Origin: Bacillota bacterium
GTDB taxonomy: Bacteria > Bacillota > Clostridia > Lachnospirales > CAG-274
DNA: 64,000 bases
NCBI GenBank assembly: GCA_017543265.1
Contig: JAFYGI010000048.1
Span: 1 to 64,000 of the forward strand
Direction: 5' to 3'
This document shows positions 1-64,000 of this stretch, one piece after another. The notes below the pieces were generated by a model. It did not search any database, was not told the origin of the DNA, and saw only the letters and a program-made list of their open reading frames with translations. The position numbers were made by a program, and so were the translations under genes. Numbering within the stretch: the stretch's first letter is position 1; every line of letters starts with the position of its first letter.

Positions 1-444
1 AAAAAACAACAGCGCACCTCTCGCCAAACAAAAAATGATACCAAAAGGCTGAACGAAAGCAAACACCGCCTTGAAGAACTCGAAAAACTGATGCAGTCGG
101 TCTATGAAGATAAGGTTATGGGCAAAATTCCCGAACATATATGTATAAATCTTCTGCAAAAATATGAAACCGAGCAGCAAAACCTTGAAGCATACATATC
201 AGAACTTGAAGAAAAACTTTCGGAAGAAAAGCAGGATAAAGAAGATGTTGATGAGTTTATCCGCAGACTGAAAAAGTATTTTGATGTTCAGGAACTTACA
301 AGAGAGATTTGTCTCGAACTTATCGAATATGTGACCGTAAACGCCAAAACAGACGATAAGCCTCGAGAGATCAATATCTATTATAAATTTATCGACAAAC
401 CATTGTCGAATAAAAGAACGCTGTATAACAACACTACAGCTTGA
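1..444 (+). CDS. Large serine recombinase, C-terminal part (partial)
   Basis: The frame is open from the first base and stops at 444, so about 147 C-terminal residues are visible and the catalytic N-terminus lies outside the window. What remains is highly charged and helical (long runs of E, K and Q, coiled-coil-like) and ends in the compact segment around RLKKYFDVQELTREICLELI followed by a beta-type motif INIYYKF. This is how the DUF4368-type C-terminus of Tn4451/Tn5397-like large serine recombinases looks. The family excises and integrates mobile elements through site-specific recombination. As the last gene before the conserved gene deoB it may mark the end of an integrated element. Family call is by recognition of the tail only. 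Confidence 0.75.
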   Translation, partial: KKQQRTSRQTKNDTKRLNESKHRLEELEKLMQSVYEDKVMGKIPEHICINLLQKYETEQQNLEAYISELEEKLSEEKQDKEDVDEFIRRLKKYFDVQELTREICLELIEYVTVNAKTDDKPREINIYYKFIDKPLSNKRTLYNNTTA

Positions 445-452
445 TTGTAAAG

Positions 453-482
453 CCACCCAAACAGTTGTGCCTATTTGGGTGG
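453..482 (+). terminator. Hairpin after the recombinase gene
   Basis: Arms CCACCCAAA (453-461) and TTTGGGTGG (474-482) are perfectly complementary with a 12-nt loop, 9 nt after the recombinase stop codon. There is no T-run after the stem, so it may be a weak terminator or part of an element end. Confidence 0.5.
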
Positions 483-621
483 TTCACAAAAGCTGCACAA
501 ATCCCGTAGGGACGACGACAGCTTTAACTGTCAGCCGCTTGGTGGCAGTCGCAGACTGACGGAGAGGTGGAGGACAACACAGACATATCATAAATAAAAA
601 ACTACAAAGCGAGGTGCAAAC
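483..621. repeat. Intergenic region with two small tandem hairpins
   Basis: Between the recombinase hairpin and deoB there are two short inverted repeats: GACAG (517-521) with CTGTC (528-532), and CAGTC (546-550) with GACTG (554-558). They resemble a dispersed palindromic element, but the window has no second copy. The deoB ribosome site GCGAGGTG lies just upstream of 622. I see no ORF or convincing promoter here. Confidence 0.35.
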
Positions 622-1773
622 ATGAGCAGAGCAATAATTATAGTTTTAGACGCTGTCGGTATCGGGGAGCTGCCGGATGCGGCGGAATACGGCGATGCGG
701 GCAGCAATACATTGATGCACGTCAAAGCCGCCGTGCCCGAGACTGTATTAAAAAATATGTGCAAAATGGGGTTGGGGCTTATCAAGGACTGCGGCAACAT
801 TTACGACAAGGTCGATGCGCCCCTTGGCTTTTACGGCAAAGCGGCCGAAAAATCAAAGGGCAAGGACACCACAACGGGGCATTGGGAGATATCGGGGCTT
901 TGTCTTGAAAAGCCGTTTCCGACCTACCCGAACGGCTTCCCGAAAGAGGTTATAGAGGAATTTGAAAAACGCATAGGCCGAAAGACCCTCGGCAACTACC
1001 CCGCCTCGGGCACGGAGATAATTAAAGTTCTCGGCGCGGAGCATATAAAAACGGGCTATCCCATTGTATATACCTCGGCGGACAGCGTTTTTCAGATAGC
1101 GGCGCACAAAAGCGTAATACCGCTTGAAACGCTTTACGAATACTGCCGTATCGCGCGGGAGCTTTTGCAGGGTGAGCATTGTGCGGCAAGAGTTATCGCA
1201 CGACCCTTCGAGGGCGAAGAGGGCAGCTTTGTGCGCACATCCGAGCGGCACGATTTTTCGCTGCCCCCTACGGGCAAAACGCTTTTGGACTATGTAAAAG
1301 AGGCGGGCATGGAGGTAAAGGCCGTAGGCAAGATAAAGGATATATTCGCAAACCGCGGCATAACCGAGCACGCACCCACAAGCGGCAACGCGCAGGGCAT
1401 AGAGGAAACGATAAAATTTATGAAACGGGACTTTGACGGGCTTATCTTCACCAATCTGGTGGATACGGATATGCTTTACGGCCACCGCAACGATCCTTTG
1501 GGCTTTTCCCGCGCACTTGAATATTTTGATTCAAAATTGCCCGAAATACTTGACAATTTACGTCCCGATGATTTATTATTTATTACAGCCGACCATGGCT
1601 GTGACCCTACCACGGCATCTACCGACCATTCGAGGGAGTATATTTTCATCCTCGGTGTCGGCGGCAATATAACGGGAAATATCGGCACACGCCTTACCTA
1701 CAGCGATATAGGCAAGACCGCCGCCGAATTTCTGAAAATACCAAACGATTTAAAAGGAGAGGTAATCAAATGA
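622..1773 (+). CDS. deoB: Phosphopentomutase DeoB
   Basis: Converts (deoxy)ribose-1-phosphate to the 5-phosphate in nucleoside salvage; cytoplasmic, alkaline-phosphatase superfamily. At 383 residues it has the usual family length. The Mn ligands known from the Bacillus cereus enzyme are all present at a constant offset: D10, D283, H288, D324, H325 and H336. The phospho-acceptor threonine T85 lies in KDTTTGHWE. The start is set by ATG 622 preceded by GCGAGGTG. Its last codon and stop overlap the start of the next gene by 4 nt (ATGA), so the secreted pectin esterase downstream is probably translationally coupled to it. That pairing is unusual for a salvage enzyme. Confidence 0.97.
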
Positions 1774-4700
1774 AGATACGCAGACTGATATCGGGCGTGA
1801 TGAGCGGCATTATCGCCGTAAGCGTTATGAGCTTTCCTGCCTATGCAGCCGACAGCGTCAGCATAAATGTCGGCAGCGGCGGCTTTGCCACCGTACAGCA
1901 GGCCATAGACAGCGTAAAGGCAGGCCAGAGCGCGGTCATAACCATCGCCCCCGGCACCTACGAGGAGGCTGTTGTGGTTGATAAGCCCAATATAAAGCTT
2001 GTAAACAACAACAAGTCCAAGGATGTTATCATCACATACGACCGCGGCCCCGCACACACCGACCCTGCCAAAAAGCTGGGCACGGAAAAATCGGCCACCG
2101 TTATCGTGACCGAAAAGGCAACGGGCTTTTCCGCGGACAACATTACATTTAAAAACACCTATAATATAGGTACAAACTTCGATTACGGCCAGGCAGTTGC
2201 CTTTGAGAGCCTTGCGGACAAGGTCGTGCTTGAAAACTGCTCGTTTATCGGCAGACAGGACACCCTTTATTTAAAGGGCGCATCAAAGGGCAAGGAGGTC
2301 TACGGCAGCGCAAAGCCCGCAAGAGTTTACCTTAAAAACTGCTATATCGAGGGTACGATAGATTTTATCTTCGGCGATGCCACCGCTTATTTTGAAAACT
2401 GTAAGCTTTTTATGGCCTACAACGAAAAGGGCGGTCACTTCACAGCCCCCAACACAACGCTTTTCAACATAGGCTATGTGTTTAATAAATGTCAGTTTTT
2501 AACGGACGAAAAATATGATTCGGACTCCGCGGCAGCCGCAAAAATAGACCTGGGCAGACCGTGGCAGGCCAACTCTACCTATCCCAACAGCGGCTCATAT
2601 ACCGCAATTTTAAACAGCAAAATGTCAAGCCTTATACCCAAAACTGGCTTTAGCATATGGGGCGACGAAACCATACAAAACAAGGTACGTTTCTACGAAT
2701 ACGGCTCCACCGACTTAAAGGGCAGACCCCTTGATATTTCGGGCAGAAACAAAAATATCTGCACCGTGCTTACGGCAGAGCAGGCAAAATTATTCACCCC
2801 CTACAGCGTTTTATGCGGCAGCGACAAATGGAACCCCGCAAAGGACAAAAAAAGCGATGCAAACGCAATGGATATCACGCTTGACAAGTATTCGGCCGAG
2901 CTTCCGCAGGGTGAAAGCACCGTGATAAAGGCGGCAGGCAGCAAGGTAAAGAGCTTTGTTTCGGGTGACAGCAGCATTGCATCGGTCGATGCAGGCGGCA
3001 AGGTAACGGCTGTTTCACAGGGCAGCACGGATATAACCGTCACGGGCGAAAACGGCTTTACGGCCACCGCAAAGGTAACGGTGACCGCATCCAGAACGGC
3101 GGCACCCACCATAAAGGATATAAAAATAGACCATATAAGCACCTTTGCACCCGGTACCACAATGACCGTAAACTACAGCTATACGCTTGAAAGCGACAAC
3201 GCTGCGGATGCGGCAAGGATAAGCTGGTATCTTTTAAAGGACGGCAGCGAGATACTTCTTAAAAAGGGTGTCGGTGCGGCTTACAAGACATATACCGTAC
3301 AGTCAAGCGAGGTCGGCGGCAAGTACAAGGCCATTGTGGAGCCCGCTACAAAGACCAGCTACGGCGATTACGGAAAGGCCGCTGCCGTGACCGATGACAG
3401 CGTTGTGCAGGGCAGCGTTTCGGCAGAGATACTGACGGGCTTTAACGAGGGCACAAAACCGTTTGATGCCTCCGACAACTGGACGGTGACAAAGACGGCG
3501 GACAACACGCTTATCACGGCAAACTGCACGGACAAGGCACCGTCAACGCTGGGATTTGAGACCAAAACGGAGAACCCCTATCTTCGCCTTAAAATGCGTT
3601 TCAATCCCGAGGGTACGGGTCTTTCCTCCGAGGACTATGCCAATATTTATTTGAACAAAAACGACAAAGACGGCTACAAATTAAGCATACAGCGCGGCAG
3701 CAATATGCAAAGCCTTAAGCTTTACATCTACAAGGTAACGGCAGAGGGCGAAAAGCTGCTTGCAAGCGACGACAAGACGCTTAAAAACAACGTAAACCAA
3801 AACAGCGGCGAAAATAATCCGTTTTTCTATATTGATTTTTATAAAAACGCAGATACGCTTACCGCGGTATTCAGGCTTGACGGCGAGGACGACCTCTGCA
3901 AGCTTACGGGCCGCGATACACAGCCGTTAAAGGGCGGCAGCCTTTATATGGAATTTGCGGGCAAGGCAAATGTATGGCAGATAGACACACTCAGCCTTGA
4001 AAACAGCGACAGCAAGGCAAAGGAAAACGCCATCCACGTTTATCTTGCGGGCGACTCCACGGTAAAGGACTACGGCTCAAGCAACACGATAGGCGGCTGG
4101 GGCGAGTTTATAAAGGACTACTTCACAGACGATGTTGTGGTAGTAAACAAGGCCGAGGGCGGCAGAAGCACACGTTCCTACCTTAACCAGGGCAGACTGG
4201 ACGAGATAATCTCACTTGCACAGGAGGGAGATTACCTGTTTATCCAGTTCGGCCACAACGACGCACGAACCGACGATGCGGCGGATATGGAGCACAAGGT
4301 ACAGCTTGGCACACCCGACGAGGACGGCGTTTATCCCGCTATCCCCGCAGTAAAGACAAAGACCCCGCAGTATATACTTGACTTTTACAAGGACGACCCC
4401 TACCCCTACGGCGATATGTTCTATCCCTACGAGTCGGGTACGTTTAAATGGTATTATCAGCAGTATATAGATGCCGCAAAGGCAAAGGGCATGATACCCG
4501 TTGTCATAACCCCCGTGTGCCGCGTGTTCTTTGACGAAAACGGCAAAATAACACCGCACTTCGGCGACGACAACGGCTATATCGAGGCAGTAAGGCAGAT
4601 AGCCAGGGAAAACAACTGCACGCTTATAGATATGTACGATATAACCTCCGCCCTTTACGAAAGCTACGGCGAGCTGTCCACACAGGTACTGCACAATGTA

Positions 4701-5906
4701 AAGGCCGACGGCTCAATGGACCTTACGCACTACAACAAATTCGGCGCAAACCTTATAGCAAGCAAGATGGCCGAATCGTTAAAGGCGCAGAATATCGCCA
4801 TTGCAAAGGATACCAAAAATTCAAACATCTATGTAAGCAAGTTTGATGCACTTAAAGAGGCCAACCTTTTTGTGGTAGGTGATGTGCTGTCGGACAAGAC
4901 CTCCAAAACGGAGGCCGTTAAATCGGCAAGTATGGCGGACAAGCTGCCGCAGTATTTCTCGGACAAGATACACGTTATCGACTATACAAAGGCGGACTGC
5001 ACGGCAAAGGGCTTTTCAAAGACCAAGGAATACGGCGAGTTTATGTCAAAGGTCAATGCAGGTGACTATGTTATACTTGCATTCGGCCGCACGGACAGCG
5101 ACAAATCCACGACCGACAGGATACTTGACGAGTATTCGGGGCTTGACGGCGGTGTCGAAAAGGACGGCTCGTTCAAAAACATCCTCTACAACAGCTATGT
5201 TAAGCCGCTGCACGACAAAAATGCCGTTGTTATCATGATGACACCCATTGTGGATGCCAACTTTAAGGACGGCAGCGTTGTAAACGGACTTGACGGCTAT
5301 TCGGCCGCAGTAAGGGAGACCGCTGTTGAAAATTATCTTTACTTTGTGGATATGAACGGACAGTCGGCCGAGCTATGGAACAAAATGGGTGTTGAGGGCA
5401 GCAAGGCATTCAACGCCATAGACAGCAAAAACGGCATTGAAAGAAACCGTCTTAACGCCTTTGGCGCGGATACGATGGCACGCACCTTTGTAAGCATGAT
5501 GAAGTATTCGTCCGCAACGCTTAAGACCTATATCAACGAGGCCGAATTCTCCAAGACCGATACGCTTACACGCGGAGAGTTTACCAGAGATATGGTCGCC
5601 GTGCTGGGCGTAAGCGACACAAGCGGCGCAAACTTCAAGGACGTGACAAAGGGCAAGGATTATTACGATGCGGTACTGACCGCAAAAAATCTTAAGCTTG
5701 CACCCGGTTATGTAAGCGGAAGCTTTAAGCCCGAAAACGAGATATACGGCAACGATGCCGTAAATATGCTCAAGGCGGCGTTAAAGAAAAAGGGCAAAAA
5801 GATCACCGCGTTGAACGACGTTTACGATCTTATGCCGATAGACAAAACCGTTTCCAACGAAATAGGCCTTTATGCGATAGCAAGACTTTACGAGGAAACA
5901 AACTGA
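1770..5906 (+). CDS. Secreted multidomain pectin esterase: CE8 + Big2 + CE12 + degenerate SGNH + SLH
   Basis: Signal peptide 1-26 (MKIRRL..., cut near AYA-AD). Residues 30-345 are a pectin methylesterase (CE8) with Q141, D164 (GRQDTLY), D198 (GTIDFIFG), R263 and W265 (LGRPW). Residues about 368-438 form a bacterial Ig-like (Big_2) domain, followed by two beta-sandwich regions (445-750). Around 755-1010 is a CE12-type rhamnogalacturonan acetylesterase with GDS near 761, GHND near 829 and DLTHYN near 983. Residues 1030-1255 repeat that SGNH fold without its catalytic residues (GDV, GRTD, no Asp-His). The last 120 residues look SLH-like. It probably removes methyl and acetyl groups from pectin at the cell surface. 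The start overlaps the deoB stop by 4 nt. Confidence 0.9.
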
Positions 5907-5920
5907 AAGGCAGATCTACT

Positions 5921-6673
5921 ATGAAATTTATATCCTGGAATGTAAACGGACTGCGTGCCTGCGTGGGCAAAAACTTTATGGAGTTTTTCACGCAGGCGGA
6001 TGCGGATATTTTCTCCCTGCAGGAAACAAAGCTGCAGGAGGGGCAAATAGACCTGAAGCTTGACGGCTACACGCAATACTGGAACTACGCCGAGAAAAAG
6101 GGCTATTCGGGTGTTGCGGTCTTTACAAAAATAAAGCCCCTCAATGTGACCTACGGCATAGGCATAGAGCGCCATGACCACGAGGGACGTGTTATCACGC
6201 TGGAGTTTGAGGACTTCTGGTATGTGACCTGCTACACGCCCAACTCGCAAAACGAGCTGGCAAGGCTTGACTACCGCATGGACTGGGAGGACTGCTTCCG
6301 CGAATATCTTTGTGCGCTCAACGCCCAAAAGCCCGTTGTGCTTTGCGGCGACCTTAATGTGGCGCATAACGAGATAGACCTTAAAAATCCCAAAACAAAC
6401 CGCAAAAACGCAGGCTTTACCGACGAGGAGCGCGGCAAGATGACCGAGCTTTTAAACGCGGGCTTTATCGACACATTCAGATACTTCTACCCCGATACGG
6501 CCGATATTTACAGCTGGTGGAGCTACCGCTTCAGAGCGCGCGAGAAAAACGCGGGCTGGCGTATCGACTATTACATCGTGGGCAGCGGGCTGAAAGAGCG
6601 CATAAAGGATGCCAAAATACACACGGACATCATGGGCAGCGACCACTGTCCCGTAGAACTTTTAATGGATTGA
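5921..6673 (+). CDS. xth: Exodeoxyribonuclease III / AP endonuclease
   Basis: Repairs abasic sites and trims 3' ends in base excision repair; cytoplasmic Mg-dependent exonuclease-endonuclease-phosphatase fold. The 250-residue length is normal. Motifs are all present: WNVNGLR at 6-12, QETK near 35-38, GDLNVAH near 143-149, SWWSYR near 193, WRID, and the catalytic GSDHCPV at the C-terminus. It begins 14 nt after the pectin esterase stop with AAAGGCAG as ribosome site, so it appears to be the last gene of deoB-esterase-xth, closed by the strong hairpin at 6683-6743. Confidence 0.96.
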   Translation: MKFISWNVNGLRACVGKNFMEFFTQADADIFSLQETKLQEGQIDLKLDGYTQYWNYAEKKGYSGVAVFTKIKPLNVTYGIGIERHDHEGRVITLEFEDFWYVTCYTPNSQNELARLDYRMDWEDCFREYLCALNAQKPVVLCGDLNVAHNEIDLKNPKTNRKNAGFTDEERGKMTELLNAGFIDTFRYFYPDTADIYSWWSYRFRAREKNAGWRIDYYIVGSGLKERIKDAKIHTDIMGSDHCPVELLMD

Positions 6674-6682
6674 TCTGTTATT

Positions 6683-6746
6683 AAAAAAACAGCGGATATA
6701 TCTGCCGGGGAATTTCCCCCGTGCAGGTACACCCGCTGTTTTATTT
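6683..6746. terminator. Bidirectional terminator between xth and the CotH gene
   Basis: A long hairpin with outer arms AAAACAGCGG (ending 6694) and CCGCTGTTTT (6733-6742) and an inner CGGGG/CCCCG stem. A-run on the left and T-run on the right allow termination in both directions, fitting the convergent genes. Its left arm shares AAAACAGCGGAYATATCT with the hairpin at 50597. Confidence 0.9.
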
Positions 6747-6747
6747 T

Positions 6748-8568
6748 TTATATCGGCCTTTTATTTCTGCGCTTATAAAGCTTTGCAAATATCAGCGCCG
6801 CGGCCATTATCCCGCCGCAGGCAAGCAGCTCGCCGCGTCTGCTGCCCGTTTGGGTCTCGGTGCTTTCCCGCTGCTTATCTTCCATACGCCCGGGATGCTG
6901 ATGTCCGCCCTCGCCCATACCCTTGTCGTCATTGTGCATACTGCCCATGACGGAGGTATCTATATCCGATGCGTCGATAAGGGCATCGCTGTCGGCCTGC
7001 CCGTCCTTTGTGGAGGGGATATTGCCGTCAAGCTGTTCCCTTACGCTCTGCGCACGCAGCTTTACGGTCTTGTAAAGCATTTCATGCGCCGCCGTAAATT
7101 CGTCATAGCTGTAAAAGGCATTGGGGTCTGTTTTGACCTTGTCGCTTATCTGTGACAGTATCCTGTTGTAGGTCTCGTCAAAAGCGCCGCCGTCAACATA
7201 TTCGTCCACAAGCTTTTGGTAATACTCGTGATACCTTGCAAGGTATTCGTCGTTTTCCAGCAGTGCGTCAAAAAAGTCCGTACCGTCAAACGGCGTATCT
7301 ATGGGGTCGTTTATCATGCTGTCGGCACTGCTTTTTTCGGACTCGCCGTCCTTTTTGCCGCCGGGGCCGCCGCCCATATTGCCCATGCCGCCCAGGGAAA
7401 GATTATAGTCCCACGGTATGATATTGAGCCTGCCGCCGCTTTCATACAGGTAGTAATTATGTGACATATTGCCGCTTAAGCTGTCCTCGTTCACCAAAAA
7501 CGAATGTACCGCCATATACCGCAGCAAATTGTCCACATCCATATATTTTTCAAGCTCGTTGCCCTCGCTTATGTTTTTAAGCGCCGTTACAACGCGCTTG
7601 TGCGCCTTGTTGCCCGTGTCCCTTACGCTTGCCTCCCAGATAGAGGAATAGCTGTCAAGGTCGTCATCTGTGTAGTTGAGGTTTGCGCCGTTTCCGCCGA
7701 AGCCGCCCTTTTTGCCGTCTTTGCTTTCCTTGCCGTCTTCCTTTGCATCATCACCGTCGTCGGATGACTTGAAGTCGGGCATATTCTCAAAATCGGGCAT
7801 ATTCTCAAAGTCGGGCATTTCCCCAAAATCGGGCGGTGCCTGCATACCCTCGGGCATATTTTCAAAGTCGGGAGGCTTTCGCATACCCTCCGGAGGCTGA
7901 CCCATACCAAAGCCGCCTTCTTTGTCGTTGTTTCCCATATTCATCGGGTCAGGCTTGTAAAGCTCGCCCCTTTGCACACCGTAATTGCGCATTATAAAGC
8001 TGTCCTCAACGCCCTCCAGCGCCAGATATATGCCCCAGTATTCGCCGTTTACGGAAATATCGGCATAGTTGTAAAGCGACGCATCCGCCCCGATAAAGCG
8101 GAACATATCGTAGGCTATGGCCTCCTTCATATTGGTAGCATCGGCGTAGTTGTTGTTAAGCACCAGCTTGTCAAGTCCCCAGCAGGTCTGTCCCTCAACA
8201 TAATGCCCAAACTCCAGCTTAAAGCTGTATCTGTCGGTATCGGGGTCGTTGACTATGGACGAAAGAGAGGTATTGCCCTTTGGCCTTATGCCGACATTTG
8301 AAAACAGCGTGCCGTTTATCTCCACATCGCAGGAATAGTATTCCTCGTCGGCGGCATTTTCCATCATTTCATCCCATTTATCGCTGTCCATGATTATATT
8401 AAGGCTTATTATGTCGGAGGTGTCAAAAAGCTTTTCCTCGTAATCCATTGTTACACCGTCCTCGCCCGACTTTTTGCCGCCGTATATAACAAACACGGCA
8501 ACGCAGGCCGCAAGCGCAAGCAGCATCACAAGAAGCACCGCATGGGTCATGTATTTTGATGATATCAT
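6748..8568 (-). CDS. CotH kinase-family membrane/surface protein
   Basis: 606 residues. N-terminal membrane anchor (about 8-29), then a CotH-type atypical kinase domain: GIRPKGNTSL, the stretch around DKLVLNNNYADATNMKEA, GEYWGIYLALEGVE, and IPWDYNLSLGG, the metal-binding D in the C-lobe. The fold is interrupted near residues 215-300 by a low-complexity insert of PDFENM/PPDFG repeats and a K/D/G-rich stretch. The C-terminus has a hydrophobic segment followed by KRRNKR. CotH proteins phosphorylate spore-coat proteins in Bacillus; in polysaccharide degraders they are common but their substrates are unknown. It is the last gene of a three-gene operon with DUF4956 and VTC genes, 11 nt after the former, with ribosome site GAGGTGAT. 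Confidence 0.88.
   Translation of the reverse strand: MISSKYMTHAVLLVMLLALAACVAVFVIYGGKKSGEDGVTMDYEEKLFDTSDIISLNIIMDSDKWDEMMENAADEEYYSCDVEINGTLFSNVGIRPKGNTSLSSIVNDPDTDRYSFKLEFGHYVEGQTCWGLDKLVLNNNYADATNMKEAIAYDMFRFIGADASLYNYADISVNGEYWGIYLALEGVEDSFIMRNYGVQRGELYKPDPMNMGNNDKEGGFGMGQPPEGMRKPPDFENMPEGMQAPPDFGEMPDFENMPDFENMPDFKSSDDGDDAKEDGKESKDGKKGGFGGNGANLNYTDDDLDSYSSIWEASVRDTGNKAHKRVVTALKNISEGNELEKYMDVDNLLRYMAVHSFLVNEDSLSGNMSHNYYLYESGGRLNIIPWDYNLSLGGMGNMGGGPGGKKDGESEKSSADSMINDPIDTPFDGTDFFDALLENDEYLARYHEYYQKLVDEYVDGGAFDETYNRILSQISDKVKTDPNAFYSYDEFTAAHEMLYKTVKLRAQSVREQLDGNIPSTKDGQADSDALIDASDIDTSVMGSMHNDDKGMGEGGHQHPGRMEDKQRESTETQTGSRRGELLACGGIMAAALIFAKLYKRRNKRPI
7771..7836 (-). repeat. 18-nt tandem repeat inside the CotH gene
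   Basis: Units of ATTCTCAAARTCGGGCAT recur at 7783-7800 and 7801-7818, with partial copies on either side. They encode PDFENM repeats and are in frame, so slippage would change length without breaking the gene. Confidence 0.8.
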
Positions 8569-8579
8569 ATATTATCACC

Positions 8580-9254
8580 TCACGACATATATTCTCCGTT
8601 ATAGCTTACCAGTACGGCATCCTTTACACCGTCTGCCTTGCATATCTCGTTAAGGAAGGCTGTGGAGGAGTCTTTAAGGCGTATCTCCGCAGTAAGTTCT
8701 ATATTGCCCTTTCTTACCGTCTTGCTTTTTACAACGCGCTTTTCGCAGCTGCCGTCCACAAGCTGCATCGCACGCTGTTCCGCAGCCTCGTCCGCACAGT
8801 TGATAACAATGATATAGGGTGTGTGGGACGATTTTTTATTTGCCATTACAAGTATAAAAATACCGATTATTACAGAGCCTATCACTACCAGCGGTATCAT
8901 GCCCGCGCCGATAACTATGCCCGATGCAAGTGCCCAGAAAAGAAAAACTATTTCCATAGGTTCCTTTATGGCTGTACGGAAACGCACGATGGAAAGCGCA
9001 CCTACCATACCCAGCGAAAGCACAACATTTGACGTGACCGCCATAATAACAAGTGTCGTCACCATGGCAAGCGCAGGCAGCGTAAGCGCAAAGTTTGTGG
9101 AGTACATAACGCCCGAAAAGCTCTTTTTGTACACAAAAAATATAAACATACCCACCGCAAAGGCAAAGGCAAGGCCTATAAGCGTATCGGAAAGCGAAAA
9201 GCTTGAAACATTGTCAATAAAGCTTGATTTAAAAACATCGTTGAATGTTGTCAT
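8580..9254 (-). CDS. DUF4956 membrane protein
   Basis: 224 residues with three or four N-terminal transmembrane segments (about 25-45, 55-75, 78-95, 100-135) and a soluble C-terminal alpha/beta domain. The conserved cytoplasmic loop GALSIVRFRTAIKEP is the family signature. No enzymatic function is established. The gene lies between the CotH and VTC genes with gaps of 11 and 15 nt, ribosome site AAAGGAGATAATAAT, so it is almost certainly co-transcribed with both. The same trio recurs in other genomes, suggesting a membrane complex that couples polyphosphate synthesis to a CotH kinase; that last point is inference. Confidence 0.92.
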   Translation of the reverse strand: MTTFNDVFKSSFIDNVSSFSLSDTLIGLAFAFAVGMFIFFVYKKSFSGVMYSTNFALTLPALAMVTTLVIMAVTSNVVLSLGMVGALSIVRFRTAIKEPMEIVFLFWALASGIVIGAGMIPLVVIGSVIIGIFILVMANKKSSHTPYIIVINCADEAAEQRAMQLVDGSCEKRVVKSKTVRKGNIELTAEIRLKDSSTAFLNEICKADGVKDAVLVSYNGEYMS

Positions 9255-9269
9255 ATTATTATCTCCTTT

Positions 9270-9956
9270 TTAACCGAATTTTCTGCACGCACCATACTTT
9301 GAAAACGAGGTGTGCATTTTGTCTGTCTGTACTATGTCCGCTATTATTTCGGGCAGGAAGTCGTCAAACTTGACCTCCAGCACCATATATCCCTGTTCGT
9401 CACCGACATCCACATCAAGCACATCTTCCTCCATAAACCGTCGGCAAAAAGCCGTGCTTCTGATGTTCATATCAAAGGTGACGCGGACATTGCCCGCGGC
9501 GTAAATATAAGGCTCGCGCGTGTAGGATACCAGCACCCTTGGCCTTAGCAGCCCCGCCGTCAGCTTTGTGTAAAACTCACGCACCAGCTCGCTTTCGTGT
9601 GACGGCATCCATGTATAGTCGCCGTCAAGCAGCCGCCTGCACTCCTTATCGGTTATTTTTGCCGATACCTTCATGCAAAGGTCGCCTATTTTCATCTTTT
9701 TTTCAAGCGACATAAGCGAAAAATCGTCGTTGTAATAGCGTATGCGGAACTTTTCGCGCCTTTCCAGACCGCTTATCTTCTCACGCAGCGCCTTGTCGTT
9801 GTAATTGTCAAAATATATGCTGCGTATTTTGTATCTGCCGTCCACGGTATGCGGATCGCTTTTCATAACAGCCCGCAGCCGCCCACGCATATTATAATAA
9901 TCAAAATAGCTTATTATATATTTCAGCTCATGCCGATATCTCGGTACTTTGTCCAT
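9270..9956 (-). CDS. VTC-domain polyphosphate polymerase
   Basis: 228 residues forming one VTC (tunnel-fold) domain. Visible features include the N-terminal R-Y-R-H-E-L-K-Y strand, RYKIRSIYFDN, REKFRIRYYN, the basic strand SLEKKMKIGDLCMKVS, RPRVLVSYTREPY, VRVTFDMNIRST and the terminal acidic strand VLEVKFDDFLP. The basic residues line the tunnel in yeast Vtc4, which makes polyphosphate from ATP. No SPX or transmembrane part is attached, so membrane location would come from the DUF4956 partner. It is the first gene of the operon, with ribosome site AAAAAGGAGGCAGG and a promoter at 9986-10014. Confidence 0.9.
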   Translation of the reverse strand: MDKVPRYRHELKYIISYFDYYNMRGRLRAVMKSDPHTVDGRYKIRSIYFDNYNDKALREKISGLERREKFRIRYYNDDFSLMSLEKKMKIGDLCMKVSAKITDKECRRLLDGDYTWMPSHESELVREFYTKLTAGLLRPRVLVSYTREPYIYAAGNVRVTFDMNIRSTAFCRRFMEEDVLDVDVGDEQGYMVLEVKFDDFLPEIIADIVQTDKMHTSFSKYGACRKFG

Positions 9957-9985
9957 GCGCCCTGCCTCCTTTTTATTTTTTTTAC

Positions 9986-10014
9986 ATTATAGCACTAATT
10001 AAGACTCTAATCAA
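9986..10014 (-). promoter_or_regulatory. Sigma-A promoter of the VTC-DUF4956-CotH operon
   Basis: On the minus strand: TTGATT (10014-10009), 17 bp, TATAAT (9991-9986). It fires toward 9956. Confidence 0.8.
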
Positions 10015-10030
10015 ATTAGATTTTTCTAAT
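10006..10030. promoter_or_regulatory. Operator-like repeats at the VTC operon promoter
   Basis: TCTAAT (10006-10011), ATTAGA (10015-10020) and TCTAAT (10025-10030) form alternating inverted repeats, the first two flanking CAA and covering the -35 of the minus-strand promoter. Placement suggests a repressor site; AT-richness makes chance possible. Confidence 0.4.
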
Positions 10031-10125
10031 GTACCTTAAGAAATTATGAAGAAAAAAGTACACAATTTATAAGGCCGTTTTTTGTCGTATTTTCATAAAA
10101 TTAAATTTGTAATTTTCTTACCTTA

Positions 10126-10145
10126 CCCAAATTTATTGATTTGGG
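10126..10145. promoter_or_regulatory. Operator-like palindrome over the GH98 -35 element
   Basis: CCCAAAT (10126-10132) and ATTTGGG (10139-10145) form a perfect 7-bp inverted repeat with a 6-nt centre, overlapping the -35 TTGATT at 10136. Confidence 0.5.
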
Positions 10146-10164
10146 CAAAAATACATTATATAAT
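10136..10164 (+). promoter_or_regulatory. Sigma-A promoter of the GH98-dockerin gene
   Basis: TTGATT (10136-10141), 17 bp, TATAAT (10159-10164), 34 nt before the start codon at 10198. Confidence 0.85.
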
Positions 10165-10197
10165 GTTGCTTGTATTACTATTCAGGGGGAGAAAAAT

Positions 10198-13100
10198 ATG
10201 AGTTTTAAAAAAATAATCGCAGCGGCAATGTCGGCGGTCACGCTGTGCAGCTGTATACCGCTGCAGGTATATGCTGCATCACGGGACACGGCAGATGAGT
10301 TTTCGGCCGTAACGGCACTTGGCGTACAGGTAACGGAATACCCGGCAGACGGCGTTATCCGCCGCCCGCTGTCTAACGAACAGCCGATGTGGATAGTCCA
10401 CATAGACGCATGGAACTATCCCGATCCGGAAAAGATAATAGACCTGGTGCCCGAGGATGTACTGCCTTATGTGGTATTTAACCTTTCGCTTTCGATAAAT
10501 TGGGACAAAAAGGAGCATCGCTGGAAAATGGTGCATGACGGCTACGAAACGGCCAAATCATGGCTACGCAGCTGTGCCGACAAGGGCGTTTGGACAACTA
10601 TCCAGCCCGCAAGCGGCGGTCAGTGCCACTTTCCCGATTATTACGAAGGCTCGCCCGCAGGCAACAGCCTTGACGGCACACTTTTCGAGGAATTTTTCAA
10701 GGAATACCCAAACTTTTTGGGCTACAACTACTGTGAGCAGTTCTGGGGCTTTGAGGATCCGGATTTTCCCATAAGCTGCCCCAACCGCTACCGTCATTTT
10801 GCAAACCTTTTGGAGCTTTGCAACCGCTACGGCGGCTACCTTAATATAAGCTGGTGCGGCAACCAGTGGAGCCCCGCTATAAACCCGCTTGCCATGCTTA
10901 AACAGGTGCCCGAGTGGAGGACGGCCTGCGCAAATTATCACCAAAACCTTATTATGGAAGAAAAATACACCCAGCTCAGCTATATCCACGACAAGGAAAG
11001 CCTTGTATACGGCTACTTTATAGGCGGCTGGTGCGACAACTACGGCGTAAGATACGACGACACGGGCTGGTCGGACTACGGCTATTCGGGCACGGGTGAT
11101 GAGACCAAGGATCAGTACAGACTGACAACATCCATACCCATCCATTTTGAGCGTATGGCCATGAACGGTGCTACGGTCATCGACGGCCCCGAGCTTATCT
11201 GGAGGGACGATATAAATACGCTTTTCGACGGCACGGACAGCGAGGGCTACAGATACAGGCGCTTTGCATTCTTCCCGCAGTACGAGAATGTAATGCTGGA
11301 GACCTTCCGCAAGGTGCTTGATAAGACCATACGCATACCCGACCGAAAAGAGGCGGTAGAGCGCACAAAAATAGCCGTTATACAGGATGTCAGCGGCAAT
11401 AAAAACGGCTTCGGCGACAACCTTTACAGCAGCTACGAAACGCTGTTTGAGGGTCTTTACCGTATGCCTAATGACGGCAATTTAAAGGATAATTTCGACC
11501 TTTACAAAAGCACGGGACGTTATCAGACCATACCCACGGTATACGCACTGCGCGACGATCTTGCAAAAACCATACCCGTACAGATAAAGCAGTCGCAGAT
11601 ACCGTCAAGATGGGCTTCTATAGCCGCAAAGCAGGCGGAGTTCAACCAATACTACCCCGACGACACCGAGGGCGGCAATTCGTTCTGGGCAAGAAACGAG
11701 AACACCTGGTTTACATACAACCCGAACAAAACGGGTACGGCGGCAGGCAGTATATTAAAGCTTAAATACAACACCTGCAAGACACTTGATATAAGCCACT
11801 CCGCCGCCTACGGCACAGCGCTTGTAAACGAGTACACCGACCATATCGACATATACCTTAATAATTACGACCAGAAAAACAGCGGTACGACCACCGATAC
11901 GCTCACAATAAAGGGCGCATCCTCAAAGCCGAGCTATACGGCAAAGGACCGCGCAACTCCCATGGTTGCAAGCAAGATAACCGAAAGCTGGGAGGACGGC
12001 GTTTATAAGCTTACCGTCGAGCATAACGGCGCACTTGACCTTACAATAAACTGCCAAGGCAATGAAACGGGCAAGGAAACGGCATATAAGACCGCAACCT
12101 ACACCGCGCCCCAATTCCCTGCATTTTACACGGGCACACGCCAGTACGAGGCCGAGAACTTTGACTGTAAAAATGTTGAGGGCAACGTAACAAACGGCTG
12201 TAATACGGATACCGTAAGCTTTCAGGGCATGGGCTTTATGCGCTTTGGCACAAACGCGGGCGCGGCGGTAAAGGACACGGTAAAAACAAGCAAGGCGGGC
12301 GATTTTGAGCTTACGTTAAGATATTCCACCACCACCGCAAACAACGGCATAGACGTATATGTAAACGGTGAAAAGACGGGTACTCTTTCGCTTGCGGCAG
12401 GCTCGTCATTAAGCGATTGGAAGAGCGTGTCACAGACCGTCACCCTTAAAGAGGGCGAAAATAAAATAGAGTTTAAGGCAAACTCCACGCTCCCGAGCAC
12501 CGTTTATCTCGATAATTTCACCCTTGACGGCGTATTCGGCGATGCCGAGGGCGCAGTTGAGATAGCAGGCGGTGAGATAGTTGACTCGCTTAAGGTAAAC
12601 GACCGCACGAATGCGGCAGGCTGGTCTGTACAAAGCAGCTTTGAGGAAAATTCCAGGCTTTACGGCGACCGCGATTTTACCTGCACGGAGGTACCGAAAA
12701 CACTTGCGGGCGCGGAGTATATCCAAACCGCGTGCGAGTCCAAAATGTATACACAGCCCCTCGGCTCGTTCAAGGCCGCCAAGGACTGCGATATTTACGT
12801 TTTGTCGGACGCGCGTGTAGCGGCAGATTTCCCCGATTGGCTTAGGAGCTATGAAAAAACGGGCATGACCGTTACCACCTCGGGCGGACATACGCTTGAT
12901 GTTTACTATAAGGCCTTTAAAAAGGACAGCACCGTGATACTCGGTGCAAACAGCGCCTCCGGCTACGGAAACAGCGTTAATTACATTGTGCTTGCGGTAA
13001 AAGCAAGAGGCGATGTAAACGGTGACGGCATTATTGATGATGCCGATGCAAAGATAGTGCTTGACTGTGCCGCAAACGACAAAGAGCTTTCAAATAATTA

Positions 13101-13542
13101 CGATTTCAAGGCCGCAGATATGGAAACCGATAACGCCATTGACCTTTTGGATGCAATAAAAATACTTAAAAACAAAACAAAAAAAGGTCAGAAGCTTGAC
13201 CTGTCAAAGGCGGGTGTCGGCGAATATTCCGACGGTGCCTTGAATATAAAGGACACACTCACATTCCAGCTTCCCCTGCCAAAAACGGTAAAGGCGGGCG
13301 AGGAAGTCAAGGTCTACGTTACCGCAAAGGATGACGGCGGCACGGGTTTCAGAGCCTACCTGACAGGCGGCGTTGACAGCGCCCTTTCCGACATACAGGC
13401 GGTATCGGGCACCGGCTCGGTCTCAAAGGACATTGAGTTTACGCTGACCGCAACCGGCGATGCAAGCCATATCCTGTTTAAGGGACCCAACTACAATACC
13501 AATATGGCGGACATTACATTTGAATATATAGCTGTGGAATAA
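10198..13542 (+). CDS. Secreted GH98 glycoside hydrolase with CBM and internal dockerin
   Basis: The start is ATG 10198 after CAGGGGGAG, giving a clean signal peptide (MSFKKIIAAAMSA..., cut near VYA-AS) and 1114 residues. Residues about 40-345 match the GH98 catalytic module (MWIVHIDAWNYPDP, GYNYCEQFWGFED, IDGPELIW) and 350-600 the GH98 C-terminal module. Residues 640-780 form a CBM6/35-like sandwich (YEAENF ... VYLDNFTLDG). An uncharacterised sandwich (785-930; YGDRDF, AGAEYIQTA) follows, then a type I dockerin (937-1000; GDVNGDGIIDDADA, ADMETDNAIDLLDA) and a final beta domain. GH98 enzymes include blood-group endo-beta-galactosidases and endo-xylanases; here a xylanase is more likely from context. 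Confidence 0.87.
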   Translation: MSFKKIIAAAMSAVTLCSCIPLQVYAASRDTADEFSAVTALGVQVTEYPADGVIRRPLSNEQPMWIVHIDAWNYPDPEKIIDLVPEDVLPYVVFNLSLSINWDKKEHRWKMVHDGYETAKSWLRSCADKGVWTTIQPASGGQCHFPDYYEGSPAGNSLDGTLFEEFFKEYPNFLGYNYCEQFWGFEDPDFPISCPNRYRHFANLLELCNRYGGYLNISWCGNQWSPAINPLAMLKQVPEWRTACANYHQNLIMEEKYTQLSYIHDKESLVYGYFIGGWCDNYGVRYDDTGWSDYGYSGTGDETKDQYRLTTSIPIHFERMAMNGATVIDGPELIWRDDINTLFDGTDSEGYRYRRFAFFPQYENVMLETFRKVLDKTIRIPDRKEAVERTKIAVIQDVSGNKNGFGDNLYSSYETLFEGLYRMPNDGNLKDNFDLYKSTGRYQTIPTVYALRDDLAKTIPVQIKQSQIPSRWASIAAKQAEFNQYYPDDTEGGNSFWARNENTWFTYNPNKTGTAAGSILKLKYNTCKTLDISHSAAYGTALVNEYTDHIDIYLNNYDQKNSGTTTDTLTIKGASSKPSYTAKDRATPMVASKITESWEDGVYKLTVEHNGALDLTINCQGNETGKETAYKTATYTAPQFPAFYTGTRQYEAENFDCKNVEGNVTNGCNTDTVSFQGMGFMRFGTNAGAAVKDTVKTSKAGDFELTLRYSTTTANNGIDVYVNGEKTGTLSLAAGSSLSDWKSVSQTVTLKEGENKIEFKANSTLPSTVYLDNFTLDGVFGDAEGAVEIAGGEIVDSLKVNDRTNAAGWSVQSSFEENSRLYGDRDFTCTEVPKTLAGAEYIQTACESKMYTQPLGSFKAAKDCDIYVLSDARVAADFPDWLRSYEKTGMTVTTSGGHTLDVYYKAFKKDSTVILGANSASGYGNSVNYIVLAVKARGDVNGDGIIDDADAKIVLDCAANDKELSNNYDFKAADMETDNAIDLLDAIKILKNKTKKGQKLDLSKAGVGEYSDGALNIKDTLTFQLPLPKTVKAGEEVKVYVTAKDDGGTGFRAYLTGGVDSALSDIQAVSGTGSVSKDIEFTLTATGDASHILFKGPNYNTNMADITFEYIAVE

Positions 13543-13547
13543 AAACA

Positions 13548-13586
13548 AAGCCCGCACGGAAATACGCCGTGCGGGCTTATTTTTTT
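13548..13586 (+). terminator. Terminator of the GH98 gene (bidirectional)
   Basis: AAGCCCGCACGG / CCGTGCGGGCTT hairpin (13549-13578) followed by a run of T. The convergent histidine kinase gene ends at 13588. Confidence 0.92.
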
Positions 13587-13587
13587 A

Positions 13588-15021
13588 TCATGAATTTCCT
13601 TTGGCCAATGTAAGTGTAAAGGTGAATGCACAGCCCTTGCCGACATCACTTTTAAGGGTAATGGTCTCGTTATGCGCCTTAACAAACTCGCGCACTATGC
13701 TCAGGCCCAGACCCGTGCCCTTTTTGTCCATGCCGCGTGATGTATCGGCCTTATAAAGTCTGTCAAATACCTTTTTCTGATCCTCCTTGGATACACCCTT
13801 GCCGTTGTCCTTTACGGTGACAAAAATCTTTTTGCCGTCCTTGCTCGGCTCCGTTATAACACGGATAATGCCGTATTTATGCGTAAATTTCAGGGCATTG
13901 TCCACAAGGTTGTATATGATACGCTGTATTTTTTCCTCGTCTGCGGCAACGATACATTTATCGTTATAAAGTTCCGAGTCAAGGTCGATAAAGTTCTTTG
14001 CCGCACGCTCCTCAAAGGTGCTGAGGGTGTGGCGTATCAGCTCGTTCACATCAAACGGCTTTATGTTAAGCTTTTCCGACTCCTCCAGCTTGTTTATTTC
14101 AAGCAGGTTGTTTGCCAGCTTTGACAGTCTTTCCGTCTCGTCCAGCACTATCTGCAGGTACCTTTCGCGCTTGCCCTCTGGTATGGTGCCGTCCAGTATA
14201 GCCTGCAAAAAGCCGCGCATCGACGTAAGCGGCGAGCGCAGGTCGTGAGAGATGTTTGACAAAAACTCACGGCGGCTTTTTTCCTGCAGGTAAAGGCTTG
14301 ATGCCATTTCGTTAAAGCTGTTTGCCAGCTGTCCTATCTCGTCGTCATAGCTGACGCGGATCCTCTTTTCAAAATCGCCGCTTGCAATGACCTTTGCCGC
14401 ATCGTTAAGCTCGCGCAGGGGCGCGGCAAACGAGCGCGACGAGAGGTACACCATCCAAAAGCCCAGCAGTATCGTAAGAAACAAAAATACCACAAATATC
14501 CAGTAGCACGAGCGCATGGTCTGCGACATATCCTCGGCGGAGCTGGATATACAGGCAACGGCGCATACAACGCCCGCCTTGTTTTTAAGCGGATAGCACT
14601 TTGTGTACATCTCGATATCGTAGATACCGATATCGTTTTTCCTGTACTCCATCGTTTCGCCCTCAAGCGTATTTTCAAGCTTGTCAATACTCAGGCGCGT
14701 TTTAAGGTTGTCGGGGTTTATGTTGGAGGATGCCCAGAAAACATTAAGGTCGGCATCCGTTATAATAAACGACTTGTCCGAATAGGAGTCCAGCAGACGC
14801 AGAGCCTGCATAAAGGCCGTGGTGTCAAGCGCACCGTCCTCCGTGGTCGCATTGTCAAAAAACATCTGCACCCTTTCGGCCCAGCCGTCTATCTCACTAC
14901 CCATCTGCTTGTAGCCAAAGCTTCTTATGGACTGTATGATACCTATGCTCATCAGTCCCAGACAAAGCACGATGGTAAATGTAAAGCTGTAAAATTGTTT
15001 TTTAAAGATAGAATTCATCAT
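13588..15021 (-). CDS. Membrane sensor histidine kinase
   Basis: 477 residues. Transmembrane segment 1 (about 12-32), an extracellular sensor region of about 130 residues, transmembrane segment 2 (about 172-192), HAMP (195-245), HisKA with the phospho-acceptor H near 258 in NISHDLRSPLTSMRG, and an HATPase domain with NLVDNALKF (N box), DNGKGV (G1) and GTGLGLSI (G2). It is expected to phosphorylate a response regulator, but none is adjacent. It is the last gene after the stalk protein, serpin and cupin genes, 21 nt after the cupin stop, so its input may relate to the cell envelope. That link is inferred from position only. Confidence 0.93.
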   Translation of the reverse strand: MMNSIFKKQFYSFTFTIVLCLGLMSIGIIQSIRSFGYKQMGSEIDGWAERVQMFFDNATTEDGALDTTAFMQALRLLDSYSDKSFIITDADLNVFWASSNINPDNLKTRLSIDKLENTLEGETMEYRKNDIGIYDIEMYTKCYPLKNKAGVVCAVACISSSAEDMSQTMRSCYWIFVVFLFLTILLGFWMVYLSSRSFAAPLRELNDAAKVIASGDFEKRIRVSYDDEIGQLANSFNEMASSLYLQEKSRREFLSNISHDLRSPLTSMRGFLQAILDGTIPEGKRERYLQIVLDETERLSKLANNLLEINKLEESEKLNIKPFDVNELIRHTLSTFEERAAKNFIDLDSELYNDKCIVAADEEKIQRIIYNLVDNALKFTHKYGIIRVITEPSKDGKKIFVTVKDNGKGVSKEDQKKVFDRLYKADTSRGMDKKGTGLGLSIVREFVKAHNETITLKSDVGKGCAFTFTLTLAKGNS

Positions 15022-15042
15022 TCAGCCTCATACCTATAGTTG

Positions 15043-15378
15043 TTATTTCAAAAAATCTTCCCTCTGCGGTGAAAAAATATCCAGCAGCCTGCCCTTTTGC
15101 GTAAGCAGCTTGCAGCTGTGCGGTACGTCGGACGGCATATATATCGTGTCGCCCACGCCTATTTTCTTTATCTCGCCGCCCACATTAAACTCAAACTCGC
15201 CCTCAAGGCAGTAGGTAGCCTGCTCGTGCGGGTGTGTATGCTCGCTGCCGAAGCCGCCGTTTTCAAAAAACACCTCCACCAGCATCACATTGCCGTCATG
15301 CGCCTTTATTTTGCGGTAGTTCTGCCCGGGCACCAGCACCTCAAGCTCCGCATCCTTATCATAATAAAAATTTGACAT
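15043..15378 (-). CDS. Small cupin-domain protein
   Basis: 111 residues forming a single cupin barrel. Metal-binding motif 1 is visible in HTHPHEQATYCLEGEFEF (two or three His and a Glu) and motif 2 in the segment around MPSDVPHSCK. Family members bind metals or small ligands and often act as sensors or isomerases; nothing here fixes the role. I chose ATG 15378 because TTAAGGAG lies 9 nt upstream. A longer ATG at 15399 overlaps the serpin stop as ATGA but has no ribosome site of its own. The serpin gene ends at 15396, so the two are tightly linked. Confidence 0.85.
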   Translation of the reverse strand: MSNFYYDKDAELEVLVPGQNYRKIKAHDGNVMLVEVFFENGGFGSEHTHPHEQATYCLEGEFEFNVGGEIKKIGVGDTIYMPSDVPHSCKLLTQKGRLLDIFSPQREDFLK

Positions 15379-15395
15379 ATCTTTTCTCCTTAAAA

Positions 15396-17012
15396 TCATT
15401 TTGCATAGGCTACTTCGCCCATAAACAGTATCTCGTCGGTATTGCTGTCAACGATAAAATAGCTGAAGGGCTTATCTGCGATAAAGTCCTTTATCACAAC
15501 GGGCTCGGGGTCGAACATTGCGGCACCCTCCACCATTATTGCAGTTACCGCAGCGGCCTCCGTACCGTTTTCGTCAACCTCGATAAAGGTCTTGTGCAGT
15601 ATCTTGTCAACATAAAACCTATTTGCACCGCCTTGGAGCATTTTTGTAAAATCGGCCGTATCCACACTAAACGCCGTATTTATGCCCAGCTTTTGCAGCA
15701 TACCGTTTATGGTCTCGCTGTATTCCACCTTGAATTTAGGCATCTTTATATGCACCTGACAAGTTGACATTTTGTCCATATAGGGCGTTATGTCCACCCT
15801 TTTGTCGTTTGAAAGCACAACATACATCGCAGCCGTACCGCCGTTGTAGGGCATCCTTACGATCCGGATATCCTTGTCCTCGTAGTACATAAAGTCCTCG
15901 GTCTGGCTCATAAATTCCATTTTCTGCGCCTTGCCGTCCCTGTCGGTAAAAGTGTCCTCATGGGTAGCGTATTCATCAAAGCAATTTATCCATCCCGCCT
16001 TGAAATACACCGCATTTACAAGCGCCGCAAGAAATTCGGGGCTGTCGATAATGCTGGGTATCTTGCCGTTGGTCTTTTTGCTGCACCACGAATTTATCTT
16101 GTCCACCGCATTGGTCTGATCGACCTTTTCAATATCGGCATCAAAATTCTGGCGCATATTTTTAATATAGCCGTCATTAAAGGAAACATCGCCCAATTCC
16201 TTTGCCCTGTCGGTATTCAGCCATACGCTGTTTGCAATGGAAAGCTGTGTTTTCTCCGGCATCTGCATACCGTAGTATTCCTCGTAGTATTCCTTTTCTT
16301 CCTCCTCGCCTTCCGCGTAGGTGTTTATAAGCGCCCTGGCATAGGCGTTGTATTTTTCGAGATCGCCAAGACCCGCCGTTTTGACTATCTCTGCCTTTGT
16401 TTCGCCGTCTGCGCCGTTTGCCGCAAGGGCAAGCGCCATTTTTATACTAAGGGGTGAAAACATATAGTTTTTATCCCTTGGCATAAGCTCGTTCATGCTG
16501 TAGGCAAAGCTGTTGTCGGCCTTTACATCGCCGATATCTATGTCCTCGGTCACTTTTTCATCAACCTCCCCGCTTTTTACATAAACGGTCTTTGTTTCGC
16601 CGTCCCAGTCCACCGTAAGGCCGAGACCCTCCGATGCCGCACGCAGCGGCAGATAAAGCCTGTCGTTTATTACCTGCGCAGGTACGTCCGTATCGACCTT
16701 GACCTGCGGCGCGATACTGCTGTAGGGGGCACCGATGTATACGCTGCCGTCATTTGCGTCCACGCTCATATATTTTTCGCCTTTTTCAAATGTCGCAAGC
16801 TTTGACTCGGCATACCAGTTTACGCTGTAGCCAAGCTGCTCGTACACGCCGCGCAGGGGCACAAGCGTCCTGCCGTCGCGTATCACCGCATTTATATCTA
16901 TGGCGGCATCGTTTACCACCACGCTTACCGCATCTGCCGCGTGTACACAGCAGGTCATTGCCATAACGGCCGCAGCGGCGGTCAGTATTTTGCCAAATTT
17001 CATTTCTCGCAC
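15396..17012 (-). CDS. Secreted serpin fused to a copper-amine-oxidase-N (stalk) domain
   Basis: 538 residues. Signal peptide 1-26, then two Cu_amine_oxidN1-type repeats (28-150; GRTLVPLRGVYEQLGYSVNW, INDRLYLPLRAASEGLGL), a wall-associated stalk found in many Clostridia. From about 165 to the end is a complete serpin: YMFSPLSIKMALALAANGA, the breach/shutter segments ANSVWL and NAVYFKAGW, and a reactive-centre hinge VDENGTEAAAVTA with G at 483. The intact hinge with small residues suggests an inhibitory serpin, and P1 by standard numbering falls near residue 497 in an Ala-Ala context. It probably protects secreted enzymes from proteases, as proposed for cellulosomal serpins. Ribosome site GGAGGTG; 5 nt after the upstream gene. 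Confidence 0.93.
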   Translation of the reverse strand: MREMKFGKILTAAAAVMAMTCCVHAADAVSVVVNDAAIDINAVIRDGRTLVPLRGVYEQLGYSVNWYAESKLATFEKGEKYMSVDANDGSVYIGAPYSSIAPQVKVDTDVPAQVINDRLYLPLRAASEGLGLTVDWDGETKTVYVKSGEVDEKVTEDIDIGDVKADNSFAYSMNELMPRDKNYMFSPLSIKMALALAANGADGETKAEIVKTAGLGDLEKYNAYARALINTYAEGEEEEKEYYEEYYGMQMPEKTQLSIANSVWLNTDRAKELGDVSFNDGYIKNMRQNFDADIEKVDQTNAVDKINSWCSKKTNGKIPSIIDSPEFLAALVNAVYFKAGWINCFDEYATHEDTFTDRDGKAQKMEFMSQTEDFMYYEDKDIRIVRMPYNGGTAAMYVVLSNDKRVDITPYMDKMSTCQVHIKMPKFKVEYSETINGMLQKLGINTAFSVDTADFTKMLQGGANRFYVDKILHKTFIEVDENGTEAAAVTAIMVEGAAMFDPEPVVIKDFIADKPFSYFIVDSNTDEILFMGEVAYAK

Positions 17013-17017
17013 CTCCG

Positions 17018-17953
17018 TTAATCCATATAGCCGAAAAAGCCCCTGTCGTCGGCCGTATTGCGCAGGCCGAAGCAGTCAAGCACCTCTTTGTCGGCATTTT
17101 CGTCGAACCTGCCCGGCCACCATGACAAAAATTCCTCCGAAAGATCCTTTGTGGGCGTACCCGGAAGATACAGCACAAACTCGTCACCGCCGTCCAGACC
17201 GTAAGGCACCGCAGCAATGTATTTTATGCCCTTTTCTATCCATTCCTCGCCCTCTTTTTTGTCGGAAGCAAGCTCTTCAAGCTTTAATGTATAGCTGCCG
17301 TCCGCATTTTTGCCCTTAACGGCAAACTTGCCCGAAAAGCCGCAGACATACACCGTTCCGTCGGGAAAATCCTCGCCTGTGGAGCCCATCTCGGAGTCCG
17401 AATATATACCCGCAAATGTGCCGTCATTGTCCATATTCAAAAACGTGCCCCAACCGCCCGCGCCGCTTGAAAACTCAAACTGCTCGGGGAGTTTTTCCTC
17501 TATCACGGCCGTATTTTCGGCGGGCAGTTCCGTCAAAGGCTCGCTTTTTATATAGACGGTCTTTGTTTCGCCGTCCCACTCCACCGCAAGGCCGAGGCCC
17601 TCCGATGCCGCACGCAGCGGCAGATAAAGCCTGTCATTTATTATCTGTGCGGGTACGTCCGTTTCGACCTTTTCGCCGTCTGCCGTAACGCTGCCGTCCC
17701 TGCCGTCAACCGTCATTGTATGCTCGCTGCCGACAAAAGCCGCCGTCTTGGTCTCCGCATCCCAGTTCACGCTGTAGCCAAGCTGCTCGTATACGCCGCG
17801 CAGGGGCACAAGTGTCCTGCCGCCCTCTATAACGGCATCTGTATCTATCGGTTTGTCATTGACAACAACGCTTACACCGCCGTCTGCGGCACAAACACAT
17901 ACCGCTGCCGCAAAAACCGCCGCCGTTGTAAGCAGAATTTTTTTAAATTTCAT
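17018..17953 (-). CDS. Secreted stalk-domain (Cu_amine_oxidN1) protein of unknown function
   Basis: The start is ATG 17953 (ribosome site AGAGGAAGG), giving a 311-residue protein with a signal peptide (about 1-22) and the same two-repeat stalk (25-145) as the serpin that follows it. The two N-termini are nearly identical in long stretches, e.g. RTLVPLRGVYEQLGYSVNW, so one arose from the other by duplication with a swapped C-terminus. The C-terminal half (about 165-311) is unrecognised, aromatic- and Gly-rich (SGAGGWGTFLNMDNDGTFAG, LSWWPGRFDEN), and may be a ligand-binding domain. First gene of the four-gene operon ending in the histidine kinase. Confidence 0.85.
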   Translation of the reverse strand: MKFKKILLTTAAVFAAAVCVCAADGGVSVVVNDKPIDTDAVIEGGRTLVPLRGVYEQLGYSVNWDAETKTAAFVGSEHTMTVDGRDGSVTADGEKVETDVPAQIINDRLYLPLRAASEGLGLAVEWDGETKTVYIKSEPLTELPAENTAVIEEKLPEQFEFSSGAGGWGTFLNMDNDGTFAGIYSDSEMGSTGEDFPDGTVYVCGFSGKFAVKGKNADGSYTLKLEELASDKKEGEEWIEKGIKYIAAVPYGLDGGDEFVLYLPGTPTKDLSEEFLSWWPGRFDENADKEVLDCFGLRNTADDRGFFGYMD

Positions 17954-17996
17954 AACAATACCTTCCTCTCTTTTTATAGGTGTTTCCCTGTAATCA

Positions 17997-18025
17997 ATAA
18001 TATCATATACCGCACGGTATGTCAA
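17997..18025 (-). promoter_or_regulatory. Strong promoter of the stalk-serpin-cupin-kinase operon
   Basis: On the minus strand: TTGACA (18025-18020), 17 bp, TATTAT (18002-17997). It fires toward the start at 17953. Confidence 0.88.
18007..18020. promoter_or_regulatory. Palindromic operator candidate inside the promoter spacer
   Basis: ATACCG (18007-18012) and CGGTAT (18015-18020) form a perfect inverted repeat with a 2-nt centre between -35 and -10 of the serpin operon, a classic repressor position for TetR-type proteins. Confidence 0.55.
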
Positions 18026-18064
18026 TTTTATAGTAATTTTTTGACTTTCTCCATTAACGTCATA

Positions 18065-18122
18065 CCCGCAAATAATTTCGGCTTACAGTGGAAAAAACAA
18101 TCACAGGAAGATTATTTGCGGG
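18065..18122. promoter_or_regulatory. Long-range inverted repeat upstream of the serpin operon
   Basis: CCCGCAAATAAT (18065-18076) and ATTATTTGCGGG (18111-18122) are a perfect 12-bp inverted repeat 34 nt apart. There is no T-run, so it is not an obvious terminator; a protein site or loop is possible. Confidence 0.5.
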
Positions 18123-18154
18123 GCTTGCCGAATTCCTGCCAATAACTTACTTGT

Positions 18155-18364
18155 TTACATATATTTTTCAAGTCCCGCCTCGGTCAGTTCGATCTCTGCG
18201 GCGGTCAAATTTCTTTTGGATATTTTCACAAGCCCGCTGCCCACAAGACTGTTGAGCGCCATGTTAAAATCGTGTATCTCGTTTGCGGGCGGAAGCTTTA
18301 TTTTGCAGACCTCACCGCTGTCAAAGGCGGCAAAAGCCATGTCAAGTATCTCTTTTTCGGTCAT
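18155..18364 (-). CDS. Small predicted winged-helix protein
   Basis: 69 residues, MTEKEILDMAFAAFDSGE... ending ELTEAGLEKYM. The pattern of two helices, a recognition-type helix (MALNSLVGSGLVKISKR) and a wing ending in 'LTEAG' is typical of small winged-helix DNA-binding domains. It follows the DUF1275 gene by 3 nt on the same strand and is probably co-transcribed. No family was recognised with confidence, and its target is unknown. Confidence 0.7.
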   Translation of the reverse strand: MTEKEILDMAFAAFDSGEVCKIKLPPANEIHDFNMALNSLVGSGLVKISKRNLTAAEIELTEAGLEKYM

Positions 18365-18367
18365 AGT

Positions 18368-19084
18368 CTAATGCCCCCTCGGTTTTCTGTCAAGCTGACC
18401 CTTTTCGGTTTTAAGGTCGGCATACAGCAGGTCAACAAAGCCGATAAACAGCACCGCAGCGGCACCCCACACGGCCTTGCCCAAAAATGTATTGCAAAGC
18501 GCGGCACTCATCACCCCGCCGAACACAAAGGCCGCAAGCATAAGCGCGTGCCTTGAAAAGCGCATAAGGCTTTCGGGGTTTTTGTTTCTTGCCCATTTAA
18601 CAAGATGCACGCTTGTCTGGCGGACATGGTTGGTGCAAAAGGTCGTTGCCATGGGTATCCCCTGTGCCTGTCTGAACGTGTTGTACTGCATGGAGCAGAT
18701 GAAATTTATTGCCACCTGCGATATCTGATAGGGCGCATCCTCGGGCAAAAAGCCGAGTATCAATATAACTATTATCTCCACGCCTATCAAAACGGTGTCC
18801 CAGCGCAGGATATTTTTCTTTTTGACAAGATTTGGCAGTATTTCCGATATGATCGTGCCCAGAAAATACGAGCTTATCGGGATAAGCAGATACCCCGCCC
18901 GACTCCACTTTGCATTGCCTATCGCCATTGCAAGCAGCACAAAATTACCTGTCTGGGCGTTGCAGAACACATTGCCGCGCAGGGTATAGGTAAAGGCACC
19001 CAGCCAGCCCGCCGCCGTCATAAGTATAACGAATATCCACCATCGTTCACATTCCAAAAAACTTTTTTCTTCGTTGTTTTCCAT
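18368..19084 (-). CDS. DUF1275 (YoaK-like) membrane protein
   Basis: The start at ATG 19084 is supported by AAAGGATG 6 nt upstream; longer in-frame starts would sit inside the preceding terminator. 238 residues with six or seven predicted membrane segments. Family hallmarks are visible: GWLGAFTYTLRGNVFCNAQTGNFVLLAMAIG near the N-terminus and AINFICSMQYNTFR...GIPMATTFCTNHVRQT in the middle. The family is widespread and of unknown function; a transport role is presumed from topology. It is the gene immediately downstream of ispH-rpsA but separated by a terminator. Confidence 0.9.
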   Translation of the reverse strand: MENNEEKSFLECERWWIFVILMTAAGWLGAFTYTLRGNVFCNAQTGNFVLLAMAIGNAKWSRAGYLLIPISSYFLGTIISEILPNLVKKKNILRWDTVLIGVEIIVILILGFLPEDAPYQISQVAINFICSMQYNTFRQAQGIPMATTFCTNHVRQTSVHLVKWARNKNPESLMRFSRHALMLAAFVFGGVMSAALCNTFLGKAVWGAAAVLFIGFVDLLYADLKTEKGQLDRKPRGH

Positions 19085-19111
19085 TTTTACATCCTTTTTC
19101 ATGCTGTGCGC

Positions 19112-19140
19112 AAAAAAGGCGCACCCAAGCAAGGTGCGCC
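19112..19140 (-). terminator. Terminator of the ispH-rpsA operon
   Basis: On the minus strand GGCGCACC / GGTGCGCC (19140-19118) with an 7-nt loop is followed by TTTTTT (19117-19112), 20 nt after the ispH-rpsA stop. Confidence 0.9.
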
Positions 19141-19159
19141 TAAACAGCTTTTCTAAAGA

Positions 19160-21109
19160 TTATTCCTCTGCGGGAGCTTCCTCCGCTGCGGGAGCCTCCT
19201 CTGCCTTTTCGGGCTTGGGAAGAGTTTCCTTGATGCTGAGGCTTATCTTCTTGTTGTCAAGATCAAGCTCCGTTACCTTTGCGGATATTTCCTGACCTAC
19301 GCTAAGAACATCCTCGGGCTTTTCAACGTGCTCGTAAGCGATCTGTGAGATATGAACAAGACCGTCGATACCCTCTTCAAGCTCAACAAATGCGCCGAAG
19401 GGCACCATTCTTACTACTTTGCCTGAAACAACATTGCCAACTGCATATTTTTCTGCCGCAGTCTTCCACGGGTCTGCGTTAAGGTCCTTAAGTGAAAGGC
19501 TTATCTTGCCCTTTTCCGCATTAACGTCAAGTACGGTCACTTTAACCTTGTCGCCTTCTTTTAATACATCGGTAACTTTCTTGATACGTCCCCAGCTCAT
19601 CTCGGAGATATGGATAAGACCGTCAACCCCGCCAAGGTCAACAAATGCACCAAAATCCACTATACGGCTTACCGTACCGTCGATCCTATCGCCGACCTTG
19701 ATCGCGTCAAATACTTCCTTGCGCTTTTCGTCGATCTCCTTTTGTGCAAGTGCCTTGCGGCCTGCAACGATCTTGCGGCGCTTTACGTTATCGTACTCAA
19801 GGATATTAAAGTCAAGCTCCTGACCGATAAATGCCTTAAGATCCTCAACATATCTGTTGGATATCTGGGAAGAAGGAACAAATACGCGGATACCGTTTAT
19901 AAGTGCGATAAGACCGCCCTTTACCTGCTCGATGACCTTACCCTTTATGGTAGTGCCGTTATTGAATGCCTCTTCGATATCATCGTAGCCCTTTACGGCA
20001 TCTATTTTCTTCTTTGAGAGCTGAACAAAGCCCTCGCCGTCATTTACTCTTACAACATAAACGTCTATAACGTCGCCTGCCTTTACAACATCGGCAGGAT
20101 TTGTATTCGGATCATCCGAAAAATCGCTGCGGCTTATAATGCCGTCCGACTTGAAGCCAAGATTTACAGATACATCCCCTGTTTCGGACACCTGGATAAC
20201 GGTACCCTTTACAATATCGCCCGTTCTTAAAGTCACGATATTCTCGTCAAGCATTTCCTCAAAAGATTTGTTTTCAAATTCGCTCATAATGTTTACAGCC
20301 TCCTTAATTATGGCGGGTGGGGTTGATGCACCTGCCGTTATACCAATTTTACCATACTTTAAAACAGATTTCAAGCCCAAATCTACAAATGTTTCACATA
20401 AAAATGTATTTTCACAATATTTTTTACTAATTTCGTACAATTTTCGGGTGTTTGAGCTGTTTTTATCCCCCAAAATTATCATACAATCGACCCGCTTCGC
20501 TATCTCGACCGCCTCATGCTGACGCTCCGCGGTGGCAAGACAGATGGTGCGGTTAAGCTCGACATCTGTTTTTTGGCAGATAATATCCGCTATTTCGTCA
20601 TAAATATCCGTCTGGAATGTCGTCTGGGACACCAGCGCATATTTTTTGCCCGGCACGGGGACAAAGTTTTTTGCCTCCTCAACGGAGGATATAATAACGG
20701 CGCTGTTGCCGCACCAGCCGTTTATGCCTATGACCTCGGGGTGCGCGGGACTGCCCGTTATGATTATCTCCATACCGTTTTTATGCCTGTCCTCGACTAT
20801 ACGGTGTATTTTTTTGACAAAGGGACAGGTGCAGTCAAAATACTCCAGACCCCTTTGTTCCAGATCCTCGTACACCTTCGGTGGGACACCGTGCGAGCGT
20901 ATTATTATCCTGCCGTCGGCGGGTGCGCTGTCAAGCGTTTCTATAACGTGTACACCCTTTTGCTCCAGGTCGTCCGTTACGGTCTTGTTATGTATTATGG
21001 GGCCGTAGGTATACAGCCTGCTTTCGGTCTCCGCCTTTTCGTATGCCGTCTTTACGGCATTTTTAACGCCGAAGCAAAAGCCCGCGGACTTTGCAAGTAT
21101 TATCTCCAA
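19160..21109 (-). CDS. ispH-rpsA: IspH-RpsA fusion: HMBPP reductase + ribosomal protein S1
   Basis: 649 residues. Residues 1-280 are the [4Fe-4S] enzyme IspH, the last step of the MEP isoprenoid pathway, with cluster cysteines C12 ([10 protein letters not shown]), C95 (DCTCPF) and C190 ([10 protein letters not shown]) and substrate residues H40, H73 and H123. Residues about 300-625 contain four S1 RNA-binding repeats, each around the pattern [11 protein letters not shown]...GDVSVNLG or [23 protein letters not shown]. The last 20 residues are an Ala/Glu/Pro-rich tail. This fusion is known from Clostridia. The frame starts at TTG 21109, 8 nt after GGAGG; a nearby ATG is in another frame. The gene follows cmk by 22 nt. 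Confidence 0.96.
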
Positions 21110-21131
21110 GCATCCCGCCTCCTTTTTTATA

Positions 21132-22163
21132 TCAAAGCATGGCCTCGCGGATAAGCTCCGCTATTTCCTGCTTTACCTGCACTATCTTCATATCGGTAGT
21201 ATCTATTATAGTGGCATCCTCGGCAATGACCAGCGGATTGACCTTGCGCTCCTTATCCTGCTTGTCACGCGCCATTATCTCGTCAAGCACCTTGTAAAAG
21301 TCCGCCTCAACGCCCTTTTGCGCAAGCTCGCCGCAGCGGCGCTTTGCACGCTCCGCAACATCCGCGTCGAGATAGACCTTCACCTGCGCATCGGGCAGCA
21401 CGTTGCTGCCTATGTCGCGGCCGTCCATTATAACATTGTTGTTTTTTGCTATCTCCCTTTGCAGCTTTACCAATATACGGCGTACATCGGGTATTTTTGC
21501 AACTGCGGATGCGGCATCTGCCACCTCCTGCGTGCGTATGCTGTCGGTTATATCCACAGCATCGGCAAAAATGCGCTGCTTGCCCTCGATATAGCATATC
21601 TCCATGTTTATCTTTTCGGCAAGCTCCGCCACCGTTTCCTCGTTTGCGGTGTCCACGTCGTTTTCAAGGCACTTGTAGCCTATGCTGCGGTACATCGCAC
21701 CCGTATCCACATATATAAAGCCAAGCTCCGCCGCAAGCTCCCTTGCGACCGTGCTTTTGCCGCTGCCCGCGGGGCCGTCTATCGCAACCGCGATATTTTT
21801 GCCCCTGCCCGCAATATCGGGGCGCAGCTTAACAGCATCTTTCAGGTAGACAAAGTTCATATCGCGCTGTGTCCTGCCCGTTTCCACCTCCACCTGTACG
21901 CGGATGCACATACCGAGACTGTCGCGCACATACATCTCCTGCGCACACATAAGCGATGCGTTCACAATACCCAGCTCACGCGCGGCAACAGCGGGATAAG
22001 CCGCATCCAGATCCCTTGTTGCGGTAAAAAGTATGCTTGTGATGCTGTCCAGTTCTATATTATTGCTGTTTATTATCTCCTTAAGCAGCGTTCTTGTATT
22101 AAGCAGGATATCCTCGCGCGTATTGCTGTCAACGGTTATCGCGCCCCTTATACTGCATTTCAT
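21132..22163 (-). CDS. cmk: Fusion of AroH-type chorismate mutase and cytidylate kinase
   Basis: 343 residues. Residues 1-118 match the trimeric AroH chorismate mutase of Bacillus ([40 protein letters not shown]) and retain the active-site residues R6, C73, E76, R88, Y106 and R114. Residues 122-343 are a complete cytidylate kinase: P-loop [10 protein letters not shown] (129-138), the segment YVDTGAMYR, and [15 protein letters not shown]. It would turn chorismate into prephenate and phosphorylate (d)CMP. Its start overlaps the upstream oxidoreductase stop (ATGA), with ribosome site AAGGGGGAAG. pheA at 44623 is the likely next step for prephenate. Confidence 0.95.
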
Positions 22164-23386
22164 CTTTCTTCCCCCTTAACATTATTTCCCGCAAGATATG
22201 CGGTGGAAAAAGCTATCTGTAGATTAAAGCCGCCCGTAAAGGCATCCGCATCTATGACCTCGCCGCAGAAATACAGCCCCTTTACCAGCCTGGACTGCAT
22301 GGTGGACGGGTCTATCTCGTCCACATCGACACCGCCCGATGTGATAACGGCCTCGTTAAAACCCACGGGCCCGGTCAGGGTAAGCTTAAGCCCCTTTAAA
22401 AGCCTTAAAAGCCTCTGTCTTTCCTCCTTGGTCACGCCGTTTACCTTTTTTTCGCCGTCTATGCCGCTAAGCTCCGTGATGACGGGGATAAGCTTCTGCG
22501 GCAGAAGGTCGTCCAGAGAGTTTTTGAAGGCCTTGTTCGCGTACTTTGCAAAATCCTTTAAAAGCCTTGCATCCAGCGCCTTTTCATCCAGCGCGGGTTT
22601 AAGGTCTATCACCAGCTCCGCCTGCGTGTTTTTCACATAGGCGCTGCCCGTAAGCACCAGCGGCCCCGTTACGCCAAAGTGCGTAAACATCATCTCGCCC
22701 TGCTCGGAGTATACCTTTTTGCCGTTTACAAAAAAGGCCGCACCCACGTTTTTAAGGCTAAGCCCCATAAGACGGGCGCACCACTTTTCCTTTGCCTTAA
22801 GCGGCACAAGCGACGGATTAAGCGGGGTCACGGTATGTCCGCATTTTTTTGCAAACCTGTATCCGTCACCGTCACTGCCCGTGGAGCTGTAGCTAAGGCC
22901 GCCCGTGGCAACTATCACGGCATCGCAGCTCAGCTTTTTATCGCCCAGGTCAACGCCTGCGGCTTTGCCGTTTTTAACGATAAGCCCCTTTACCTTGGTA
23001 TTCAGCATGACCTTAACGCCCTGCTCGTCCAGAAAGCGTTTCAGTCCCTTGATTATATCGCTTGATTTATCGCTTACGGGGAAAACACGGCTGCCGCGCT
23101 CCACCTTAAGCGGTATGCCCATGTCCTCAAAAAAGGCCATGGTGTCCTGTGCGGAAAAGCTGTAAAATGCGCTGTAGAGAAAATAGGGGTTCGACACCGT
23201 ATGCGCTATCAGCCCCTCGGGGTCCGTATCGTTTGTCACATTACAGCGCCCCTTGCCCGTGATAAACAGCTTTTTGCCCAGTTTTTCGTTTTTTTCGGCC
23301 AGTATCACACTGCAGCCGTTTTTTGCGGCCATGCCTGCGGCAAACATACCCGCAGGCCCGCCGCCTATAACAACAACTTTTTTCAT
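22160..23386 (-). CDS. BaiN/HI0933-like flavoprotein (NAD(P)/FAD oxidoreductase)
   Basis: 408 residues from ATG 23386, whose ATGA overlaps the stop of the preceding rpiR-type gene. FAD-binding GGGPAGMFAA at 8-17, followed by LAEKNEKLGKKLFITGKGRCNVTN, the family's characteristic RCN motif, and the C-terminal GGVDVDEIDPSTMQSR and LYFCGEVIDADAFTGGFNLQIAFSTAYLAG. Family members are related to BaiN, which reduces 7-dehydroxylation intermediates in C. scindens, but the ubiquitous gut version here sits in front of cmk and ispH in many Clostridia and its substrate is unknown. Co-transcribed with those genes. Confidence 0.92.
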   Translation of the reverse strand: MKKVVVIGGGPAGMFAAGMAAKNGCSVILAEKNEKLGKKLFITGKGRCNVTNDTDPEGLIAHTVSNPYFLYSAFYSFSAQDTMAFFEDMGIPLKVERGSRVFPVSDKSSDIIKGLKRFLDEQGVKVMLNTKVKGLIVKNGKAAGVDLGDKKLSCDAVIVATGGLSYSSTGSDGDGYRFAKKCGHTVTPLNPSLVPLKAKEKWCARLMGLSLKNVGAAFFVNGKKVYSEQGEMMFTHFGVTGPLVLTGSAYVKNTQAELVIDLKPALDEKALDARLLKDFAKYANKAFKNSLDDLLPQKLIPVITELSGIDGEKKVNGVTKEERQRLLRLLKGLKLTLTGPVGFNEAVITSGGVDVDEIDPSTMQSRLVKGLYFCGEVIDADAFTGGFNLQIAFSTAYLAGNNVKGEER

Positions 23387-24273
23387 ATCTTTTTTTCCGT
23401 ATTGCCCGTAGGCGCATATACCTGATATTCGCCCCAAAGCTGCTCCAGCCTGTCAAGGCTGTATTCCAGCTCCTCCTGCTTGTTAAGGCTTATTGCCACC
23501 AGCAGGGAGTTGATAACGCTGAGCGGTGCTACCAGCGAATCTATAAAGCTGAGCATATCGCTGCGTGCCGTAAGCAGAAAATCCGCATACTGGGACAGCG
23601 GCGAATGCTTGCCGTCGGTAAGTGCTATGGTCTTTGCACCGTTTTTGCTGGCATACTGCATTGCCTTAACGGTACGGCTTGAATAGCGCGGGAAGCTTAT
23701 AGCAATAAAAACATCGTCCTTGTCTATCCTGAATATACCCTCGAATATCTCCGTAAGGTTGCTGCCGCTGACATTTACCACGTTGTCCAGCATAAGGTTA
23801 AGGTAAAATGCCAGAAAAGTCGATAACGGCGCAGAGCTGCGGCCGCCCACGATATATATTTTCTTTGCGCCGAGCAGCGCCTTTACTGCGTTGTCAAACA
23901 CCTGCTCGTCTATTTCCTCCATAGTGGAGAAAATACGGTCGCTGTCACTTTGAAGTATGGTGCGCAGCAGACTTTTGTCCTTTCTTGCAATACGCTCGCT
24001 TGAAACACGCATACGCTGTGATGCGGTCAGGCGGTTTTTGACAAGTTCTTCCAAGGCGCGCTGCAGTTTGGGATAGCCGTCAAAGCCCAGCTCGTTTGCA
24101 AAACGCACCACCGTAGACTCGCTTACGCCCGTAATTTCACCAAGGCGTGCAGCCGTCAGGTACACCGCCTGGTCGTAATGCTCTATCAAAAATGTGGCGA
24201 TACGTTTCTGACCCTTGCTGAAACCCGCCATTCTGCTTTCTATTATGTCCGAAAGATCCGTTGCTTCCGTCAT
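23383..24273 (-). CDS. MurR/RpiR family transcriptional regulator
   Basis: The start at ATG 24273 has GAGGG 8 nt upstream; 296 residues. The N-terminal helix-turn-helix (about 20-90; LTAARLGEITGVSESTVVRFANELGFDGYPKLQRAL) is the RpiR signature, and the C-terminal half is an SIS sugar-isomerase fold (about 135-260; KKIYIVGGRSSAPLS, VFIAISFPRYSSRTVK, TIALTDGKHSPLSQYAD). Such regulators sense phosphosugars. It heads the operon with the BaiN-like gene, aroH-cmk and ispH-rpsA, an odd company for a sugar regulator. The inverted repeat at 24323-24365 in its leader could be its own operator. Confidence 0.93.
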   Translation of the reverse strand: MTEATDLSDIIESRMAGFSKGQKRIATFLIEHYDQAVYLTAARLGEITGVSESTVVRFANELGFDGYPKLQRALEELVKNRLTASQRMRVSSERIARKDKSLLRTILQSDSDRIFSTMEEIDEQVFDNAVKALLGAKKIYIVGGRSSAPLSTFLAFYLNLMLDNVVNVSGSNLTEIFEGIFRIDKDDVFIAISFPRYSSRTVKAMQYASKNGAKTIALTDGKHSPLSQYADFLLTARSDMLSFIDSLVAPLSVINSLLVAISLNKQEELEYSLDRLEQLWGEYQVYAPTGNTEKKI

Positions 24274-24322
24274 GTTATTTCCCTCTTTTTTTGTGTCGGG
24301 TATCCCCCGCATTTTTATTGAT

Positions 24323-24365
24323 AATTGCAGGCGGCACGAAACCTCGATGCCAAGATCCTGCAATT
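24323..24365. promoter_or_regulatory. Inverted repeat between rpiR and cls
   Basis: AATTGCAGG (24323-24331) and CCTGCAATT (24357-24365) are perfect complements with 25 nt between, containing a smaller GGCA/TGCC pair. It lies between the divergent regulator and cls genes and may be an operator or an RNA hairpin in the rpiR leader. Confidence 0.55.
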
Positions 24366-24414
24366 TAAGTATACCACACTTTCATATAAAAAGCAAACAA
24401 AAAAGAATTTTAAG

Positions 24415-24443
24415 TTGCTAAATCCGCGAACAGGTGTTAAAAT
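24415..24443 (+). promoter_or_regulatory. Candidate promoter of cls
   Basis: TTGCTA (24415-24420), 17 bp, TAAAAT (24438-24443). The transcript would begin about 13 nt before the start codon at 24463, which is short. Confidence 0.5.
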
Positions 24444-24462
24444 AGTTAAAGGTGAGATACAA

Positions 24463-26022
24463 ATGAAACAAACAGATAACTCGGGCAAGCGCATAAAGCG
24501 CAGTCTGCTGCGCATACTTCTGGGACGCACAGGCTTTACGGCCATTGCGATAATAGCGCAGTTTTTTATAATAATTTCATATTTCGGCTATTTAAAGGAC
24601 TACTCGGGCACCGTGACCGCCTTGCTTTATATACTCAGCTTCGGGGTACTGCTTTATATAATAAACATGGACGAAAACCCAAGCTATAAAATAGCGTGGC
24701 TTTTGCCCGTGGCGGTATTTCCCGTGTTCGGTGCCGTGCTGTTTTTGTTTTTAAAGCTCCAGCCCACGGTAAAGCTTACCAACAAGGCGCTGATACAAAA
24801 TATCGCGCGTTCCGCCCCCTGCCTTAAACAGGACAAGACCGTCAAAGCGGATTTTGAAAAGCAATGGCGAAACGCCCGCGGCTTTACCCACTATATGAAC
24901 AAGTACGCAGGCTACCCCGTATATGAAAACACACAGGTAAAGTATTTTCCCCTCGGCGACGAATATATCCCCGCACTTAAAGCGGAGCTTGAAAAGGCCG
25001 AGGAATATATCTTTATGGAGTTTTTTATAATAGACCGCGGTCTGGTATGGGGCGAGATACTGGAAATACTTAAAAGAAAGGCCAATGAGGGTGTAGAGAT
25101 ACGCCTGATGTATGACGGGCTTTGCAGTATAGCCATGCTGCCCTACAACTACCCGAAAACGCTGGAGGAATACGGCATAAACTGCCGTGTCTTTAACAAG
25201 GTGAGACCGTTTTTATCCAGCTCGCAAAACAACCGCGACCACCGCAAGATATGTGTTATAGACGGCAAAACGGGCTTTACGGGCGGCATAAACCTTGCCG
25301 ATGAGTACGCCAACATAATAGACCGCTTCGGGCATTGGAAGGACACCGCGGTAATGCTTAAAGGCGATGCGGTGAACAGTCTTGTAATGATGTTTTTGCA
25401 GATGTGGCATATACCTGACGGCGAAAATGCCGATTACGAGAAATATATGCCCGCCCCGTCGGGGATAAGTGCGCCGGGCTTTGTGCTGCCCTACGGCGAC
25501 AGCCCGCTGGACAACGAGCCCGTGGGCAAGACGGTATATATGCATATTTTAAACACGGCAAACAACTATGTGCATATAATGACCCCCTACCTTATACTGG
25601 ATCACGAGATGGAGCAATGTCTTGCCTCCGCCGCAAAGCGCGGTGTTGACGTAAGCCTTATCCTGCCCCACAAGCCCGACAAGAAATATGCCTTTTACCT
25701 TGCGCACTCGCACTATGCGGCACTTTTAAAGGCGGGCGTAAAGATATACGAATACAGCCCCGGCTTTGTCCACGCCAAAAACTACACCTCGGACGACAAA
25801 AAGGCCGTTGTGGGCACGATAAATATGGATTTCAGAAGTCTTTACCTGCATTGGGAATGTGCCTGCTATATGTACGACACCCCCTGTGTGGCCGATATAG
25901 AGCAGGATTTTAAGGATACGCTGAAGCACTGTCAGCGCATAACCGAGGACGATTTAAAAAACATATCCTTTTTTGAATATGTTGCCTGCAAGATATTAAG
26001 CATATTTGCACCGCTTATGTAA
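24463..26022 (+). CDS. cls: Cardiolipin synthase (phospholipase D superfamily)
   Basis: 519 residues from ATG 24463, with AAAGGTGAG as ribosome site. Two N-terminal transmembrane segments (about 25-45 and 55-75, with a third at 80-100) and two HKD catalytic motifs: HRKICVIDGKTGFTGG (about 260-276) and HAKNYTSDDKKAVVGTINMD (about 436-456). Condenses phosphatidylglycerol into cardiolipin at the membrane. Downstream hairpin 26041-26085 ends its transcript. The gene is divergent from the rpiR-type regulator, with which it shares a 189-nt intergenic region. Confidence 0.95.
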   Translation: MKQTDNSGKRIKRSLLRILLGRTGFTAIAIIAQFFIIISYFGYLKDYSGTVTALLYILSFGVLLYIINMDENPSYKIAWLLPVAVFPVFGAVLFLFLKLQPTVKLTNKALIQNIARSAPCLKQDKTVKADFEKQWRNARGFTHYMNKYAGYPVYENTQVKYFPLGDEYIPALKAELEKAEEYIFMEFFIIDRGLVWGEILEILKRKANEGVEIRLMYDGLCSIAMLPYNYPKTLEEYGINCRVFNKVRPFLSSSQNNRDHRKICVIDGKTGFTGGINLADEYANIIDRFGHWKDTAVMLKGDAVNSLVMMFLQMWHIPDGENADYEKYMPAPSGISAPGFVLPYGDSPLDNEPVGKTVYMHILNTANNYVHIMTPYLILDHEMEQCLASAAKRGVDVSLILPHKPDKKYAFYLAHSHYAALLKAGVKIYEYSPGFVHAKNYTSDDKKAVVGTINMDFRSLYLHWECACYMYDTPCVADIEQDFKDTLKHCQRITEDDLKNISFFEYVACKILSIFAPLM

Positions 26023-26040
26023 AGGATCCCGCATCGAAAA

Positions 26041-26085
26041 AACGCGGCCAAAGCAGTTTATCAGACGCTTTCGGCCGCATTTTTT
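26041..26085. terminator. Bidirectional terminator between cls and the prenyltransferase gene
   Basis: GCGGCC (26044) and AAAGC pair with GCTTT (26067-26071) and GGCCGC (26073-26078), then TTTTTT. On the minus strand the stop codon of the convergent gene lies at its edge. Confidence 0.88.
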
Positions 26086-26953
26086 ATAAAATATACAATA
26101 TTGCAAACATCACTATAAAGTACAGCAGGCTAAGCACTATAAGCACCTTGTCTCCAAGCAGCACCGTTACGGGGTCGCCGTCACCGCCGCTTTCCACGTC
26201 AAGTCCATACTTCATCGTAATAATAAATACAAGCGGCACGGTCAGCACTATATAGCTGCTTCGGTAGTGATCCACCGTGCTCTCCTCCATGCTCCAAAGC
26301 GCATAAAACACGTTTGCAAGCGTCAGACAGACGTACATATATTTATCCAGAAATTCCATTGAATAGTATTTCAGTACCTTTCTTGTCTGCGTGCCCGCCT
26401 TTAATTCGTTTCTGCGTTTTCCCAGCGAAAAATAAAACGCCATAAAAAGCACTATAAGATAAAGCCAGTTTGATATAACTATGTCCGCGATATACGCGCC
26501 GTACAGCACACGGATAAAAAAGCCCGCCGTAAGTATGACAACGTCCAGTATCGGTACATTTTTCAGCCCCATGCTGTATGCTGCATTCATAGCCAGATAA
26601 AAACAGGGAAACAGCAGCGATACGGGCTTTAAAAACATCAGACTGACAATTATTGCCGCAGCAAAGCACACGGCCGCGGTAACAGCCGCAGCCCCGACAG
26701 GCACCGCTCCGCTTGCGATGGGCCGTTTGCACTTTGCAGGGTGCAGCCTGTCCCTTTCCTTATCCTTTATGTCATTTATGATATACACACACGAGCCCGT
26801 CAGGCAAAACACGATAAAGCCAACGGCACTCTCAAAAAGCTTCCCGCCGTCAAACAGATGTCCGCTGCATATCAGGGCGGCAGGGACAAGCAGATTTTTC
26901 ATATAATGATGTACTCTCACCATTAAAAGAAAATTTTTTATTCTTTCTTTCAT
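26084..26953 (-). CDS. UbiA-type prenyltransferase, decaprenyl-phosphate phosphoribosyltransferase-like
   Basis: 289 residues with eight or nine transmembrane segments. The aspartate-rich prenyltransferase motif is NDIKDKERDRLHPAKCKRPIASG, and a second NVPILDVVILTAGFFIRVLYGA segment carries the other conserved Asp. The HPAKCKRPIASG extension and the opening VRVHHYMKNLLVPAALI are typical of DPPR synthases, which attach phosphoribose to decaprenyl phosphate in arabinogalactan-type synthesis. The usual partner epimerases are not in this window, so the polyprenyl acceptor and final product are unknown. Preceded by a long leader and a strong promoter at 27081. Confidence 0.85.
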   Translation of the reverse strand: MKERIKNFLLMVRVHHYMKNLLVPAALICSGHLFDGGKLFESAVGFIVFCLTGSCVYIINDIKDKERDRLHPAKCKRPIASGAVPVGAAAVTAAVCFAAAIIVSLMFLKPVSLLFPCFYLAMNAAYSMGLKNVPILDVVILTAGFFIRVLYGAYIADIVISNWLYLIVLFMAFYFSLGKRRNELKAGTQTRKVLKYYSMEFLDKYMYVCLTLANVFYALWSMEESTVDHYRSSYIVLTVPLVFIITMKYGLDVESGGDGDPVTVLLGDKVLIVLSLLYFIVMFAILYIL

Positions 26954-27080
26954 TTCAACACCTTACACCGGACAGCATTTAACCGCAGTATCCGGCATTA
27001 AAAAAACATTCACCATATTTCCGCGGCGCACGGGAAAGCTTTGCGTTTTTTTGATTCCCCCGCACGACCGTTACATATGT
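26954..27080 (-). other. Leader of the prenyltransferase gene
   Basis: About 120 transcribed nt lie between the promoter and the start codon. They contain CCGGA/TCCGG arms around 26973-26997 and a run of G/C-rich pairs near 27020-27060. No known riboswitch was recognised; no ORF is supported. Confidence 0.35.
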
Positions 27081-27109
27081 ATTATAAAAAATTATAAATA
27101 AAATGTCAA
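27081..27109 (-). promoter_or_regulatory. Strong promoter of the prenyltransferase gene
   Basis: On the minus strand: TTGACA (27109-27104), 17 bp, TATAAT (27086-27081). Confidence 0.88.
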
Positions 27110-27121
27110 CATACAGACAAT

Positions 27122-27154
27122 AAAAAAGGACACGGGTCAGTCCTCATGTCCTTT
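27122..27154 (-). terminator. Terminator of the GH9 gene
   Basis: On the minus strand AAAGGACA (27154-27147) pairs with TGTCCTTT (27132-27125), and T continues to 27122. The stem resembles hairpins at 49731, 50705 and 52631, which share the GGACA core. Confidence 0.8.
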
Positions 27155-27212
27155 CGTATTCGTATTTTTTTGATATTGTCAGCGGTTTGTCCCAATACGG
27201 ACACCGCCCGCC

Positions 27213-29276
27213 TTAAACATCATTTCTTAATATCAATATCACATCACGCACATCAATTTTCCCGTCATTATTCATGTCTGCATTTGATGTATCCGCAAGC
27301 GGAAGTATTTCGGATGCGTGCAGCATAACAAGCCTTGCATCCTTATCATCGACCGCCCCGTCACCGTTCACATCGCCCTTTAATGCGGCAGTCCTAAGCT
27401 CTATATCTTCTATCTGCGAGATATCTGTCGTGCGCTGCACCGCCTTTTGCTCGTCTGTGCCTTTTTCCGCCGTATGGGAATACAGCGCGGCGGCCGAGCA
27501 TACAAGGCAGGCATTATAGTCCAGCGCCACCTCGTTTTGTGTATAATCGCTTGCGCTGTCCGTGTAGCTTGTCGAATCGGCCATGGGGCCGCCCACAAGT
27601 GCGCCCACCAGCTTATGCTTTATACTGTTGCAGTTGGGGAAGGAATAATCGTTATAGACCGCCCTGTGGTGCGGATACTTGACGGACATATCGTTATAGG
27701 CGGTAACAAAGCAATGCTTTCCCGCATTGTTGCCCAGAATATACGACATCTGTCCCTGTGCCCAGTCAAAAAATCGGTCTTTGCCTTGTCTTTTATCCGC
27801 AAGCAGACCCATAAACTGGAGCGCCGTATTATAGCGTGCGCTGCCCCACTGGCTTATCAGCACAAAGCCCTCGCTGTTTTTGGAGGATGCCGCGCTGCCC
27901 GCAACATATTCGGCAACGGAATTGTTTGCCGTGCCGCCGTCGGGTGCATACAGCGCCGCAAGCGCCTTTACATCGTCCCACGATATAGCCCAGCCGCAGT
28001 AAAGGTCGTTGCTGAGGCTGTTATATACGGCCTTATAGCCGTTTTCTCCCGTTGCCTTATAAAGCATAGCCGCAGCCAGCGCCTTGTCATCGTTAAGGCT
28101 TGAAGCATGGTAAAACTGCATTACGGTCTCCTCATGTCCCACGCTGAGACCCTCGGGATTGTTCTGCGCATATTCAAAAAGGGCTTTTGCGTATTCAAGC
28201 GACTTTTCGTCGTTAAAATTCATGCTGTACAAGGCAAGCGCAGCCGCCGTTTCGTACACAATATCGCTGCATGGGTCGGATGCGCTTGTAAAGTACACCT
28301 TTCTGCTGCCTGTCTGACCCTCGGGCGCATAATGCCAGTCATGGTCGTTATTGCCCTCGCCCACCTGATAGCAAAAGGCCTGCACCTTGCCGTTTTCCAT
28401 TACGGTACATCTTTCAAAATAATCGGCAAACCTGTCCATGATACGCTTGTAATGCGCCGTAAGCCCCAACTCGTCATAATAAGGCCCGTATTCCATATAG
28501 CTTATGCCCAGCATGGTCGCCGAAAATGCCGCAGGCAGGCCGAACTTAACATGGTCGCCCGCATCGTGATAGCCGCCGCTTACATCTATTGTTTTGCCGT
28601 TATACACGGCCTTCGCATCGTCTGTGTGACAGTCGCTTCTCCAGCTGAAAAGGCTGTTTTCGTCCACATCCGCCCCGCACATATTGGCATCGTAAAAATA
28701 AAGCGCTTCCTGCAAAAGCTTTGCATAGTTAAGCTCCACATCGGTATTTATATCTATGGTGTCACCCGTCTGCGTGCCGCCGTTTCCGCCGCCCGTGCCG
28801 CCTACAAGCCTTGCCGAGGTTATCTTGTAGGACACGGTGCCCGACAGATTTACAAACTGCACGCCGAAATATGCGTTGTCGGCGCCGTTGTCCCAGCTGC
28901 CGTCAATATCCATATCCACCGTGCCCGCGCTGCCTTTAAGGTCATTCCACTCGTCCTGCCATGTATCGCCGAAGTTTATAAACGGCATAACGCCCGGGTA
29001 GCCGTCCGCCGTGTAGCTATACAGCTCATAGCTTATTTCAAGCCCCGTAAAGCCCGCCGCCTTGATATCGTTTATCGTCCTGTAGTCCGGCGAATAAAAA
29101 ACGACCTTATAATTTTTGCCGTTGTTGAGTGCCTCGTTCGTGCCCTCCGCACCGCCCGAATAACAGCTTAACGCAAGCCCATCGTCGGCATAAACGGGGG
29201 TGCAAACACCCGCCGAGCCAAGTATCATACTGCCCGCCAGCATAAGACCGACAAGGCTTTTTAAAAATTTCTTCAT
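27213..29276 (-). CDS. Secreted GH9 endoglucanase with N-terminal CBM-like domain and dockerin
   Basis: 687 residues. Signal peptide (1-31, MKKFLKSLVGLML..., VYA-DD), an N-terminal beta-sandwich resembling a carbohydrate-binding module (32-165), a GH9 (alpha/alpha)6 catalytic domain (about 178-610) and a C-terminal type I dockerin (628-687; KGDVNGDGAVDDKD, ADMNNDGKIDVRD). Catalytic residues are in GGYHDAGDHVKF (about 232-243) and NEVALDYNA near residue 580; HHRAVYNDYS holds the conserved HHR. It cleaves beta-1,4-glucan and should dock onto a scaffold encoded elsewhere. Ribosome site AGAGGTAG; extended -10 promoter at 29316. Confidence 0.96.
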   Translation of the reverse strand: MKKFLKSLVGLMLAGSMILGSAGVCTPVYADDGLALSCYSGGAEGTNEALNNGKNYKVVFYSPDYRTINDIKAAGFTGLEISYELYSYTADGYPGVMPFINFGDTWQDEWNDLKGSAGTVDMDIDGSWDNGADNAYFGVQFVNLSGTVSYKITSARLVGGTGGGNGGTQTGDTIDINTDVELNYAKLLQEALYFYDANMCGADVDENSLFSWRSDCHTDDAKAVYNGKTIDVSGGYHDAGDHVKFGLPAAFSATMLGISYMEYGPYYDELGLTAHYKRIMDRFADYFERCTVMENGKVQAFCYQVGEGNNDHDWHYAPEGQTGSRKVYFTSASDPCSDIVYETAAALALYSMNFNDEKSLEYAKALFEYAQNNPEGLSVGHEETVMQFYHASSLNDDKALAAAMLYKATGENGYKAVYNSLSNDLYCGWAISWDDVKALAALYAPDGGTANNSVAEYVAGSAASSKNSEGFVLISQWGSARYNTALQFMGLLADKRQGKDRFFDWAQGQMSYILGNNAGKHCFVTAYNDMSVKYPHHRAVYNDYSFPNCNSIKHKLVGALVGGPMADSTSYTDSASDYTQNEVALDYNACLVCSAAALYSHTAEKGTDEQKAVQRTTDISQIEDIELRTAALKGDVNGDGAVDDKDARLVMLHASEILPLADTSNADMNNDGKIDVRDVILILRNDV

Positions 29277-29315
29277 TACGATCTACCTCTTATCCTTATT
29301 TTTTCAACAAATAAG

Positions 29316-29321
29316 ATTATA
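29316..29321 (-). promoter_or_regulatory. Extended -10 promoter of the GH9 gene
   Basis: TG-C-TATAAT on the minus strand (29321-29316), without a recognisable -35 at 16-18 bp. The 40-nt leader carries the ribosome site. Confidence 0.6.
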
Positions 29322-29381
29322 GCATAATACGGAAACATTTTAATTAACAAACTATCATTTTTAGGTAAATTTTTTATGAAC

Positions 29382-29432
29382 AAAAGCCGCCCTTTCGGGC
29401 GGCTTATCGCTGTCGATAAAATCGACAGCCGC
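29382..29432 (-). terminator. Tandem hairpins ending thrS
   Basis: Reading the minus strand: GCTGTCGAT/ATCGACAGC (29429-29410) just after the thrS stop, then GCCGCCC/GGGCGGC (29403-29386) with a TTTC/GAAA loop and a TTTTG tail. The second hairpin is the likely terminator. Confidence 0.85.
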
Positions 29433-29434
29433 TA

Positions 29435-31381
29435 TTACCATCTTTTTGTTTTGTTCTTGATCTCCTCTTTTATTTCGGCAATAAACTTGTCTATTTCGTA
29501 GCTGCCGAGATCCTCTGCCTTGCAGCGTACCGAAACGGTGTTTGTCTCCGCCTCTTTCTCGCCGACTATAACGATATAAGGCACTCTTTCGTTTCTTGCC
29601 TCTCTTATCTTGTAGCCTATCTTTTCTGCGCGGTCGTCCATTTCAACAAGCAGACCTGCGGCCTTAAACTCGTTATATACCTTGTCCGCATACTCCTGAT
29701 ACTTTTCGGAGATAGGAAGCACCTTTATCTGTACGGGGGCAAGCCAGGTCGGGAAGTGACCCGCATACTTTTCGATAAGAAGTGCAAGCGTTCTTTCGTA
29801 GCAGCCGATAGATGTTCTGTGGATGATATAGGGGCGCTTTTTCTGGCCGTCCTTGTCGATATAGTACATATCAAACTGCTCTGCAAGCATCTGGTCTATC
29901 TGTATGGTGATAAGCGTATCTTCCTTGCCGAATACGTTCTTTATCTGTATATCCAGCTTGGGGCCGTAGAACGCAGCCTCGCCGATACCTACCTTGTACT
30001 CAACGCCGAGGTGGTCGAGTATCTTCTTCATAGTGCCCTGAGCCTCGTCCCATTGCTCCTTTGTGCCGATATATTTTTCCTTGTCGTCGGGATCCCACTG
30101 CGAAAATCTGTAGCTTACATCCTCGATAAGGCCTAAAGTGGTAAGCATATCGTTTGCAAGCTGCAAGCAGCCCTTAAATTCTTCTTCAAGCTGGTCGGGA
30201 CGCAGGATAAGATGACCCTCGCTGATAGTGAACTGACGTACACGGATAAGGCCGTGCATCTCGCCCGAGGACTCGTTTCTGAAAAGGGTCGAGGTCTCGC
30301 CCATTCTGTAGGGCAGGTCGCGGTAGCTGTGCTGTGTTGCCTTGTAAACATAATACTGGAAGGGGCAGGTCATAGGACGAAGTGCGTAGACCTCGCTGTC
30401 CTTTTCCTCGTCGCCCATTACAAACATACCCTCTTTGTAGTGACCCCAATGGCCGCTTATCTTATAAAGGTCGCTCTTTGCCATAAGGGGAGTTTTGGTG
30501 CGCACATAGCCGCGGCGCTCCTCCTCGTCCTCAACAAAGCGCTGGAGCGTCTGAACTATCTTTGTGCCCTTGGGCATAAGCAGGGGAAGACCCTGACCGA
30601 TAACATCCGTGGTAGTAAAGATATTAAGCTCACGGCCAAGCTTGTTGTGGTCGCGCTTTTTAGCCTCCTCGCGCTGTGCGATAAATTCTTCAAGGTCGCT
30701 TGCCTTTGTAAATGCCGTAGCGTATATACGCGCAAGCATTTTGTTCTTTTCATTGCCGCGCCAGTATGCACCCGACGAACCCGCCTCGTTGGTTATCTTG
30801 AATGCCTTGATATTTTTTGTGCTCATAAGGTGAGGACCTGCGCAAAGGTCGGTAAAATCGCCCTGCTTGTAGAAGGAAATTACTGCATCCTCGGGCAGGT
30901 CGTTTATAAGCTCTACCTTGTAGGGCTCGCCCGCTTCTTCCATCAACTTAAGCGCATCCGCACGGGGAAGCTCGAAATATTCAAGGGGGATATTCTCCTT
31001 GACGATCTTCTTCATTTCCTTTTCTATCTCGGCAAATTCCTCCTGTGTAAAGGGTGCTCTGTCAAAATCGTAGTAGAAACCGTCGTCCGTTGCGGGGCCG
31101 ATAGCCAATTTAGCCTCGGGATAAAGGCGCTTTACAGCCTGCGCCATAATGTGCGATGCGGTGTGTCTGAATGCACGCTTGCCCTCGGGAGAGTCAAAGG
31201 TGCAGATCTCAAGCTCGCAGTCCTCGGTAACGGGCTTTCTTAAATCCACTACCTTGCCGTTTATTTTGCCGCAGCAGGCATTTCTTGCAAGGCCCTCGCT
31301 TAAGTCCTTTGCGATATCCAAAACAGTAATACCGCTGTCATACTGCTTTGAAGAACCGTCCTTTAAAGTTACATTGATCAT
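29435..31381 (-). CDS. thrS: Threonyl-tRNA synthetase
   Basis: 648 residues, class II synthetase. Domains in order: TGS (1-60; LKDGSSKQYDSGITV), second additional domain with the zinc-type editing motif HTASHIMAQAVKRLYP (about 72-87), catalytic core with motif 2 (RMGETSTLFRNESSGEMHGLIRVRQF) and the zinc ligand in MTCPFQYYVYK, motif 3 (IGCYERTLALLIEKYAG), and the C-terminal anticodon-binding domain (about 540-648). Expression is governed by the T-box at 31631-31897 with specifier ACC, so low charged tRNA-Thr raises it. Ribosome site AAAGGAAG. Confidence 0.98.
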   Translation of the reverse strand: MINVTLKDGSSKQYDSGITVLDIAKDLSEGLARNACCGKINGKVVDLRKPVTEDCELEICTFDSPEGKRAFRHTASHIMAQAVKRLYPEAKLAIGPATDDGFYYDFDRAPFTQEEFAEIEKEMKKIVKENIPLEYFELPRADALKLMEEAGEPYKVELINDLPEDAVISFYKQGDFTDLCAGPHLMSTKNIKAFKITNEAGSSGAYWRGNEKNKMLARIYATAFTKASDLEEFIAQREEAKKRDHNKLGRELNIFTTTDVIGQGLPLLMPKGTKIVQTLQRFVEDEEERRGYVRTKTPLMAKSDLYKISGHWGHYKEGMFVMGDEEKDSEVYALRPMTCPFQYYVYKATQHSYRDLPYRMGETSTLFRNESSGEMHGLIRVRQFTISEGHLILRPDQLEEEFKGCLQLANDMLTTLGLIEDVSYRFSQWDPDDKEKYIGTKEQWDEAQGTMKKILDHLGVEYKVGIGEAAFYGPKLDIQIKNVFGKEDTLITIQIDQMLAEQFDMYYIDKDGQKKRPYIIHRTSIGCYERTLALLIEKYAGHFPTWLAPVQIKVLPISEKYQEYADKVYNEFKAAGLLVEMDDRAEKIGYKIREARNERVPYIVIVGEKEAETNTVSVRCKAEDLGSYEIDKFIAEIKEEIKNKTKRW

Positions 31382-31422
31382 TTTTCTTCTTCCTTTCTTT
31401 TGTACTGATGTATTTTATTTTT

Positions 31423-31561
31423 TTACTTATTCGGCTTAATGCGAATTGTTGATACTATTGCATAAATAGCAGCTATGATAATAAACGGTATTTCAAGCAA
31501 TGCTATTTTGCTGTTATGCCACACAAGGGATATCCCTATAATAACAAGCACCGTGGCTCAT
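31423..31561 (-). pseudogene. Frameshifted small membrane protein in the thrS leader
   Basis: Between the T-box terminator and thrS there is ATG 31561 with AAAGGAG 10 nt upstream. Its frame stops after 15 codons, but a second frame opening at 31551 (GTG) continues to TAA 31423, reading VLVIIGISLVWHNSKIALLE then IPFIIIAAIYAIVSTIRIKP-NK, a hydrophobic two-pass protein. Removing one base from CACGG near 31550 joins them into 45 codons. This could be a recent frameshift, an assembly error, or an overlapping start. It has no recognised family. Confidence 0.5.
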
Positions 31562-31630
31562 ATTTATTACACTCCTTTGGCAGTAACAATATTGACATTA
31601 TCACATTTTTGCGTTGTGATTTCGCAAATA

Positions 31631-31897
31631 AAACAAAAAGCCCCTTACCGTACAAAAAGTACGATAAGGGACGAAATTTTTTAATCACAAGAAACTATAT
31701 TTCTTATAATCCAACTCCGCGGTTCCACCCAAATTGTGCAAAGCACCGCTCAAAAACTTTATAACGTAAGTTACACGGGCCGCATTAAGGCCGCTCGGAG
31801 GTGGTTTTCACGTTTGCGCTTATCGGGCTTTCCCATCATCCGCCCTCTCTGTGGATAAGACTGCAAGGCTACTGTCCCCGTCATAGTTTTATCGTAT
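31631..31897 (-). promoter_or_regulatory. T-box riboswitch of thrS (specifier ACC)
   Basis: On the minus strand Stem I runs from about 31890 and contains GACAGTAG and the specifier loop GTGAAAACCACC, with the codon ACC (Thr) at 31805-31803. The T-box core GGGTGGAACCGCG lies at 31730-31718. It is followed by the terminator CGTCCCTTATCGTAC/GTACGGTAAGGGG (31671-31641) and a T-run to 31631. Uncharged tRNA-Thr should stabilise the antiterminator and allow readthrough into the small ORF and thrS. Confidence 0.95.
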
Positions 31898-31903
31898 ATT
31901 AGG

Positions 31904-31932
31904 ATTATAAACCCTTAAATCCGGATTGTCAA
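31904..31932 (-). promoter_or_regulatory. Promoter of the T-box-thrS transcript
   Basis: TTGACA (31932-31927), 17 bp, TATAAT (31909-31904), both consensus. It lies within 10 nt of the end of the upstream SLH gene. Confidence 0.93.
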
Positions 31933-31941
31933 TACCCAAAA

Positions 31942-33681
31942 TTACTGCGGCGTGAGCATACCGCCGTTTGCCAGCTGATAATCGCCGTCATACAGCCAAT
32001 CGTTTGCGGCAAGGTCTGTATCGTAGTAGATAAGGTAGCCGTTTTCGTTTATATCTATTGCATCGTTGAACTTCAATACATGGATATAGCTGTTGCTTGT
32101 AAGTTCAAGCTTGCTGCCCTCTTCCACATTAACCTCGACATATTCTGCCCTGTTAAGCTCGTTTATGCTTGCTTTAAGGTAGCTGCCGTCCTTAAGATTG
32201 ATGATGATGCGTGCGTTTTCCTCGGAGATAACGTCTGCCTCCAGCGTCTGGTTGATAAGTGTTATCTCTACGGTATTGTTTTTGTTGTTGCTTGTTGCCC
32301 TGCTGTCGATAAGGTATTTTACCTTTTCGATGTCGCAGTTTTCAAGCCTTGCTTTAAGGTCGTTCTTGTCGATATAGAACAGGGTCGTCTTGCGGTCGCC
32401 CGTAATGTTCGTGCCCTTTACCGTAATTTCGGCCTTGTCGTTTTCATCGTCGTTTTTGCCTGCCGCAGTCTTGAAAAGACCCTCGGAAACATTGCTTGCC
32501 ACGATGTCGCCGCCGTTTATTACTGCCTTGCCCGCATCCTCCGCAAATACTGCGCTGCCGTCGGAGACCGTAATGCCGACAGAGTCAAGCGTAACGCTGC
32601 CCGCCGTCTTAACTGCATTTGACTTGGGAGACTTTGTCTGTATGCTGCCGCCCGTCATTTCTATCTTCGAGCCGTCCTCACCGCGCAGTGCAGCGGAACC
32701 CGAGCCAAGGTTATAAAGCTCGGAATTTGTTATCTCCGCACTTGAACGTCCCCTTGCGTATACCGATACCGCATTTGATGCGTTTGACTTGACAGTGCTG
32801 TCGGATATCTCCGCAGCGGCGTTGTTTATTATCTCAACCGCCTTTTCGGAGGGGTCTGCAACGGATACGGTGGAGTTTTCAATGCCTGTAAGGGCAGTAC
32901 CGTCAATAACTACGCCTGCCTTTTTGGTAACGCCGCTGAGTACGGTCGAAGCATTTTCTTCTTCCTCTGCGGGCTCTTCCTGTGTCTTTTTGCCTGTATC
33001 GGGCTTTTGCGTAACCGCAGAGCTTGACTTCTTCTCAACAGGATGCTCGTCCATGTAGTTTACGGCCTTGTAAAATATCATTGCCATTTCCGCACGGGAC
33101 ATTGCATCGTTGTAATTTATCCTGCCGTCGTTGCCGCTTATAATGCCCATTTTTGTAAGGCTTGCAATTGCCATCTGCGCCTTTACGTCCCTGATGACAT
33201 CCGCATCGCTGTACATTGAAAGGTCGGTAGTCGCATCCGTTATATAGCCGTTAAGGTCAAGTGCCTTATAAAGCATCTGCATAGCATAGCCGCGCGTGAT
33301 GGGCTGCTGCGGATAAAAGGCATAATCATCGGTTATAGCGCCCGCGCCCTTTGCATTGATAACTGCTGTGTAGTAATAGTCGTCCTCGTGTACATCGGTA
33401 AAGCCGTATACATAGGTGCTGTGCTGTCCCAGATCAAACGTATTGTTGAGCAGCAGGACGAAATCACCGCGCTCTATCTGAAGCTCGGGCGCATAAAGAT
33501 TGTCGCCCACACCTGCCACGATGCCCTTTTGCACAAGGTAGTCCACCGCTTCGGATGCCCAGCCGTAGCCGCCGTCATTTACATCCCTGAAATACTTTGA
33601 GTTGCCCGCAAAAGCCGCGGAGCTTGTTCCCATGACAACGGCAAGTGTCAATGCCGCAGCCGCACATAATTTTGCTTTCAT
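31942..33681 (-). CDS. SLH-domain cell-wall protein with beta-helix repeats
   Basis: The start is ATG 33681 after AAGGAG, giving a signal peptide (MKAKLCAAAALTLAV..., AFA-GN) and 579 residues. Residues about 27-225 hold three SLH-type repeats (YFRDVNDGGYGWASEAVDYL, FTDVHEDDYYYTAVINA, SMYSDADVIRDVKAQMAI), which bind pyruvylated wall polymers. A short charged Pro/Lys/Glu linker (about 230-255) leads to a repetitive parallel beta-helix (NSTVSVADPSEKAVEIINNA..., DSTVKSNASNAVSV..., NSELYNLGSGSAALRG). The passenger resembles pectate-lyase-like or adhesin helices, but no catalytic residues were recognised. Promoter at 33728. Confidence 0.88.
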   Translation of the reverse strand: MKAKLCAAAALTLAVVMGTSSAAFAGNSKYFRDVNDGGYGWASEAVDYLVQKGIVAGVGDNLYAPELQIERGDFVLLLNNTFDLGQHSTYVYGFTDVHEDDYYYTAVINAKGAGAITDDYAFYPQQPITRGYAMQMLYKALDLNGYITDATTDLSMYSDADVIRDVKAQMAIASLTKMGIISGNDGRINYNDAMSRAEMAMIFYKAVNYMDEHPVEKKSSSAVTQKPDTGKKTQEEPAEEEENASTVLSGVTKKAGVVIDGTALTGIENSTVSVADPSEKAVEIINNAAAEISDSTVKSNASNAVSVYARGRSSAEITNSELYNLGSGSAALRGEDGSKIEMTGGSIQTKSPKSNAVKTAGSVTLDSVGITVSDGSAVFAEDAGKAVINGGDIVASNVSEGLFKTAAGKNDDENDKAEITVKGTNITGDRKTTLFYIDKNDLKARLENCDIEKVKYLIDSRATSNNKNNTVEITLINQTLEADVISEENARIIINLKDGSYLKASINELNRAEYVEVNVEEGSKLELTSNSYIHVLKFNDAIDINENGYLIYYDTDLAANDWLYDGDYQLANGGMLTPQ

Positions 33682-33727
33682 GATCGTCTTCTCCTTTTTT
33701 ATGTATTCCACGTTTTCCTTACTTTTA

Positions 33728-33756
33728 TATATAACACATATTTTTATAAAAATCAA
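33728..33756 (-). promoter_or_regulatory. Promoter of the SLH gene
   Basis: TTGATT (33756-33751), 17 bp, TATATA (33733-33728) on the minus strand. Confidence 0.7.
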
Positions 33757-33788
33757 TGGAATATACATGAATATTTATTACAAAAACC

Positions 33789-34715
33789 TTAATTTTTACC
33801 GCCGATGCTGTTTATATCATAAGGAGTGAGCTGATATACATAGTAATTCAGCCAGTTGGTATAAAGCAGGCTGCTGTGTGCCTTCCACAGCGAAACAGGC
33901 GGTTTGGACGGGTCGTCGTCCTTAAAATAGTTTTTGGGTATGTCTATATCCAGACCCTTTTCCTTGTCCCTGAAATATTCCGCAGCAAGCGTGTTTTTCT
34001 CATACTCGCTGTGACCCATTACAAAAAATCGTCGCATATCCGCACTTGCGACAATGTACACGCCCGCCTCCTCACCGGAAGCGATAACGCGCAGACCCTC
34101 TGTTTTTTCTATATCCTCTGCGCGCACCTCCGTATGTCTGGAGTGCGGCGCGTAGAACACATCGTCAAAGCCGCGCAGCAGGTCGATATGCTCGTATATT
34201 TTGGTGTGTGCAAAAACGCCGAACATTTTTTTCTCCAGCGGATACTTGGGTATGCCGTAGTGGTAGTAAAGTCCCGCCTGTGCGCCCCAGCAGATATGGA
34301 AGGTGCTGGTAACATTTGTCTTTGACCACTCCATTATCTCCGTCAGCTCATGCCAGTAGTTGACTTCCTCAAACGGCATCTGCTCCACAGGTGCGCCCGT
34401 TATTATCATACCGTCGTATTTTTCGTGTTTAACGTCCGCAAAGGTCAGATAAAAGGTATCCAGATACGCACGCGACGTATTTTTCGACACATGGCTTTCC
34501 ATGTGCATAAAGCTTACCTCCACCTGCAGCGGAGAATTGCTCAGAAGCCGCAGCAGCTGTACCTCCGTCTGCTGTTTGTTGGGCATAAGATTTAAAATAA
34601 GTATTCTAAGCGGTCTTATATCCTGATGAAAGGCACGGCTTTCATCCATAACAAATATGCTTTCGTTTGTAAGCACGCTTTTTGCCGGCAGATCGTCGGC
34701 CACCTTAATAGGCAT
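33789..34715 (-). CDS. metAA: Homoserine O-acetyltransferase (MetA fold)
   Basis: 308 residues of the MetA type (class I glutamine-amidotransferase-like). The nucleophile C142 is in HICWGAQAG, and H235/E237 are in MGHSEYE. E111 (in GAPVEQ) is the residue that selects acetyl-CoA over succinyl-CoA in Bacillus cereus MetA, so the product should be O-acetylhomoserine, the entry to methionine. Ribosome site AAGGAA. It starts 18 nt after the stop of a GLUG-dockerin gene on the same strand with no terminator between, so it may be read from the polysaccharide-related transcript. Confidence 0.95.
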
Positions 34716-34733
34716 TTTGCATCATTCCTTAAT

Positions 34734-36626
34734 TTATATTTTTCCAACAAGATCGGCGGCAATGACCAGCGTTTCAAACACGTCCATATCACTTATGTAA
34801 TCGTCACCGTCGATATCCGCCATATAGTGGTCAAAATCGAACATTCCGACCGTTTCGCCCACTATCTGCTCCGACTTGATAACGTCCAGTATATCCACAA
34901 CGCAGTTAAGGTCACAATCGCCTTTTTGCCCCTCGTGGATACCGTTCCACGTCCTGTTTATTTCGGATTGCTCGCTCAGTCTGTAGTAGAAGCAGTTTTC
35001 CGCCGACGAATTTGTCTGGTCAAGCGCATGGAACTTTTCGTTAAATACGCCCGAAATGCCGTTTGCGCTGCCGCCCTCATCGGTCTTGCTGCTGAATATG
35101 GTGCAGTCCGCGCAGAAGCAGTTTTTAAGCAGGGAGGCCTTTGTCGTTTCGCCGACTATGCCGCCGACATCGTACTCCGACTTGATAACATTATTGCGCG
35201 AAAAGCAGTCCTGTATGGTGCCGCCCTGACAGATGGCCGTTACGGCACCCGACGAAGTGGTGGCATAGAAATAGGAATTCATTATTCCCAGATTTTTTAT
35301 TATGGCATCGTCGCCTATGCAGCCGAACAGACCCTCGTAGTCCTTTTCGCTTACCGCATCGTCGCCGTAAATGCCGCTTATCGTGTGCATATCGCCGTCA
35401 AACTTGCCCAGATACGGCGTTTTGGTCGTACCTATGGGTGTCCACGGCTTTGCCCCGAAGTTCTGTTCCTTCAGCTCCTCGACATTTATCACAAGGTCTG
35501 CCTTGAGTATCGCATCCGCATCCTTGTGATCCTCATAATATTCGTTTATAAGCCTTGCAAAGGCGTAAAGCTGATTTTCGTTTCTTATCTCGTACACACC
35601 GCTGCTGTTGGGCACCAGCGACAAGGGGTCGTCACTGTCCTGTGCGTCCTCCTCGTGGTTTTTGTACTCGCCGTCTTCCTTATAGACGATATAGTGTCCG
35701 CTGTCCAGCACGGGCAGGAAATCCCTCTCGCCGACGGTCACATTCTGCCGCCACACAACCGAGGACGTACTTTTTTTGTTGTTAAGAAGATATGTAAGCT
35801 CGCCGCTTTCAAGCTGGGTGGAGGTAAAGGCCTTTGGCTCCGTATTATAGCTTTTTTGCTTGCTGCCGTCGTAATAGGTGTTTTCTATCACCGCGGTAGT
35901 GCTCGTATCAAGTCCGTTATAGCGGCAGGCTATTGCATCCGTGCGCGCCTTTGACGCTTTTGCACCCAGAACATCGTTTGATGTATAGCAGTTTCTTATG
36001 GCGCAGGCGGCGTAACTCTTATCGCTCAGCCTGCCCGCTATGCCGCCCGCAACATATTCGCTCCTTACGATATTGTTGTAGCAGTAGCAGTTCTCTATAA
36101 CGCCGTTTTCCTTGTTCTGACCCGCAAATGTACCCGCATAGGCATCACTCCAGGTGAATGTGGGCGAATAGAAATAAGAATGGATTATGCCCAGATTTTT
36201 TATCGTGCCTTTATTTATGGCAAACAGACCCGCCATATTGGCATCATTACAGTAGATGCCGCTGATATAGTGCCCCTGACCGTCAAAAATGCCTTTAAAC
36301 CAATAAGGGCTCTTTGTCTGGCCGCTGCCGCCTATAGGCTCCCACGGGATAACATCGGTGCTTTCCGCCGACATTGTGCCGTCGTTTATTATTATGTCGC
36401 GCATAAGCCTTATTTTAAGGTCATTTTCGCCGTCAAGACTTGCCTCCGTGTTAAACTCAGCGTTATTGTACTTTTGCGCGTACCAATAAAGCTGTGCGGA
36501 ATTATATATGTTGTAATAGCCCTCGTCATCCTTTACGGGCACATTATCGTCCGCCGTTACCGCAGCCGCCGCAAACAGCGATATAGCCACCGCAGCCGCC
36601 GCAGTAACAAACCTTTTGAATATCAT
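34734..36626 (-). CDS. Secreted GLUG-repeat protein with dockerin-like C-terminus
   Basis: The start is ATG 36626 (ribosome site GGAGGAAG), giving 630 residues with a signal peptide (about 1-26). Two homologous halves each contain a GLUG-type region (first about 90-230: GIFDGQGHYISGIYC, AGLFAINKGTIKNLGI, AGGIAGR; second about 385-500: GKFDGDMHTISGIYG, EGLFGCIG, VGGIVGE). GLUG motifs occur in surface adhesins and IgA peptidase-like proteins; no enzyme site is seen. The C-terminus (about 568-630) has two dockerin-type loops (KGDCDLNCVVDILD, ADIDGDDYISDMD), the first with substitutions. Paralogues lie at 36677 and 50750. Confidence 0.85.
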   Translation of the reverse strand: MIFKRFVTAAAAVAISLFAAAAVTADDNVPVKDDEGYYNIYNSAQLYWYAQKYNNAEFNTEASLDGENDLKIRLMRDIIINDGTMSAESTDVIPWEPIGGSGQTKSPYWFKGIFDGQGHYISGIYCNDANMAGLFAINKGTIKNLGIIHSYFYSPTFTWSDAYAGTFAGQNKENGVIENCYCYNNIVRSEYVAGGIAGRLSDKSYAACAIRNCYTSNDVLGAKASKARTDAIACRYNGLDTSTTAVIENTYYDGSKQKSYNTEPKAFTSTQLESGELTYLLNNKKSTSSVVWRQNVTVGERDFLPVLDSGHYIVYKEDGEYKNHEEDAQDSDDPLSLVPNSSGVYEIRNENQLYAFARLINEYYEDHKDADAILKADLVINVEELKEQNFGAKPWTPIGTTKTPYLGKFDGDMHTISGIYGDDAVSEKDYEGLFGCIGDDAIIKNLGIMNSYFYATTSSGAVTAICQGGTIQDCFSRNNVIKSEYDVGGIVGETTKASLLKNCFCADCTIFSSKTDEGGSANGISGVFNEKFHALDQTNSSAENCFYYRLSEQSEINRTWNGIHEGQKGDCDLNCVVDILDVIKSEQIVGETVGMFDFDHYMADIDGDDYISDMDVFETLVIAADLVGKI

Positions 36627-36676
36627 TTTTCTTCCTCCAATCGGTTTTATGCCAACAGAGGCTTTCCCCGCTGCTG

Positions 36677-38035
36677 TCATTTCTTATATTTTGTTTCGGC
36701 GGGGAAGATACATTTTTCGTTAAGCACCTTCTGAAGCACCAGCGCCGCATCGGCAGCCGTAAGTGCATCGTCACAGTCAACGTTTACATACATGAAGTAA
36801 TCGGGTGTTATTTTTTCTATGGGCATTTTTACCCTTGAATCCAATACCTTCTGAAGTATCATTGCCGCATCGGCAGCGCTGAGTTTGTTCTCACCGCAGG
36901 CACCGCCAAAGATGGGTACATCTGTATTTCCGCCGCCACCGCCCTGTGACTTGGTAGTTGTCTCGGTAGTTGCTTCGGTGGTAGTTTGTGTTGTTGTCTG
37001 TGTAGTTGTCTGTGTTGTTGTCTGTGTTGTCGTTTCGGTCGTGGACTCGGTAGTTGTATTGTTTGTGCCGTTTGTGTAGCCGCCGCCGCTTGCCATTACC
37101 TTAAGGTGTGAGGGGTCAAGCACGGGATAGCTGTCCTTTACGGTGCCCTCATCCACGTTCTGGAACCATCTGTCGTTCTTGCCGTTTTCGTTAAGCTTGT
37201 AGGCTATCTCGCCGCTTTTTATCTGTGCGGCGCTTGCAGCCGTACAGCCCGAAGCATAGCTTACATACTTGGTCGAATCATAATAGCAGTTTGAAATGCT
37301 CGCGCTGCTCTTTATCTGACAGCCGATAGCATCCGCCCATTTTTTACGTCCCGAAACGCTTGTCTGGGTAGAGCTTATATTGTTTGATGCAAAGCAGTTT
37401 GTTATTGTACAGCCGTCGCTGGGCTTGCCGACGATACCGCCCGACATACCCACGCTGCCTATGGTACAGTTGTAGCTGTAGCAGTCCTTTATAACGCCGT
37501 CGCTTTTGTTAAGGCCCGCAAACGCGCCCGCATAAGCATCGTTATACTCGGATATGGGTGCATAGAAATAAGAATTTATTATGCCCAGATTTTTGATGGT
37601 GCCGTAGTTGAACGCAACCAGACCCGCCGTGCTGGCATCGGGGCAGTAAAGGCCGCTGATATAGTGACCCTGACCGTCTATAACGCCCTTGAAATTATAG
37701 GTCACGGGTGTTTTGTAAACACCCTTGCCGCCTATGGGTGTCCATGTCTTTGCACCCGTGCTGGATGCGGTCATAACACCGCTGTTTACAACTATATCGT
37801 TTGTTATTTTTACATTCATGAGTGCAGTCTCGCCCTCGTTGTACTTTTGCACTATCCAGTACAGCTCGTCAGCGGTGCCGACCAGGTAAAAACCGTCATT
37901 GTCCTTTGAGGGCTGTGTTGCCGCATAGGTATCCACGCCAAAGGCGGAGGATGCCGCTCTGTCCGCAAAACCAAGCGAAACAACGCCCATTACAGCTGCC
38001 GTAAGCAATGCTATAGTTTTTTTGTAAGCTTTCAT
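36677..38035 (-). CDS. Secreted GLUG protein with Thr-rich linker and dockerin-like C-terminus
   Basis: 452 residues. Signal peptide (about 1-39, ATA-ATQ), a GLUG region (60-300; GVIDGQGHYISGLYC, AGLVAFNYGTIKNLGI, SGGIVGK) closely related to the neighbour at 34734, a Thr/Gln linker of TTTQ repeats (about 325-365), a Gly-rich hinge and a C-terminal two-repeat dockerin-like module (LSAADAAMILQKVL; VDCDDALTAADAALVLQKVL). Calcium ligands of the first loop are partly replaced. The gene follows GH28 by 28 nt with AAAGGAG, so it probably shares its transcript. No enzymatic residues were recognised. Confidence 0.85.
   Translation of the reverse strand: MKAYKKTIALLTAAVMGVVSLGFADRAASSAFGVDTYAATQPSKDNDGFYLVGTADELYWIVQKYNEGETALMNVKITNDIVVNSGVMTASSTGAKTWTPIGGKGVYKTPVTYNFKGVIDGQGHYISGLYCPDASTAGLVAFNYGTIKNLGIINSYFYAPISEYNDAYAGAFAGLNKSDGVIKDCYSYNCTIGSVGMSGGIVGKPSDGCTITNCFASNNISSTQTSVSGRKKWADAIGCQIKSSASISNCYYDSTKYVSYASGCTAASAAQIKSGEIAYKLNENGKNDRWFQNVDEGTVKDSYPVLDPSHLKVMASGGGYTNGTNNTTTESTTETTTQTTTQTTTQTTTQTTTEATTETTTKSQGGGGGNTDVPIFGGACGENKLSAADAAMILQKVLDSRVKMPIEKITPDYFMYVNVDCDDALTAADAALVLQKVLNEKCIFPAETKYKK
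36980..37034 (-). repeat. 12-nt repeat encoding the TTTQ linker
   Basis: In-frame units close to GTTGTCTGTGTT recur about four times. They encode TTTQ units whose number could vary between strains. Confidence 0.75.
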
Positions 38036-38063
38036 TTTTGTTATCTCCTTTTTGTGTCCCCTG

Positions 38064-39410
38064 TTAAAGTTTTGTTATATTTACATTTTCCGTCACGATG
38101 TTTTCCGCATTTTCGGTCTTAACATCCTTGTCGGAAGCAATATTTATATTTTTTAATGTTATGTCGTGTACAGGCATAACGGAAAGGCCACTTATGGAAA
38201 TGGGCGTGCCCGCCTTTGCGCAGTTTACGTTTTGTATGACGATGTTTTTAAACTCGGGCACTTCCTCGGGTGCTACCTGCTGTCCCTCCTTGGTGTCCAT
38301 GTCATAGCCCATTGTAAAGATTATGGCCTCCTTGGGTATCTCCGTCATGTCGATATTGTCAACAAAGATATCCTCCACTACGCCGCCTCTGCCCAGACAG
38401 CTTTTAAAGCGCAGACCCGTGTCCGTACCGATAAAGGTGCAGTCGGTTATCTGTATGTTTTTAACGCCGCCCGACATTTCGCTGCCTATTACAAAGCCGC
38501 CGTGGCCGTGATATACGGTACAGTTTTTAAACTCGACATATTCGCAGGGCTTGCCCAGCTTTCTGCCGTCCTCGTTCTTGCCCGATTTTACGCACAGCGC
38601 ATCATCACCCACATCAAACACGCTGTCATACACCTTTACATATTTACAGCTGTCAACGTCAAGGCCGTCGCCGTTTTGCGAGAACCACGGATTGCGCACG
38701 TTTACGTTTCTGATGGTAACGTGCTCACAGCACCACGGGTGCAGGTTCCACGCGGGCGAATTCTGGAAGGTAACGCCCTCGAGCAGTACCTTTTTGCAGT
38801 TTGTGAAATTTACCATTGCGGGGCGAAGGAAGTCGCGGTATTTTTCGCATTCCTCCTTATTGCGCAAAAGCGCAGGCTCCTTTACAAGGGTAAGGTTGCC
38901 CAGCTTTGCGGCCTCCGTAGGCCACCAGCTTTCCTCCTTGCCTTCAAGCACGGTGCCACCGCCCTTTACAAGCGCATCCCATTGTCTTTCGGGCAGTTTG
39001 AAGCGCTTTACGGGTCTCCACGCGCCGCCGCTGCCGTCAATGACACCGCTGCCCGTTATTGCCACGTTTTCAAGCTCTCTGCCGTATATCGGCGATACGC
39101 AGCGATAGGTGAAAAAGCCCTCAAAGCTTGTGTTGATAAGCGGATAGTCGTAAAAATCCTCCGAAAACTTTATCACCGCACCGCTTTCAAGATGCAGATC
39201 GACATTGCTTTCAAGGCGTATCGGCCCCGTCAGCCATATGCCGCGCGGTACCACGACCCTGCCGCCGCCCTTTTGTGCGCAGTCGCTTATTGCTTTTTCA
39301 AAGGCCTCTGTGTTTTTTACCCTGCCGCCCGAAACGGCGCCGTAATTTGTTATGTCAAAGGTCTGCTGTTCAAACTTAGGTAAAACAACATCAAAATTGA
39401 GTTTTTCCAT
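38064..39410 (-). CDS. GH28 polygalacturonase-type enzyme, probably cytoplasmic
   Basis: 448 residues, right-handed beta-helix. GH28 motifs are all present: NGDGLDVDSCK (about 252-262), GDDALCVKSG (about 273-282), GHGGFVIGSE (about 302-311) and RFKS (about 335), giving the three catalytic Asp, the His and the Arg/Lys. The N-terminus (MEKLNFDVVLPKFEQQTFDI) has no signal peptide, so it likely trims galacturonan oligomers inside the cell, as exo-acting GH28 enzymes do. It is the first gene of a minus-strand unit continuing into two GLUG-dockerin genes and metA. Ribosome site AAAGGGGTG; extended -10 promoter at 39484. Confidence 0.93.
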   Translation of the reverse strand: MEKLNFDVVLPKFEQQTFDITNYGAVSGGRVKNTEAFEKAISDCAQKGGGRVVVPRGIWLTGPIRLESNVDLHLESGAVIKFSEDFYDYPLINTSFEGFFTYRCVSPIYGRELENVAITGSGVIDGSGGAWRPVKRFKLPERQWDALVKGGGTVLEGKEESWWPTEAAKLGNLTLVKEPALLRNKEECEKYRDFLRPAMVNFTNCKKVLLEGVTFQNSPAWNLHPWCCEHVTIRNVNVRNPWFSQNGDGLDVDSCKYVKVYDSVFDVGDDALCVKSGKNEDGRKLGKPCEYVEFKNCTVYHGHGGFVIGSEMSGGVKNIQITDCTFIGTDTGLRFKSCLGRGGVVEDIFVDNIDMTEIPKEAIIFTMGYDMDTKEGQQVAPEEVPEFKNIVIQNVNCAKAGTPISISGLSVMPVHDITLKNINIASDKDVKTENAENIVTENVNITKL

Positions 39411-39624
39411 GAAAACACCCCTTTCATACCGTTTTATATGTGTGCAAGCCGTTTTTTCTCCCTCTTACACACCCTGTCATATAATTATAACACATTGCAC
39501 AACAAATTACCAGTATTTTTTATTCAATGCGGATATGAACGGCAAAATTTTATCCGCACTTGCAAAAGGCACGGATATATGCTAAAATATCCACAGCGGA
39601 TCACTATCTCAAGGAGGTATTTAC
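39411..39624. promoter_or_regulatory. Divergent promoter region between GH28 and a membrane protein gene
   Basis: Minus strand: extended -10 TG-T-TATAAT at 39492-39484 drives GH28. Plus strand: TTGCAA (39560-39565), 17 bp, TAAAAT (39583-39588) drives the gene at 39625. Between them lies TGCGGATA (39528-39535) inverted against TATCCGCA (39551-39558), with further GGATAT/ATATCC copies at 39573-39592, a likely operator cluster. Confidence 0.65.
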
Positions 39625-40623
39625 ATGAAAAAGCTGGAGTCCTTAATACGCCAAAAGGGCATAAAGACTGCCGCACTGCTTGTGCTTATGTTTGCGGCGG
39701 TGCTTATCGTATATCATCTTATAACATTTTTCGGATTGTCGTACTTTTTTACGGGCAAAAACCTTTCGCTGGGGCCTATAGGCGAAAACCGTGCCTACGC
39801 CAAGGCGCACTTTGACATGGCGCGTATGATAGCACCCGGGCGCGAGGATGAGCCCGCCGTGTTTGCCGTGCTTTGCCCCGACAAGCGCAGCAGCTTTATA
39901 CTGCTGACCACCGCCGAGGGTGCCCAAAAGATAAACAAAAAGCTGGAAAACGGCAAGACCGTGAATGTACGCGGCACGGTCACACCGCTGGACGAGGATA
40001 CAAGGACAAAGTACACACCCTATTTAAGGCAGTACGGATACGAGCTTTCGCTTTTGCGCGGCGATATAATGACACAGATGACATTTTCGCAGTATTACGC
40101 ACAGCACAAAATAATAAACAGCATTACGCTTATAATACTGCTTTTGATACTGTTTTTCCTGCTGCGCAGCCTTATGTACGGCTCATACGGCAAGTTAAAG
40201 GCCAACGCGCGTAAGTTCGGCTACGAGCTTGACGACATCAAAAAGGACTTTGAGACCGCCGAGAAATTCGGCAAGACAAGCGTGGGCAGCAAATACATCT
40301 ATGTTACAAAGGCACCGATCACCGCCGTTGCGGGCGATGATGCCGTGCTTGCCTACCTGCACTGCACAACGGACACAAAATCGTCAAAGACGCTTAAACG
40401 CGGCAAATACTCCGTTGTGATAGTTGACCGCAAGGGCAGGGAATACGAGATACCCTACCCAAGCGAGGCAAAGGCCATGGAGGCTCTTGCCGCAATAGGC
40501 CGCTTTTCGCATATAACGATAAGCTATACCGACGAGCACCGCAATAAGGTGCGTACCTCGCTTAAAACCTATGTGGAAATGGCGGAAAACAAAAAACAGG
40601 ACAATAAAAAGCTTGAACAATAA
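39625..40623 (+). CDS. Membrane protein of unknown function
   Basis: 332 residues. Two transmembrane segments, one near the N-terminus (about 16-40) and one at about 172-192, flank an external region of about 130 residues (LGPIGENRAYAKAHFDM..., KTVNVRGTVTPLDEDT). The C-terminal 140 residues are cytoplasmic and basic (KYIYVTKAPITAVAGDDAVL, YSVVIVDRKGREYEIPYPS). The layout resembles DUF6709-type proteins, but I am not certain of the family. Ribosome site AAGGAGGT; terminator at 40624. It stands alone between GH28 and dnaB. Confidence 0.85.
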   Translation: MKKLESLIRQKGIKTAALLVLMFAAVLIVYHLITFFGLSYFFTGKNLSLGPIGENRAYAKAHFDMARMIAPGREDEPAVFAVLCPDKRSSFILLTTAEGAQKINKKLENGKTVNVRGTVTPLDEDTRTKYTPYLRQYGYELSLLRGDIMTQMTFSQYYAQHKIINSITLIILLLILFFLLRSLMYGSYGKLKANARKFGYELDDIKKDFETAEKFGKTSVGSKYIYVTKAPITAVAGDDAVLAYLHCTTDTKSSKTLKRGKYSVVIVDRKGREYEIPYPSEAKAMEALAAIGRFSHITISYTDEHRNKVRTSLKTYVEMAENKKQDNKKLEQ

Positions 40624-40658
40624 AAAAAGGGGTCGAAACACAGGTTTCGGCCCTTTTT
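40624..40658. terminator. Bidirectional terminator after the membrane protein and dnaB
   Basis: AAAAAGGG-GTCGAAAC / GTTTCGG-CCCTTTTT hairpin with ACAG loop, flanked by A and T runs. Confidence 0.9.
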
Positions 40659-40662
40659 ATTG

Positions 40663-42072
40663 TTAAAAAATGCTGTCCTCGTCATTGTCCACCATATCGG
40701 GCGGAATGTCGATATTGACCTTTTCAAGATTTGCAAACTGCGTATACTGGCCTAACCATGCAAGGTTGACAGTACCCGTGGGGCCGTGTCTGTGCTTGGC
40801 GATAATGACCTCCGCCTGACCCGGCACCTCGCAATGCTCCTTCGTGTAATATTCGTCCCTGTACAAAAAGCATACCATATCGGCATCCTGCTCTATCGCA
40901 CCGCTGTCACGCAGGTCGGACAGCACGGGACGGTGGTCTGTACGGCTGTCGGGGCCGCGTCCCAGCTGCGAAAGCGCGATAACGGGGATATCCAGTTCAC
41001 GCGCAACACCCTTTAAGGATTTTGAGTTGAACGCCACATCCTGCTGCTGGGAGTCGCTTTTTCTGCCTGAACCGCCCTCCATCAGCTGAAGGTAGTCCAC
41101 CACCACCAGCCCTATATCGTGCTCCATTTTAAGCTTGCGGCATTTTGCACGCAGCTCCGCCGCGGTGATGCCCGCCGTATCGTCTATGTAAATAGGTGCC
41201 TCGGACATAACGCCCATGCCGTGAATAAGCTTTTCCCACTCGTCCATGCTAAGGCTGCCCGTTTTCACCTTTTGACTGTCCACCTGTGATATGCTGCATA
41301 AAAGTCTGTGACCAAGCTGTTCCGCCGACATTTCCATTGAAAAAACGGCTGTCGGTATCTTGCCGTGTACCGCCGCATACTGGGCGATATTCAGGGCAAA
41401 CGCCGTTTTGCCCATAGCGGGACGCGCCGCCACTATGACCAGGTCGGAATTTTGCAGGCCGCTCGTCCTGCCGTCAAAATCCGTAAAGCCCGTTTCTATG
41501 CCCGTGATGCTGCCGTCGGAGCGGCTTGCCTTTTCAATGTTTTCAAGCACCCTTGCAAGGACATCGTTGATATGCACAAAGTCCTCGCTTTTGCGGTTTT
41601 GCCTTATGTCAAAGACACGCTTTTCCGCCAGCTCCAGCACATCCTCCACGTTGTCCATTGCCTCAAAGCAGGCATCGCTTATATCGCCGCCCGCGCTTAT
41701 CAGCCCGCGCAGCAGCGCCTTGTCCTGCACTATCTTGACATAATGCCCCGTCTGTGCGGTGGTGCTGACCAGACCCGCCAGATGCCTTATATACCTGTCG
41801 CCGCCCGCCTTTTCAAGCAAAGCCTTTTCGGTCAGACGGTTTTTAAGGGTAATGTAGTTTATGGGCTTGCCCGCGTTGTAAAGCTCTTCTATGGCAAAAT
41901 ATATTTCCCTGTTGGCGGGATTGTAAAAATCATTGCCGCCAAGCCCCGCCTCTATGGCGATACGCACACCGTTGCCGTCGCATATCATACAGCCCAGCAC
42001 GGCCTGCTCCGCATCCTCGTCATGCGGCGGGATACGGTTTATGTACCTGTTTTCGTTGTCATTTTCAGCCAT
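40663..42072 (-). CDS. dnaB: Replicative DNA helicase DnaB
   Basis: 469 residues. N-terminal DnaG-interacting domain (about 10-120; PPHDEDAEQAVLGCMICD) and RecA-like C-terminal domain with Walker A (VAARPAMGKTAFALNIA, near 219), Walker B (LVVVDYLQLM), the DnaB H3 motif around SKSLKGVARELDIPVIALSQL, and a GAIEQDADMVCFLYRDEYY arginine-finger segment. It unwinds DNA at the fork. It is the terminal gene of the pheA-gdpP-rplI-dnaB cluster, 7 nt after rplI, the usual neighbour in Firmicutes. Confidence 0.98.
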   Translation of the reverse strand: MAENDNENRYINRIPPHDEDAEQAVLGCMICDGNGVRIAIEAGLGGNDFYNPANREIYFAIEELYNAGKPINYITLKNRLTEKALLEKAGGDRYIRHLAGLVSTTAQTGHYVKIVQDKALLRGLISAGGDISDACFEAMDNVEDVLELAEKRVFDIRQNRKSEDFVHINDVLARVLENIEKASRSDGSITGIETGFTDFDGRTSGLQNSDLVIVAARPAMGKTAFALNIAQYAAVHGKIPTAVFSMEMSAEQLGHRLLCSISQVDSQKVKTGSLSMDEWEKLIHGMGVMSEAPIYIDDTAGITAAELRAKCRKLKMEHDIGLVVVDYLQLMEGGSGRKSDSQQQDVAFNSKSLKGVARELDIPVIALSQLGRGPDSRTDHRPVLSDLRDSGAIEQDADMVCFLYRDEYYTKEHCEVPGQAEVIIAKHRHGPTGTVNLAWLGQYTQFANLEKVNIDIPPDMVDNDEDSIF

Positions 42073-42079
42073 AATAAAT

Positions 42080-42523
42080 TCAAGCCTGCTCCACTGTTAC
42101 CTTCAATTGTGCGCTTACCTTCGGATGAAGCTTTACCGTGACCGTCTTTTCGCCGACTGTCTTTATAGCCTCCGCCGAAATTTTCTTTTTCTCTATATCA
42201 AGACCCGTCTGCTCCTTTAAAGCAGCCGCTATCTCCTTGTTTGTAACGGCACCGAAAAGCTTGCCGTTGTCGCCTATTTTAACGGGTATCCTGACCGTTA
42301 CCTGCTCCAGCTTTTTGCAAAGCTCCTGCGCCTGCTCCAGCACGGCCTGTGCCTGTGCGGCCTCGGCCTTTTTCTGGTTGTCCAGCTTTTTAAGGTTGTT
42401 GCCCTCGGCCTCTACCGCCAGCTTGCGCGGGAAAAGAAAGTTTTTTGCATAGCCGTCGTTGGCATTTATTATCTGATCCTTTTTGCCTACACCCTTTACA
42501 TCCTGTAAAAGTATTACCTTCAT
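42080..42523 (-). CDS. rplI: 50S ribosomal protein L9
   Basis: 147 residues, bL9. The N-terminal rRNA-binding domain ([36 protein letters not shown]) is joined by a long central helix to a C-terminal domain (about 85-147; [23 protein letters not shown]). Ribosome site AAAGAGGTAC. It lies between gdpP and dnaB, the classic Firmicute order. Confidence 0.98.
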
Positions 42524-42540
42524 TTATTTGTACCTCTTTC

Positions 42541-44253
42541 CTATTGTTTAAGATATTCCTCTATGGTCTGCTTCAAAAGGGCTATTGCATCCTCTGTCGA
42601 AGAGTCCTTGAGCTGTGCGGCCGCACCGCTTTGATGACCGCCGCCGCCCATTTTTTCCATTATCCACTGCACATTTACCCTGCCGAGACTGCGGGCGCTG
42701 ATATAGACCGTGCCGTCCATCTCGTTCATAACAAAGCTGGCCTCTATGCCCTTTATGCCGAGCAGCTCGTCCGCCGACTGGGCAATAAGCACGATGGGGT
42801 TGTCCACACGGATACGAAGCACGGATATTGCCATATTTTTGTTGTATATTTCCGCATCACGCACAACGGCGGCCTTTGCGACATAGGCATCCAGCGTGTT
42901 CTGGAAAAGCCTGCGCACGGCGACCGTATCCGCGCCCAGCTGTTTAAGATAAGCCGCAGCCTGGAATGTCATGGAGCTTGTCTTGAATGCAAAGTTTTTG
43001 GTATCCACCGTGATACCCGCCAGCAGACCCTCCGCCTCGGTCTTTGTAAGGCGGATGCCCTTGTTCATATACATCAGCATCTCCGTAATAAGCTCGCTTG
43101 CGGAGGATGCAAATGACTCGTGATAGGTGAGTGCATAGCCCTCTATCGCACCGGGACCCTTGCGGTGATGGTCTATGACCACAAGCTGTTTTGCCTTTTC
43201 CACCAGCTCGGGGCACTCGCATATAGCCTTTTTATGCGTGTCCACAACAACGACCAGGGTACGCCGCCTTAACTGCTTGAGCGCCGTATCGCCGTCTATA
43301 AACACGCTTTCGTACCTGTTGTCGTCCATAAGGCTTTTGTACAGCGTGGAAATGCTTGAATTAACGCTGCCAAGCACTATATGACACTTTCTGCCGAAAA
43401 ACTCGCATATCGAGAAAATGCCCGCACAGCTGCCGAGGCTGTCAAGGTCGGGGCTTTTGTGACCCATAACGATAACATCGGTGCAGGTCTTTATAAGCTC
43501 GACAAAGCCGTAGGCCTTCATACGCGCACGCACGCCCGTATTTGTGCTTATCTCACGGCCGTTGCCCCCGATAAACTGATACTTGTCCTCGCCCTCTTTG
43601 ACTACCACCTGCGCACCGCCGCGTGCCAGCGCAAGATCCACCGCACCGCGTGCATACTCCATGCACTGCGACATCGTGGTACCGTTTATGCCTATACCTA
43701 TACTCATTGACATAGGTATACCGTCCATATCTATTTTGCTTATCATTTCCATAATGGAAAACTTGCTTTTTTTCAGCTCCGCCAGCTGATCCTCACGCAG
43801 GATAAAAAGATACTTGTCCTGCTCAAACTTGCGCACTATGCCGCCAAGCTCCGTAAAATACTCGTTTATCTTGCGGTCAACAACAGCCATCATGTGCGGA
43901 TGGCGCACTTCCTCCATATTTTCCTTTATCTCGGTGTAATTGTCAAGCACCAGAAGCGCCGCCATAATGCGGCCGCCCGCTTCCTCCGCCTTAAGGTCGG
44001 ACTGGAAGATGTAAACATCCGTTTTGCCGTCAATGGTCACATCGGTAACAAAGTTGTACTCCGTATCGTTTATGACCGTTTTCTGCTCCCTTGCGGTAAT
44101 GTCGTAGCCCTCAAAGATATCCGTTATTTTAAACAGGCTGTCCCCTTGATGAAGCGGCGCAAAGGTGCTTTTGAAAACATTGTTGCAAAACAAAATATCC
44201 ATATTTGTATTTATTTGTACATACGCCATAGGAAAAGTACATTCTGTTGTCAT
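42541..44253 (-). CDS. gdpP: Cyclic-di-AMP phosphodiesterase GdpP without membrane anchor
   Basis: 570 residues from ATG 44253. GdpP normally starts with two transmembrane segments before its PAS, degenerate GGDEF and DHH/DHHA1 parts. Here the protein begins directly in the PAS-like region (MTTECTFPMAYVQINTNMDI), with no upstream sequence coding for a hydrophobic segment. The degenerate GGDEF is at about 110-245 (IVRKFEQDKYLFIL, IGIGINGTTMSQCMEYA). The DHH motifs are intact: MGHKSPDLDSLGS, VVDTHK, VIDHHRKG, GITVDTKNF, and DHHA1 has GGGGHQSGAA. It should hydrolyse c-di-AMP as a soluble enzyme. Confidence 0.93.
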   Translation of the reverse strand: MTTECTFPMAYVQINTNMDILFCNNVFKSTFAPLHQGDSLFKITDIFEGYDITAREQKTVINDTEYNFVTDVTIDGKTDVYIFQSDLKAEEAGGRIMAALLVLDNYTEIKENMEEVRHPHMMAVVDRKINEYFTELGGIVRKFEQDKYLFILREDQLAELKKSKFSIMEMISKIDMDGIPMSMSIGIGINGTTMSQCMEYARGAVDLALARGGAQVVVKEGEDKYQFIGGNGREISTNTGVRARMKAYGFVELIKTCTDVIVMGHKSPDLDSLGSCAGIFSICEFFGRKCHIVLGSVNSSISTLYKSLMDDNRYESVFIDGDTALKQLRRRTLVVVVDTHKKAICECPELVEKAKQLVVIDHHRKGPGAIEGYALTYHESFASSASELITEMLMYMNKGIRLTKTEAEGLLAGITVDTKNFAFKTSSMTFQAAAYLKQLGADTVAVRRLFQNTLDAYVAKAAVVRDAEIYNKNMAISVLRIRVDNPIVLIAQSADELLGIKGIEASFVMNEMDGTVYISARSLGRVNVQWIMEKMGGGGHQSGAAAQLKDSSTEDAIALLKQTIEEYLKQ

Positions 44254-44272
44254 GTCATTAGCCCCTTCGGAA

Positions 44273-44584
44273 TTATTTTCCCCCGATAAACGCAAGCACG
44301 GCCCTGTGATCCGCGCTGTAATCGTCACAGCGCACCATGCCCGTCCTTGCCTGTCTGTTAAGCTCCGTACCGAGCCTTTGCAGGTCAATGCCCCTGCGGT
44401 TTGCAAGCATCAGCAAAAGCTCCGCAGCGTGTGCAAACTCCTCCTCGCACAGCGCCGCCCTGCTGCCCATGGCAGTTTGCCTGAAAACAGATGCGATGCT
44501 TTGCAGAAGCTCGGCCTTTAATTCCTCTGTTTTTGCGGCATAGCCCACTATGTCACGGCCTATATCCGCACTATTATCTTTCAT
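44273..44584 (-). CDS. Small hypothetical protein upstream of gdpP
   Basis: 103 residues from ATG 44584 (GGGAG upstream, spaced wide). Mostly helical (EELKAELLQSIASVFRQTAM, EEEFAHAAELLLMLANRRGI) with a short C-terminal tail ending FIGGK. No family recognised. It lies in the co-directional run between pheA and gdpP, at the position where DUF2232-type proteins often sit, but it has no membrane segments. Confidence 0.6.
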   Translation of the reverse strand: MKDNSADIGRDIVGYAAKTEELKAELLQSIASVFRQTAMGSRAALCEEEFAHAAELLLMLANRRGIDLQRLGTELNRQARTGMVRCDDYSADHRAVLAFIGGK

Positions 44585-44622
44585 TATACCATACAACTCC
44601 CATATTATACAAGTATTTTATT

Positions 44623-45453
44623 TTATCGCCTGTCAAGCACGGGATACGAGCCCAGTATTTTAAAAAACGATGTTTTTCTTTTAAGCATTACAAGCGCATC
44701 CTGAAGATCCTTCCAATTGTCGGCCTTTTCAAGGTCGATATAGAACACATACTCGTTCGGGTGGTTTTTCATGGGTCTGGAAACGATGCGCGACATATTC
44801 ACATCCCAGATAGCCAGTATATCCAAAAGCTTGTACAGCGAGCCCGGCTCATGCACGGTCGAAAAGCAGATAGTCGTCTTGTAATTTTCGGCGGCTATGG
44901 GCTGTTCGGTGCTTTTTTTGCTGACCACCACAAACTCGGTGAAATTTATCTTGCTGTCCTGAATGTTCTCCGCCGCTATCTCCAGATCGTAGACCCTTGC
45001 AGCAACGGCGGGCGCGACAGCGGCAATGTTTTCCTCGCTTTCGGCCGTCATTTTTGCCGCAGCCGCCGTGGACTGCGCCGCAATGGCGGGCACATTTTCA
45101 TAATGCTCGTACAGATAATGCCTGCACTGTGCAAGCGCGTGGGGGTGCGAGTACACCGCTTTCAGACTGCCCCTGTCCGCGCCCTTTTTTAGCATCAAAT
45201 TTTGTCTTACAGGCAGCACCACAAGCTGCTGTATGTATAAATTCAAATCAAAGATAAGCGCATCCACCGTGGCGTTTACCGTGCCCTCGGTGGAATTTTC
45301 TATCGGCACTATGCCGCAGTCCAGCTCACCCTTTTCAACCGCCATAAGCACCTGATAAATGCTGTCATACGGCCTTATCTCGTCCTCTTTAAAAACCTCC
45401 AGCGCCGCCTGGTGCGAAAAAGTCCCCAGCGGGCCCAGATATCCTGCTTTCAT
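44623..45453 (-). CDS. pheA: Prephenate dehydratase with ACT domain
   Basis: 276 residues. Prephenate dehydratase domain (1-180) with GYLGPLGTFSHQAA, VPIENSTEGTVNATVD, YSHPHALAQCRHYL and NFTEFVVVSKK, where the T of TEF is catalytic; then an ACT regulatory domain (about 195-270; HEPGSLYKLLDILAIWDVNMSRIVSRP) for phenylalanine feedback. It makes phenylpyruvate from prephenate supplied by the chorismate mutase fused to Cmk at 21132. Ribosome site AAAAGGAG; preceded by two paralogous lipoprotein genes. Confidence 0.97.
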   Translation of the reverse strand: MKAGYLGPLGTFSHQAALEVFKEDEIRPYDSIYQVLMAVEKGELDCGIVPIENSTEGTVNATVDALIFDLNLYIQQLVVLPVRQNLMLKKGADRGSLKAVYSHPHALAQCRHYLYEHYENVPAIAAQSTAAAAKMTAESEENIAAVAPAVAARVYDLEIAAENIQDSKINFTEFVVVSKKSTEQPIAAENYKTTICFSTVHEPGSLYKLLDILAIWDVNMSRIVSRPMKNHPNEYVFYIDLEKADNWKDLQDALVMLKRKTSFFKILGSYPVLDRR

Positions 45454-45474
45454 ATCAGCTCTCCTTTTGTGCCG

Positions 45475-46011
45475 TTACGACATCGGATCCATGTCCGTAT
45501 GCGCCTTTATCAGCTCGTTTATTTTTTCCTTTTGTTCCTTTGTAAGCACCGCCGAGACCTGCTGTGCGCCGTAAATGTTGGCGTATGTGCCGCCGTCGGC
45601 CAGGGTGTATATGTATACCCTTGTGTCGCCGTCCGTGAACCACACATTGTTGTCGCCGTCATAGCAGCCTATCTCCTTGGGCGCCGCATTTATCATCTCC
45701 ACCAGTTCCTTTGCCTCGTCCTTGGTCAGCACCGCCTCGTTGGGGTCGGATGTGTCCTGCGACCTTGTAAAAAAGAACAGCTTTCTTTTGTCTATGCCGC
45801 CAAGCTTTAATTCCTCTGCGGAGACCTCCTCTTCGGTCGTGTCTTCGGCGGACGTTTCCTCGGTCGTCTGCTCCGTTTGCTCCTGTGTCTGCTCCTGTAC
45901 GGCACTCTCGTCTGTCTCGGGCGCATCGGCCGTGTTCTCCGATGCACCGCAGCCCGTAAAGGCAAGCATTGCGGCCAGCACCGCCATACCCGTTAAAAAT
46001 CTTTTTTTCAT
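45475..46011 (-). CDS. Lipoprotein of unknown function, paralogue 1
   Basis: 178 residues from ATG 46011, GGGAGTGAC upstream. Lipoprotein signal peptide with lipobox near LAFTGC (C about residue 21), then a very acidic Thr/Glu/Gln linker (about 25-70) and a compact C-terminal domain (KLFFFTRSQDTSDPNEAVLTKD, CYDGDNNVWFTDGDTRVYIYTL, VSAVLTKEQKEKINELI). The C-terminal domain aligns closely with the neighbour at 46034, so the two arose by tandem duplication. Family unrecognised; probably exported and membrane-tethered. Confidence 0.8.
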   Translation of the reverse strand: MKKRFLTGMAVLAAMLAFTGCGASENTADAPETDESAVQEQTQEQTEQTTEETSAEDTTEEEVSAEELKLGGIDKRKLFFFTRSQDTSDPNEAVLTKDEAKELVEMINAAPKEIGCYDGDNNVWFTDGDTRVYIYTLADGGTYANIYGAQQVSAVLTKEQKEKINELIKAHTDMDPMS

Positions 46012-46033
46012 ATCTGTCACTCCCTTTTGACCG

Positions 46034-46501
46034 TCAGAACGGATCGACACCCGTTTCCGCCTTTATCATTTCGTTTATCCTGTTTTTCTGCTCCGCGGTA
46101 AGCTCCGCCGAGATATCCTGACTGCCGCATATGCTTACGGCGGCCTTGCCGTCGGGCAGGGTCAGTATGCCGACCTTTGTGTCGCCGTCCGTAAACCATA
46201 TGTCATAATCCCCGTAGGTGCATTCCGTGCCCTTTTGCGCGGAGTTTATCATACGCACCACCTCGGCGGCCTCTTTTTCGTCAAGCACCGCCTCACGCTG
46301 TATGGCCGTACCCTGAAAATCGGTGTTAAAGCTGAGCTTGTTTTCGTCTATGCCCCTTAATTTGTAGTCCTTGCCCGCAGCGGGGACTTCATCCAATATC
46401 TCCTCATCCTCCGCAGGCTCCTGCGCCGTGTCCTGTGCCGTGCCGCAGCCCGTAAAGGCAAGCATAGCCGCAAGCGCAAGTGTAAATATGTAGCGTTTCA
46501 T
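46034..46501 (-). CDS. Lipoprotein of unknown function, paralogue 2
   Basis: 155 residues, first gene of the cluster leading into pheA. Lipobox LAFTGC with C near residue 19, then an acidic spacer (about 22-45) and the same C-terminal domain as paralogue 1 (IDENKLSFNTDFQGTAIQRE, YGDYDIWFTDGDTKVGILTL, ISAELTAEQKNRINEMI). Shorter acidic linker than its partner. Ribosome site GAGGAAG; promoter at 46539-46566. Confidence 0.8.
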   Translation of the reverse strand: MKRYIFTLALAAMLAFTGCGTAQDTAQEPAEDEEILDEVPAAGKDYKLRGIDENKLSFNTDFQGTAIQREAVLDEKEAAEVVRMINSAQKGTECTYGDYDIWFTDGDTKVGILTLPDGKAAVSICGSQDISAELTAEQKNRINEMIKAETGVDPF

Positions 46502-46538
46502 TTTTTCTTCCTCTTTTGTGTATAAAATCTTTACCCTA

Positions 46539-46566
46539 ATTATACCACATTTTAAAAAACTGTAAA
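46539..46566 (-). promoter_or_regulatory. Promoter of the lipoprotein-pheA-gdpP-dnaB cluster
   Basis: TTTACA (46566-46561), 16 bp, extended TGG-TATAAT (46544-46539) on the minus strand. Confidence 0.75.
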
Positions 46567-46648
46567 GATACTATTTACCTGCAAAGAAAAATATGATATG
46601 CTATAAATGTATAAATATCAGCAAAAATAATATTCAGGCGATGAAAAT

Positions 46649-47317
46649 ATGATAAAAATTGATAAAATAAACACGGCCGAGGCGCTGCGGTATATGTGCG
46701 CGGCGGATGCGGCCGACCCGATTTTGATACAAAAGGTCGAAGCTACGGCGGCGGAGCTTTTAAAGATCATCAAGCCCGTATATACTTACAAAATTTTCCC
46801 GATAGAGTTTAGCGAAAGCGGTATTTTGCTTTCGGGGACAAGCCTTGTGCTGACAGGGAAGTCGGCAAGGGAGCATTTTTCGGGCTGTCACAGCGTTATT
46901 GCAATGGCGGCTACGCTTTCGGGCTTTGCCGACAGGTTTATCCAAACTGCGGAAATAAGCGATATGGCAAAGGCACTTATAGCCGACAGCCTGTGTACCG
47001 CGGCGATAGAGCAGGTCTGCGATATTGCCGAGAGTGAGATAATGTCTGCACTGCCCAAGGAAAATTATTATACCTGGCGGTTTTCGGCGGGCTACGGCGA
47101 TCTGCCGCTTGATATCCAGCCCCTTATTTTAAGGGTGCTAAATGCCGAAAAGGTGATAGGGCTGACGATAAATGACAGCCTTATTATGCTGCCGAGGAAA
47201 AGCGTGACCGCATTTATAGGCATATCGGACAGGCCGATAGAGAAAAAAAGAAAAGGCTGTGCGTTATGCAGTATGTGCAAGAGCTGTCAATACAGGCAAA
47301 AAGGCACACATTGTTAA
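46649..47317 (+). CDS. MetH activation-domain protein with Cys-rich tail
   Basis: 222 residues. The fold matches the vitamin-B12-dependent methionine synthase activation domain (DLIMLPRK, the SAGYGDLPLDIQPLILRVLNA active region, LPRKSVTAFIGISDRP). In MetH this domain carries the S-adenosylmethionine-dependent reactivation of cob(II)alamin; here it is a separate protein 48 nt upstream of a MetH that lacks it. The last 20 residues are CALCSMCKSCQYRQKGTHC, five cysteines that may bind iron-sulfur or zinc and supply electrons. That role is inference. Start ATG 46649 is preceded by an unconvincing ribosome site. Confidence 0.9.
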   Translation: MIKIDKINTAEALRYMCAADAADPILIQKVEATAAELLKIIKPVYTYKIFPIEFSESGILLSGTSLVLTGKSAREHFSGCHSVIAMAATLSGFADRFIQTAEISDMAKALIADSLCTAAIEQVCDIAESEIMSALPKENYYTWRFSAGYGDLPLDIQPLILRVLNAEKVIGLTINDSLIMLPRKSVTAFIGISDRPIEKKRKGCALCSMCKSCQYRQKGTHC

Positions 47318-47364
47318 ACGTATGCAGAGACGGCGTCAGCCCCCAAAAGAAAAGGAGAGTATGT

Positions 47365-49722
47365 ATGACATTCAAAGAACTGTTAAAAAATAAATTTGTA
47401 TACCTCGACGGCGCAATGGGCACCATGCTCCAGCGTGCAGGCCTCAAAACAGGCGACATCCCCGAGCTATTAAACCTTACCTCCCCCGAGGTGGTTTTTG
47501 ATATCCACAAACAGTATATCAACGCGGGCAGCAACATCATCTACGCCAACACATTCGGCGCAAACGGCTATAAATTAAAGAGCTGCGGCCACTCCGTTGC
47601 AGAAGTCATCGGCGCGGGCATCCAAAACGCAAAAAAGGCCTGCGCGGGCACCGACACCCTTGTTGCACTTGATATAGGCCCCATAGGCCAGCTTCTGGAG
47701 CCCACGGGCAGCCTGACCTTTGAAGCGGCTTATGACATTTTTAAAGAACAGATTGAAGCAGGCAAGGCCGCCGATCTGATAGTATTTGAGACCATGACCG
47801 ACCTTTACGAGGTAAAGGCCGCTGTGCTTGCGGCAAAGGAAAACTGTGACCTGCCCATCATCGTCACTATGACCTTTGAGGAAAACCACCGCACGTTCAC
47901 GGGCTGCAGCGTTTCCGCTATGGCGCTTACATTACAGGGCCTTGGCGTTGATGCCATAGGCATAAACTGCTCGCTCGGCCCCAAGGAGCTTTTGCCCGTT
48001 GTGGAAGAGCTGCATAAATGGTGCAAAATACCTATGGCGGTAAAACCGAACGCAGGCTTGCCCGACCCCGCTACGGGCGCATACAATATCACAAAGGATC
48101 AGTTTGCCGATTATGTGGCGCAAATGGCAAATTTCGGCCTTAAAATAGTAGGCGGCTGCTGCGGCACCGACCCCGACTATATCCGCGCCACAATAGCCCG
48201 TCTTGAAAACACCGTGGCAACAGCGCCGCAAAAATTGCTCCCGACCGCGCTCTGCTCCTACAGCAATACCGTTTTGGTGGACAGACCCCGCATTATCGGC
48301 GAGCGCATCAACCCCACGGGCAAAAAGCTTTTAAAAGAGGCACTTAAAAACAACGATATAAACTATATTTTAAACCTTGCCATTTCGCAGGCACAGGCGG
48401 GCGCAGACCTTTTGGACGTAAATGTGGGTCTGCCCGGCATTGACGAAAAGGAAATGATGAAACGCGCCGTAAAGGCCGTACAAAGCGTGACCGACCTGCC
48501 GCTGCAAATAGACTCCACCATACCCGAGGTTCTGGAGGCGGGTCTTCGCGTATACAACGGCAAGCCGCTTGTAAACAGCGTAAACGGCGAGGAAGAGTCC
48601 TTAAACAAAATTTTGCCGATAGTCAAAAAATACGGTGCGGCGGTGCTGGGTCTTGCCCTTGACGAGGGCGGCATACCACCAAAGGCCGAGCAGCGTTTTG
48701 AAATTGCAAAAAAAATTATGGAGCGTGCCCTTGCAATAGGCATCCCGAAAGAGGATATCTATATCGACTGCCTTTGCCTGACCGCCTCGGCACAGCAGGA
48801 GGCCGTTATGGAAACGCTTAAGGCGATAAAAATGGTAAAGGACGAGCTTGGTCTTAAAACCGTACTGGGCGTGTCGAATATCTCCTTCGGTCTGCCGCAG
48901 AGGGGTCTTGTAAACAGCACATTTTTGACTATGGCCATGAGCTACGGCCTCGACCTTGGCATAATAAACCCCAATATCAAGGAAATGACGGGCGCAGTAC
49001 GCGCTTTCAGGCTGTTAAAGGGCTATGACAAGAACTCCGTTGACTTTATCGAGGCCTACAGCGAGGTCGAGGATGCCCCCAAGCCCGCCGCCGCAAGCAC
49101 GGATATGACACTTGATTACGCCATACACAAGGGCTTGAAAGAGGATGCCCGCAGAATAACCGAAAAACTGCTTGAAACGCAGGATTCAATGGAAGTGGTA
49201 AACGGCATTATCGTCCCCGCGCTTGACAGCATCGGTGCGCTGTTTGAAAAGGGCAAAATTTTCCTGCCGCAGCTTATCCTTTCCGCAGGTGTGGCGCAGG
49301 AGGCCTTTGAGGTCATCAAGAAAAAAATGATAGAAGCAAATAACGCCCCCGTCAGCAAGGGCAAGGTAATTCTTGCCACCGTCAAGGGCGATATACACGA
49401 TATAGGCAAAAATATCGTCAAGGTTTTATTGGAAAATTACGGCTATACCGTTGTGGATCTGGGCAAGGACGTGCCCTACGAGGCCGTTGTCGAGGCCGTT
49501 ATAGAACACGATGCAAAATTGGTGGGTCTCAGCGCCCTTATGACAACTACCCTTGTTTCTATGGCGGAAACGATAGAGCTTATAAGACAAAATCAGCTTG
49601 ACTGCGAGGTCGTGGTGGGCGGTGCTGTCCTTACTCCCGATTACGCTAAGGAGATCGGCGCAGATTACTACGCAAAGGATGCAAAAGAGACTGTTGATAT
49701 AGCTAAAAAGGTTTTGGGATAA
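47365..49722 (+). CDS. metH: Cobalamin-dependent methionine synthase lacking the activation domain
   Basis: 785 residues from ATG 47365 after AAAGGAG. Homocysteine-binding domain (1-290) with zinc cysteines in INCSLGP (near 198-205) and GGCCGTDPDYIRA (near 264); pterin (methyltetrahydrofolate) domain (about 310-560; IIGERINPTGKKLLKEAL, DVNVGLPGIDEKEMM); cobalamin cap and binding domain (about 580-785) with DIHDIGKN, H678 being the cobalt ligand. The fourth, SAM-binding domain of E. coli MetH is absent and encoded separately upstream. No methylenetetrahydrofolate reductase gene is in the window. Terminator at 49731. Confidence 0.97.
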   Translation: MTFKELLKNKFVYLDGAMGTMLQRAGLKTGDIPELLNLTSPEVVFDIHKQYINAGSNIIYANTFGANGYKLKSCGHSVAEVIGAGIQNAKKACAGTDTLVALDIGPIGQLLEPTGSLTFEAAYDIFKEQIEAGKAADLIVFETMTDLYEVKAAVLAAKENCDLPIIVTMTFEENHRTFTGCSVSAMALTLQGLGVDAIGINCSLGPKELLPVVEELHKWCKIPMAVKPNAGLPDPATGAYNITKDQFADYVAQMANFGLKIVGGCCGTDPDYIRATIARLENTVATAPQKLLPTALCSYSNTVLVDRPRIIGERINPTGKKLLKEALKNNDINYILNLAISQAQAGADLLDVNVGLPGIDEKEMMKRAVKAVQSVTDLPLQIDSTIPEVLEAGLRVYNGKPLVNSVNGEEESLNKILPIVKKYGAAVLGLALDEGGIPPKAEQRFEIAKKIMERALAIGIPKEDIYIDCLCLTASAQQEAVMETLKAIKMVKDELGLKTVLGVSNISFGLPQRGLVNSTFLTMAMSYGLDLGIINPNIKEMTGAVRAFRLLKGYDKNSVDFIEAYSEVEDAPKPAAASTDMTLDYAIHKGLKEDARRITEKLLETQDSMEVVNGIIVPALDSIGALFEKGKIFLPQLILSAGVAQEAFEVIKKKMIEANNAPVSKGKVILATVKGDIHDIGKNIVKVLLENYGYTVVDLGKDVPYEAVVEAVIEHDAKLVGLSALMTTTLVSMAETIELIRQNQLDCEVVVGGAVLTPDYAKEIGADYYAKDAKETVDIAKKVLG

Positions 49723-49730
49723 GGCCCCTA

Positions 49731-49769
49731 AAAAAGCGGGACAGGTGTTTGATGCCTGTCCCGCTTTTT
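49731..49769. terminator. Bidirectional terminator between metH and gpx
   Basis: AAAAAGCGGGACAGG / CCTGTCCCGCTTTTT, 15 bp, 9-nt loop. Shares GGACAGG with hairpins at 50705 and 52636. Confidence 0.95.
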
Positions 49770-50310
49770 ATAACAGCTCTTCTATTTTTGCTTTTACCTT
49801 TTTCATATTCGTTGTAGGCTCAAATCTTGCGGTTATATTTCCCTCTCTGTCTATCAAAATTTTTGTGAAGTTCCACTTTATGTCATTGCCCTCTTTATAG
49901 TTTTTGTTGAATTTTTTCAGTACAGCCGAAAGCATAAGCCCCATCGGATTTTTGTCAAAACCCTCAAACACGGTGTTCTCCACTATCCATTTGTACAGCG
50001 GGTCAGCGTTTTCACCGTTTACATCTATTTTTGAAAACTGCGGGAAAGTCATACCGAAACGTCCCGTACAAAATGTGTGTATCTCCTCGTCCGTTCCCGG
50101 TGCCTGGTTTGCAAACTGGTTGCACGGAAAATCAAGTATCTCCAATCCGTCCTTTTGGTGTTCGTCATACAGTTCCTGCAGATCTTCGTACTGCGGTGTA
50201 AAACCGCAGCCTGTAGCTGTATTTACTATAAGAAGCACCTTACCCTTGTATTCCCCCAAAGAGACCTCGCTGCCGTCCATTGCTTTTACCTTAAAATCAT
50301 ATATCGACAT
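49768..50310 (-). CDS. gpx: Glutathione-peroxidase-family thiol peroxidase
   Basis: 180 residues, thioredoxin fold. Peroxidatic C35 (NTATGCGFT), then FPCNQF (61-66) with Q65 and WNFTKILID near the C-terminus supply the conserved Gln, Trp and Asn. Bacterial members use thioredoxin rather than glutathione and detoxify peroxides; cytoplasmic. Ribosome site CAAGGGGG is just upstream of ATG 50310. Its own promoter lies at 50356-50384. Catalytic Cys, not Sec, is encoded. Confidence 0.95.
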   Translation of the reverse strand: MSIYDFKVKAMDGSEVSLGEYKGKVLLIVNTATGCGFTPQYEDLQELYDEHQKDGLEILDFPCNQFANQAPGTDEEIHTFCTGRFGMTFPQFSKIDVNGENADPLYKWIVENTVFEGFDKNPMGLMLSAVLKKFNKNYKEGNDIKWNFTKILIDREGNITARFEPTTNMKKVKAKIEELL

Positions 50311-50355
50311 AATTTTGTCCCCCTTGCAGTTTCATTTTAACTTGTTTACAGTCGT

Positions 50356-50384
50356 ATTGTACACAATTTTATTGCACTTGTCAA
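50356..50384 (-). promoter_or_regulatory. Promoter of gpx
   Basis: TTGACA (50384-50379), 17 bp, TACAAT (50361-50356) on the minus strand. Confidence 0.85.
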
Positions 50385-50596
50385 GTCTTTAAGCTAACGG
50401 AGATTTTGGAAATATTTAAAAATTGGGTCGAAGATTAAAGGAAACCGGAGTCAAAGTCATACAGGAGACGGTTCTGTGTATGACCTCTTGAAACGCTGTA
50501 CCGTATTTCCTGCGCACTTGATGTCAACATGAGTGATATAATCAAAGAAATTGAAAGCTCCATAAATAACAACACAAATGATCCACATTAAAAAAC
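50385..50596. other. Non-coding stretch with one strong hairpin
   Basis: No ORF is supported. GTCATACA (50456-50463) and TGTATGAC (50477-50484) form an 8-bp stem with a 13-nt loop. The preceding A/G-rich sequence faintly resembles a degenerate group II intron end but I do not call it. Confidence 0.4.
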
Positions 50597-50662
50597 AAAA
50601 ACAGCGGACATATCTTCTCGACAGGAAAAATATTCTCCGGGAGATATATCCGCTGTTTTTTT
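50597..50662. terminator. Terminator-like hairpin, bidirectional
   Basis: ACAGCGGA (50601-50608) and TCCGCTGT (50649-50656), extended by A and T runs. Its left arm ACAGCGGACATATCT is nearly the same as the one at 6683. It has no obvious gene on either side; it may be an element end. Confidence 0.65.
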
Positions 50663-50704
50663 GACCGATCAACAGATGCGTAAATAAACCGTCACCCTTG
50701 TATA

Positions 50705-50728
50705 GGGACAGGGGTCAGCCCCCGTCCC
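50705..50728. repeat. GGGACAGGGG hairpin
   Basis: GGGACAGGGG TCAGC CCCC-GTCCC forms a near-perfect hairpin just after the stop of the GLUG gene at 50750. No T-run follows; it shares GGACA-GGGTCAG with the hairpin at 27125. Confidence 0.6.
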
Positions 50729-50749
50729 GCGTTATTACTCTGCTTATTT

Positions 50750-52246
50750 TCACCCATAAACATAGGTCCCGACAGTCATATCTACCCTGCCGCCCCTTGC
50801 CAGTATATCCAGCAGCATGGACGCATCCTCATCGGTAACGGTGCCGTCCGAATTTATGTCGCCGTAAACGCCGTCCTGTCCCGCTGCGGACGAGGTCTCT
50901 ATGGGCATTTTATACTCGTTTGATGCACTTTTATTGAGTATTTGTATAATATCCTTTATATCCACCGTTTTGTTTGCATCCGTATCGCCGAGTGTACGGC
51001 AGGTCTTGTGCAGGTCGTCCTCGGTATTTGCGTATTCGTCCTTTAAAATGTGTCGGTAAACGATACCTCGCGATGCGTCCTGAAGATAGGGATAGCTGTC
51101 CGAGCCGATATTCTGCCGCCAAGCGCTGTTTAACGGGGCGCTGCTGCCGTTGAGTATATACGCGGCCTTGCCCGAGGCAAATTCCTGCGCGGAAAGCTCT
51201 ATGCCGATAGGATGCTCCTCTTTTTGGCCGTTAATGGGTATGCCGTAAACAAAAGACTCTGTTTTGTCTGTCGCCGTACCCTCGAGATAACAGCAGTTTT
51301 GCGCATCCACGCCGCCGTTTTCGTGTCCCGCTATGCCGTATGTCTTTGCCGCACTCATCTGTCCCGTATTATAGCAGCCCGTAAGCGTGTTATAGCTTCT
51401 CATCATCCATGCGTAATTGCCGTTTGAGCCCGATGATTCATAATATTCCGAAAAGCCGACAATACCACCCGCCTTTTCGACCGCCGTTACATTGCCCGTA
51501 TTAATACAGTTTTTAACATGGTCGTTATAGCTTTCGGCGGATAAAAAGCCGATAATGCCGCCTGCGTATTTCACACCGCGTACAGTACCGCAGTTTTCAA
51601 GTTCTCTCAGTGGTTGGCTTGAACGTTCCGCATAGCCGATAATGCCGCCCGTATAGTCCGTACCGATGACCTCACCGTAATTTTTGCAGTCCGCAAAGTT
51701 TGACCTTGAATTATGCCAACCGGCAATGCCGCCCGTGCTTGCGCCGTCCGTATAGGAAACGACCGTGCCCTTGTTGATACATCTGTATAAAAATTCGCAT
51801 TGATTATAGCCCACTACCGCACCGGCATACTTTGTGCCCTCTATATAGGACTTTTCTATAACTATGCTGTCAAGCGATGCATTTTGACCCGTGCTGCCAA
51901 AAAGTCCCGCATACTCCTTGCCCTTGACATAAAGCCCCGAGATGGTATGGTAATCGCCGTCAAATTTTCCGTTAAAGTCCATTATCGGCTCCCATTCCTC
52001 GACATTTGTGCTGTTTGCGGTGACCTCGCCGCCGTTTAACACAATATCGTCGGTAAGCCTTGCATAGGCATTGTCCGACCCGTTGTCGCGGCAATACCCC
52101 GCAAACCAATAAAGGTTTTCGGGCGAAGAGATATTGTAATATCCCGCCGTTTTGGTCGGTTCCTCCGGCACGGTCTGTGCATAAGCACACAGCGAAAATG
52201 CCGCCGTAAAAATAAGCGCCGCTGTTGTTGAGATAAGTTTTTTCAT
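50750..52246 (-). CDS. Secreted GLUG-repeat protein with dockerin-like C-terminus
   Basis: 498 residues. Signal peptide (1-23, AYA-QT), then a GLUG array (about 85-330) with repeated GG-I-G-type turns: GKFDGDYHTISGLYVKGKEY, AGLFGSTG, TGGIAGW, TGGIIGYA, AGGIIGFL, AGGIVGFS. It has more GLUG repeats than the paralogues at 34734 and 36677. The C-terminus (about 418-480) has two dockerin-type loops (LGDTDANKTVDIKDIIQ; YGDINSDGTVTDEDA). No catalytic residues seen; likely a scaffold-borne surface or carbohydrate-binding protein. Promoter not clear; the first 21 codons contain the ribosome site AAAGGAG. Confidence 0.85.
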   Translation of the reverse strand: MKKLISTTAALIFTAAFSLCAYAQTVPEEPTKTAGYYNISSPENLYWFAGYCRDNGSDNAYARLTDDIVLNGGEVTANSTNVEEWEPIMDFNGKFDGDYHTISGLYVKGKEYAGLFGSTGQNASLDSIVIEKSYIEGTKYAGAVVGYNQCEFLYRCINKGTVVSYTDGASTGGIAGWHNSRSNFADCKNYGEVIGTDYTGGIIGYAERSSQPLRELENCGTVRGVKYAGGIIGFLSAESYNDHVKNCINTGNVTAVEKAGGIVGFSEYYESSGSNGNYAWMMRSYNTLTGCYNTGQMSAAKTYGIAGHENGGVDAQNCCYLEGTATDKTESFVYGIPINGQKEEHPIGIELSAQEFASGKAAYILNGSSAPLNSAWRQNIGSDSYPYLQDASRGIVYRHILKDEYANTEDDLHKTCRTLGDTDANKTVDIKDIIQILNKSASNEYKMPIETSSAAGQDGVYGDINSDGTVTDEDASMLLDILARGGRVDMTVGTYVYG

Positions 52247-52360
52247 TTTGTTTCTCCTTTATTTTTCTTTTTAAAACCTGCCTTTTCACATCCCAATATA
52301 CCCCTTGATTTTATTATACTGCAAAAAATTATAATGCGCAAGTGCGAATTTTTAAACATT

Positions 52361-52389
52361 TTGCAGACGGAAGCGATATGCGGTATAAT
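52361..52389 (+). promoter_or_regulatory. Promoter of a broken small gene
   Basis: TTGCAG (52361-52366), 17 bp, TATAAT (52384-52389), directed into 52426. Confidence 0.75.
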
Positions 52390-52425
52390 AATATAAAACA
52401 AACGACATTTGTGGAGATTGATCTT

Positions 52426-52618
52426 ATGAAAAAGAAAAAAATAACGGCCAAAGCTTACGGAGGAGGATACGGCCTCCGTCACGCCGGCGGAAAAGGGGGC
52501 ATATCTTTCCATACAAAACGCCCGCGACATCCATTACGGGGACGAACGCTCGCTTTTTGCCTCGGACAAGGTATTTGCCAATTTCCGCGCCGTTTCGGCG
52601 GGCGGCATAGCCGAATGA
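52426..52618 (+). pseudogene. Frameshifted small protein gene of unknown function
   Basis: ATG 52426 has GGAG 9 nt upstream and a promoter at 52361. It reads MKKKKITAK, then the coding-like frame shifts by one base at about 52453: from CTT 52454 the frame continues as LTEEDTASVTPAEKGAYLSI, then QNARDIHYGDERSLFASDKV and on to TGA 52618. Removing one base gives a 63-residue protein with codon use like the neighbours. A palindromic terminator follows at 52631. Family unrecognised. It may be a real recent frameshift, an assembly error or an overlapping translation. Confidence 0.55.
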
Positions 52619-52630
52619 TATAAAGCACGC

Positions 52631-52664
52631 AAAAAGGACAGGTGTACACCTGTCCTCTTTGTTT
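52631..52664 (+). terminator. Terminator of the small gene
   Basis: GGACAGGTGTACACCTGTCC is a perfect 20-nt palindrome (52636-52655), with AAAAA before and TCTTTGTTTT after. Confidence 0.8.
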
Positions 52665-52731
52665 TGGGTCCTGTGCGTTCAAAAACGGTTATTACCCGCA
52701 CAAGTTTTTGCCGCCTTATATTTTCCTTTGC

Positions 52732-52759
52732 AAAAAAAGAGCCGCCGCAAAGCGGCGAC
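52732..52759 (-). terminator. Terminator of gdhA
   Basis: On the minus strand GTCGCCGC TTT GCGGCGGC (52759-52741, one G-U pair) is followed by TCTTTTTTT to 52732. Confidence 0.88.
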
Positions 52760-52801
52760 CCTCATATCATCTATATAAACTCTCCACAGAGTATATAGGC
52801 A

Positions 52802-54264
<1,463 letters not shown>

Positions 54265-54377
54265 CAGAAATTTCAAAATTTATTGAATATTGTTGATTTT
54301 TTTGCATTTTGGGGCGAATTTTGCAATTTTTAATTCAAAACTTGTGCAATTTCACAGAGTGAAAATTGCATTTCGAG

Positions 54378-54875
54378 TTATTGCAAAGCTTTGCCGCACC
54401 TGTACCGCAAAAACATTTCCGTCAATACCATTGTGTGGGCAAGGTCGTATAAAAGGCGCTTGTCGTTCCAGCCCTCGCAGACCTTGTCAAGGCATATCTC
54501 GTCCGCCTCATCCATATCCGTTCTTGCAGCCGCAATAACATCATCCGTCACTTTGTCCGCAAACGCACGGTCGGGGCCTACGGGACGAAGCCCCGGACTT
54601 CCGCTGTACATATTGTCGCGCACCGCCTTTTTGACATAGGGCAGCAGCTTTTTGGCCACACCCGTATACATGGCCTGCATAAGTGCAATATCGCCGCCTT
54701 TGCTGCCAAGCTGTCCCTGCGGCGGCCTGCCGCCCTTTGGTGTCACGCCCGCCCGCGGCAGCGACTCCGCCATTTTTACAATATCCCCCGCCGCCAATGT
54801 TTCCGCGGCATTTTCGCGGTTGAGCATGGCACCCATGTCCGCACTTAATTTGTTGCTGCGATTTTTGTAGTACAT
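54378..54875 (-). CDS. Hypothetical protein
   Basis: 165 residues from ATG 54875, ribosome site AGAGGT. Helical, basic N-terminus (MYYKNRSNKLSADMGAMLN), a Gly/Pro-rich stretch (GVTPKGGRPPQGQLGSKGG) and helical C-terminus (EADEICLDKVCEGWNDKRLL, HTMVLTEMFLRYRCG). No family recognised and no signal peptide or membrane segment. It is 166 nt downstream of the CmpB-like gene, separated by two small hairpins at 54977-55013. Confidence 0.65.
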   Translation of the reverse strand: MYYKNRSNKLSADMGAMLNRENAAETLAAGDIVKMAESLPRAGVTPKGGRPPQGQLGSKGGDIALMQAMYTGVAKKLLPYVKKAVRDNMYSGSPGLRPVGPDRAFADKVTDDVIAAARTDMDEADEICLDKVCEGWNDKRLLYDLAHTMVLTEMFLRYRCGKALQ

Positions 54876-54976
54876 AAATACCTCTATATTTTGCTTGTTG
54901 CCTACATATTACGCAGCACACAGGAAAAACGTGCAAAAAAAAGCCGCCCCGCAGGACAGCCCATTTTTATTCACAA

Positions 54977-55013
54977 CTTTTGGCATAGCCAAAAGCCAAT
55001 TGCTGCGCAATTG
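54977..55013. repeat. Two adjacent small palindromes
   Basis: CTTTTGGC/GCCAAAAG (54977-54995) and CAATTGC/GCAATTG (54997-55013) with 3-nt loops. Typical of intergenic palindromic elements; no T-run. Confidence 0.6.
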
Positions 55014-55042
55014 TCCGCATCTATCTTTGCGGTTGATTGTAT

Positions 55043-55582
55043 TCAATACCCCGCCGCCGTTATAACGACATCGGCAAGCACGGTGCACAGCAACGCGGCA
55101 CCAAGCACAAAGGTCACCGTTTTGCTGCACTTTTTATTGAAGAATTTGTTCAGCGCGGGATGCGCCCAAAACACCAGCAGCACGCAGGCAACGCCGAAAA
55201 TAAGCGTGCTGATAAGCGACACCCGCCCCTGAAAGTTGCATATCCAGCGCGAATAATCCCAAAGCCGTCTGTGCAGTACGGCCTCTATCAAAAGGGCACT
55301 CAGATACTCCATAACGGTCACTATAGCCATGCTGAGGAAAAACACCGCCGCAGGCTTATCCTTTTCGGGACGGAACACCCATAATACAACCATGCCGAAA
55401 AAGCCGTATATTATGCAAAGCGGCAGATGCAGCCAGCCCCTGTCCACAATATGTCCCGCAAGTATGCCTTCTGCGGCCATTTCATAAGCCCAGCCGCAGA
55501 AGCTGCAAAACACAAACTCTATCACGCGCGTCCAGAACGGGCACGTTTTTTCGACAAAACCGCTCATAGGCCTTATACGCAT
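55043..55582 (-). CDS. CmpB-like putative ABC-transporter type IV membrane protein
   Basis: 179 residues with five or six transmembrane segments. The family pattern is visible in FVFCSFCGWAYEMAAEGIL, VDRGWLHLPLCIIYGFFGM and MEYLSALLIEAVLHRRLWDY, which match PF06541. Function unproven. The start ATG 55582 overlaps the last codons of glgB by 10 nt, so the two are likely co-translated; ATG 55567 with AAGG upstream is an alternative. Confidence 0.85.
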   Translation of the reverse strand: MRIRPMSGFVEKTCPFWTRVIEFVFCSFCGWAYEMAAEGILAGHIVDRGWLHLPLCIIYGFFGMVVLWVFRPEKDKPAAVFFLSMAIVTVMEYLSALLIEAVLHRRLWDYSRWICNFQGRVSLISTLIFGVACVLLVFWAHPALNKFFNKKCSKTVTFVLGAALLCTVLADVVITAAGY

Positions 55583-57783
55583 TTAAGTATAAGCACGCTC
55601 AGCGGCGGAACATTGACAACAACGCTCCATTCTCTGCCGTGGCTTTCTATACGCTCGGTATAATAGGGATATACGTTTATGACACCGCTGCCGCCGAACT
55701 GCGCCGCATCGGAGTTAAGTATCTCGTGCCAGTTGCCCTCAAACGGCATACCCTGACGGAAGCCCTCGTAGGTGTTGGGCGTAAAGTTGCAGATAACAAC
55801 AAGGGTATCCTCCCTTTTGCTGCCCTTTCTGATAAACGAATAAATGCTCCTGTTGCCGTCGTTGGCATCTATCCACTCAAAGCCCTCCGCGCTGTTGTCG
55901 TTTCTCCACAGCGCCTCGTTTTCAAGGTAGATGTGGTTAAGGCACTTAACATAGTCCAGCATGGTCTGGTGGTGCTGATATTCAAGCAGGAACCAGTCCA
56001 GCGGGCGTTTTTCGTTCCACTCTATAAACTGGCCGAACTCGCCGCCCATAAACAGCAGCTTTTTGCCGGGGAAACCGAACATAAAGCCGTATGCGGCACG
56101 CAGGTTCGCAAACTTCTGCCAAAGGTCGCCGGGCATCTTGTCCAGCATGGACTTTTTGCCGTGTACCACCTCGTCATGGCTGAGCACCAGAATAAATTTT
56201 TCCGTATAGGCATATACCATACCGAAGGTAAGGTTGTTGTGGTGATACTTTCTGTAAACGGGGTCCTTGCCCATATATTCAAGAAAATCGTTCATCCAGC
56301 CCATGTTCCATTTAAGCGTAAAGCCCAGACCGCCGTCCTCCACCGATTTGGTGATATACGGCCATGACGTGGACTCCTCCGCTATCATGTGGACGTGCGG
56401 ATTTCTTTTAACGATTATGGAGTTAAGGTGCTTTAAAAACTCTATCGCATCAAGGTTGTCGCTGCCGCCGTACTTGTTGGGTATCCACTGGCCGTCCTCT
56501 TTTGCGTAGTTAAGGTAAAGCATGGAGGACACGGCATCCACGCGCAGACCGTCTATGTGGTATTTTTCCACCCAGTAAAGCGCATTTGCGATAAGGAAAT
56601 TCTTTACCTCGCTGCGGCCGAAGTTGTATATGAGCGTGCCCCACTCCGCGTGCTCGCCCTGGCGCGGATCGGCGTGCTCGTAAAGGGCGCTGCCGTCAAA
56701 GCGTGCCAGACCGTGTGCATCCTTGGGGAAGTGGGCGGGTACCCAGTCCAGAAATACGCCTATGCCCGCCTGATGGCACTTGTCCACAAAGGTCATAAAC
56801 TCGTCGGGATTGCCGTAGCGGCTTGTGGGCGCATAATAACCCGTTACCTGATAGCCCCACGAACCGTCGTAGGGATGCTCCTCAACGGGCATGAGCTCTA
56901 TATGCGTATAGCCCATTTCCTTAACGTAGGGGATAAGCTGGTCGGCCAGCTCCAGATAGCTGAGGAAGCGGTTTTCCTCCTCCTCGACCTTCTTCCAGGA
57001 GCCGAGATGCACCTCGTATATATTCATGGGCGCATCGAATTTGTCCCTGTTTTCAAGACCCTCGTACCACGCTGCGTCGTTCCATTCGTGCTTGTTTATG
57101 TCAAAGACCAAAGAAGCCGTACTGGGACGCAGCTCGGCAAATTTGCCGTAGGGGTCCTGCTTTTGTATGATGGCGCCGTCTGCCGCCTTTATCTCAAATT
57201 TGTATTTATCGTAATCCACAAGGCCGGGGATAAAGATCTCCCAAACGCCCGAGCCCTCATGCAAAAGGCGCATTGCGTGCCGTCTGCCGTCCCACGAGTT
57301 AAACTCGCCTATAACGCTGACACGCCTTGCGTTGGGTGCCCATACGCCGAAGGCAACACCCGAAACGCCGTCAATGACCGTGGGGTTTGCGCCCAGCTTT
57401 TCATACACCTGATAATTGGTGCCGTTGTTGAAAAGATAAACATCGGTCTCGTCTATCGTGGAGGGGAACGCATAGGCATCGTATGTCTCCCAGTGCGTAT
57501 CCTCGCCCGCGCTTATATCCAGCTTATACCTGAAAGGCACCTGTCTGTCCTTTATAACACATTCAAAAAAGCCGTCAAGATGTATTTTTTCCATCTCGTA
57601 GCGGTTTTCGGGCGCAGCATCGTCCACAACGGTTATTTCGTCGGCCTGCGGTATAAACGCACGCACCACAAGACAATCCTCGCCGCCGTCATTAAACTCA
57701 TGCATACCCAACACCCTGTGCGGGTCCCCGTAATTCGCATTTACTATCTGCTGCAACTCGCTCATATTGATAGTTGTAAGCAT
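55573..57783 (-). CDS. glgB: 1,4-alpha-glucan branching enzyme
   Basis: 736 residues. N-terminal GlgB-specific and CBM48 domains (about 15-225; ANYGDPHRVLGMHEF, FGVWAPNARRVSVIGEFNSW), catalytic GH13 domain (about 240-620) with DGLRVDAV (nucleophile Asp near 415), AEEST (acid Glu near 466) and LSHDEV (Asp near 534), and a C-terminal all-beta domain. Makes alpha-1,6 branches in storage glucan in the cytoplasm. No other glg gene is nearby. Ribosome site AAGGAGGCAGGG; promoter at 57831-57859. Confidence 0.98.
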   Translation of the reverse strand: MLTTINMSELQQIVNANYGDPHRVLGMHEFNDGGEDCLVVRAFIPQADEITVVDDAAPENRYEMEKIHLDGFFECVIKDRQVPFRYKLDISAGEDTHWETYDAYAFPSTIDETDVYLFNNGTNYQVYEKLGANPTVIDGVSGVAFGVWAPNARRVSVIGEFNSWDGRRHAMRLLHEGSGVWEIFIPGLVDYDKYKFEIKAADGAIIQKQDPYGKFAELRPSTASLVFDINKHEWNDAAWYEGLENRDKFDAPMNIYEVHLGSWKKVEEEENRFLSYLELADQLIPYVKEMGYTHIELMPVEEHPYDGSWGYQVTGYYAPTSRYGNPDEFMTFVDKCHQAGIGVFLDWVPAHFPKDAHGLARFDGSALYEHADPRQGEHAEWGTLIYNFGRSEVKNFLIANALYWVEKYHIDGLRVDAVSSMLYLNYAKEDGQWIPNKYGGSDNLDAIEFLKHLNSIIVKRNPHVHMIAEESTSWPYITKSVEDGGLGFTLKWNMGWMNDFLEYMGKDPVYRKYHHNNLTFGMVYAYTEKFILVLSHDEVVHGKKSMLDKMPGDLWQKFANLRAAYGFMFGFPGKKLLFMGGEFGQFIEWNEKRPLDWFLLEYQHHQTMLDYVKCLNHIYLENEALWRNDNSAEGFEWIDANDGNRSIYSFIRKGSKREDTLVVICNFTPNTYEGFRQGMPFEGNWHEILNSDAAQFGGSGVINVYPYYTERIESHGREWSVVVNVPPLSVLILKCV

Positions 57784-57830
57784 ATCCCTGCCTCCTTCTC
57801 TTGATGTATTTTCATCTTATAGCTAATTGT

Positions 57831-57859
57831 ATTTTAACACAACAAACAAAAAAAGTAAA
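57831..57859 (-). promoter_or_regulatory. Candidate promoter of glgB
   Basis: TTTACT (57859-57854), 17 bp, TAAAAT (57836-57831) on the minus strand. Confidence 0.6.
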
Positions 57860-57880
57860 GGGCACCGCCGAAAATTATAA

Positions 57881-58357
57881 TTATCCGAATTTTTCGGCCG
57901 TGACTTCAAACTCGCCCTCGATGCCCGCATTTTCCCTTGCGGCGGTCACGCCAAGCGCCTTATCCACCGAAAGGGCATAAAGCGTGACAAAATATCTGCC
58001 GTTGTTTTCGCCTGTGTCAAAGCCGTCGGCATAGCCCAGCCCGAGCCAGCCGAAGGCCTCGTTTATATTGTCGTACACCGCGGCTATCTTTTCCTCGTCT
58101 GCGGGTGTCAGCTCCCCGCCCGATACCTGCCATGTAATGTTTATCCAGTACATTTCGCTGTCGGGTACGGCGGCATAGCCCTCGGACTCATACCGCTGCT
58201 TGAATTTTTTTAAAAAAAGCTTTGCATTGGCGCACTCTTCCTCCCAGCACTCGCCCGAGGTACCGACCTGCCCGATATGCACGGTGGCCATATCATCGTC
58301 CACCCAGCACTCGGCATAACAAAGCCCTTCGTCCGTGTTTTTGTACAATTTTATCAT
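57881..58357 (-). CDS. Hypothetical protein with WGR-like N-terminus
   Basis: 158 residues. The first 65 residues (YKNTDEGLCYAECWVDDDMA, VHIGQVGTSGECWEEECANA, KLFLKKFKQRYESEGYA) resemble a WGR fold, with GQVGTSGE in the place of the W-G-R turn, but the match is by eye. The C-terminal half is acidic (LTPADEEKIAAVYDNINEAF, GWLGLGYADGFDTGENNGRY) and unrecognised. No signal peptide. It is 42 nt downstream of mazF on the same strand. Confidence 0.7.
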   Translation of the reverse strand: MIKLYKNTDEGLCYAECWVDDDMATVHIGQVGTSGECWEEECANAKLFLKKFKQRYESEGYAAVPDSEMYWINITWQVSGGELTPADEEKIAAVYDNINEAFGWLGLGYADGFDTGENNGRYFVTLYALSVDKALGVTAARENAGIEGEFEVTAEKFG

Positions 58358-58399
58358 ATCGCTGTCCTCTTATGTACGGGCGCACCGTTTATGTACAGC

Positions 58400-58741
58400 C
58401 TAAAGCCCCAGGCTTGTCAAAAGCGCCCTGTCCACCCTGTCCATTATCCTGTCCTCAAGGTGCCCTATCTTTTCGCGCAGGCGGCGTTTATCCACCGTGC
58501 GCACCTGCTCGAGCAGTATGACGGAGTCCTTTGACAGGGAATGGTTCTCCTTGTCTATCTCTATATGCGTGGGCAGCTTCGCCTTGTTTATCTGCGAGGT
58601 TATGGCCGCGCAGATGACCGTCGGGCTGTAGCGGTTGCCCACATTGTTCTGTATTATAAGCACAGGACGCACACCGCCCTGCTCAGAGCCGATAACGGGG
58701 CTCAGGTCCGCATAAAAAATGTCACCGCGTCTTACTGTCAT
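58400..58741 (-). CDS. ndoA: MazF/NdoA mRNA interferase
   Basis: 113 residues from ATG 58741 (ribosome site GGAGGCC). PemK/MazF fold: [59 protein letters not shown], and [13 protein letters not shown]. It cleaves RNA at short sequence motifs. Its usual place downstream of alr is kept, but the 130-nt gap in between does not encode a NdoAI/MazE antitoxin, so the antitoxin may be elsewhere or control may differ. Confidence 0.95.
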
Positions 58742-58871
58742 ATAACCGGCCTCCACTAATTTTATTTTCAAAGGAAGCCCCGCAAACGGCAAAATTTACG
58801 GGCATCCTGAAATCAGTATCGGTGGTATATTGCTTTTTTATACATATTGTGTAAATTTTTTCTGCGGTATC

Positions 58872-60032
58872 TTATAAAATGCCTACCTTTATCACCTTTT
58901 TGCCGCGCAGGTAAACACGCGGCACGCGCTTGCCCACATTGCAGACTATCTCGTAATTTATGGTGGAGGCTATGTCCGCAAGCTCCTCCGCGCTGACGCA
59001 TTTGTCGCCGCAGCAGCCCATCACGGTCACCTCGTCACCCATTTTTATATCCTTGATATGTGTCACGTCCAGCATTATCTGGTCCATGCAGACATTGCCC
59101 ACGACATTTGCGTACTCGCCGTTGACTATGACCCGCGCCTTGTTGGAAAATGCCCTGCTGTAGCCGTCCGCATAGCCTATGGGCACGGTCGCTATCTTTG
59201 ACGGCTTGTCGGTGTAATACGTCCTGCCGTAGCCTATGGGCGTGCCCGCCTCCACCTGCTTTACATAGCTTATATGGGTCTTAAGGCTCATTGCGGGTAT
59301 CAGGTCAAGCTGCGTGCCCACCTCGGTACTGGGCAGCATACCGTAAAGTATTATGCCCGCACGCACCATATCCAGCTGAAGTTCTGGCATATCTATAATC
59401 GCGCCGCTGTTTGCGCAGTGGCGTATAAGCCCCGTGTGTCCGCGCTCTTCAAGCCCCCGCGTCATATACAAAAACCTTTCAAACTGCGTTTTTGTAAAGG
59501 TCTTATCCTTTTCGTCCGCCGTTGAAAAATGTGTGAAAATACCCGTTATTTCAAGATTTGGCAGTTTAAATATGCCGTCTATGACATCAAGGCTTTCCTC
59601 GCAGGGCAAAAAGCCGATGCGTCCCATGCCCGTGTCTATTTTTATATGCGCCTTGGCCGTTTTTCCCATCCTTACCGCGGTCTGCGACAGCTTCTGCGCC
59701 ATCTCAACGGAGAACACCGCCTGCGTAAGGTCGTTTTCTATCACCGTTTCAAGCCTGCTTTCCACCGTGTAGCCCAGTATAAGTATCGGCACGGGGATAT
59801 TTGCCTCCCTCAGCGCACAGCCCTCCTCGCAGGTCGCAATGCCCAGCTGGTCGGCACCGTTGAAAAGGCATATCTTGCTTACCTCGACAGCACCGTGTCC
59901 GTATGCGTCCGCCTTGACCACGGCAAGCATCTTTGTCCCCTTGTCAAGCTGTTTTTTTATCTGTTTTACGTTATTTTCTATCGCATCCAGGTCTATCTGT
60001 GCGATAAGTCTTTGGTATTCAAGCATTTTCAT
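58872..60032 (-). CDS. alr: Alanine racemase
   Basis: 386 residues, PLP-dependent, makes D-alanine for peptidoglycan and spore alanine. PLP lysine in VVKADAYGHG (near residue 40), catalytic Tyr in GYGRTYYTD (near 265), and the terminal VPRVYLRGKK. Its ATG 60032 overlaps the GerS-like lipoprotein stop (ATGA). In C. difficile the gene order gerS-alr is tied to germination, so this alr may have a sporulation role. Confidence 0.97.
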   Translation of the reverse strand: MKMLEYQRLIAQIDLDAIENNVKQIKKQLDKGTKMLAVVKADAYGHGAVEVSKICLFNGADQLGIATCEEGCALREANIPVPILILGYTVESRLETVIENDLTQAVFSVEMAQKLSQTAVRMGKTAKAHIKIDTGMGRIGFLPCEESLDVIDGIFKLPNLEITGIFTHFSTADEKDKTFTKTQFERFLYMTRGLEERGHTGLIRHCANSGAIIDMPELQLDMVRAGIILYGMLPSTEVGTQLDLIPAMSLKTHISYVKQVEAGTPIGYGRTYYTDKPSKIATVPIGYADGYSRAFSNKARVIVNGEYANVVGNVCMDQIMLDVTHIKDIKMGDEVTVMGCCGDKCVSAEELADIASTINYEIVCNVGKRVPRVYLRGKKVIKVGIL

Positions 60033-60658
60033 TCTTCTTTCTTACTTTGTTCGATAGGAGAGAACACGCTGTCCTCTATGTTTTCATTATACTTGAAATC
60101 CGCGAATTTTACAACAATTTTTTCCTTTCCCTCGTCATTAAATACAACAAGCCTTTCGGGCACGCCTTTTTCCTCGTCAAACCACAGCTTTTCCGCGGCA
60201 AACGTCCTGCTCCCGCCGGGTATGTCGGCCTCCAGCACCGTGACCCTGCCGCCCGGCCGTGCGGAGGTGGTGACTGCGGCATCCTCCGCAGAGCGGCTGT
60301 GATTTTCCCAAAAGCTGTACAAAAGCGGCAAGGCACGCTCCGTGTTGTTGGATGCCACCTTTATTTTGTACTTTTCCCCCGCCACCGTCTGCCATACCAG
60401 CTTGCCGTCGTAAATCACGCTTATTCCCTTGTATTCCTCGGGCGCAAGCGTGTCTATGCGGTAGCGGCCGTCCTTTTTGGCGTACTGCACGGTGTCGCAG
60501 GTGTTTTCTCCCTTATTTGATATGTAGGTCACCTCCGCCCTTGCGCTGTAGCTTTCCATGCCCGAAAGCACATCCTGTGCGCTGCTTTTTTTCGCCATGC
60601 CGCAGCCCGTCATTGTCGCAAGCACCAGTAAGACCGCAGTAAAATATACAGTTTTCAT
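60029..60658 (-). CDS. LolA-like lipoprotein, GerS-like
   Basis: 209 residues. Lipoprotein signal with lipobox MTGC (C19), then a LolA-type beta fold: SYSARAEVTYISNKGENTCD, TVQYAKKDGRYRIDTLAPEE, KGISVIYDGKLVWQTVAGEK, GRVTVLEADIPGGSRTFAAE. In C. difficile GerS is such a lipoprotein, binds the amidase CwlD and is needed to make cortex degradable; it is encoded in front of alr, as here. The sequence itself does not prove the GerS role, so call it by context. Divergent from sigK. Confidence 0.85.
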   Translation of the reverse strand: MKTVYFTAVLLVLATMTGCGMAKKSSAQDVLSGMESYSARAEVTYISNKGENTCDTVQYAKKDGRYRIDTLAPEEYKGISVIYDGKLVWQTVAGEKYKIKVASNNTERALPLLYSFWENHSRSAEDAAVTTSARPGGRVTVLEADIPGGSRTFAAEKLWFDEEKGVPERLVVFNDEGKEKIVVKFADFKYNENIEDSVFSPIEQSKKEE

Positions 60659-60721
60659 ATCCCTGCTCCTTTTTGTTTTTTATAATTATATAAGATATAT
60701 ACCTGCTTTATGTGGTGCGCC

Positions 60722-60750
60722 GATATTTTTTTGCCGAACAGGCACACAGT
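60722..60750 (+). promoter_or_regulatory. Candidate sigma-E promoter of sigK
   Basis: GATATT (60722-60727), 15 bp, CACACAGT (60743-60750), resembling the sporulation sigma-E consensus (ATATT and CATACANT, six of eight). It would start transcription near 60757, with 45 nt to the start codon. Confidence 0.4.
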
Positions 60751-60801
60751 TCATGTCCGCGGAATAGTATATATTCAGGCTGTCGCAACAGGAGTAAAAA
60801 T

Positions 60802-61476
60802 ATGCTTGTATTATTGCTTAAATACTGTTTTTTGTTTTCCTACACGGGTGAGGGCGGCAGTTTTCCCGACCCCCTTACCCCGAAAGAGGAGGAGGAATGT
60901 CTTATACTTGCGGAGCAGGGCGACAAGGCGGCAAGAGACAGACTGATAGAGCATAACCTGCGTCTGGTCGCGCATATAGCAAAAAAGTATGTAAATTACC
61001 GTAAAGAAAACGAGGATCTTATACCCGCGGGAACGATAGGACTGATAAAAGCGGTATGCACCTTCAGGCGCAGCAAGGGCAGCAAGCTTGGCACGTATGC
61101 GGCGCGGTGCATAGAAAACGAGATGCTTATGTGTCTGCGCAGCGCCAAAAAGCACCGCAGCGACATAAGTTTGCAGGATACCGCAGGCACCGACAAGGAC
61201 GGCAGCGGCGTGATGCTGCAGGACAGGATAGCCGACACATCAAAAAGTGTGGAGGACAGTATAGAGGATAAGATGCAGCTCGGGCAGATACGGGTACTGA
61301 TGAAGCAGCTGCTGACCGAGCGGGAGCAGCTTATAATAAAACTGCGCTACGGTCTCGGGTCGGGAAAGGAAATGACCCAGCGCGAAATAGCCGCAGGGCT
61401 TGGCATAAGCCGCAGCTATGTATCACGCATAGAGACCGCAGCGCTTAAAAAGCTGCGTGCAGGTATGCTCGGTTAA
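60802..61476 (+). CDS. sigK: Sporulation sigma factor SigK (with apparent pro-sequence)
   Basis: 224 residues from ATG 60802 (AGGAG 8 nt upstream). Sigma-70 regions 2 (LIEHNLRLVAHIAKKYVNYR, DLIPAGTIGLIKAV, KLGTYAARCIENEMLMCLRS) and 4 (KEMTQREIAAGLGISRSYVS), matching SigK, the late mother-cell sigma factor. A hydrophobic N-terminus (MLVLLLKYCFLFSY) sits where Bacillus pro-SigK has its inhibitory pro-sequence; C. difficile SigK lacks one. The gene is continuous, not split by a skin element. Its 3' end overlaps the CBS gene tail-to-tail. Confidence 0.95.
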   Translation: MLVLLLKYCFLFSYTGEGGSFPDPLTPKEEEECLILAEQGDKAARDRLIEHNLRLVAHIAKKYVNYRKENEDLIPAGTIGLIKAVCTFRRSKGSKLGTYAARCIENEMLMCLRSAKKHRSDISLQDTAGTDKDGSGVMLQDRIADTSKSVEDSIEDKMQLGQIRVLMKQLLTEREQLIIKLRYGLGSGKEMTQREIAAGLGISRSYVSRIETAALKKLRAGMLG

Positions 61477-62192
61477 AAAAGGTCGGGAGCATCGCGCAGT
61501 ATGGAATAGGGTGTCATCATGGCCAGGATATGCTCGTCCGAATGGCCGTTTTCCGTAAGGAACACCGCCGAAAGCTGTTTCATGCTGCGCACGTCTATTT
61601 TAAAAAGCTTGGATACCTCGTGCAGCGTGGTATCGCGCGAAACAAAGGCAAAATACTCGTTGGTATGCTTGTGCAGGGGCAGATAATCCCTAACAAGCTC
61701 CAGCGACGTGTCAAAATTGCCTACCTCCTTTGCCTGTGAAAGGTAGGTATAAAGCACATTGGCGCTGAAAACGCCGAATATCTTCCCCGACTCTATAACG
61801 GGCACATGGGTAAAGCCCATTGTCTGCATATAGCGCACGACATCGACTATATTGCTTTTAAGATTAACGGTGTACATATTGTTTATCTTTACGGCGTAGT
61901 CTATGGCGCGGGGAGGGTTTTGTATGTTTTCGATAAGTTTTTTTAAAAACTCCACCATCTCGGGTGAGGGCGATATGGCATAGCTGCTGTTTACCCTGGG
62001 CGTATGCACAAGGAAGTTGCGCACCACCCTGCAATAGTTTATATCCTCCTTGTATTCGCGCAGCTGCGGCAGGTTCATAAGACGGCCGATAATGTTTTCG
62101 TTATCGGGCGATTTTTTGAAATACGCCGCTCTGCCCTCGTTTTCAAGGCGTGCATAAAGGTCGAGAAATTCTTCCGCTGTGGTATTTTCCAT
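61473..62192 (-). CDS. CBS-domain protein
   Basis: 239 residues. N-terminal helical region (1-95; EEFLDLYARLENEGRAAYFK, YCRVVRNFLVHTPRV), possibly HEPN-like with the RNFLVH motif, then a CBS pair (about 98-235; YTVNLKSNIVDVVRYMQTMG, FTHVPVIESGKIFGVFSANV, ...SVFLTENGHSDEHILAMMTP). CBS pairs bind adenine nucleotides. Function unknown. Its stop codon lies within the sigK stop region (61473-61476), so the two genes converge without a terminator between them. Confidence 0.85.
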   Translation of the reverse strand: MENTTAEEFLDLYARLENEGRAAYFKKSPDNENIIGRLMNLPQLREYKEDINYCRVVRNFLVHTPRVNSSYAISPSPEMVEFLKKLIENIQNPPRAIDYAVKINNMYTVNLKSNIVDVVRYMQTMGFTHVPVIESGKIFGVFSANVLYTYLSQAKEVGNFDTSLELVRDYLPLHKHTNEYFAFVSRDTTLHEVSKLFKIDVRSMKQLSAVFLTENGHSDEHILAMMTPYSILRDAPDLF

Positions 62193-62358
62193 GTTTCTGC
62201 CCCCTTTTCTGCGGGACGACGGGTGTGTCCCTTTTTTTACATTTTAACATATATGTACACAATAGTCAAATCAAAACCGCCTTTTGTGCACGGTTTTCAT
62301 GTATTTTTTATTTTTATGCCCGCCCGAAAAAAAAATTTAAAAATTTAGCCAAAATATA
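62193..62358. other. AT-rich intergenic region
   Basis: Between the CBS gene and the GGDEF gene promoter. It holds a short AAAACCG/CGGTTTT pair near 62275-62300 and A/T runs. No ORF or terminator is supported. Confidence 0.4.
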
Positions 62359-62387
62359 TTTACATTTGCCAAAAAATTTATTATAAT
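62359..62387 (+). promoter_or_regulatory. Promoter of the GGDEF gene
   Basis: TTTACA (62359-62364), 17 bp, TATAAT (62382-62387). Confidence 0.8.
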
Positions 62388-62390
62388 AGG

Positions 62391-62433
62391 GTTGTATAAC
62401 CTGCGGCATTGTCCGCAGCAAAGCGGAGACAAC
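62391..62433 (+). promoter_or_regulatory. Structured leader with two mutually exclusive hairpins
   Basis: CTGCGG (62401-62406) can pair with CCGCAG (62413-62418), or CCGC (62413-62416) can pair with GCGG (62423-62426). The second pairing breaks the first. It sits between the promoter and the ribosome site AGGTGGG; an RNA switch is possible but unproven. Confidence 0.4.
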
Positions 62434-62448
62434 TTTTACAGGTGGGTG

Positions 62449-64000
62449 ATGGATTTGAACGATTTTGCAAAAGCAACCTTTGATATGATGTTTTGTGTCA
62501 AAACGGCTAATGTCGAGTTTTTTGATACATTCGGCTCCAAAATACAGCGCTCGTTTATGGCCTATGTACACGACGAGGACAAGGACACGCTCCAGCAGGT
62601 GATAGACGATATACCCGAGACCAAGTTATACAGCGGTCTGGTACGTCTGCACGATAAAAACGACGAATATTTCACGGCTCTTATTAAAATGGAGTATGCG
62701 CAGAATTTCGGCGAGGACGTAATAGATGCTTATATAGTGGATGTTATGCACACGCTGGATATGTACAAAACTGCGCTTGACCGCGAGAACATTGTACGCC
62801 AGCACCTTATGAACATGGAGCTTGTATGCTTTGAATACACGCCCGCCAACAAGCAGTTTGATATATTCCTTTATTCACTCGGTCAGAAGGTAGCTCTGTA
62901 CAGCGGCAACTTTATGGAGTGGAGCGAGGATGCAAAGACCCGCGTGGACGACACCCACAAGGACACCTTCCATGCACTTTGCTTTGATATAGAAAGCTGC
63001 AAAGAAAACTTCACATACCGCCTTAAAAGCTCTATATTCACAAAGGGCGAAAACACGGAGGAAAACATCATCCGCTGTTCAACGACCACTACCACCCTTG
63101 GCAATACCTATGTTGTGGGTACGGTCGCAAGCGTTGTCAACAACTCCACCCTCGGCGTGGAAAACACCTATGTACGCGCTTACAAGGACCCCATGACCGG
63201 TGTATTGAACAAGGCATCCATCGTCCGCCTTATAAAAACACGCATCTCCAACCTTGCCCCCAAGGAGTCCGTGGTAATCGCCATACTGGATCTTGATAAC
63301 TTCAAGCTGGTAAACGATACCTTCGGCCACCTTTACGGCGACAAGATAATAATACAGTTTTCAAACATCATAAGCCGCTGCATAGGTACGCGCGGCATCC
63401 TCGGCCGTTTCGGCGGTGACGAGTTTATGATAATGCTTGAAAACATAAAAGACGAGTTTGACCTGCGCAGCGTACTGCGCTCCATACGCACAAGCGTTGA
63501 GATGGAGTTTAAGGACATAGGCGAAAACATCAGCCTTACCACCTCCATAGGCGCGGCTACCTTCCCCAAGGATGCCAAGGACTATGACGAGCTTTTCACC
63601 AAGGCCGACTACTGTCTGTACCTTTCCAAGATGCGCGGCAAAAACCGCTATGTCATGTTTGACTACATGATAAAGGAGCACCACTACCTTGAAGACAAGC
63701 TTATGCTTAAAAAGGACCACGCATCCGTGGATCGCCTGACATTTGCAGCAAGCATGGTGGATATGCTTCTCAAGCAGCAGCCCGTACCCGTTGAGGACGT
63801 GCTTGCGGCCGTGGGCGAGCGTTTTAAGCTGGACAGGATAAGGATATATCTGGGCAGCGACCTGGAGCTTAAATACAACTGGGGCGACTATACATCGGAG
63901 GAAAGCTTTGTATGTATCTATGAGGATCGCTACCTTGACGAGTTTGGTGACAGCAAAAACTTTGTTATCAACTACACCACCAACATCGAGGCAAGCCACC
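62449..64000 (+). CDS. PAS-type sensor diguanylate cyclase (runs off the window)
   Basis: Open from ATG 62449 to the end (517 codons, C-terminus missing). Residues 1-110 form a PAS-like part (VEFFDTFGSKIQRSFMAYVH), about 115-245 a second alpha/beta sensor, and 248-410 a GGDEF domain with DPMTGVLNKAS, LDLDNFKLVNDTFGHLYGD and FGGDEFMIML (GGDEF at about 321). The RxxD product-inhibition site is absent (TRGILGRFGGDEF). A GAF-like domain begins near 430. It makes c-di-GMP; without the I-site, feedback is not expected. No signal peptide or membrane segment. The ribosome site AGGTGGG is unusually close to the ATG. Confidence 0.9.
   Translation, partial: MDLNDFAKATFDMMFCVKTANVEFFDTFGSKIQRSFMAYVHDEDKDTLQQVIDDIPETKLYSGLVRLHDKNDEYFTALIKMEYAQNFGEDVIDAYIVDVMHTLDMYKTALDRENIVRQHLMNMELVCFEYTPANKQFDIFLYSLGQKVALYSGNFMEWSEDAKTRVDDTHKDTFHALCFDIESCKENFTYRLKSSIFTKGENTEENIIRCSTTTTTLGNTYVVGTVASVVNNSTLGVENTYVRAYKDPMTGVLNKASIVRLIKTRISNLAPKESVVIAILDLDNFKLVNDTFGHLYGDKIIIQFSNIISRCIGTRGILGRFGGDEFMIMLENIKDEFDLRSVLRSIRTSVEMEFKDIGENISLTTSIGAATFPKDAKDYDELFTKADYCLYLSKMRGKNRYVMFDYMIKEHHYLEDKLMLKKDHASVDRLTFAASMVDMLLKQQPVPVEDVLAAVGERFKLDRIRIYLGSDLELKYNWGDYTSEESFVCIYEDRYLDEFGDSKNFVINYTTNIEASH

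Follow-up and report, generated by a model that had tools for sequence, protein, structure and literature searches.

A putative envelope-held serpin adjoining a cupin-kinase unit in a clostridial genome

Bacterial serpins have been described in several settings that bear on the locus reported here. Cellulosomal serpins include PinA of Clostridium thermocellum and Doc-SERPIN of Ruminococcus flavefaciens FD-1 (PMC2930009, PMC8201313). In Bifidobacterium breve, proteases are reported to induce the serpin by way of a two-component system adjoining its operon, a system reported absent from B. longum subsp. longum (PMC8012564). BsuPI protease inhibitors are reported to be fused to Cu_amine_oxidN1 and SLH domains (PMC3901451).

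Our literature search found no report of cell-wall binding by Cu_amine_oxidN1 and no description of a serpin joined to a stalk of this type. The serpins of gut Clostridia are believed to affect protease balance at the mucosa, and, to our knowledge, little has been established on how they are retained at the cell and controlled. Here, we describe a serpin locus that combines such a stalk with a cupin and a sensor kinase.

Organization of the locus and its first gene

The window (the whole stretch of DNA analyzed, 64,000 nucleotides) carries four minus-strand genes within positions 13588 to 17953, which by their ORF coordinates form a compact unit, with intergenic gaps of 14 nt (P0004/P0003), 17 nt (P0003/P0002), and 21 nt (P0002/P0001). 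That a stalk protein, a stalk-serpin, a cupin, and a kinase lie side by side had been the starting point of the original prediction, and all four ORFs are present as follows.

17997 to 18025, minus strand: promoter-like site of the sigma-70 type, TTGACA-17-TATTAT with a TG extension (extended -10), from sequence reading
17018 to 17953, minus strand: P0004, with a signal peptide, a Cu_amine_oxidN1 stalk (aa 30 to 135), and an uncharacterized C-terminal domain (about aa 150 to 311), from Pfam, alignment, and tree
15396 to 17003, minus strand: P0003, with a signal peptide, a Cu_amine_oxidN1 stalk (aa 30 to 142), a linker, and a serpin domain (aa 164 to 532), from Pfam, alignment, and AF2
15043 to 15378, minus strand: P0002, a single-domain cupin (Cupin_2, 2.7e-14), from Pfam
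13588 to 15021, minus strand: P0001, a membrane histidine kinase with two TM segments and, from Pfam, HAMP, HisKA, and HATPase_c domains
13548 to 13578, two-way: strong intrinsic terminator-like hairpin of 12 pairs, from sequence reading

The promoter-like site ends 43 nt ahead of the P0004 start codon, and the hairpin closes both the serpin operon and the GH98 gene that converges on it. Given the short gaps and the flanking promoter-like site and terminator, the simplest reading is that P0004-P0003-P0002-P0001 would be transcribed as one mRNA. The converging gene (10141 to 13542) encodes a GH98 enzyme with a CBM and a dockerin-like stretch; the GH98 family includes blood-group-antigen endo-beta-galactosidases. 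Elsewhere in the window, a minus-strand cluster of CotH kinase, DUF4956, and VTC-domain genes occupies 6748 to 9956, and a protein of 1378 aa combining pectinesterase, GDSL esterase, Big_2, and SLH domains is encoded at 1770 to 5906.

The explanation that we favor, and consider rather probable, is that of an envelope-held suicide serpin cotranscribed with an older cupin-kinase unit, the kinase being partnered by a regulator on contig 2. After export, P0003 would stay attached to the cell envelope through its N-terminal stalk domain and act there as a suicide trap, usable once, for serine proteases of the elastase or subtilisin type: cleavage of the exposed loop would be followed by insertion of the loop into the main sheet and by covalent locking of the protease. 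The gene would be transcribed together with the cupin and membrane kinase of the older unit, and P0001 would most likely phosphorylate an OmpR-type regulator whose gene follows mutS2 on a different contig. Within the window's genus, the serpin promoter would have come to drive the kinase, so that serpin and kinase levels would be tied, and P0004, with its duplicated serpin promoter, leader, and stalk, would bring another small domain to the same location.

Matches to Cu_amine_oxidN1 (PF07833) are well above the Pfam cut-off of 24.2 bits in both P0003 (7.7e-35, 119.5 bits) and P0004 (7.9e-29, 100.2 bits). Aligned over the domain, the stalks of P0003 and P0004 share 74% of their residues, and Pfam recognizes nothing in P0004 after the stalk. 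Two of the original claims are borne out by these results, namely that P0004 and the serpin share a stalk, the former with a C terminus of unknown kind, and that a serpin is fused to Cu_amine_oxidN1, as both domains of P0003 exceed their Pfam cut-offs. About 30 loci in the 2.49-Mb window genome match the stalk domain, mostly at the N terminus and some at the C terminus. The stalk is a general module in this genome, and its sharing by P0004 and P0003 is therefore not special in itself. What is special about P0004 is that its stalk groups with serpin stalks: it falls inside the serpin-stalk group (support, 99/96), apart from the proteins of about 500 aa that share its C-terminal domain (found in G001, G002, G004, G005, and G014). 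P0004 is not simply one of these longer proteins, since its stalk groups elsewhere in the tree and their middle part is missing from it in the alignment. Orthology with a 388-aa stalk protein encoded on contig 47 is likewise ruled out by the tree for the stalk half.

The DNA ahead of P0004 resembles that ahead of the serpin gene in G004, G002, and G001; in short alignments, a promoter-like stretch, AAATTGACAT...TATATG-TAT, lies in register between P0004 and the three serpin upstream regions. The simplest account would make P0004 a chimera, arising when a duplicate of the serpin gene's upstream portion became fused to a foreign C-terminal domain; its promoter, too, apparently derives from the serpin gene. 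As a chimera, P0004 would show the stalk acting as an exchangeable address label. No P0004-type gene lies ahead of the serpin in G001, G002, or G004, and the four-gene order, proposed earlier as a check, is not conserved, P0004 being upstream of the serpin in the window genome alone.

The C-terminal domain of P0004 carries the motif FSSGAGGWGT...DGTFxGxYSDSEMG. Its AF2 model, made from the single sequence, has a pLDDT of 48. A profile search of the PDB returned weak antibody-type noise (best E, 0.027), and against Pfam the best match was CREG_beta-barrel (E, 0.0035), seen in two relatives and not in the window copy. In more distant genomes, sequence reading places the domain at the end of a lipoprotein-like protein and of an M56-peptidase-like sensor protein, which suggests that it is probably extracytoplasmic. 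One such M56-peptidase-like (BlaR1-type) sensor protein, with the P0004-type domain at its end, lies at L047:1-1980.

The cupin-kinase unit and its regulator

The extracytoplasmic sensor region of P0001 spans about aa 30 to 174. Assignments of the kinase as WalK/VicK (277 of 725 bits), PnpS (224 of 400 bits), and BaeS were rejected, as it falls below the NCBIfam equivalog cut-off of each. Cupin and kinase adjoin in every family genome that has both (29 of 29; gaps, -1 to 408 nt). In other genera, a DUF3006 ORF is often found between them and sporulation genes of the yqfC/yqfD type lie alongside, and in genus g7 kinase homologues lacking the cupin sit beside yqfC/yqfD. A serpin adjoining the cupin-kinase pair was seen in none of the family genomes outside the window's genus, where a single genome has serpin and cupin on one contig, 40 kb apart. 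Within the genus, the serpin-cupin-kinase order is present in four genomes, that of the window (G000), G001, G004, and G005, the last with a serpin-cupin gap of about 200 nt; G002 is split here by contig ends, and G003 is not informative.

Pairing of cupin and kinase across the family, with the serpin nearby only in the window's genus, argues that the cupin-kinase pair came first and that the serpin joined it later, in that genus only. Because the pair exists across the family without an adjoining serpin, the original signal of the kinase was probably something other than proteases. Any effect of the kinase on the serpin is hypothetical, and the functional link may be weak, since the other genera of the family have the cupin-kinase pair with no serpin beside it. 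What stands of the predicted envelope module is a serpin that is exported, very probably inhibitory, and fitted with an N-domain of the envelope type, and that apparently shares one transcription unit with cupin and kinase. Three other genomes of the genus have the serpin-cupin-kinase order as well; the first gene, however, is not conserved.

The kinase had also been described as having no adjacent regulator, and no response regulator adjoins P0001 in the window neighborhood of the operon; it is not truly alone, however, as a partner is found on contig 2. This candidate is an OmpR-type regulator encoded after mutS2 (G000:C2:31629-32312). In G089, a kinase homologue adjoins a regulator 76% identical to it, and in a survey of 146 relatives, with adjacency defined as within 1.5 kb on the same strand, regulator and kinase homologues are adjacent in 24 of the 32 non-family genomes having both. 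Within the family, presence of the two agrees in 44 of 48 genomes, an agreement whose Fisher value takes no account of common descent, and both are undetected in all nine genomes of genus g5. The order in G005 is serpin-cupin-kinase-mutS2-regulator, which places kinase and regulator one gene apart, and mutS2 also precedes the regulator in G000, G001, G004, and G089. Each of the five other OmpR-size regulators of G000 has a HisKA kinase close by, and the three remaining short regulators, typed by eye, resemble two of the LytTR type with their own sensors and one Spo0A. The pairing is strong because gene neighborhood, co-absence, and elimination of the other regulators all lead to the contig-2 gene, which answers the search for a partner suggested earlier and is almost certainly the regulator of P0001. 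Its nearest models are MtrA, YycF, and PhoB, with scores below their cut-offs.

It is a serious possibility, just short of probable, that relocation placed the cupin-kinase pair behind the serpin in the genus's ancestor, that the pair is no more than cotranscribed with it, and that kinase and serpin do unrelated jobs. The yqfC/yqfD-type surroundings of the pair in other genera, often with the intervening DUF3006 ORF, are in keeping with such a move, as are the location of those genera's serpins elsewhere and the wide serpin-cupin gap in G005; yet four genomes of the genus still have the order, although the serpin has diverged to 49 to 69% identity. This account is compatible with the serpin part of our favored explanation.

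Protease-responsive feedback, in which the kinase would sense envelope proteolysis or serpin occupancy and induce the operon via the contig-2 regulator, seems doubtful. Such a loop would suit a kinase that lies in the apparent serpin transcription unit of four genomes of the genus, and the protease-induced serpin of B. breve, with its adjoining two-component system, offers a reported precedent (PMC8012564). Elsewhere in the family, however, the kinase is kept with the cupin and not the serpin, the regulator sits with mutS2 and not the serpin, and the general MtrA/YycF/PhoB-type models to which the regulator is nearest suggest a housekeeping envelope role. P0001 might sense proteases only hypothetically, by analogy. 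We also think it unlikely that the kinase-cupin pair was recruited behind the stalk-serpin to give a surface protease-defense operon, in which the kinase would adjust serpin and P0004 via the distant regulator and exchanged anchors would aim the inhibitor at wall or cellulosome.

The serpin domain and its anchors

In the favored explanation, the envelope-held suicide serpin is P0003. Its serpin domain is full length (PF00079; 3.6e-81, 273.7 bits versus a cut-off of 27, profile positions 4 to 368 of 370), and its closest PDB sequences are of the Tengpin type (1e-45). An AF2 model built from 35 aligned sequences has a pLDDT of >90 across most of the domain, with low confidence in loop 492-502 and in the linker, and Foldseek with this model ranks tengpin and antithrombin best and miropin further down (TMt, 0.82 to tengpin). 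The hinge, E478-NGTEAAAVT, is of the inhibitory type, with small residues at P15 to P9, and the reactive loop lies at about aa 488 to 505. With the hinge Glu counted as P17, the formal P1 is Ala494, and that of relatives, counted alike, is always small (Ala, Thr, or Gly). Pairwise identity among six related serpins, five stalked and one stalkless, is 94% in the hinge (P17 to P8), 60% in the core, and 45% from P7 to P6'.

Because the serpin domain is intact and the inhibitory hinge canonical, P0003 is very probably an exported protease trap. Although the serpin superfamily contains non-inhibitory members, it is highly improbable that P0003 is a non-inhibitory or storage-type serpin with P0004 as a bystander, as the canonical G-T-E-A-A-A hinge with its small residues is kept in six related sequences. 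The reactive loop contains Val-Glu, a type of bond that neutrophil elastase and proteinase 3 cleave in siropin 2 (PMC5127057). The small formal P1 and the Val-Glu pair make elastase- or subtilisin-like serine proteases our best guess as targets; the host genome also encodes subtilisin-type peptidases. Protease defense at the envelope is likely.

Other serpins occur in these genomes. A second serpin of the window genome, stalkless and 50% identical, lies at G000:C22:47942-50506 (L049:6943-9507), where it shares an operon with an ECF-like factor of the sigma-70 family and with a 268-aa protein that has one TM segment and resembles an anti-sigma factor; G001 (L056) has the same order. G003 has tandem serpins (L054:1-2686), one of the stalk type and one of the lipoprotein type; the hinge of the latter, GAEQFEPSAY, has lost the canonical sequence, and this serpin is possibly non-inhibitory.

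The stalk through which P0003 is predicted to attach to the envelope is, in the AF2 model, a beta-rich domain of about 115 residues with two similar halves. Related serpins, whose stalk labels come from Pfam scans, also bear other anchors: that of Candidatus Monoglobus merdigallinarum (L160) has SLH domains at the N terminus, some in G003 and G005 have C-terminal dockerins, and another in G003 has an N-terminal lipobox. Among related serpins, including dockerin serpins of the same genus, one type of anchor (stalk, dockerin, SLH, or lipobox) is exchanged for another. This swapping, together with the reported BsuPI fusions to Cu_amine_oxidN1 and SLH (PMC3901451), lends indirect support to an envelope role of the stalk. 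Serpins with C-terminal type I dockerins lie at L058:9039-10442 and L059:282-1757, in two genomes of the window's genus that have stalk serpins too. The syntenic serpin orthologue in G001 has a short proline-containing leader instead of a stalk, and the nearest relative of P0003 in the serpin tree is the stalkless G001 serpin (support, 98/73). Stalk tethering is therefore not needed in every species, and the earlier view of the stalk as integral to the module has to be given up.

Relation to described systems

Serpins, dockerin serpins, serpin-linked two-component systems, and inhibitor-Cu_amine_oxidN1 fusions are already known; the combination of these parts and the swapping of surface anchors look new. 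The locus names a candidate anchor, an apparently cotranscribed kinase, a likely regulator, and, in a sister species, a natural stalkless control, which brings both tethering and control within reach of experiments on small constructs.

With the Group T bacterial serpins (tengpin, miropin, siropins, and the Bifidobacterium serpin), P0003 shares a serpin domain, an inhibitory hinge, export, and small or elastase-type loop residues, a comparison by features; unlike them, it carries Cu_amine_oxidN1 and sits in a cupin-kinase operon. Like PinA and Doc-SERPIN, it is modular and predicted to be extracellular, and its host uses dockerins (55 dockerin and 3 cohesin matches in the window genome). In contrast to these cellulosomal serpins, P0003 has no dockerin, as Pfam finds only serpin and Cu_amine_oxidN1 and the protein ends at the serpin fold. 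The dockerin contrast drawn in the original prediction thus holds for the window serpin and fails for its genus, since true dockerin serpins, like the cellulosomal ones, occur in sister genomes G003 and G005. As in B. breve, a serpin gene lies near a sensor kinase; here, however, the kinase gene belongs to the operon itself, the regulator is encoded apart from it on contig 2, and the kinase has an older cupin partner. The BsuPI/IPI inhibitors differ from P0003 in fold and mechanism and include no serpin, but they are reported to resemble it in joining a protease inhibitor domain to the same surface-type modules (PMC3901451).
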